A stretch of DNA of 22,145 nucleotides from a virus: the IMG/VR virus record IMGVR_UViG_3300021962_006197, positions 1 through 22,145 of that record. The stretch is one strand, 5' to 3'. The translations under genes were made by a program, and so were the position numbers. The notes beneath the pieces were generated by a model, which made no database searches, was not told where the DNA came from, and saw nothing but the letters and a program-made list of their open reading frames with translations. Each line of letters starts with the position of its first letter. Position 1 is the first letter of the stretch. Shown piece by piece: positions 1 to 22,145 of the stretch.

Positions 1-623
1 GTACACTTTAGAAGATCAGAAGAATCATATGATACAGGCATAGATGATATACTAAGAGGAAAGGCATTTATAAATTCATATTGAATAGGATTATATGGTT
101 CATTAGTAGAGGATCCAAAATTCCGTTCAAATTTTTGTATTAGTAACTTGGTGGCAAAATATTTTTTTGGAAATCTTATTCTATAATTGTATTCGTAATT
201 TGTAAATGTTTGAGTTTTTTGATTTGTTATAAATCCTAACCAAGATTCAAAATATTTTATAACATAATACTTTGGAGAATCTACATAAAATGTAAAGTCT
301 ATAGAATCATCATATGTTCTTCTATAAGCGTGCTTTTCTGTAACACCAGTACGATCATCTAGGATTTCGTTTGTAGTTAAAAATGAACCAGGTAATGAAG
401 CGGCTGTACAAGGTATTGATAATAGATCTACATTATCAAATGCAGTATATGGTGTTCCAAGTTCCTGCATCAATTGAAGGAAATCTGGAGAATCACTTCC
501 TTTATTTTTAGGTGCTTTTGGCGCTCCAATTTCAACCATATAATGTGAAGTTAAAGATGGACTCATTATTCTTTCTTTTAAGTCCGATACTTTTAGCGGC
601 TTTGGAGGTGTCCCTTGTGCCAT
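1..623 (-). CDS. Tail-tube-fold baseplate protein, gp54/gp19-like (3' end cut by window)
   Basis: The first 207 residues are visible, beginning MAQGTPPKPL; the C-terminus lies beyond the left edge. The pattern (an LxxIPCTAASLPG segment, then RRTYDDSIDFTFYVDSP, a region with FESWLGFI, and a late FPLSISSMPVSYDSSD segment) is that of the T4 gp19/gp54 tail-tube fold. In such proteins a beta-rich domain packs into the hexameric tube. Its position beside gp4 and gp48 favours the baseplate tube initiator gp54 over the tube protein gp19, but the family assignment is by pattern only. It is transcribed away from gp4; the two starts are 42 bases apart. No strong ribosome binding site is visible ahead of the ATG (only TAGAG). 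Confidence 0.6.
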   Translation of the reverse strand, partial: MAQGTPPKPLKVSDLKERIMSPSLTSHYMVEIGAPKAPKNKGSDSPDFLQLMQELGTPYTAFDNVDLLSIPCTAASLPGSFLTTNEILDDRTGVTEKHAYRRTYDDSIDFTFYVDSPKYYVIKYFESWLGFITNQKTQTFTNYEYNYRIRFPKKYFATKLLIQKFERNFGSSTNEPYNPIQYEFINAFPLSISSMPVSYDSSDLLKC

Positions 624-626
624 CTC

Positions 627-634
627 TATAAATA
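627..634 (+). promoter_or_regulatory. T4-type late promoter octamer TATAAATA
   Basis: A perfect TATAAATA lies 31 bases before the gp4 start codon, in the short gap between two divergent structural genes. T4-like phages use this octamer with gp55/gp33 and the sliding clamp for late genes. The position fits, but the motif is common by chance in AT-rich DNA. Confidence 0.5.
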
Positions 635-665
635 AATCTATTCTAGTATACTATGTAGTCAAGTA

Positions 666-1112
666 ATGAAGGAAAGTTTGAAGAGTAGATATAAACCTTC
701 CTACCCAGAAAAATATAAAGGAAATCCTAATAATATTATTTGTAGAAGTAGTTGGGAAAGGAAGTTTTGTGTTTGGTGTGATACAAATCCAAACATAATT
801 GAATGGGGAAGTGAAGAATTTTGGATCCCATATAAGTCACCAGTTGATAATAGAATACATAGATACTTTCCTGATTTTATTATTAAGGTAAAGGATAGTA
901 ATGGAACTATTAAGTCTTATGTTATAGAAGTTAAACCAAAAAGACAAACAGTTCCTCCAACTACATCTCCAAAAAGAAAAACAAAAACTTGGATCAATGA
1001 AGTAAAAACTTATGCTGTAAATGAAGCAAAATGGAAAGCAGCGAGAGAGTTTTGTGCTGATAGACTATTGGAATTTAAAATTATCACAGAGGATGAATTG
1101 GGAATAAAGTGA
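666..1112 (+). CDS. 4: gp4-like head completion protein
   Basis: The protein is 148 aa, close to T4 gp4 (150 aa). Family features are the N-terminal KPSYPEKYKGNP block and the SSWERKF...FPDF...VIEVKP series. Gp4-type proteins complete DNA-filled heads before tail joining. The residues E31, D70, E88 and K90 fall in the order E-(x)-D-(x)-ExK seen in the PD-(D/E)XK/TnsA-type nuclease fold, so a DNA-end processing role is possible. It opens a plus-strand structural run and is followed by gp48 after a 51-base gap. A late promoter octamer precedes it. Confidence 0.85.
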   Translation: MKESLKSRYKPSYPEKYKGNPNNIICRSSWERKFCVWCDTNPNIIEWGSEEFWIPYKSPVDNRIHRYFPDFIIKVKDSNGTIKSYVIEVKPKRQTVPPTTSPKRKTKTWINEVKTYAVNEAKWKAAREFCADRLLEFKIITEDELGIK

Positions 1113-1130
1113 TAAATATACTAATAAATA
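1111..1130 (+). promoter_or_regulatory. Tandem late-promoter-like octamers (GATAAATA, AATAAATA)
   Basis: GATAAATA at 1111-1118 overlaps the gp4 stop codon region, and AATAAATA follows at 1123-1130, 33 bases before the gp48 start. Both match the NATAAATA form of the T4-like late promoter. The tandem arrangement just ahead of a structural gene is suggestive; no experimental support is visible. Confidence 0.4.
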
Positions 1131-1163
1131 CAATAAAGGACATCAAATCCAAGAGGGATTCTA

Positions 1164-2531
1164 ATGGCAGATACTTTTGAATCTAATAAAATCCCATTTA
1201 CATATCAAAAAGTAAGTCCAGTTACTTCTAGAACAACTACAGAAAAAGTAACATTGGTCTCAGTATTTGATAAATCTTTAAAAAAAACTTTTGTATATAA
1301 AGAAGATAAAGACAGATTAGTTGGTCTTTTTCCGACTAGAACTTTACTAGCAACGGTTGAAAGTGATGGAAAAGTAATCCCATATGAACAAAATGGAAAC
1401 TATAATGCTGATCAAAGTCTAAGATCTGAATTACAAAACAATCAAAATTTAAAATCATCTATAGGTAACTCTGTAATTGAAGCAGCAAAGAAAGATATAA
1501 ATCCAAGTAATCCAGCATCAGTAACTACTCAAGCTGTCGATGAAGTACTTGGCAGTAATAGGTCCAACACAGAAGGACAAGCACAAGATGCAGATGCTCA
1601 AGGTGGAAATGTAGACCCTTCACCTACAGATATTGCCAGGGCACAATCACTAAATCCAATTGTTCCAGATTCTAATAATGTAAGAAAAGAATATGGAAAT
1701 ATGGTGTATCCCATAGATCTTGATGTAAAAACTCAAGACTATGTAACATTTAGCATGTTTAGATATAAACCAAAAACACTTAGTGGAAATGTTTTGGATC
1801 CATTTAAAAGTCCAGATCTTGGGGGAGCAAAAGGTTCTGTAACTTTACCAATTCAAGCACCTGCTGCAGATACAAATACTGTAGGATGGTCTGATGGAAA
1901 ATTAAACGCACTGCAAGCAGCAGGATTAACCGCTGCAGTACAAGCAATTAGTGGTGATAAAGATGCTCTATCAAGTGCTATATCAACTGCAATGGAAGAT
2001 CTTCAAAAAGATAAGCAGGCTGGAGGATTAAATGTTGGGCAAATGTTTAGATTTTATGCTGCAACTCAAGCAGCACAAATCAATGATGGATTTGCTAGAG
2101 CTACTGGAGGTATATTAAATCCTAATTTAGAGTTATTATTCCAAGGACCCGAATTAAGAAATTTTAATTTTGTCTTCAAAATGAGTGCTAGAGATATAGA
2201 TGAAGCAATGGAAATAAGAAAAATTATAAGATTTTTCAAGCAAGGTATGAGTGTTAAAAAATCTAGTACCCAATTATTTTTGAAAAGTCCAGATATTTTT
2301 AAGGTAACTTATTATAGGTATGGTTCAGTGGAACATAAAGCAATAAATATGTATAAAACTGCAGCACTGCGTGCTTTCAATGTAGACTATACTCCATTAG
2401 GATCTTACATGACTTACGATGATCCTGCAAGTACAATGGTTGCATATACAATGACAATGCAATTTCAAGAAATAGATCCTATCTATGATGATGATTATGC
2501 AAAGTTACCGGAAGATTCAATAGGTTACTAA
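1164..2531 (+). CDS. 48: gp48 baseplate tail-tube cap
   Basis: The protein is 455 aa, longer than T4 gp48 (about 364 aa). The C-terminal third carries the tube-like domain: FQGPELRNFNFVFKMSARD, RKIIRFFKQGM, and the closing LGSYMTYDD...TMTMQFQEIDPIYDDDY that marks the gp48/tube-cap family. The extra length is a Q/N/S-rich linker-like stretch around residues 85-165 and an alanine-rich helix near 245-300. Gp48 sits on the baseplate hub and nucleates the tail tube with gp54. The start is preceded by AGAGGGA about 6 bases upstream. Only one base separates its stop from gp53, so the two are probably co-translated. Confidence 0.85.
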   Translation: MADTFESNKIPFTYQKVSPVTSRTTTEKVTLVSVFDKSLKKTFVYKEDKDRLVGLFPTRTLLATVESDGKVIPYEQNGNYNADQSLRSELQNNQNLKSSIGNSVIEAAKKDINPSNPASVTTQAVDEVLGSNRSNTEGQAQDADAQGGNVDPSPTDIARAQSLNPIVPDSNNVRKEYGNMVYPIDLDVKTQDYVTFSMFRYKPKTLSGNVLDPFKSPDLGGAKGSVTLPIQAPAADTNTVGWSDGKLNALQAAGLTAAVQAISGDKDALSSAISTAMEDLQKDKQAGGLNVGQMFRFYAATQAAQINDGFARATGGILNPNLELLFQGPELRNFNFVFKMSARDIDEAMEIRKIIRFFKQGMSVKKSSTQLFLKSPDIFKVTYYRYGSVEHKAINMYKTAALRAFNVDYTPLGSYMTYDDPASTMVAYTMTMQFQEIDPIYDDDYAKLPEDSIGY

Positions 2532-2532
2532 A

Positions 2533-3198
2533 ATGCCATACTTTTTTAGTCAAGTACCAAATGTAGAATATCCAAAATTTTATGATGATGGAAAAATATC
2601 TGAATATGAAACTGTAAAAAATATATTTAAAAGAGTTATTGTTAGAGAAGATATTTTTGAAAATTTATCTTTCTTTGAAAAATACAATATTATTGGCGAT
2701 GAAAGACCAGATATGATTGCGGATAAATTTTATGATGATCCAAGTCTAGACTGGGTAATATTACTATCAAATAATATTATAAAATTTAACGAAGAATGGC
2801 CTTTAACTCAAAGACAATTTGATAGATATCTTTTAGAAAAGTATGGTTCATACGAAAACATATATTATGTACATCATTTTGAATCTATTAAAATAACTAG
2901 TTCTAATGGTACTGTAATTTTAAAAGAAGGAACTATAGTACCAGAAACATTTTCAGTAAGATATTACGATGCTTCTTTAGGTAAAAGTATCTTAAGAACG
3001 AATATAACAGTACCAATAACAAATTACGAATATGAAACTAGATTAGAAGATTTAAAAAGATCTATTTACATTTTAAAAAATGATTACCTACAATTAGTAC
3101 TTGAAGATATGAAGAATATAATGACATACAAAAAAGGATCCACTCAGTATATAAATGGATCCCTAAAAAGAGCAGATAATATTAAATTGTCAGACTAA
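2533..3198 (+). CDS. 53: gp53 baseplate wedge protein
   Basis: The 221 aa protein is slightly longer than T4 gp53 (196 aa). The N-terminal YFFSQVPNVEYPKF, the central RPDMIADKFYDDPSLDWVILLSN and the nearby NEEWPLTQRQFDRYL are the usual gp53/LysM-like wedge signature. Gp53 joins neighbouring wedges into the hexagonal baseplate. It is the last plus-strand gene. Its stop codon lies 2 bases from the stop of gp32 on the opposite strand, with no terminator hairpin between them. Confidence 0.85.
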   Translation: MPYFFSQVPNVEYPKFYDDGKISEYETVKNIFKRVIVREDIFENLSFFEKYNIIGDERPDMIADKFYDDPSLDWVILLSNNIIKFNEEWPLTQRQFDRYLLEKYGSYENIYYVHHFESIKITSSNGTVILKEGTIVPETFSVRYYDASLGKSILRTNITVPITNYEYETRLEDLKRSIYILKNDYLQLVLEDMKNIMTYKKGSTQYINGSLKRADNIKLSD

Positions 3199-3200
3199 TA

Positions 3201-4166
3201 TCAACTCTCTGCTAGACGCTGAAAATAACTTAGAGCATCTTCTTCATCATCATCGTCTGAAGAACTGGAAGATAGATTGTTTAGTTCTTCTCGCATGTTA
3301 TCAGGAACTGATGGTGCTGCTTCACGATTATTACTGAAGCGAGATGCAGTACTTTCACCACGAAGTTCTGCTTTCCATTCTTCTTCCTCAGCAACAGTTT
3401 CTGGATCTCGCATTGGTGGAACACCCTTAATACCTAGAACATAATCTAGACGCTTTTTAAGCGTATCATAATCTTTAAACTGATCTTGAGCAACAAGTTC
3501 TTGAAGTGAATATTCTTTTTTCCAGATTGCTTCTAGTGCATCATCATCATCCAATAGTGCTTCTGCACGATCAAATTCAGACTTATCATAATTCCAGTAA
3601 CCATCTTTCTTTACAATTTTTAGTTTGAAGTTAGCACCTCCCCAAAAATCAAATGGATTGATAGGAGTTTCGTCTTCAAACTCTGGTTGCATGGCACCCA
3701 TGATCTTGTCAAAGATCTTCTTACCATATTTGAAGAGGAATACTTTACCTTCATTTTGAGGATTGACAGGATCCTTTACAATGTAAATATTGGAATAGAA
3801 TGATAGTTTACGCTTTTGCTTACGGACAATTTCCTTGTCTTTATCACTACCACTATTCCATAGTTCACGGTTATATTCCGAAACAGGATCTTTCTGATTT
3901 AGAGTAGTCAGTGAATTTTCAATATACCATCCACCAGGACCTTGGAAGGCATGAGAATATAGTTTTACCCAAGGAAGATCTTCTCCATCTGGTGCTGGTA
4001 GAAAACGAATAACTGCATAACCATTACCAGTCTTATCTAGTTCTGGTTTCCAGAGACGCTCATCTGCACCTCCACTAGAAGTATTGTTTACCTTTTCTAC
4101 TTCTTTAACAAGTTTGGCAGTTAGACTACCAAGAGAAGATTGCTTCTTAAGATTTGCGAAAGACAT
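3201..4166 (-). CDS. 32: gp32 single-stranded DNA-binding protein
   Basis: The protein is 321 aa (T4 gp32 is 301). The core aligns with T4: GNGYAVIRFLP (about 47-57), GGWYIEN (78-84), a basic KRKLS LAST-like motif (118-122), IVKDPVNPQNEGKVF, the GKKIFDKI block, and an acidic SSSSSDDDDEED C-terminal tail that in T4 contacts replication partners. It coats ssDNA during replication and recombination. Of the T4 zinc ligands only the histidine remains (H72); there is no cysteine anywhere in the protein, so the zinc ribbon is absent. GAGG lies 8-11 bases before the ATG. It is the last gene of the gp33-gp59-DUF1825-oxygenase block. Confidence 0.93.
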   Translation of the reverse strand: MSFANLKKQSSLGSLTAKLVKEVEKVNNTSSGGADERLWKPELDKTGNGYAVIRFLPAPDGEDLPWVKLYSHAFQGPGGWYIENSLTTLNQKDPVSEYNRELWNSGSDKDKEIVRKQKRKLSFYSNIYIVKDPVNPQNEGKVFLFKYGKKIFDKIMGAMQPEFEDETPINPFDFWGGANFKLKIVKKDGYWNYDKSEFDRAEALLDDDDALEAIWKKEYSLQELVAQDQFKDYDTLKKRLDYVLGIKGVPPMRDPETVAEEEEWKAELRGESTASRFSNNREAAPSVPDNMREELNNLSSSSSDDDDEEDALSYFQRLAES

Positions 4167-4218
4167 TTATGTACCTCGGATTAATTGGATTTGGCCTTTT
4201 GGACTTGCATATCATAGA

Positions 4219-4803
4219 CTAGTCATCGATTAATGTCAAGCGTTCCCCCTCAGGAATTTCCATTCGATATGCAATTGATGTTCTGTAAATATATGGTTCT
4301 ATTGGTGCTAGACCTCTATGTGGGAATGCTCCAGGAAAAATTACCACCCTTCCTGGTACATATTTATGACTTTCTACAGGAGTTTTAAAATCTTTCATTA
4401 ATTGAAATTCACCACCCCATTCATCTTTCCATACTGGATTTGACATTACTAATATTGTATATTCATTTTCTTTTGATGCATCAGAATGAGTTGTTCCATC
4501 GCAACCATAATATTGAACATTAATATAAATTCCATGTAAATACATTTCATTTTCAATTTTTTCTTGGAGCACATCAAAAATATCAAAATACCACGATGAA
4601 TCTTGAAAGAGTTCATCTACACGATTAAGGTCTGTTCTCCTAAAAATAGTCCTTCCCATTAATCTATGGGTTCCTTCATTACCATATGGATATGTTTTTC
4701 TATTCGCTACATTAGTTAAAACTAAAGGGGTTGCTAAAATTTCTCTATATTTTTCATGTAAATAAAGGTCATCAAATAAACCATCAATAACATTACAATA
4801 CAT
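4219..4803 (-). CDS. 2OG-Fe(II) oxygenase (prolyl 4-hydroxylase-like)
   Basis: The 194 aa protein has the full Fe(II)/2-oxoglutarate triad and anchor: H106-x-D108 in THSD, distal H162 in FPHRG, and R174 in YRTS, with the usual WGGEFQL strand between them. Such enzymes hydroxylate proline or other side chains, or sometimes bases, using 2-oxoglutarate and O2. Cyanophages commonly carry several; targets are mostly unknown. It sits between DUF1825 (3 bases upstream) and gp32, inside the replication block. No signal peptide or membrane segment is visible. The exact substrate cannot be read from sequence. Confidence 0.85.
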   Translation of the reverse strand: MYCNVIDGLFDDLYLHEKYREILATPLVLTNVANRKTYPYGNEGTHRLMGRTIFRRTDLNRVDELFQDSSWYFDIFDVLQEKIENEMYLHGIYINVQYYGCDGTTHSDASKENEYTILVMSNPVWKDEWGGEFQLMKDFKTPVESHKYVPGRVVIFPGAFPHRGLAPIEPYIYRTSIAYRMEIPEGERLTLIDD

Positions 4804-4806
4804 AAA

Positions 4807-5145
4807 TTATTCCTCTTCCTTTTCAATCTGCTCTTTCATAGATTCTACTAAAGCATTCATGTTAGAAAAAATTATATTCATGTCAATATTTTCTGGAAGT
4901 CCCATCATTTGCGTTGACATAAGAATTCTAGATTTCATATCTACTGCTTCTGGATCATCAGATAAACTAAGTCTAGTATAAAGAACTTTTTGTTTGTCTA
5001 ATAATCTTTGAAGTAATTCTACATGCTTTACTTTTTCTTCCTTTGTCATACTTTGGAAAGAAAAAACATTCTTATAAACATCTTCTTGCAACTCAGAAAT
5101 TTCTGCCATTTCTGCTCTTACAACTTCAGATTCAAAAAAACTCAT
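4807..5145 (-). CDS. DUF1825 family protein
   Basis: The 112 aa all-helical protein starts MSFFESEVVRAEM and carries ELQEDVYKNV, then LLDKQKVLYTRLSLSDDPEA and MKSRIL. I recognise this as the DUF1825 pattern, a family otherwise found in cyanobacteria, where it is about this length and of unknown function. The ending is charged (EQIEKEEE). The start codon overlaps the gp59 stop by four bases (ATGA), so it is translationally coupled to gp59. Its place inside the replication block suggests a role linked to DNA replication or early takeover, but this is inference from position only. Confidence 0.8.
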   Translation of the reverse strand: MSFFESEVVRAEMAEISELQEDVYKNVFSFQSMTKEEKVKHVELLQRLLDKQKVLYTRLSLSDDPEAVDMKSRILMSTQMMGLPENIDMNIIFSNMNALVESMKEQIEKEEE

Positions 5146-5732
5146 AACACAACCTCCTTTAAAATTCTTTTATATGAGAATATATCAATATTTAGAAATG
5201 GATTATACTTTTGCATTTTAAAAGAAACTATTTCCCATATAGGATCAATGATTTTCTTATCATAATCTTTTTTATACCCTAAAATTTTATCTAATATAAC
5301 CATAGTTTCTATAGATACATTACCATTAAGATGTTCTTTTAAAATAATAGGATGTTTATTATTATCTACATGAAAAACTTTATCAATATTATTTGAAGAA
5401 AATAAAAGTTCAATCTCTTCTTTAAACATGTAAGAAAGAGACTGAACTTTTCTTTTCCAATTAGTATAATTTAATTCACCTTCTTTTATTATACTTCCGA
5501 TCCATAATGTCTGGGGATCTGTACTAGAAACAAAATTAGATACAAAGAAATCTACAATTTCATTATCATTTTTATTCCTTGAAACTTTTTCAAACCAGAA
5601 TCTATCTTTTCTTTTATAGAAAGATTCTAATTTTACCCTGCTTTTTCCACAATACTTATGATAATCATAATCTTTCTTTGTAAAATGATTTTTCAAAGAA
5701 AGATAAACTTTATAACAATCAAATGGTGCCAT
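5142..5732 (-). CDS. 59: gp59 loader of replicative helicase
   Basis: The 196 aa protein (T4 gp59: 217 aa) aligns along its length with T4 gp59: the N-terminal CYKVYLSLKNHF, YKRKDRFWFEKVSR, IVDFFVSNFV, LWIGSI, and the late NVSIETMVILDKIL segment. Gp59 loads the gp41 helicase on gp32-coated forks. It keeps the T4 neighbourhood: T4 also has 33, 59 and 32 in this order. It starts two bases after the gp33 stop and overlaps DUF1825 by four bases. It is rich in lysine and AT, like gp33. Confidence 0.88.
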   Translation of the reverse strand: MAPFDCYKVYLSLKNHFTKKDYDYHKYCGKSRVKLESFYKRKDRFWFEKVSRNKNDNEIVDFFVSNFVSSTDPQTLWIGSIIKEGELNYTNWKRKVQSLSYMFKEEIELLFSSNNIDKVFHVDNNKHPIILKEHLNGNVSIETMVILDKILGYKKDYDKKIIDPIWEIVSFKMQKYNPFLNIDIFSYKRILKEVVL

Positions 5733-5734
5733 AA

Positions 5735-6028
5735 TTAAAAAAATAATTTTGCCCTAGAACTTTTTTTAAGAAAGTTTAATTCAGTTGCTTCATATTTAAT
5801 TTTTTCTTTAAGTTGTTTAGTAATTAATTTTGATACAGATTCAATATCAATTTTATTCTTATCACAAAAAAATATAATACTATCAATATAATTCATATCA
5901 GAATTTGATTGATATATTTTTTCTATTTCCGATGTAAACTTTAATGGGCAATAAAATTTATTATCCAATTCCTCCTGTACTTGATTCTTTTGTTCTTGAT
6001 TCATAATTGATAGAAGGGATACTGACAT
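5735..6028 (-). CDS. 33: gp33-like late transcription coactivator
   Basis: The 97 aa helical protein (T4 gp33: 112 aa) lies directly upstream of gp59, the T4 position for gene 33. The central stretch IDSIIFFCDKNKIDIESVSKLI followed by LKEKIKYEATELNFL is the pattern of cyanophage gp33 proteins. In T4, gp33 bridges RNA polymerase and the gp45 clamp to activate gp55-dependent late transcription, binding the clamp through a hydrophobic C-terminus; here the C-terminus is KLFF. Two starts are possible: 6028 (MSVSLL) and 6004 (MNQEQK). Neither has a clear ribosome binding site. A strong sigma70-type promoter lies 32 bases upstream of the first. Confidence 0.75.
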   Translation of the reverse strand: MSVSLLSIMNQEQKNQVQEELDNKFYCPLKFTSEIEKIYQSNSDMNYIDSIIFFCDKNKIDIESVSKLITKQLKEKIKYEATELNFLKKSSRAKLFF

Positions 6029-6059
6029 ATGTTACATTTTTATAATATAAGATAAAGTT

Positions 6060-6088
6060 ATTTTAACAGGTCGTATCAACAATGTCAA
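6060..6088 (-). promoter_or_regulatory. Sigma70-type promoter ahead of gp33-gp59-gp32 block
   Basis: On the minus strand TTGACA (6088-6083) is followed after exactly 17 bases by TAAAAT (6065-6060). That is a perfect -35 and a near-perfect -10 at optimal spacing. The TGA inside TTGACA is the stop codon of the exonuclease gene. Transcription would start near 6053 and read into gp33. It is the only such match I found in the window, and it fits an early promoter used by the host polymerase. Confidence 0.75.
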
Positions 6089-6765
6089 ATCATATTAAGT
6101 TTATCATTAACAAATTTTTTAATGTATTGTACTAACATGCGAATATATTTTTCTTTATCTCTTTCTTCATATATCTCAACTTCTCCATCTTCACATGCCA
6201 TAATAATTACAAATTTTTTAACCGAAAGACCTGTGAGTTCATGAAGCATACACGCATAAGCGCAACATTGGACAAAATATCCATCAATCCATTCTCTGGG
6301 TTTTGGTTTTTTAGAAGTTTTGAAGTCAATGATAGAAAGTTCTCCGTCGAATTCTGCAATACAATCGACAGTCCCAGCAATACCTAAGTATTCGCTATAA
6401 AGAGATCCTTCCAGAGCATAAATGTTATTTATACGATCTAAAGTTGGTTTTGCGAGATAGAATAAGTGTTGTGACAAAGGTTGAACATTAGAAAGTTCTC
6501 GATTATTTAAATAATCTTCAACAAGAGTATGCATATCGGTTCCTCGACTTGTTGCTTGTCGAGTAATTTTATCTGCTTCTTCTACCCCTACTCTTTCACG
6601 CCATTTGTTAAAGAAATCTTTTTTATAATGGCTAATAACAGAAGTGATGGATACTAATCGAAGTAGTTCTTCTTTAGTAGGAACTTTATAATAACGAACT
6701 CCATCAATAGTCTCCCTTTGAAGATTTGGAAGACCTAGTTCTTTGTGTTCAAAATTCAATTTCAT
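6085..6765 (-). CDS. PD-(D/E)XK exonuclease (RecB/MGME1-like)
   Basis: The 226 aa protein has the nuclease motifs in order: SITSVI (39-44), RGTDMHTLVE (74-83), GIAGTVDC with D134, IIDFKTSKK with D147 and K149, then the YFVQCCAYA helix (163-171) where Q and Y follow the active site. This is the RecB/MGME1-type PD-(D/E)XK exonuclease fold found in T4-like cyanophages. It could degrade host DNA or trim replication and recombination intermediates. It overlaps the upstream dioxygenase gene by 17 bases. Its stop codon forms part of the -35 box of the promoter for gp33. Confidence 0.82.
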   Translation of the reverse strand: MKLNFEHKELGLPNLQRETIDGVRYYKVPTKEELLRLVSITSVISHYKKDFFNKWRERVGVEEADKITRQATSRGTDMHTLVEDYLNNRELSNVQPLSQHLFYLAKPTLDRINNIYALEGSLYSEYLGIAGTVDCIAEFDGELSIIDFKTSKKPKPREWIDGYFVQCCAYACMLHELTGLSVKKFVIIMACEDGEVEIYEERDKEKYIRMLVQYIKKFVNDKLNMI

Positions 6766-7438
6766 AATTATTTTTTCTGTATATTGGAATTGATTCCTTT
6801 TCGCAGGTTAAATGATGTATAAAAAATACTTGGGTTAATCTTGGTTCAAAATCATTAGCATAAAAATTAGATTCTTTATGAAATATATCTGACTGATACA
6901 TAATCATTCTATTAAAAACATTTTTAACTTCTAAAGTTTTTTCAAATTTAGAATCATGCTTTTTTATAGACTTTATATATTCATCATAATCTATTTCTTT
7001 ATCTGAGTAAAGAATATCTCTAGAAGTATAATCTAATTTTTCTAGAGTATTTGATTTTTTTAACCTATAAAAAGATGTTCCTGAATCTAAATCCGAGATT
7101 TCATTTAAATATATTACACCAGCAGCAGCATAATCAATATCTATATGTTGCCATCCAGTATTTAAAAAAGATTTTTTTTCTTTATTATGAGGATATATTT
7201 TTTGAAAATGTGTAGATACTGCCCATTCAACTCTGGTGAAATCATAATCAAATAAAATAGAAAATAAACGAGAACAAAAAGAATCAAAAAAAGATTTATT
7301 TATTTTGTATAAGTTCTCTGTTCTTTCTCCTGGATAGTTTCCAGGAAGTTTATTATAATCTAATGATAATGCGAAGTCTCTTATTCTTTTTGGATCTGAA
7401 TAAAAATCATCTACACATAATGTTGGAATAAACTTCAT
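6749..7438 (-). CDS. DUF6445-like 2OG-Fe(II) dioxygenase
   Basis: The 229 aa protein carries WQHIDIDYAAAGVIYLN with H98-x-D100, a distal H187 (SDIFHKE) and R200 (PRLTQVFFIH), the order expected of a double-stranded beta-helix 2OG-Fe(II) oxygenase. The N-terminal DDFYSDPKRIRDFAL and the PGNYPGERT segment resemble DUF6445 proteins. It differs from the oxygenase next to gp32 in overall sequence, so the phage carries two distinct enzymes. It is coupled to phoH by an ATGA overlap upstream and overlaps the exonuclease downstream. The substrate is unknown. Confidence 0.7.
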   Translation of the reverse strand: MKFIPTLCVDDFYSDPKRIRDFALSLDYNKLPGNYPGERTENLYKINKSFFDSFCSRLFSILFDYDFTRVEWAVSTHFQKIYPHNKEKKSFLNTGWQHIDIDYAAAGVIYLNEISDLDSGTSFYRLKKSNTLEKLDYTSRDILYSDKEIDYDEYIKSIKKHDSKFEKTLEVKNVFNRMIMYQSDIFHKESNFYANDFEPRLTQVFFIHHLTCEKESIPIYRKNNYEIEF

Positions 7439-8190
7439 AAATTAAGTTCATTTTTTGCAATTAGATATTCCTTACAAATTCCAGATCTTACAATATCTTC
7501 AATTGTAAATTCAATTGTTTCAAATGATGGCATAATACCAAGAATTTTCATAAAGTCAACAATACCATTTTTCTCATTTGTTTTAACAAGATCAGATTGT
7601 GTTGCATCTCCACAGAACATAATCTTACTGTTCTCACCTACACGAGTGATGATAGAATCAAGTTCGTGGAAGTTTAAGTTCTGAAATTCGTCAACAATAA
7701 TAATACAATTATCAAGAGTTGTACCACGAATGAATGATGTACTCCAGAATCCAATAGTTTCTTGAGTTTTTAAATTACCATAAAGCATTTCAAAGTCAGA
7801 ATCTGATGGCATCTGGAACATATACTTTACCATATTCTTATAGGGAATTTGATAAAGAGATGACTTATCTTCATGATCGCCAGGAAGAAAACCAATTTCC
7901 CGAGTAGCAACAAGAGACCTAACGATATAAATTTTTTCGTAAGGAGTTGTTTCATCCAACACATCTTTGAGTGCATTGTAAAGTGTGATAAATGTTTTTC
8001 CAGTTCCTGCTGCTCCATAAGCAACAATATGCTTTCCTTCAGAATAAGAATTGAAAAGTTTTGTTTGATTTTCAGTTAATGGTTCAATATCTAAAAGATA
8101 AGAACTATTAATTGGTTTTTTTCTTTTCATCTGCTTTGCAGACATTCCAATTCCAATTTCTTGCTCTACTGATCTTCTTTTTCTTGCCAT
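7435..8190 (-). CDS. phoH: PhoH-like P-loop ATPase
   Basis: The 251 aa protein has Walker A GAAGTGKT (59-66) and Walker B IIIVDEFQN (163-171), then a GDATQSD sensor-like segment (194-200), the arrangement of PhoH-family ATPases. The N-terminus is basic (MARKRR...MKRKK). phoH is nearly universal in cyanophages; in host bacteria the family is linked to phosphate starvation and RNA handling, and its phage role is not settled. It follows a small conserved gene by 6 bases and overlaps the dioxygenase start by four. Confidence 0.92.
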   Translation of the reverse strand: MARKRRSVEQEIGIGMSAKQMKRKKPINSSYLLDIEPLTENQTKLFNSYSEGKHIVAYGAAGTGKTFITLYNALKDVLDETTPYEKIYIVRSLVATREIGFLPGDHEDKSSLYQIPYKNMVKYMFQMPSDSDFEMLYGNLKTQETIGFWSTSFIRGTTLDNCIIIVDEFQNLNFHELDSIITRVGENSKIMFCGDATQSDLVKTNEKNGIVDFMKILGIMPSFETIEFTIEDIVRSGICKEYLIAKNELNL

Positions 8191-8196
8191 AAGTTT

Positions 8197-8442
8197 TTAC
8201 CAAATTTTTTGATTTGCACCAGGTGATTTTTTCACTTTACTCATAACATCATTCCATCCAGGATGTTTCTTGGCAAGTTTATCTTTCCACTCGCCAACTT
8301 CACCAAAACCTGGAGCATTTTCTGGAGTATAGTATCTTTCCCATTCAGGATTATCTTTACACCATTGATCCCAGTCATGAATACTCATGACGATCTCTTT
8401 TGTCTCTCCAGTCTCTTTATTTTTTACGGGATATGTTGCCAT
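8197..8442 (-). CDS. Small conserved cyanophage-type protein
   Basis: The 81 aa protein begins MATYPVKNKETGETKEI. A longer frame from 8484 exists, but the ATG at 8442 sits next to the stop of the carbamoyltransferase half-gene (8444) and is the better start. The sequence is polar and rich in tryptophan (DWDQWCKDNPEWERYY, GEWKDKL, HPGWND), ending with a basic PGANQKIW. The start resembles FmdB-type small regulators, but the zinc cysteines of that family are not present. I recognise no function. It lies between the carbamoyltransferase array and phoH. Confidence 0.7.
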   Translation of the reverse strand: MATYPVKNKETGETKEIVMSIHDWDQWCKDNPEWERYYTPENAPGFGEVGEWKDKLAKKHPGWNDVMSKVKKSPGANQKIW

Positions 8443-8443
8443 A

Positions 8444-9580
8444 CTAATTTTCAGATTTACTATTATTGTACACCATAACCTCAAGTTCTACAAGTTTTTT
8501 CATATAGTCTAAACTATATTTTGGACCATTGTATAATGTTGTTAATGGCGATTTTTTCATACTATTAGAATGTTTATAATAATTATATTTTACCGATCCA
8601 TATGCCTGACAACCATCATTGGCAACAGGATCAATGAAAATATTTAAATCAGGAAATTCTTTTTTTATTATCGAATTACCTAAAATATTTAGAGCACATC
8701 CTCCAGAGAAAACTAAATTTTTGCAGTCTGGTTTTAGTTCTACTGCTTGTTTAACTCTATACAGAAATACTTTTTCCAAATACTTTTGAACTTTAAATGC
8801 AAGATTTGCTTTCTTTTGAAAATTTAAATCTTTTAATTGTGGGTAATATTTATCGTTTAAGGTTCTGCTATAAAGTAATAAGTTTCTATTTGTATAAATT
8901 GTATCTTCAAAATTAAAGTTTGGTAGATCACTATCTTCTTCTCCATAAGAAGATAGTCCCATAGTTTTTCCTGGATTTTCTCTACCAAAACCCAAATACT
9001 TTGAAACTGTCCCGTAACAAACCCCAACATCAAATGAATGAATTAATTCATAGTTACTAGGAATATCTAATGTAATATCAGTTAAATCTTGTGGTTCAGA
9101 ATAGTATAATGTTTTATGTAATAATTCAAAATTTGCCGGATAAGAAGCATAATAAATGCTAGTAGTTTCACTTGCATCTAATATTTCATGTTCTTCTGAT
9201 AATGGAAAACTTGCTCCCCATCCATCAATAACTAAGCAAATAGCATCATCAAATCCAGACCCATAAAATGCAGATGCTGCATGATACAAATGATGTTCTT
9301 TATGATCTACAAATACATCATCAATTTTTATTCCATCTTTTTTTAAAAAGTTTATACATATCTTAACTTCATGATCTCTTTCTGGATTTTGATTAATAAA
9401 AATTATATGATCTATAGTATTAGTATAAGATTTTATTAATTTTAAAAAAGAAAAAGGCATATCAGAATCTTTTTTTATTCTACTTATTCTTTCTTCTTGA
9501 ACATATAATAAAACCTCTTCATCTTCTAAAATGCACAATGAAGAATCATGCTCTGCATTGGAGATACAAACATTAATCAT
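8444..9580 (-). CDS. Carbamoyltransferase N-terminal half, copy 2 (Kae1-like domain)
   Basis: The 378 aa protein is the N-terminal, Kae1-like part of a NodU/CmcH/TobZ-family O-carbamoyltransferase. It has the metal-binding HHLYH (96-100), DGWG (119-122), GKTMGLSSYG, SGGCALN and a late DPVANDG with the expected aspartate. In this family this half makes carbamoyl-adenylate and transfers the carbamoyl group; the C-terminal YrdC-like half is needed to form it from carbamoyl phosphate and ATP. No YrdC-like part is fused: the chain stops about 30 residues after the LYNGP linker. It overlaps the C-half gene upstream by 8 bases. It is the last gene of the C-N-C-N array. Confidence 0.88.
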   Translation of the reverse strand: MINVCISNAEHDSSLCILEDEEVLLYVQEERISRIKKDSDMPFSFLKLIKSYTNTIDHIIFINQNPERDHEVKICINFLKKDGIKIDDVFVDHKEHHLYHAASAFYGSGFDDAICLVIDGWGASFPLSEEHEILDASETTSIYYASYPANFELLHKTLYYSEPQDLTDITLDIPSNYELIHSFDVGVCYGTVSKYLGFGRENPGKTMGLSSYGEEDSDLPNFNFEDTIYTNRNLLLYSRTLNDKYYPQLKDLNFQKKANLAFKVQKYLEKVFLYRVKQAVELKPDCKNLVFSGGCALNILGNSIIKKEFPDLNIFIDPVANDGCQAYGSVKYNYYKHSNSMKKSPLTTLYNGPKYSLDYMKKLVELEVMVYNNSKSEN

Positions 9581-10139
9581 TTTTTAATACAACCATTTTT
9601 AATTCTGGAAAATATACATAATCCATTTTAGATTTAGTAAGTGTCTTTATTGCATCACTTACAGTTTCAACTATAGGATCTCCCGCTACATTGAAAGATG
9701 TATTTAATAACATAGGTACTTTAGTTCTATCATAGAATTCATTTATTAAGTTATAGTAATTTATATTTTGTTTTTCATTTACAGTTTGAATTCTACAAGT
9801 GCCATCCACATGAACTATTGCTGGAACTTTGTCTTCTTTATTCTTTAAAATATTAAATGAAAATGTCATAAAAGGTGAGGAAGAAATACCAAAAGTTTCA
9901 AACCATTGCGACACTTCTTCTTCCAAAATGCTGGCAGCAAATGGTCTAAAAGATTCTCTCATTTTTACTATATTTACAATATCTTTTCCATTAGGAACTC
10001 TTGGATCAAAAATTATAGATCTATTTCCAAGTGCTCTTGGACCACATTCAGATTGTCCTTGATATATTGCACCAATTTTTTGTTCGATAATATAATTTAC
10101 TATAATATCATCAGAGACATTTTCTAATATTTTAATCAT
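9573..10139 (-). CDS. Carbamoyltransferase C-terminal half, copy 2 (YrdC-like domain)
   Basis: The 188 aa protein is the stand-alone C-terminal YrdC-like domain of the NodU/TobZ family: GPRALGNRSIIFDPR (33-47), RESFRPFAASILEE, HVDGTCRIQTV, and NTSFNVAGDPIVET. In fused enzymes this domain converts carbamoyl phosphate and ATP to the adenylate. The usual QGR-x-E reads QGQSE here, so one conserved arginine is a glutamine. It starts immediately after the stop of the preceding N-half gene (no gap), exactly at the domain linker, and overlaps the next N-half gene by 8 bases. Roughly half its residues match the other C-half copy. Confidence 0.88.
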   Translation of the reverse strand: MIKILENVSDDIIVNYIIEQKIGAIYQGQSECGPRALGNRSIIFDPRVPNGKDIVNIVKMRESFRPFAASILEEEVSQWFETFGISSSPFMTFSFNILKNKEDKVPAIVHVDGTCRIQTVNEKQNINYYNLINEFYDRTKVPMLLNTSFNVAGDPIVETVSDAIKTLTKSKMDYVYFPELKMVVLKND

Positions 10140-11354
10140 TCATCCAAGATATAGATTTTTAAGTGGTCTAACAGTCTTATCTTTCATAACACCATGATGA
10201 AACCATTTAGCGGCACCAATTGCTGTTCCAGCATCATGTGATATTGGATCAACAAAAAAGTTTATATTGGGGAAATGTTCAAGATAATTATAATTATTTA
10301 CACAGTTTAAGAAATAACCGCCAGATAATACAACATTCTTAGATCCAGAAATATCAATTGCTTTTTGAATAAGTCTTATAGTTTGTTTTTCAGTTTGTTC
10401 TTGAACTTTTTTAGCAATATTAGAATATTGATAAAAATCATAAGATGTTTTATCAAGTGTTTCCGGATTTATAAAAGGAGTTGTATCCAATGCACTAACT
10501 ATATCTTCTATAAACTCTCCAGGTGCTGGTTCTGTTACCCAAATGTTATTAAAATTATAAAAGAATTCTTCTTCAAGAATTTTTTCTTCTTTTTCAGGAT
10601 CTCTTCTATCATAAACATGTCCTGGAATTTTGTAATCAACATTTCCATAAGAGGATAATCCCATTACTTTACCAGCGGAATCATCTCCAGTATTAAAAAG
10701 GTAAGAAAGAATACTAAACAAATTTCCACAACTATTACTATGAGTATATACTTGCTCATAGGGTTTTGATTTATCTACCAAATATATTTCTTCAGAATTG
10801 GGATTTGGATCTAACAATCCATTATGTTTAAATAATGGTTGTATTCCATTATTATAAGAACATTTAAAAATAGTTTCTACTTCTCTAAATGGATATTCAT
10901 ACTTATCTTTAATATTATTATAATAAAAATCTTTATCATATGATCCTCCACCATCCATTACTAAAGCAACAGCATCTTCAAAACCGGAGGCATAAAATGC
11001 ATTAGAGGCATGATATATGTGATGATTTTCATGATAGAAAATTTTAGTTTTATATTTTATTCCACCTTCTTCAATCTTTTTTGATATGCATTTTATTATT
11101 TTTTCATCAAGTTCTTCTTGTCCATAAGATGAAAAAATAATGTAATCAATTTCATCAGTATATCTTTTGACAGTTTCTAAACAAGGAAAGTATGGAGTTA
11201 CTATATCATGATCATTTATATCATTATAAAATTCTTGATATCCATAAAGTTTTTTTCTTGTTAATCTTTCATCCTCCAAGAAAAATAAAATTTCACCATC
11301 TTTTAAAAGACAAGTTGAGGAATGGTGAGATATGTTTATACCTAAGATATACAT
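10140..11354 (-). CDS. Carbamoyltransferase N-terminal half, copy 1 (Kae1-like domain)
   Basis: The 404 aa protein shows the Kae1-like half of a NodU/TobZ-type carbamoyltransferase: N-terminal GINISHHSSTCLL, metal motif HHIYH (111-115), DGGG (134-137), GKVMGLSSYG (228-237), SGGYFLN (344-350) and DPISHDAG (369-376). It ends abruptly at LYLG, the point where fused enzymes enter the linker to the C-terminal domain. The next gene begins at the adjoining base. The start codon overlaps the upstream C-half stop (TAATG). It differs clearly from the other N-half, so the two are old paralogues or separate acquisitions. Confidence 0.88.
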   Translation of the reverse strand: MYILGINISHHSSTCLLKDGEILFFLEDERLTRKKLYGYQEFYNDINDHDIVTPYFPCLETVKRYTDEIDYIIFSSYGQEELDEKIIKCISKKIEEGGIKYKTKIFYHENHHIYHASNAFYASGFEDAVALVMDGGGSYDKDFYYNNIKDKYEYPFREVETIFKCSYNNGIQPLFKHNGLLDPNPNSEEIYLVDKSKPYEQVYTHSNSCGNLFSILSYLFNTGDDSAGKVMGLSSYGNVDYKIPGHVYDRRDPEKEEKILEEEFFYNFNNIWVTEPAPGEFIEDIVSALDTTPFINPETLDKTSYDFYQYSNIAKKVQEQTEKQTIRLIQKAIDISGSKNVVLSGGYFLNCVNNYNYLEHFPNINFFVDPISHDAGTAIGAAKWFHHGVMKDKTVRPLKNLYLG

Positions 11355-11923
11355 TAATTATTCTCCGAAAATACTAATTTCCTTAATTCTGGAAGATACA
11401 AATATTCTATTTCAGATCTTTGTATTACATCTAAAGCATCTTTAACTGTTTCGACAATTGGTTCTCCCCCTAAATTGAAGGATGTATTACCAACAAAAGG
11501 AATTCCAGTGATATTTTTGAATGCTGAAATTAAACTATAATAATGATAATTTTGTTCTTTATTTACAGTTTGTATCCTACATGTTTTATCTATATGTAAG
11601 ATACATGAAAGTTGTTCTTTAAATTTATCATCTTTTACTTTAACTGCATATGACATGAAGGGAGTATTCTTTAATCCATTTGTTATAAAATAATGATCGA
11701 AATTTTCTTCCAAAATAGTACCTGCAACTGGTCTATACCACTCCCTACCTTTTATTTTGTTTATATAAAGATGTCCATTACGAAGTCTTGGATCAAATAG
11801 AATAGATCTATTGCCAAGTGCTCTTGGTCCTGCTTCAGATCTACCTTGAAAAATAGCAACAATATTATTATTGGAAATTAATTTAGCAACAGTAAAGTAA
11901 TCTACATCTTTAAATAATTTCAT
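11354..11923 (-). CDS. Carbamoyltransferase C-terminal half, copy 1 (YrdC-like domain)
   Basis: The 189 aa stand-alone YrdC-like half carries the canonical QGRSEAGPRALGNRS (26-40), REWYRPVAGTILEE, HIDKTCRIQTV and NTSFNLGGEPIVET. It lies upstream of an N-half gene, the reverse of the N-then-C order of fused enzymes, so it cannot be a broken remnant of one fused gene in situ. It is the first gene of the array, 26 bases after the thyX stop. A late-promoter-like AATAAATA overlaps the thyX stop codon just upstream. Confidence 0.88.
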   Translation of the reverse strand: MKLFKDVDYFTVAKLISNNNIVAIFQGRSEAGPRALGNRSILFDPRLRNGHLYINKIKGREWYRPVAGTILEENFDHYFITNGLKNTPFMSYAVKVKDDKFKEQLSCILHIDKTCRIQTVNKEQNYHYYSLISAFKNITGIPFVGNTSFNLGGEPIVETVKDALDVIQRSEIEYLYLPELRKLVFSENN

Positions 11924-11945
11924 TTTTTCGATTTTTTATATTTAA

Positions 11946-11953
11946 TATTTATT
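11946..11953 (-). promoter_or_regulatory. Possible late promoter octamer AATAAATA before carbamoyltransferase array
   Basis: Minus-strand AATAAATA (11953 to 11946) overlaps the thyX stop codon and ends 22 bases before the first carbamoyltransferase start. It matches the NATAAATA late motif. Such octamers occur by chance in AT-rich DNA, so this is weak evidence for late expression of the array. Confidence 0.3.
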
Positions 11954-12641
11954 CGATAATTAATGATGGAGCATCTACACATTCTTCACAAATATTACTT
12001 CTTGTCCATCCTAAGGCAGAAGAAATTGTTGGGAACTGACAGACAAAGATACACTTTGCTTTTTCTGCAATATCCATATGTTCTTTTTGTGTTCCATTTC
12101 CACTACGAAGATCAATATAATGTATCCATGAACGTATAGATCCAGACATATAAAGACGAGTAGGAGTTGCTAGAGGTAATACAAACCTTGCACATTCTTT
12201 GGCAATTCCATCTTCCAACATTTTCTGATACAAATCCATTGAATGTTTAAAATGATCTTGCATCAAAATTTGATACTTCTGAATTATAAAAGGATCAACA
12301 TCATTAATACTATTTTGACGATTCTTAGTGTCTTGACGACGGAGTTCAGGAACTGGAATTTCTTCTCCTAGAAGAGAAGAATCTGCATACCGTTGCGAAA
12401 ATTCTTGATATGTAAATGATCTATGCCGAAGGATTTGAGCCGCTAGTCCACGAGTTGTATTAATTTCAAGGGTCATAAATCCTTGTTCAAAAATACTCCA
12501 GTGTTGATTCTTAATGCAATATTTAATTAGACCTTCAAAACTATTACTTTCTTGATTATTGGGATTGCTTACACGAGCACAATAAGCAATGTGCTTTTCT
12601 GCATCGGGAGTTACACTAATTAATTTAACTGATTGATTCAT
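11949..12641 (-). CDS. thyX: Flavin-dependent thymidylate synthase ThyX
   Basis: The 230 aa protein contains the ThyX motif RHR-x7-S (residues 72-82, RHRSFTYQEFS followed by QRY) and the C-terminal RSWIHYIDLR block. ThyX makes dTMP from dUMP with methylene-tetrahydrofolate, FAD and NADPH. An open frame extends to 12677, but the ATG at 12641 (MNQSVKLIS) follows the stop of the upstream small gene by one base and gives the usual family start, so I prefer it; 12653 is also possible. It supplies thymidine nucleotides for phage DNA synthesis. It lies directly upstream of the carbamoyltransferase array. Confidence 0.92.
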   Translation of the reverse strand: MNQSVKLISVTPDAEKHIAYCARVSNPNNQESNSFEGLIKYCIKNQHWSIFEQGFMTLEINTTRGLAAQILRHRSFTYQEFSQRYADSSLLGEEIPVPELRRQDTKNRQNSINDVDPFIIQKYQILMQDHFKHSMDLYQKMLEDGIAKECARFVLPLATPTRLYMSGSIRSWIHYIDLRSGNGTQKEHMDIAEKAKCIFVCQFPTISSALGWTRSNICEECVDAPSLIIE

Positions 12642-12642
12642 A

Positions 12643-12795
12643 TTAGTAGTCATTGGTTTCTTCAAAGATTTCGTCATAGTCTGTTATTGGAAAAGTTGTC
12701 TCTTCATAATCTATATCGGAATAAACTTCACTTTTAAGTTCTTTTAATATCTGTTCAAGGTTATATATAATCCTTGTTAATTTTTCTTTATCCAT
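12643..12795 (-). CDS. Small acidic protein of unknown function
   Basis: The 50 aa frame runs from the ATG at 12795 (MDKEKLTRIIYNLEQIL) to a stop one base before the thyX start. The first half is an amphipathic helix; the second half is strongly acidic (DIDYEE, DYDEIFEE). No ribosome binding site stands out. It begins 31 bases after a transcription terminator, so it would open a new transcription unit with thyX. No family recognised. Confidence 0.5.
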   Translation of the reverse strand: MDKEKLTRIIYNLEQILKELKSEVYSDIDYEETTFPITDYDEIFEETNDY

Positions 12796-12826
12796 TATTT
12801 TAGTGTGGAATACACATATTTTACAC

Positions 12827-12855
12827 AAAAAAAAGGAGGATGTCAATCCTCCTTT
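12827..12855 (-). terminator. Rho-independent terminator
   Basis: On the minus strand a perfect 10-bp stem AAAGGAGGAT / ATCCTCCTTT with a 4-base TGAC loop is followed by a run of Ts. It lies 5 bases after the stop of the 33 aa gene and separates the micro-gene cluster from the thyX group. Confidence 0.85.
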
Positions 12856-12859
12856 AGAC

Positions 12860-12961
12860 TCAGGCAACTTGCGGTTGCTTTGCCATATTAATCTGTGCAA
12901 GGTGTAAAAGTTTTTCTTTTTTTGCTTTTCTTTTAAGATAACGGACGAAGTAAGTATTCAT
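12860..12961 (-). CDS. 33 aa basic peptide
   Basis: This short frame begins MNTYFVRYLKRKAKK and ends at a TGA just before the terminator. A strong AGGAGG lies 8 bases upstream of the ATG. Its start overlaps the stop of the DUF4278-like gene (ATGA), so it is coupled to it. The product is very basic in its first half (RYLKRKAKKEK). I recognise no family. The ribosome binding site, coupling and terminator placement argue that it is a real gene. Confidence 0.6.
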   Translation of the reverse strand: MNTYFVRYLKRKAKKEKLLHLAQINMAKQPQVA

Positions 12962-13116
12962 TTTGCTACCTCCTGATTATTACAGGGACGGTATGCTACT
13001 CCACGATAAACATTTTTAGCATGTGCTGGAGCATGTGTTTGGTTATACCAAGATACATACTCTTTTTTTGCATCTTCGGTGTCGTACTGACAACCTCTAT
13101 AAACGACTTTAGACAT
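12958..13116 (-). CDS. DUF4278-like small protein
   Basis: The 52 aa protein has two copies of a YRG-x-x-Y element: VVYRGCQYD near the start and VYRGVAYRP near the end. This is the pattern of DUF4278, a family of short cyanobacterial proteins of unknown function. AAGGAG lies 7 bases before the ATG. It overlaps the next small gene by four bases. The family is known in cyanobacteria, so a host origin is likely. Confidence 0.7.
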   Translation of the reverse strand: MSKVVYRGCQYDTEDAKKEYVSWYNQTHAPAHAKNVYRGVAYRPCNNQEVAK

Positions 13117-13141
13117 TAGGGTTCTCCTTAATTTTGAGGCT

Positions 13142-13187
13142 AAAGAGCGTTCCTTCAGTCGGCTTTTGCGTCTACTTTACACTCTTT
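13142..13187 (-). other. RNA hairpin spanning the end of the 51 aa gene
   Basis: Minus-strand AAAGAGTGT (13187-13179) can pair with ACGCTCTTT (13150-13142), giving nine base pairs with one G-U. The 28-base loop holds one copy of the AAGCCGAC..GGAACG element. The stem straddles the stop codon of the 51 aa gene and ends 26 bases before the DUF4278-like start. No U-tract follows, so it is not a terminator. It may affect coupling or RNA stability. Confidence 0.4.
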
Positions 13188-13310
13188 TGGGGAAATTTGT
13201 TTTATCTCCCATACTAAATCATTTCTGATTTGTCTTGAAATAGCAGGATGAGCATTTATTCTTGTAACAATTAATCGTGCTTGTAAACAAGTTAAAATGA
13301 GTGTTTCCAT
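13155..13310 (-). CDS. 51 aa protein of unknown function
   Basis: The frame begins METLILTCLQARLIVTR and ends SPKECKVDAKAD. It has a short hydrophobic start, then a basic helix (HPAISRQIRNDLVWEIKQ). The start lies 12 bases after the AAGCCGACTCGGAACG element, and GGA within or just after this element is the only ribosome-binding-like signal. It is the first of three consecutive micro-genes with DUF4278 and the 33 aa peptide. No family recognised. A competing overlapping frame starting at 13374 exists but looks less protein-like. Confidence 0.55.
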   Translation of the reverse strand: METLILTCLQARLIVTRINAHPAISRQIRNDLVWEIKQISPKECKVDAKAD

Positions 13311-13322
13311 AGATGAACGATC

Positions 13323-13359
13323 CGTTCCGAGTCGGCTTACTTCCGTCTGGATTTCCAGA
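13323..13359 (-). other. GC-rich structured leader before the 51 aa gene
   Basis: On the minus strand a TCTGG-AAAT-CCAGA hairpin (13359-13346) is followed by AAGCCGACTCGGAACG (13338-13323), which itself contains CCG-ACT-CGG. The stretch is richer in GC than its surroundings. A second copy of AAGCCGAC..GGAACG lies at 13165-13148, ahead of the next small gene. I read it as a structured leader or small RNA element; function unknown. Confidence 0.4.
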
Positions 13360-13429
13360 TGAACGTAAGGTCATTATAGACCTATTGCCATATATATACA
13401 AGTCTTTTTGTAAAATATGATACAATTTT

Positions 13430-13597
13430 TTAATTATTTAATTTTCTTAGATAGTTTAAAATTTCATCTCTAATTTTCATAAGTTCATCAAAACATTGCT
13501 GTTCATAAGCATCATTCCTCAATTGAGGATCTGGTTTTATTACACTCTCTATGAAAAGACTAAGAGCCCTCTGTCTCTTTTCATCTACACTAGTCAC
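13430..13597 (-). CDS. 55 aa protein of unknown function (GTG start)
   Basis: The open frame reaches up to 13693, but its first part overlaps the upstream gene out of frame. GTG at 13597 has GGAGG seven bases upstream and gives an 8-base overlap with the upstream gene, so I take it as the start. The product (TSVDEKRQRALSLFIE...) is a charged helical protein ending NYLRKLNN. No family recognised. Confidence 0.55.
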   Translation of the reverse strand: MTSVDEKRQRALSLFIESVIKPDPQLRNDAYEQQCFDELMKIRDEILNYLRKLNN

Positions 13598-13919
13598 GCT
13601 GCCTCCAATCTTCTGGTTTTTCTTCTGTAAAAAAGTTGATAATATCATCAACACTATCAAATCTAGTTTTATGATTTGATGGATCTGGATCACCCAAATC
13701 TAATTGATTCATAAAATCATCTAAACTACCTTCTTCCATGTTTGGATTGGAAGCACGGCGTCTTGCCTGCCTTAGTATAGTAGAAGCAGAACGATTTGCT
13801 TTAGCAAGTTTTTCTGCCCAAATCATATCTTCTAAAGAAACTTCTTCATGACGAATAATTTTTTCACAAATTTCCTCTAATCGAAGACGATATTGTGTAG
13901 ATAGCATATGCATCTCCAT
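13590..13919 (-). CDS. Conserved-looking helical protein of unknown function
   Basis: The 109 aa protein begins MEMHMLSTQYRLRLEEIC. The N-terminal half is a long charged helix (EEVSLEDMIWAEKLAKANRSA, ILRQARRRASNP); the C-terminal half is acidic (GSLDDFMNQLDLGDPDP, DSVDDIINFF). Three in-frame ATGs lie close together at 13919, 13913 and 13907; GGAG six bases before the third makes 13907 (MLSTQYRL) a good alternative. It overlaps the 55 aa gene by 8 bases. I recall similar proteins in cyanophages but know no function. Confidence 0.7.
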   Translation of the reverse strand: MEMHMLSTQYRLRLEEICEKIIRHEEVSLEDMIWAEKLAKANRSASTILRQARRRASNPNMEEGSLDDFMNQLDLGDPDPSNHKTRFDSVDDIINFFTEEKPEDWRQRD

Positions 13920-13929
13920 ATAAGTTTAT

Positions 13930-14046
13930 TTATTGTTCATCAGTATCGTCTTCATAAGTAGATGGTTCTTCAAATAATTCTTCCATCTTTTTTTGTAAGA
14001 CTCTTTCTTGCAATTCTTTCAAATCTTCTTCTGTTATGTCTATCAT
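13930..14046 (-). CDS. 38 aa acidic peptide
   Basis: The frame reads MIDITEEDLKELQERV and continues as a charged helix with an acidic tail (YEDDTDEQ). It lies between speD (stop at 14051, 4 bases upstream) and the 109 aa gene, filling the only gap there. No clear ribosome binding site; the close spacing suggests coupling to speD. No family recognised. Confidence 0.5.
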   Translation of the reverse strand: MIDITEEDLKELQERVLQKKMEELFEEPSTYEDDTDEQ

Positions 14047-14050
14047 TTTA

Positions 14051-14377
14051 TCAACGATCGATATAATTCAAAGTATGATCTTGAGCAAAAAGTTGATCAA
14101 TAATCATGTCACATCCAATTTTAGGATTGCAATCTCCACAAGTATAAACATCTACAGCTGCTTTACCTTCTTCTGGCCAAGTATGAATACTGATATGACT
14201 TTCAGATAAAAGGCAGATAACTGTCACCCCTTGAGGATCAAACTTTTTAAATATAGTTTGGATTACTGTTGCTCCACTAGCAATTGCTGCATTTTCCAGT
14301 AAGTCTATAAGACATTTCTCATCGTTAAGAAGAACAAATGAGCATCCGTATAAATTTAAAAGATAATGCTTTCCCAT
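14051..14377 (-). CDS. speD: S-adenosylmethionine decarboxylase proenzyme
   Basis: The 108 aa protein is the short bacterial/archaeal (SpeH) form. The self-cleavage site is E59-S60-H61 in SESHISIHTWPE, where serine becomes the pyruvoyl group, and the catalytic cysteine region is YTCGDC (C80, C83). The enzyme produces decarboxylated SAM for spermidine synthesis, the committed polyamine step. speD is a known auxiliary gene in cyanophages; polyamines may help DNA packaging or host physiology. Its start overlaps the upstream stop (TGATG). Confidence 0.93.
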   Translation of the reverse strand: MGKHYLLNLYGCSFVLLNDEKCLIDLLENAAIASGATVIQTIFKKFDPQGVTVICLLSESHISIHTWPEEGKAAVDVYTCGDCNPKIGCDMIIDQLFAQDHTLNYIDR

Positions 14378-14565
14378 CAGTCATCGTCTCCATACTCTTC
14401 AAGTAAAGAGGATATTATTTCTTCATTTCCATCCATTGACTTTACTGTGAAGATAGAAGATTTTTGATATCTCTTTAATTTTTTATATACTTTTAAAAGT
14501 TTAGAAACCTCATCGGAATTAATTTCTACTTTTAATTTATTATCATTTCCAAATCCGCTACTCAT
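14377..14565 (-). CDS. 62 aa protein of unknown function
   Basis: The product begins MSSGFGNDNKLKVEINSDE, has a basic helix (SKLLKVYKKLKRYQKS) and ends with an acidic SLLEEYGDDD. It overlaps the upstream gene by four bases (ATGA) and the speD start by one, so it is tightly coupled in the run. Composition matches its neighbours. No family recognised. Confidence 0.65.
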   Translation of the reverse strand: MSSGFGNDNKLKVEINSDEVSKLLKVYKKLKRYQKSSIFTVKSMDGNEEIISSLLEEYGDDD

Positions 14566-14864
14566 CTTTTTTTCTTAGTTTCAGGTGGTTTATATCCCCA
14601 AAGTTTTGGGTTAGTTCTTCCATATCCAAAGTCAATTTTAAATAATTTCCCTGGACCGAATTTATCATAATACATATCGAATATATTAACTTTCTTTCCT
14701 CTACATACATCTAAACACATTTTACCATTATAATCATAATAGTAAACATTATAGGCATCATTTGGAAGTGAAGGATCTTTAGATGTTTCTTCGCTTACAT
14801 CTGAAAGAATTAATTGACATCCATATGTAGGAGGTAGTGATTGTTTTTCATTATTTGTCCACAT
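14562..14864 (-). CDS. 100 aa protein of unknown function
   Basis: A longer frame begins with TTG at 14912, but the ATG at 14864 (MWTNNEKQSLPPTYG) is preceded by GAGGAGG with 11 bases of spacing and removes an overlap with the upstream gene, so it is preferred. The protein is rich in tyrosine and glycine (YNVYYYDYNGK, KFGPGKLFKIDFGYG) and ends with a lysine/arginine tail. No family recognised; it sits in the unknown-gene run upstream of speD. Confidence 0.65.
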   Translation of the reverse strand: MWTNNEKQSLPPTYGCQLILSDVSEETSKDPSLPNDAYNVYYYDYNGKMCLDVCRGKKVNIFDMYYDKFGPGKLFKIDFGYGRTNPKLWGYKPPETKKKR

Positions 14865-14893
14865 ATTTACTGATACCTCCTCAGAAACGGGAA

Positions 14894-15460
14894 TCAAGAT
14901 CTTCCTCCCCAAACAATATCGGGAAATGCAGATCTAACATTATCAAAAGATATGTTATATTTATCAGTTAGTTTTTTATCCTTAACCAAAACAAGAATCT
15001 CTGCTTCTTTTGGATGAAGACCTTCTAAAATATTAATAAACATTAGTTCACGACGCATGGTTGAAAGACCATCATTCCCGCCTTTAACAAAATTATAAAA
15101 CTTTGAGAATTCATTTCTGATAGAAGATTTCTGAGTTCTAATATCTTCTTCAACTCCATTATATGCGATAGAGTCTTTTTTATTTCGGTTTGCAATCTTG
15201 TCGGATAAACTTCCCGAAGTTGAAGCATCCTCTTTTAAATTTCCATATGGAACATCTCCTTCAGGAAGCATTGAAATAACAGTATCATCAAAATTCCAAA
15301 TTAAAATTCCCTTTAAGGCATCATTAGAATACTGTTGAAGTACTTCTACTTTTTTAGGATTAGTCCTTTGCTTTGATACTAGTTCTAGAATTTCAAACTG
15401 AAAACAATTTCTGTCTAGTTCAATCTTCTTCGTCGTCTTCTTCGTCGGTGTCTGTGTCAT
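14894..15460 (-). CDS. T4-like phage protein of unknown function (possibly DUF6433)
   Basis: The 188 aa protein starts at ATG 15460 (MTQTPTKKTTKK); the frame extends to a TTG at 15472. The conserved-looking part is C-terminal: RRELMFINILEGLHPKEAEILVLVKDKKL followed by FPDIVWGGRS. I associate this pattern with a family found across T4-like marine phages (DUF6433), without known function. The N-terminal 14 codons overlap, in another frame, the acidic tail of the upstream membrane protein gene. No membrane segment or catalytic motif seen. Confidence 0.7.
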   Translation of the reverse strand: MTQTPTKKTTKKIELDRNCFQFEILELVSKQRTNPKKVEVLQQYSNDALKGILIWNFDDTVISMLPEGDVPYGNLKEDASTSGSLSDKIANRNKKDSIAYNGVEEDIRTQKSSIRNEFSKFYNFVKGGNDGLSTMRRELMFINILEGLHPKEAEILVLVKDKKLTDKYNISFDNVRSAFPDIVWGGRS

Positions 15461-15653
15461 AGTAATTTTCAAATCGTACTGCTAAAATTTCATCTGGGAT
15501 TACATTTCCATTTTCATCTAGCATCTCTGGATGAAGGTAGTTTGTAATGTCTCTTTTGTAAAAATGCTCTTTGGCGAGCCAACCAATTACTGATCCTACG
15601 AAGAAAAACATAATAGAAACGAGTGTTCCTATTGTTAGTGTTACTGCGAGCAT
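15420..15653 (-). CDS. Small single-pass membrane protein
   Basis: The 77 aa protein has one N-terminal transmembrane helix (AVTLTIGTLVSIMFFFVGSVIGWL, residues 3-26), a short basic patch, a soluble domain (YLHPEMLDENGNVIPDE) and a strongly acidic tail (DTDTDEEDDEED). AGGAGG lies 6 bases before the ATG, a strong start. The tail overlaps the next gene by about 41 bases. Similar small membrane proteins occur in cyanophages; role unknown. Confidence 0.75.
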   Translation of the reverse strand: MLAVTLTIGTLVSIMFFFVGSVIGWLAKEHFYKRDITNYLHPEMLDENGNVIPDEILAVRFENYYDTDTDEEDDEED

Positions 15654-15882
15654 TGGATTCCTCCTTTTTATTTCTTTGCATGATCTTTTCAGAAATTAAT
15701 TCAAGGTTTAAATAAAAAATTCTATTTGCTATAGAGATTTTCTTTTCATATTGAAATGATTTCTGATTTATAATCGGTTGATCTTTCCTCCCCTTTAATA
15801 ACATTAATTCTAATCCGCGATCTATTTTTAGATCGTTGGAACTATTTAGACTGTTTCTTTCGTCGTCCTGGTCTTTTATCAT
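15514..15882 (-). CDS. Doubtful ORF overlapping membrane protein gene
   Basis: The 122 aa frame begins with ATG 15882 and has phage-like codon content over its first 76 residues (to about 15654). After that it runs for 140 bases inside the strongly supported membrane protein gene, where its sequence (SNTNNRNTRF...) looks like a shadow. Either this is a real gene with an unusually long overlap, or a shorter gene lost its stop by a frameshift. Without it, 15654-15841 would be a 188-base gap in a very compact region. No family recognised. Confidence 0.4.
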   Translation of the reverse strand: MIKDQDDERNSLNSSNDLKIDRGLELMLLKGRKDQPIINQKSFQYEKKISIANRIFYLNLELISEKIMQRNKKEESNARSNTNNRNTRFYYVFLRRISNWLARQRAFLQKRHYKLPSSRDAR

Positions 15883-16201
15883 AATGATACTTTTTGGCGT
15901 CTGTTAAAATGCTACTCAAGTAATCTTTTATTTTTCTTGCTGTAGGTTTTGGAATGTGTCCATATGCTTCTCTCAACTGTTTGTGCAAATTGTCAGAACC
16001 ACCTTCTAGATATACATCTAAATCTGAAACAACAGATAAAATATTTTCGGCAGTAGAACTTTTAATAAACTCTTCTACTTCAAGTCTTTTTATATCTTTT
16101 GTTTTTAGATAATCATAAAATTTTAAAACAAATTTTCCATTAAATGCAAAGTCAATTGACTTTTCCACATCGTTGCAAATTTCGCTGAGAGCTGTTTTCA
16201 T
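15842..16201 (-). CDS. 119 aa basic protein of unknown function
   Basis: The product begins MKTALSEICNDVEKSIDFAF and ends with a very basic tail (YHYDKRPGRRKKQSK). The middle, EAYGHIPKPTARKIKDYL, looks like a helical domain that might bind nucleic acid; that is inference from charge only. The start overlaps the glutaredoxin stop (TAATG). It looks like conserved cyanophage hypotheticals, but I know no function. Confidence 0.7.
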   Translation of the reverse strand: MKTALSEICNDVEKSIDFAFNGKFVLKFYDYLKTKDIKRLEVEEFIKSSTAENILSVVSDLDVYLEGGSDNLHKQLREAYGHIPKPTARKIKDYLSSILTDAKKYHYDKRPGRRKKQSK

Positions 16202-16440
16202 TAGACTAGATTTTTCTCCTGAAGATACCTAACAGTTTCTTGGCAACCACCAAGTTTTTCTGAATCATTTAAAATTACTTGAGGAAATGTTGAACCATTT
16301 CCAAATTCTGCATAAAATTCTTCTCTAGTAAAATCTTTTCCAAGTTCATATATTACATGTTGGAATTCACTTAATTGTAGCACCTGTTTGATTTTTTCGC
16401 AAAAGGGGCATCCTTCTCTAGAATAAATTGTAAATTTCAT
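16201..16440 (-). CDS. grx: Glutaredoxin
   Basis: The 79 aa protein has the dithiol active site C11-P-F-C14, the cis-proline TFPQV (51-55) and the LGGCQET glutathione-binding turn (63-69), all in the right order and spacing. Glutaredoxins reduce disulfides with glutathione and supply electrons to ribonucleotide reductase, which fits phage nucleotide synthesis. It lies 4 bases after the HNH gene and is coupled to the next gene. Confidence 0.92.
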   Translation of the reverse strand: MKFTIYSREGCPFCEKIKQVLQLSEFQHVIYELGKDFTREEFYAEFGNGSTFPQVILNDSEKLGGCQETVRYLQEKNLV

Positions 16441-16444
16441 AGCA

Positions 16445-16819
16445 TTAAATTAATTTATTAGTTCGTTTACCGTAAGTGTAAAGTTGTGGTTTTGCTGTCT
16501 CTCCAGCAGTCCATTCTTTAATTTTATTAAGTCTTTGTTGAGAAAAGAATGATTGTTTACGATACCATTCTTCAACTGGAGTATGACCTTTAGATTGGTT
16601 ACAATTTTTGCAACAGCAAACTGTATTTGTTGTAAAGTCACTTCCTCCTTTAGATTGTGGAACTACATGATCTATTGTTAATTCTTCAGAAGATTCGCAA
16701 TACGCACATTTGTAATCCCATTTTTCTTTTATAGTTTTTCTCCACAGTCTTTTTGCCTCAGAAGAAGTACATGTGTACATATGGTACAGGTACTCACTCG
16801 GAGAATTGTAGAGAACCAT
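16445..16819 (-). CDS. HNH endonuclease
   Basis: The 124 aa protein has a zinc-supported HNH core: CAYC (38-41), the catalytic D50-H51 in TIDHVVPQSKGG, N65, and CKNCNQSKG with C70 and C73. Such enzymes cut DNA; stand-alone phage copies often act as homing endonucleases that spread themselves or nearby markers, or help packaging. Cyanophage HNH genes are often found near psbA; here gnd and psbD lie 0.6 and 1.9 kb upstream. The N-terminal 30 residues are not part of the HNH core. The start at 16819 gives ATCCTT-ATG without a clear ribosome binding site. Confidence 0.87.
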   Translation of the reverse strand: MVLYNSPSEYLYHMYTCTSSEAKRLWRKTIKEKWDYKCAYCESSEELTIDHVVPQSKGGSDFTTNTVCCCKNCNQSKGHTPVEEWYRKQSFFSQQRLNKIKEWTAGETAKPQLYTYGKRTNKLI

Positions 16820-16846
16820 AAGGATTTTTATTGACTTTGATTTTAT

Positions 16847-17122
16847 TTAGTTAATTTTAACTGGATAACCTTTTCCCTCAGGTAACCATACATCCTGTTG
16901 CATTTTAAGTTTTTCAGTAAAAGCAGGGAGTCCTAATTGACCTGGTAATTGTTTATCTGTTTCAGATGTAATATCAATTACTTGGTCTAGAATAATTTTT
17001 TTCTTTTCATAAAACCTCTTATCTGGATCAAATTCAAATAACATTCTCGCATCTTTTTCTTCCCCACAATTAGCAATAATTCTACCTGTGGTTTTATCTT
17101 TCACCACCCAATAATCATACAT
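16847..17122 (-). CDS. 91 aa protein of unknown function
   Basis: The frame opens with GTG at 17137, but ATG 17122 (MYDYWVVKDKTTG) follows AGGTGAG by 10 bases and overlaps the upstream micro-gene by 8, so it is preferred. The N-terminal half (VVKDKTTGRIIANCGEEKDA, LFEFDPDKRF) looks like a small beta-rich domain; the end is proline/glycine-rich (VWLPEGKGYPVKIN). No family recognised. Confidence 0.65.
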   Translation of the reverse strand: MYDYWVVKDKTTGRIIANCGEEKDARMLFEFDPDKRFYEKKKIILDQVIDITSETDKQLPGQLGLPAFTEKLKMQQDVWLPEGKGYPVKIN

Positions 17123-17234
17123 TCTTTTTTTTCTCACCTTTAGTATTATAGTTTTCTTTTTTCAGTTTGTAAAGTTGGGGCCAAGTATCCCTAATAATTT
17201 CTGCCAACTTGTATGGAGTTTCAGAAGTAATCAT
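17115..17234 (-). CDS. 39 aa basic peptide
   Basis: The frame reads MITSETPYKLAEIIRDTW and ends in a lysine-rich tail (TKGEKKKNV). Its ATG comes one base after the TAA of the preceding 53 aa gene, and its end overlaps the next gene start by 8 bases, so the three genes form a coupled chain. It was found by reading the minus strand directly. No family recognised. Confidence 0.55.
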   Translation of the reverse strand: MITSETPYKLAEIIRDTWPQLYKLKKENYNTKGEKKKNV

Positions 17235-17235
17235 T

Positions 17236-17397
17236 TTAAAATCTTTTGGGAGTGTAATCAATACCATCTAGGAGTTCATCTAGCATTTCACCATATTCTT
17301 TAAATCTTCGATCTCCAGCAATAAAACATCTTTGACGCATCCAAAGAGCATCTGCAAGAAGTTTTATTTGGTCTTCCGAAAGTGATAGATTTTTCAT
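17236..17397 (-). CDS. 53 aa protein of unknown function
   Basis: The product begins MKNLSLSEDQIKLLADALW and continues RQRCFIAGDRRFKEYGEML, a likely helical hairpin, ending DYTPKRF. It starts 51 bases after the gnd stop and is followed at once by the 39 aa gene. Codon content matches its AT-rich neighbours and not the GC-richer gnd. No clear ribosome binding site. No family recognised. Confidence 0.6.
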   Translation of the reverse strand: MKNLSLSEDQIKLLADALWMRQRCFIAGDRRFKEYGEMLDELLDGIDYTPKRF

Positions 17398-17448
17398 AGT
17401 TTTAAATCAACTTTTTTATGTAGTTACTTTACAAAATATTTTTTTCAA

Positions 17449-18471
17449 TCATCTTACATGATGACCACCAAACATATATCGCATACCATTTAAAATCTTG
17501 GATGCGAAAGCACCAAGACTGCGTGAATTAAATCTTTCATAGAGCGCAGTGGTGATGACAGGAGCGGGAACCCCCAAATCCACAGCGGTAGTAACTGTCC
17601 AGCGACCCTCACCGCTGTCGGATACGCCTCCAGAGAACTGTTTAAGGTCTGGATCGCGGCGTAACACATCAGCAGTAAGATCAAGTAACCAACTACCAAC
17701 AACGCTACCGCGACGCCATAACTCAGCCACTTCAGCAACATCAATATCATAACAGTAACTTTCTGGATCCGCCATTGGAGCGACTTCAGCATCTCCCTCT
17801 CTAACATACTTCGCACCAGCATTAGCATTCCTAAGGATATTAAATCCTTCTGCATACGCCTGCATTATACCATACTCAATTCCATTGTGGACCATCTTGA
17901 CAAAATGACCTGCACCTGGACCACCACAATGTAACCAACCAAACTCAGCAGAGGTTACATCCGAGTCAAATTGAGTCCTGGGGGCAGCATTGATTCCTGG
18001 GGCAAGGGCATCAAAAATGCTTGCACAAGTGGCGACCGCAGTATTTCCGCCGCCAACCATAAGACAGTATCCACGATCCAAACCATAAACACCACCGCTA
18101 GTACCACAATCAATATATTGGATACCAAGTTTTGCCAAGCGTTCTGCTCTTTTCCTACTGTCTTTAAAATTGCTATTGCCATGATCAATAATAATATCTC
18201 CCTCACCACAATATCGTAGTAACTCATTGATTGTCTCCTCTACAGTTTCTGCTGGCACCACCATCATAAAAATGCCTGGTTTATCATTACCTTTAACTAT
18301 TTGAACAAGACTTTGTATAGTAGTTGTAACGCCATTAACATATCCTTTTTCATATGCCTCTTGCGCTTTATCATAGTTCCTTCTATAACCCCATACTTCA
18401 ATACCTGCTTTCATCATACGGCGAGACATACCTTCGCCCATTCTTCCGAGACCGATTAATCCTACTTTCAT
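17449..18471 (-). CDS. gnd: 6-phosphogluconate dehydrogenase
   Basis: The 340 aa protein has the Rossmann GLGRMG (7-12), IIDHGNS (94-100), the substrate loop GTSGG (123-127) and the catalytic K192-M-V-H195-N196-G-I-E199-Y. It oxidises 6-phosphogluconate to ribulose 5-phosphate plus CO2 and a reduced nicotinamide, feeding phage nucleotide synthesis. It is the short (about 300-340 aa) form of the family; cyanobacterial host enzymes are usually about 470 aa. The DNA is clearly richer in GC than the genes around it. It begins at the base after the stop of the upstream small gene. gnd is a known cyanophage auxiliary gene. Confidence 0.93.
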   Translation of the reverse strand: MKVGLIGLGRMGEGMSRRMMKAGIEVWGYRRNYDKAQEAYEKGYVNGVTTTIQSLVQIVKGNDKPGIFMMVVPAETVEETINELLRYCGEGDIIIDHGNSNFKDSRKRAERLAKLGIQYIDCGTSGGVYGLDRGYCLMVGGGNTAVATCASIFDALAPGINAAPRTQFDSDVTSAEFGWLHCGGPGAGHFVKMVHNGIEYGIMQAYAEGFNILRNANAGAKYVREGDAEVAPMADPESYCYDIDVAEVAELWRRGSVVGSWLLDLTADVLRRDPDLKQFSGGVSDSGEGRWTVTTAVDLGVPAPVITTALYERFNSRSLGAFASKILNGMRYMFGGHHVR

Positions 18472-18678
18472 TTATTTCTCCCAGGATTCGTATTGTTGCC
18501 TAAAATAATTGTCAACTTTTCTTAAATCATCAAGATGAATATCACATTTATAGTTATGGTCATCACACCATTCTAGTGCAAATGCATGAAACTTTTCTTC
18601 ACTTTTTACTTTGGGAACTCCATATATTCTCGCCAAAGATGACATAACAAAATTCCAACATCCGTATTCCTTTTTCAT
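18472..18678 (-). CDS. 68 aa protein of unknown function
   Basis: The first ATG is at 18678 (MKKEYGCWNFVMSSLAR); the frame opens further back with TTG at 18687. The protein is hydrophilic and ends DDLRKVDNYFRQQYESWEK. It lies between the psbD terminator (whose U-tract ends about 8 bases upstream) and gnd (zero gap, TAA-ATG). It resembles small hypothetical proteins of cyanophages; no function known to me. Confidence 0.65.
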   Translation of the reverse strand: MKKEYGCWNFVMSSLARIYGVPKVKSEEKFHAFALEWCDDHNYKCDIHLDDLRKVDNYFRQQYESWEK

Positions 18679-18685
18679 TAGATAC

Positions 18686-18723
18686 AAATAAAAAAGAACC
18701 CTCTATAATTATAAAAGGTTCTT
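18686..18723 (-). terminator. Rho-independent terminator after psbD
   Basis: Minus-strand AAGAACC (18723-18717) pairs with GGTTCTT (18700-18694), and four further pairs (UUUU with AGAG, two of them G-U) extend the stem to 11. A run TTTTTTATTT follows. It lies 40 bases after the psbD stop. Confidence 0.85.
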
Positions 18724-18762
18724 CTTAAACTTAAAGTTTTGTTATGAATTTAAAACAAAGTG

Positions 18763-19824
18763 TTATAGTGCGTTACCCCTAGGAAGCACCTCTTCAGGAA
18801 ATACAAAGTTTTCATGAGGTTGATCTACAGGTGCCATCCAAGCACGAAGACCTTCATTCAATAAAATGTTTTTCGTGTAGAAGGTTTCAAACTCAGGGTC
18901 TTCTGCCGCTCTAACCTCTTGAGACACAAAATCGTATGCTCTAAGATTGAGCGCCAGACCAATAATACCAATAGAAGAAGTCCAGAGGCCCATAACGGGA
19001 ACGAAAAGCATGAAGAAATGAAGCCAACGCTTATTAGAAAAAGCAATCCCGAAGATCTGAGACCAAAAACGGTTAGCAGTAACCATCGAATAAGTTTCCT
19101 CTTCTTGAGTAGGTTCAAACGCTTTAAATGTATTTGATTGTTCGCCATCTTCGTAAAGCGTATTTTCTACAGTAGCACCATGAATAGCACAGAGTAGAGC
19201 ACCACCAAGAATACCTGCTACTCCCATCATGTGAAATGGATTCAGGGTCCAGTTATGAAAACCTTGTAAGAATAGTAGGAACCTGAAGATTGCTGCGACA
19301 CCAAAGGAAGGTGCGAAGAACCAACTAGATTGCCCCAAAGGGTACATAAGGAACACAGATACAAATACTGCAATCGGTCCGGAGAATGCGATTGCGTTAT
19401 AAGGACGAATACCTACAAGGCGAGCAATCTCAAACTGGCGAAGCATGAATCCGATCAGACTAAAGGCCCCGTGGAGTGCCACAAAAGGCCAGAGTCCCCC
19501 AAGTTGGAACCACCTGACGATATCCCCTTGAGCCTCAGGACCCCAGAGAAGAAGAAGAGAATGACCCATAGCATCTGCTGGAGTACTAACTGCCGCAGTA
19601 AGAAAGTTTGCACCCTCAAGATAGGAACTTGCCAATCCGTGAGTATACCAACTCGTAACGAAAGTTGTCCCAGTAAGCCAACCACCAAGAGCAAGATAAG
19701 CAGTGGGAAAAAGAAGAAGTCCAGACCAGCCAACAAAAACGAAACGGTCTCTCTTAAGCCAGTCATCGAGTACATCGAACCATCCCCGTTGTGAAATTGG
19801 TTGTGAAAGTGTTGAAGAAGTCAT
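18763..19824 (-). CDS. psbD: Photosystem II D2 protein
   Basis: From ATG 19824 the protein is 353 aa, one more than the usual D2. Key residues are present with a +1 offset: redox tyrosine Y161 (FLMYPLG), H118, chlorophyll ligand H198 and iron ligands H215 and H269. It carries the multi-helix D2 sequence to the closing PRGNAL. D2 pairs with D1 in the photosystem II reaction centre of the host thylakoid. The frame opens at ATG 19833, but GGAGG lies between the two ATGs and serves the second, so 19824 is preferred. No frameshift. Cyanophages use psbD to keep photosynthesis running during infection. A terminator follows. Confidence 0.97.
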
Positions 19825-19845
19825 AGCCTCCATAGTTATTTCTCA

Positions 19846-19861
19846 TATTTATGTTAACATA
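19846..19861 (-). promoter_or_regulatory. Possible psbD promoter/operator: CATAAATA with a 12-bp palindrome
   Basis: Minus-strand CATAAATA (19853-19846) matches the late NATAAATA motif, 21 bases before the psbD start. It overlaps a perfect 12-base palindrome TATGTTAACATA (19850-19861). The palindrome could be an operator or chance in AT-rich DNA. Confidence 0.35.
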
Positions 19862-19875
19862 TCTTAATAGAACCG

Positions 19876-19995
19876 TCAATGAGTATTTTTTCTATGGATG
19901 TAATAAATCCCAAATATGGGAACAAATACTAAAAGAAAACAAAGTATACCTAAAGTATAGTTATTATTTAAAAACCAAACTGCAAAATGTCTCAT
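19876..19995 (-). CDS. 39 aa single-pass membrane peptide
   Basis: The product is MRHFAVWFLNNNYTLG followed by a hydrophobic helix (ILCFLLVFVPIFGIYYI) and a basic end (HRKNTH). It is one of three very small membrane proteins in the psbA-psbD block. Size and topology resemble low-molecular-weight photosystem subunits, but no specific family (Psb/Psa/Pet) is recognised. It starts 2 bases after the LOG-family stop and ends 51 bases before the psbD start. Confidence 0.55.
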   Translation of the reverse strand: MRHFAVWFLNNNYTLGILCFLLVFVPIFGIYYIHRKNTH

Positions 19996-19997
19996 GA

Positions 19998-20546
19998 TTA
20001 TTTAAGAAGTCCTTTGAGTAAATGAATTGATTCCGAGAATCTATCAACATAATGTATCAAATCCATTTCTTCATTATTCATAAAACCATTATCTAACATC
20101 TCATCCTCAATCCAATGTTTTAATGTTCTCCACATTCTTCCAACACAAATGATTGGTTTCCTATCAATATGATTTACTTGAACTAATTGATAGATCATTG
20201 CCATTTCAAGAAGGGTTCCAATACCACCAGGAGTTACAATAAAAGCATCGCAATCAGCAAAAGTTTTTAATCTTGAATAGAATGTTTGATGCTTTTCGTA
20301 TTCTTGAACATAAGGATTTACACCATCTTCAAATGGTAAATAAATTGCTTCAGCAACAGAACATAATGAGTTACCCATACAAGCACTCATTGCTCCTTTA
20401 TTTGCTGCTTCCATAGTTCCTGGACCGCCTCCAGTAACAACTATCCACCCTTCTGCTGCAATATTTTTACCGAGTTTCTCTACTGCTTTATAAAGTCCAG
20501 AATCAGGACTCGTTCTTGCGGATCCGAAGATTGCTACTTTTTTCAT
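19998..20546 (-). CDS. LOG-family nucleotide 5'-monophosphate phosphoribohydrolase-like protein
   Basis: The 182 aa protein has IFGSARTSP (6-14), the nucleotide-binding VTGGGPGTMEAANKG (37-51), R92 in SRLKTF and the family signature PGGIGTLLE (106-114). LOG proteins (often misnamed lysine decarboxylases) cleave the N-glycosidic bond of nucleoside 5'-monophosphates, releasing ribose 5-phosphate; in plants and some bacteria they activate cytokinins. In a phage, a role in nucleotide salvage or signalling is inference. It sits between psbA and psbD with two small membrane genes on one side and one on the other. It does not belong to the standard cyanophage auxiliary set as I know it. Confidence 0.88.
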   Translation of the reverse strand: MKKVAIFGSARTSPDSGLYKAVEKLGKNIAAEGWIVVTGGGPGTMEAANKGAMSACMGNSLCSVAEAIYLPFEDGVNPYVQEYEKHQTFYSRLKTFADCDAFIVTPGGIGTLLEMAMIYQLVQVNHIDRKPIICVGRMWRTLKHWIEDEMLDNGFMNNEEMDLIHYVDRFSESIHLLKGLLK

Positions 20547-20552
20547 ATTTAA

Positions 20553-20765
20553 TTATTTGATAATTTCCGATTTTTTAGAATATTCTATATCATTCCAATG
20601 TCTTACTGCATTGGAAATGATAGCAATATTAGTAATGAGATAAGTAAGGAATATAAAAGTCCGTACAATAGCAATGATATCTGCTTCTCTGTCACATTTA
20701 GACCCCTTTTCTCCAAGTGCTTTTGCCCATATTCTCCATATGGTTTTTCTTTTCTTTTTTTTCAT
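20553..20765 (-). CDS. 70 aa small membrane protein
   Basis: The ATG at 20765 (MKKKKRKTIWRIWAKALG) overlaps the stop of the upstream 40 aa gene (ATGA), which argues for it over the longer frame from 20849. The basic start is followed by CDREADIIAIVRTFIFLTYLITNIAIISNAV, one likely transmembrane helix (about residues 30-50), then HWNDIEYSKKSE. It resembles small conserved proteins in cyanophage photosynthesis clusters. Function unknown. Confidence 0.65.
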   Translation of the reverse strand: MKKKKRKTIWRIWAKALGEKGSKCDREADIIAIVRTFIFLTYLITNIAIISNAVRHWNDIEYSKKSEIIK

Positions 20766-20884
20766 CCCCAATACATCTGACCAAGAGTAAATAAAACAAA
20801 TACAAGAACTGTAAATACCATCATACCTACTCCTGCCCAGATTATCCAAGACTCCATAGGATGATGTTGATTATTATGAGACAT
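20762..20884 (-). CDS. 40 aa single-pass membrane peptide
   Basis: The product is MSHNNQHHPMESW followed by a hydrophobic helix (IIWAGVGMMVFTVLVFVLFTLG) and QMYWG. It overlaps the next gene by four bases. The ATG lies right at the U-tract of the psbA terminator, leaving no space for a ribosome binding site, so translation would need read-through or an internal start (ATG 20857, MESW). No photosystem family recognised. Confidence 0.55.
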   Translation of the reverse strand: MSHNNQHHPMESWIIWAGVGMMVFTVLVFVLFTLGQMYWG

Positions 20885-20909
20885 AAAAAAGAGGGTTGTT
20901 ACACCCTCT
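20883..20909 (-). terminator. Rho-independent terminator after psbA
   Basis: Minus-strand AGAGGGT (20909-20903) pairs with ACCCTCT (20896-20890) across a 6-base loop, followed by a T run (to about 20885). It lies 26 bases after the psbA stop and abuts the ATG of the next small gene. Confidence 0.88.
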
Positions 20910-20935
20910 AGTTATATCAGATATTTAACTGGATA

Positions 20936-22015
20936 TCAACCGATTGCAGGTGCGGTAAGAGCAACAGGAGTGTTCTCAGCAGCAGCAAGGTCAAGAGGGA
21001 AGTTGTGAGCGTTGCGCTCGTGCATCACTTCCATTCCGAGACCAGCACGATTGAGTACATCTGCCCAAGTATTCAGGACACGACCTTGACCATCGATGAT
21101 GGACTGGTTGAAGTTGAAACCGTTGAGGTTGAATGCCATGGTACTAACACCAAGAGCAGTGAACCAGATACCAACTACAGGCCATGCAGCAAGGAAGAAG
21201 TGCAGTGAACGGGAGTTATTGAAGGAAGCATATTGGAAAATAAGGCGACCAAAATAACCGTGAGCAGCTACAATGTTGTAGGTCTCTTCTTCTTGTCCGA
21301 ACTTGTAACCGTAGTTCTGGGATTCTTGTTCAGTCGTTTCACGAACGAGTGAACTTGTGACCAGAGATCCATGCATAGCAGAGAACAGAGAACCACCGAA
21401 TACACCAGCCACCCCAAGCATGTGGAAAGGGTGCATGAGGATATTATGTTCTGCCTGGAAAACAAGCATGTAGTTAAATGTACCTGAAATTCCAAGAGGC
21501 ATGGCGTCAGAGAAGGAACCTTGTCCAAAGGGATATACAAGGAACACTGCAGAAGCAGCAGCAACGGGTGCGCTGTAGGCAACACAAATCCAAGGACGCA
21601 TACCAAGTCGGTAAGAAAGTTCCCATTCGCGGCCCATGTAAGCATAGATACCAATTAGAAAGTGGAATACGACCAATTGAAATGGTCCTCCATTATATAG
21701 CCACTCATCAAGAGAGGCAGCTTCCCAGATGGGATAAAAGTGCAGTCCAATTGCGTTGGACGAAGGAATAACAGCACCAGAAATGATGTTGTTTCCGTAC
21801 ATTAGTGAACCAGCAACTGGTTCACGGATACCGTCGATGTCTACAGGAGGAGCACCGATGAAGGCAATAATGAAGCAAGTGGTAGCAGCAAGCAGAGTTG
21901 GGATCATTAGAACGCCGAACCAACCTACATATAGGCGGTTATCAGTTGAAGTTACCCAGTTGCAGAACTGTTCCCAAATATTCGATTGTCGTTGTTGTGA
22001 AATTGCAGTAGTCAT
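20936..22015 (-). CDS. psbA: Photosystem II D1 protein (high-light, E130 type)
   Basis: The protein is 359 aa with standard D1 numbering throughout: TyrZ Y161, manganese ligands D170, E189, H332, E333, H337, D342, A344, P680 ligand H198, iron ligands H215 and H272, and QB-site S264. Residue 130 is Glu, the mark of the high-light D1:2 form in marine cyanobacteria. A 15-residue extension after A344 would be removed by the host CtpA protease. The gene is uninterrupted, with no intron. D1 turns over rapidly in light, and the phage copy keeps photosystem II working during infection. The DNA is GC-richer than the phage core genes, suggesting host origin. Confidence 0.98.
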
Positions 22016-22145
22016 TTTTTAAAAAGTAAGTAGTCCATCAGGGAAATGGTGGAGATACTTATTTCCTAGACACCCTAAGTCTAGGATATGAGAGACGCAT
22101 TTATACTCCCCATAGGTCTCGGTTCGTGGGAGTTACAAAGATTAA
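22016..22145 (-). promoter_or_regulatory. psbA leader with two hairpins
   Basis: This 130-base stretch has no ORF. On the minus strand it holds TATAAATG (22105-22098, one base from the late octamer), a CCTAGAC / GTCTAGG hairpin with a 7-base loop (22085-22065), and a weaker GGAAAT / ATTTCC hairpin (6 bp) nearer the gene. A further ACTCCC / GGGAGT pair lies near the right edge. No ribosome binding site precedes the psbA ATG; the last bases are TTTTTAAAAA. The leader may control translation or stability. Confidence 0.45.

Follow-up and report, generated by a model that had tools for sequence, protein, structure and literature searches.

Structural work on TobZ and GdmN has placed carbamoyl activation and carbamoyl transfer at two sites within one protein. 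What to make of a locus where the two corresponding domains are encoded by separate genes, each of them twice, is the question raised by the stretch of viral DNA analysed here (IMG/VR record IMGVR_UViG_3300021962_006197, 22,145 nucleotides, hereafter the window), a T4-like cyanophage fragment with four intact half-genes of a class III (NodU/TobZ-type) O-carbamoyltransferase. No description of split carbamoyltransferase halves was found in the literature searched; the split, shuffled layout appears to be undescribed, the chemistry being familiar.

Four half-genes with the domains of one enzyme

The initial annotation had read the four genes in the order C-N-C-N (C, YrdC-like half; N, Kae1-like half), with overlaps of 1, 0 and 8 bases at the C1/N1, N1/C2 and C2/N2 junctions. 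Both order and overlaps are borne out by four minus-strand open reading frames (ORFs) and their Pfam matches, listed here in transcription order together with the flanking genes:

11949..12677, minus strand: thyX (Thy1), which borders the hot spot upstream (PF02511, E=3e-45)
11354..11923, minus strand: C1, stand-alone YrdC-like half (Carbam_trans_C), which opens the cassette; 189 aa (PF16861, E=5e-56)
10140..11354, minus strand: N1, stand-alone Kae1-like half (Carbam_trans_N); 404 aa (PF02543, E=3e-27)
9573..10139, minus strand: C2, second stand-alone YrdC-like half; 188 aa (PF16861, E=3e-60)
8444..9580, minus strand: N2, second stand-alone Kae1-like half; 378 aa (PF02543, E=3e-26)
8447..8527, minus strand: C-terminal tail of N2, GPKYSLDYMKKLVELEVMVYNNSKSEN, with a GPxY plus helix motif common to relatives
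8197..8442, minus strand: RbpA-like small gene, downstream border; its S-SCSM1 homologue is annotated 'transcription factor RbpA'
7435..8190, minus strand: phoH, the next core gene downstream, matching annotated phoH of S-SCSM1, S-RIM44 and others

Class III O-carbamoyltransferases are defined by a Kae1-like domain in which iron is bound by two His and two Asp, and a YrdC-like domain with carbamoyl-phosphate/ATP residues, joined in one chain, N then C. The first domain is found in N1 and N2, which both contain the ligands H114/H118/D137/D338 and the base H14 (TobZ numbering), and the second in C1 and C2, both with R418, G421, R423, K443, T529 and others, while the single chain is replaced by four separate ORFs. 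TobZ (3ven), GdmN, VtdB, NovN and NodU share these domains, iron ligands, His14 and carbamoyl-phosphate/ATP residues with the cassette, but are single N-then-C chains, whereas the cassette consists of separate genes in the order C-N-C-N, with unequal numbers in its relatives. Judged by sequence, the cassette is thus a split variant, homologous to class III O-carbamoyltransferases by domain and different in architecture, in which C1 is a predicted carbamoyl-adenylate synthase and N1 a predicted carbamoyl transferase. Against the NodU equivalog NF041651 (NCBIfam, curated cut-off 1000 bits) the halves score just 22-101 bits. TsaC/TsaD are not the closest match, carbamoyltransferases scoring far above TsaC/TsaD/Kae1 in both sequence and fold. 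The AF2 model of C1 (mean pLDDT 91) has TobZ in complex with carbamoyl-adenylate as top Foldseek match (E=5e-16, TM 0.85), and that of N2 (pLDDT 75) also finds TobZ first (E=4e-15).

The two N halves differ at their ends. N1, of the N1-type clade (support 99*), terminates in LYLG and lacks the linker, whereas N2, which falls in the N2-type clade, continues into a tail that contains the last helix of its model (357-377). In fused and N2-type relatives the N domain is followed by the GPxY plus helix motif, which N1-type halves lack, so that the tail can be read as a remnant of the linker between the domains of fused enzymes. C2 is placed in the C2 clade of the cassettes (support 99/97*).

Retention of the main motifs had been taken as an argument against decay, and this argument has been strengthened, since all checked catalytic residues are present in all four halves and dN/dS is well below 1 (0.16-0.32 across the four genes, window versus L026; 0.08-0.36 in other cassettes).

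A hot spot of variable gene content

The cassette adjoins thyX in nearly all relatives, and the RbpA-like gene, for which a Pfam search returned no match, is a conserved neighbour. A search for the four-gene order recovered the same separate genes at the same locus, in the slot between thyX and the rbpA-like/phoH genes, in S-SCSM1 and in 17 IMG/VR contigs, counting contigs complete across the slot. Occurrence of the same four genes in an isolate and 17 contigs excludes chance, sequencing error and decay. In the Synechococcus phage S-SCSM1 (MK867354), genes 194-197 have the identical C-N-C-N layout, the halves that were compared sharing just 44-60% protein identity with those of the window, and an epimerase-family gene is added after N2. 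The annotation reads 'carbamoyl transferase (nol)' for all four genes, which receive no mention in the S-SCSM1 genome paper (PMC9602691). The present data correct the annotation of such genes, often labelled simply 'carbamoyltransferase', which have been explained as pyrimidine synthesis, a different enzyme class (PMC9146016). The cyanophage 'Nol-like carbamoyltransferase' (PHROG 1601, fused; PHROG 20469, C only) belongs to the same family and virus group as the cassette, but the genes of P-SSM2, S-SSM7 and S-CAM are fused (N=C) and lie at other loci.

Gene content varies widely among 80 complete slots, which, many contigs being near relatives, represent fewer than 80 independent events: C-N occurs in 27, N in 19, C-N-C-N in 19, C-N-C-N-N in ten, a fused gene with a lone N (N=C N) in three, and C-N-N-C-N and C-N-N-C-N-N in one each. 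N halves equal or outnumber C halves in all 80 slots and exceed them in 34, in scans made mostly with N queries, which C-only slots would escape; C queries, which retrieved about 100 loci, turned up no full-length lone C. The HHDD iron ligands are retained in 121/121 slot N halves and the activation residues in 85/85 slot C halves, with T529 replaced by Ser in four.

The excess of N halves in 34 slots could mean that the extra copies have no enzymatic role and instead scaffold or regulate the C halves, much as TsaB does with TsaD, and the replacement of His14 by Asn in N2 of the subgroup L131/L143/L146/L153 and in N of L265 fits such a role. This explanation is nevertheless improbable, given that the four iron ligands are kept in every slot N half and His14 in all the others, including the extra copies, which are full-length and N2-type, and that N halves are under purifying selection.

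Lone-N loci are nested within the C-N clade (99*), which indicates that the adjacent C was lost while N remained under selection (dN/dS mostly 0.06-0.17 for lone N). Long phage records with a lone N carry C domains elsewhere, in fused genes (three in L073, one or two in L081, one in L072); none was seen on the 28 kb fragment L080. The thyX-rbpA-like/phoH locus is a hot spot in which one or two activator halves are surrounded by a set of transferase halves that changes through gain, duplication and loss. The split arrangement seems to be a viral trait, the gene being fused at 80/80 loci among the best 80 bacterial matches.

Origin of the C-N order

In the window, as first described, N1 and C2 meet precisely at the linker (LYLG, stop, Met), the start of C2 directly following the stop of N1 in the same frame. 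This is what would be expected of fused N=C genes recently interrupted by a nonsense split or decay, leaving functionless fragments. Such an origin can practically be discounted: N1 and C2 share one frame in just 4/26 cassettes examined and differ in the other 22, separate ORFs are present in 19 slots, every active-site residue is kept and dN/dS is well below 1 for each gene. The same separate ORFs and differing frames rule out that a sequencing error, or a nonsense mutation splitting fused genes, produced the pattern.

The differing frames also weigh against the earlier proposal that only the central pair could derive from a split fused gene, and a direct counterexample is provided by L265. 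The lone C found there ahead of an N retains, at its start, the linker that joins the two domains in a fused gene, and in L131 and L143 its sisters are part of just such a fused gene at the same position. A C in a C-N pair can thus be what is left of a fused gene after loss of the leading N. A fused gene at this locus had been named as an observation that would refute the separate-gene reading. Fused genes do occur there (L131, L143, L146, L153), but accompanied by a lone N, an arrangement that explains the C-N pattern instead of refuting it.

Duplication of a two-gene C-N unit, also suggested initially, is possible, with the C halves in agreement and the N halves at odds. Grouping all slot C halves, or C1 and C2, in a single clade is not rejected (p-AU 0.17-0.53, the upper value for C1+C2, on poorly resolved tree backbones), whereas a single clade of N1-type and N2-type is borderline rejected (p-AU 0.041, quick tree, backbone likewise poorly resolved). 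By this phylogeny, N1-type and N2-type halves would be two ancient, separate subfamilies. Taken further, the duplication would have produced two enzymes of two subunits each that work independently, with C1 dedicated to N1 and C2 to N2. Two-gene C-N units at the same locus in 27 slots (S-RIM44 and Sf-CH3 included) and the C2-N2 part that L040 shares with L041/L047 in both trees are consistent with this scheme, as is the unrejected C1+C2 clade. It remains the less probable account, since besides the rejection of a common N clade, N of the two-gene units groups with N1 (99*) and not N2, the linker tail is kept by N2 and missing from N1, and extra N2-type copies without a C misfit strict pairs. 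Matching topologies, which were expected to reveal which halves pair, cannot do so, since the four halves are inherited together and the correlations between them are all similar (r 0.70-0.79 for half-to-half distances, after ThyX/PhoH correction).

Proposed division of labour and candidate acceptors

The suggestion that the genes specify a two-subunit enzyme agrees with the intact separate halves, which most likely work together as the two subunits of a carbamoyltransferase. The favoured model, held with reasonable though not high confidence, is a split, modular class III O-carbamoyltransferase, where C activates, N transfers and activators are probably shared. On the basis of TobZ/GdmN homology and the kept residues, the C half would convert ATP and carbamoyl phosphate to carbamoyl-adenylate; the N half, a putative iron-binding Kae1-like transferase, would take over this intermediate by way of an N/C complex, either short-lived or stable, and place the carbamoyl on an acceptor hydroxyl. 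With N1-type and N2-type as separate ancient subfamilies, the cassette probably modifies at least two acceptors or positions, and as transferase halves turn over around one or two activators, one activator probably serves more than one transferase.

A more far-reaching version, for which the chances are somewhat below even, is combinatorial carbamoylation, in which general C synthases supply the labile intermediate in trans and the N transferases that receive it form a set open to expansion. If true, phages would alter their carbamoylation targets by adding or swapping N genes at the hot spot, and the system would be to O-carbamoylation what the two-protein pathway is to t6A. In t6A synthesis, TsaC/Sua5 (YrdC) and TsaD/Kae1 follow the same principle, an acyl-adenylate maker and a separate Kae1-fold transferase, but on another substrate and with far lower similarity (C half versus YrdC, Foldseek E=6e-4), the halves belonging to the carbamoyltransferase family. 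Stand-alone halves in variable numbers and under purifying selection make it testable whether carbamoyl-adenylate is channelled or passed between proteins, and offer separable parts for mixing activator and transferase. The cassette is, moreover, a fast-changing element that occupies a core locus in viruses abundant in the ocean.

With respect to the acceptor, a characterised phage member of the family, the MetaGPA 5hmC carbamoyltransferase, has the same two domains and is frequently encoded beside a thymidylate-synthase-family gene (PMC8670742). The adjoining thyX could by analogy indicate that the product of the cassette is a carbamoylated DNA base (5-carbamoyloxymethylcytosine). This is very unlikely, and DNA-base modification is disfavoured, for several reasons: ThyX (PF02511) is a family other than PF00303; PF00303, the dCMP hydroxymethylase family, is absent from the complete genomes of S-SCSM1, S-RIM44 and Sf-CH3 and from three long contigs, leaving these phages without a hydroxymethylase partner; and the MetaGPA enzyme is fused and carries G421C and R423T, whereas G421 and R423 are canonical in all slot C halves.

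Gene neighbourhood points, tentatively, to a sugar as the most likely acceptor, either within a nucleotide sugar or within a surface glycan. The window has no epimerase gene, which makes a sugar acceptor a weak proposal for this particular phage. In many cassettes, S-SCSM1 included, a GDP-mannose-dehydratase/epimerase-family gene follows N2, and the separate fused copy of S-SCSM1 sits among GDP-sugar and fucosyltransferase genes.

Four half-genes between thyX and phoH

The sequence is a T4-like cyanophage fragment and carries psbA- and psbD-type photosystem genes, gnd-like, speD-like, thyX, phoH, gp32-like and baseplate genes, the photosystem and baseplate names being assigned by reading the ORFs. 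The carbamoyltransferase half-genes, Kae1-like (N) and YrdC-like (C), and their borders are as follows.

Half-genes and flanking genes, in transcription order
12677-11949, minus strand: thyX, upstream border of the four half-genes
11923-11354, minus strand: C1, Pfam Carbam_trans_C
11354-10140, minus strand: N1, Pfam Carbam_trans_N
10139-9573, minus strand: C2, Pfam Carbam_trans_C
9580-8444, minus strand: N2, Pfam Carbam_trans_N
8442-8197, minus strand: rbpA-like small gene, downstream border, followed by phoH

All four Pfam E-values are 3e-26 or better, and TobZ, GdmN, VtdB and NovN are the related solved structures. The AlphaFold model of C1 (pLDDT 91) resembles the YrdC-like domain of TobZ (TM 0.85), while the weaker N2 model (pLDDT 75) best matches its Kae1-like domain. 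The initial annotation, C-N-C-N with overlaps of 1 (TAATG), 0 (TGAATG) and 8 bases, was therefore exact. The same four genes occupy the identical place in the isolate S-SCSM1, and 17 IMG/VR contigs have the complete thyX-C-N-C-N-rbpA/phoH slot in four separate frames, as the proposed search for this order in other viruses had sought. The iron-binding residues described for TobZ and GdmN (PMC9633730) are retained in 121/121 stand-alone N halves at the slot locus, and the activation residues in every C half there. Values of dN/dS against the related locus L026 are 0.24 (C1), 0.24 (N1), 0.17 (C2) and 0.32 (N2), and similar in other comparisons. Recurrence, retained residues and low dN/dS rule out decay, as initially argued, and sequencing error.

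The family and its occurrence in cyanophages were already known (PMC3037559; PHROGs 1601/20469). The split genes are homologous to known carbamoyltransferases domain by domain, but lack the one-chain architecture that defines known class III members. The layout already stands, without comment, in the S-SCSM1 database record and is not mentioned in that phage's genome paper; our literature search found split halves or a variable cassette nowhere described. The S-SZBM1 paper (PMC9146016) placed such a carbamoyltransferase in de novo pyrimidine synthesis, whereas the step in that pathway is the reaction of the unrelated aspartate carbamoyltransferase.

A DUF6445 gene (PF20043; 6749-7438) sits between phoH and a Cas4-like nuclease gene, a position where it is absent from relatives that share the cassette; elsewhere, DUF6445 genes are located close to fused carbamoyltransferase genes (contigs L006, L011-L014, L105, L107).

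A variable cassette

The locus is a hot spot with a varying set of halves. In the 80 contigs or isolates that span the slot completely, the layouts were C-N (27, including S-RIM44, Sf-CH3 and AG-345-D19), N alone (19), C-N-C-N (19), C-N-C-N-N (10), and C-N-N-C-N and C-N-N-C-N-N (1 each). Fused N=C genes at this locus, named initially as counterevidence, do occur (3/80), but always with a lone N behind. N halves outnumber C halves in 34/80 slots, equal them in 46/80 and are outnumbered in 0/80, several scans having used N queries and many contigs being near relatives; the undeduplicated set agrees. Five lone-N slots (L084-L088) have an N-C pair immediately upstream of thyX. Bacterial homologues were fused at 80/80 loci (best 80 matches of a C query).

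Separate halves also form C-N and N-C-N sets outside the slot (L272-L277, L288-L290, L292, L293, L307, L309, L311, L315, L320), and splitting is therefore not restricted to this locus. In S-SSM7 a lone N half annotated 'Nol' (L266, 9022-10131) lies 0.5 kb behind a fused carbamoyltransferase, with denV and tryptophan halogenase as neighbours.

Possible origin of the C-N order

AG-345-D19 (L265) reads thyX-C-N-radical SAM, and the related loci L131 and L143 read thyX-[N=C]-N-radical SAM. The L265 C is sister to the C part of the L131/L143 fused gene (100/99) and its N to the lone N behind that gene (100); moreover, the first residues of the L265 C, LLTGPTYDIP, are the linker that joins the two domains in the fused protein (in L131, LYLGPTYDLS). 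This sister relationship and linker relic indicate that the leading N domain was probably deleted in place, so that the C-N order would need neither permutation nor a central-pair split. The opposite route, in which N was added to C, is less likely, as it would leave the linker relic to be explained by some other origin. The view that only the central pair could come from a split fused gene is not supported, given L265; N1 and C2 share a frame in the window, but frames differ in 22/26 cassettes. N1-type halves terminate at LYLG, and N2-type halves, including the window's N2 (tail at 8527-8447), end in the linker motif with no C behind, which suggests fused ancestors that lost C. Some viral contigs hold fused N=C genes in tandem, two or three in a row (L139, L119, L113, L157), and loss of outer domains from such arrays could possibly have yielded C-N-C-N.

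In the N tree, one clade (28 rows, 99) unites lone N with two-gene-unit N and the first N of each cassette, and a separate clade (24 rows, 95) holds distal N2, N3 and N4; all extra N genes are of N2 type. Lone N genes are nested within the C-N clade (99), and therefore the adjacent C was lost and N retained. In longer records of lone-N phages, C domains are present at other places, within fused genes (three in L073, one or two in L081, one in L072); the lone-N contig L080 has none in 28 kb. In the C tree, all cassette C2 form one clade (99/97), C1 two and two-gene-unit C another, on a backbone that lacks resolution. Constraining C1 and C2 to one clade was not rejected (p-AU 0.53), but the same constraint on N1- and N2-type halves was, at the borderline (p-AU 0.041); the suggested origin by duplicating a two-gene unit is thus a possibility. 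No partner halves emerge from distance correlations or, as had been proposed, from matching tree topologies.

Putative mechanism and acceptor

In the fused enzymes TobZ and GdmN, C converts carbamoyl phosphate and ATP to carbamoyl-adenylate, and N transfers the carbamoyl group. By analogy, a stand-alone C half would form this intermediate from the same substrates and a stand-alone N half would transfer carbamoyl from it; because activation and transfer lie on separate chains, carbamoyl-adenylate would have to be handed over inside an N/C complex or released. We favour one activator C serving several transferase N halves, since N is in excess and C was lost beside N halves still under selection.

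The lone N halves of L131 (6543-7394), L143, L146, L153 and L265 (4558-5418) have Asn instead of the catalytic base His14 (TobZ numbering), with all iron ligands retained. A TobZ H14N mutant was reportedly crystallised with carbamoyl-adenylate trapped (3vex); these Asn14 halves may lack activity, work slowly or rely on a different base.

In many cassettes N2 is followed by a nucleotide-sugar dehydratase/epimerase gene, and the separate fused copy of S-SCSM1 lies within a GDP-sugar/fucosyltransferase cluster; both weakly indicate sugars as the candidate acceptor. A phage enzyme is known to carbamoylate a DNA base (PMC8670742), but such a role for the cassette is disfavoured because three complete genomes (S-SCSM1, S-RIM44 and Sf-CH3) have no PF00303 gene and the slot halves lack the residues typical of that enzyme.

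A radical SAM gene lies immediately behind the N half in L131 (7360-8166) and L265 (5393-6187), where phages outside this sub-lineage have the rbpA-like or epimerase gene.
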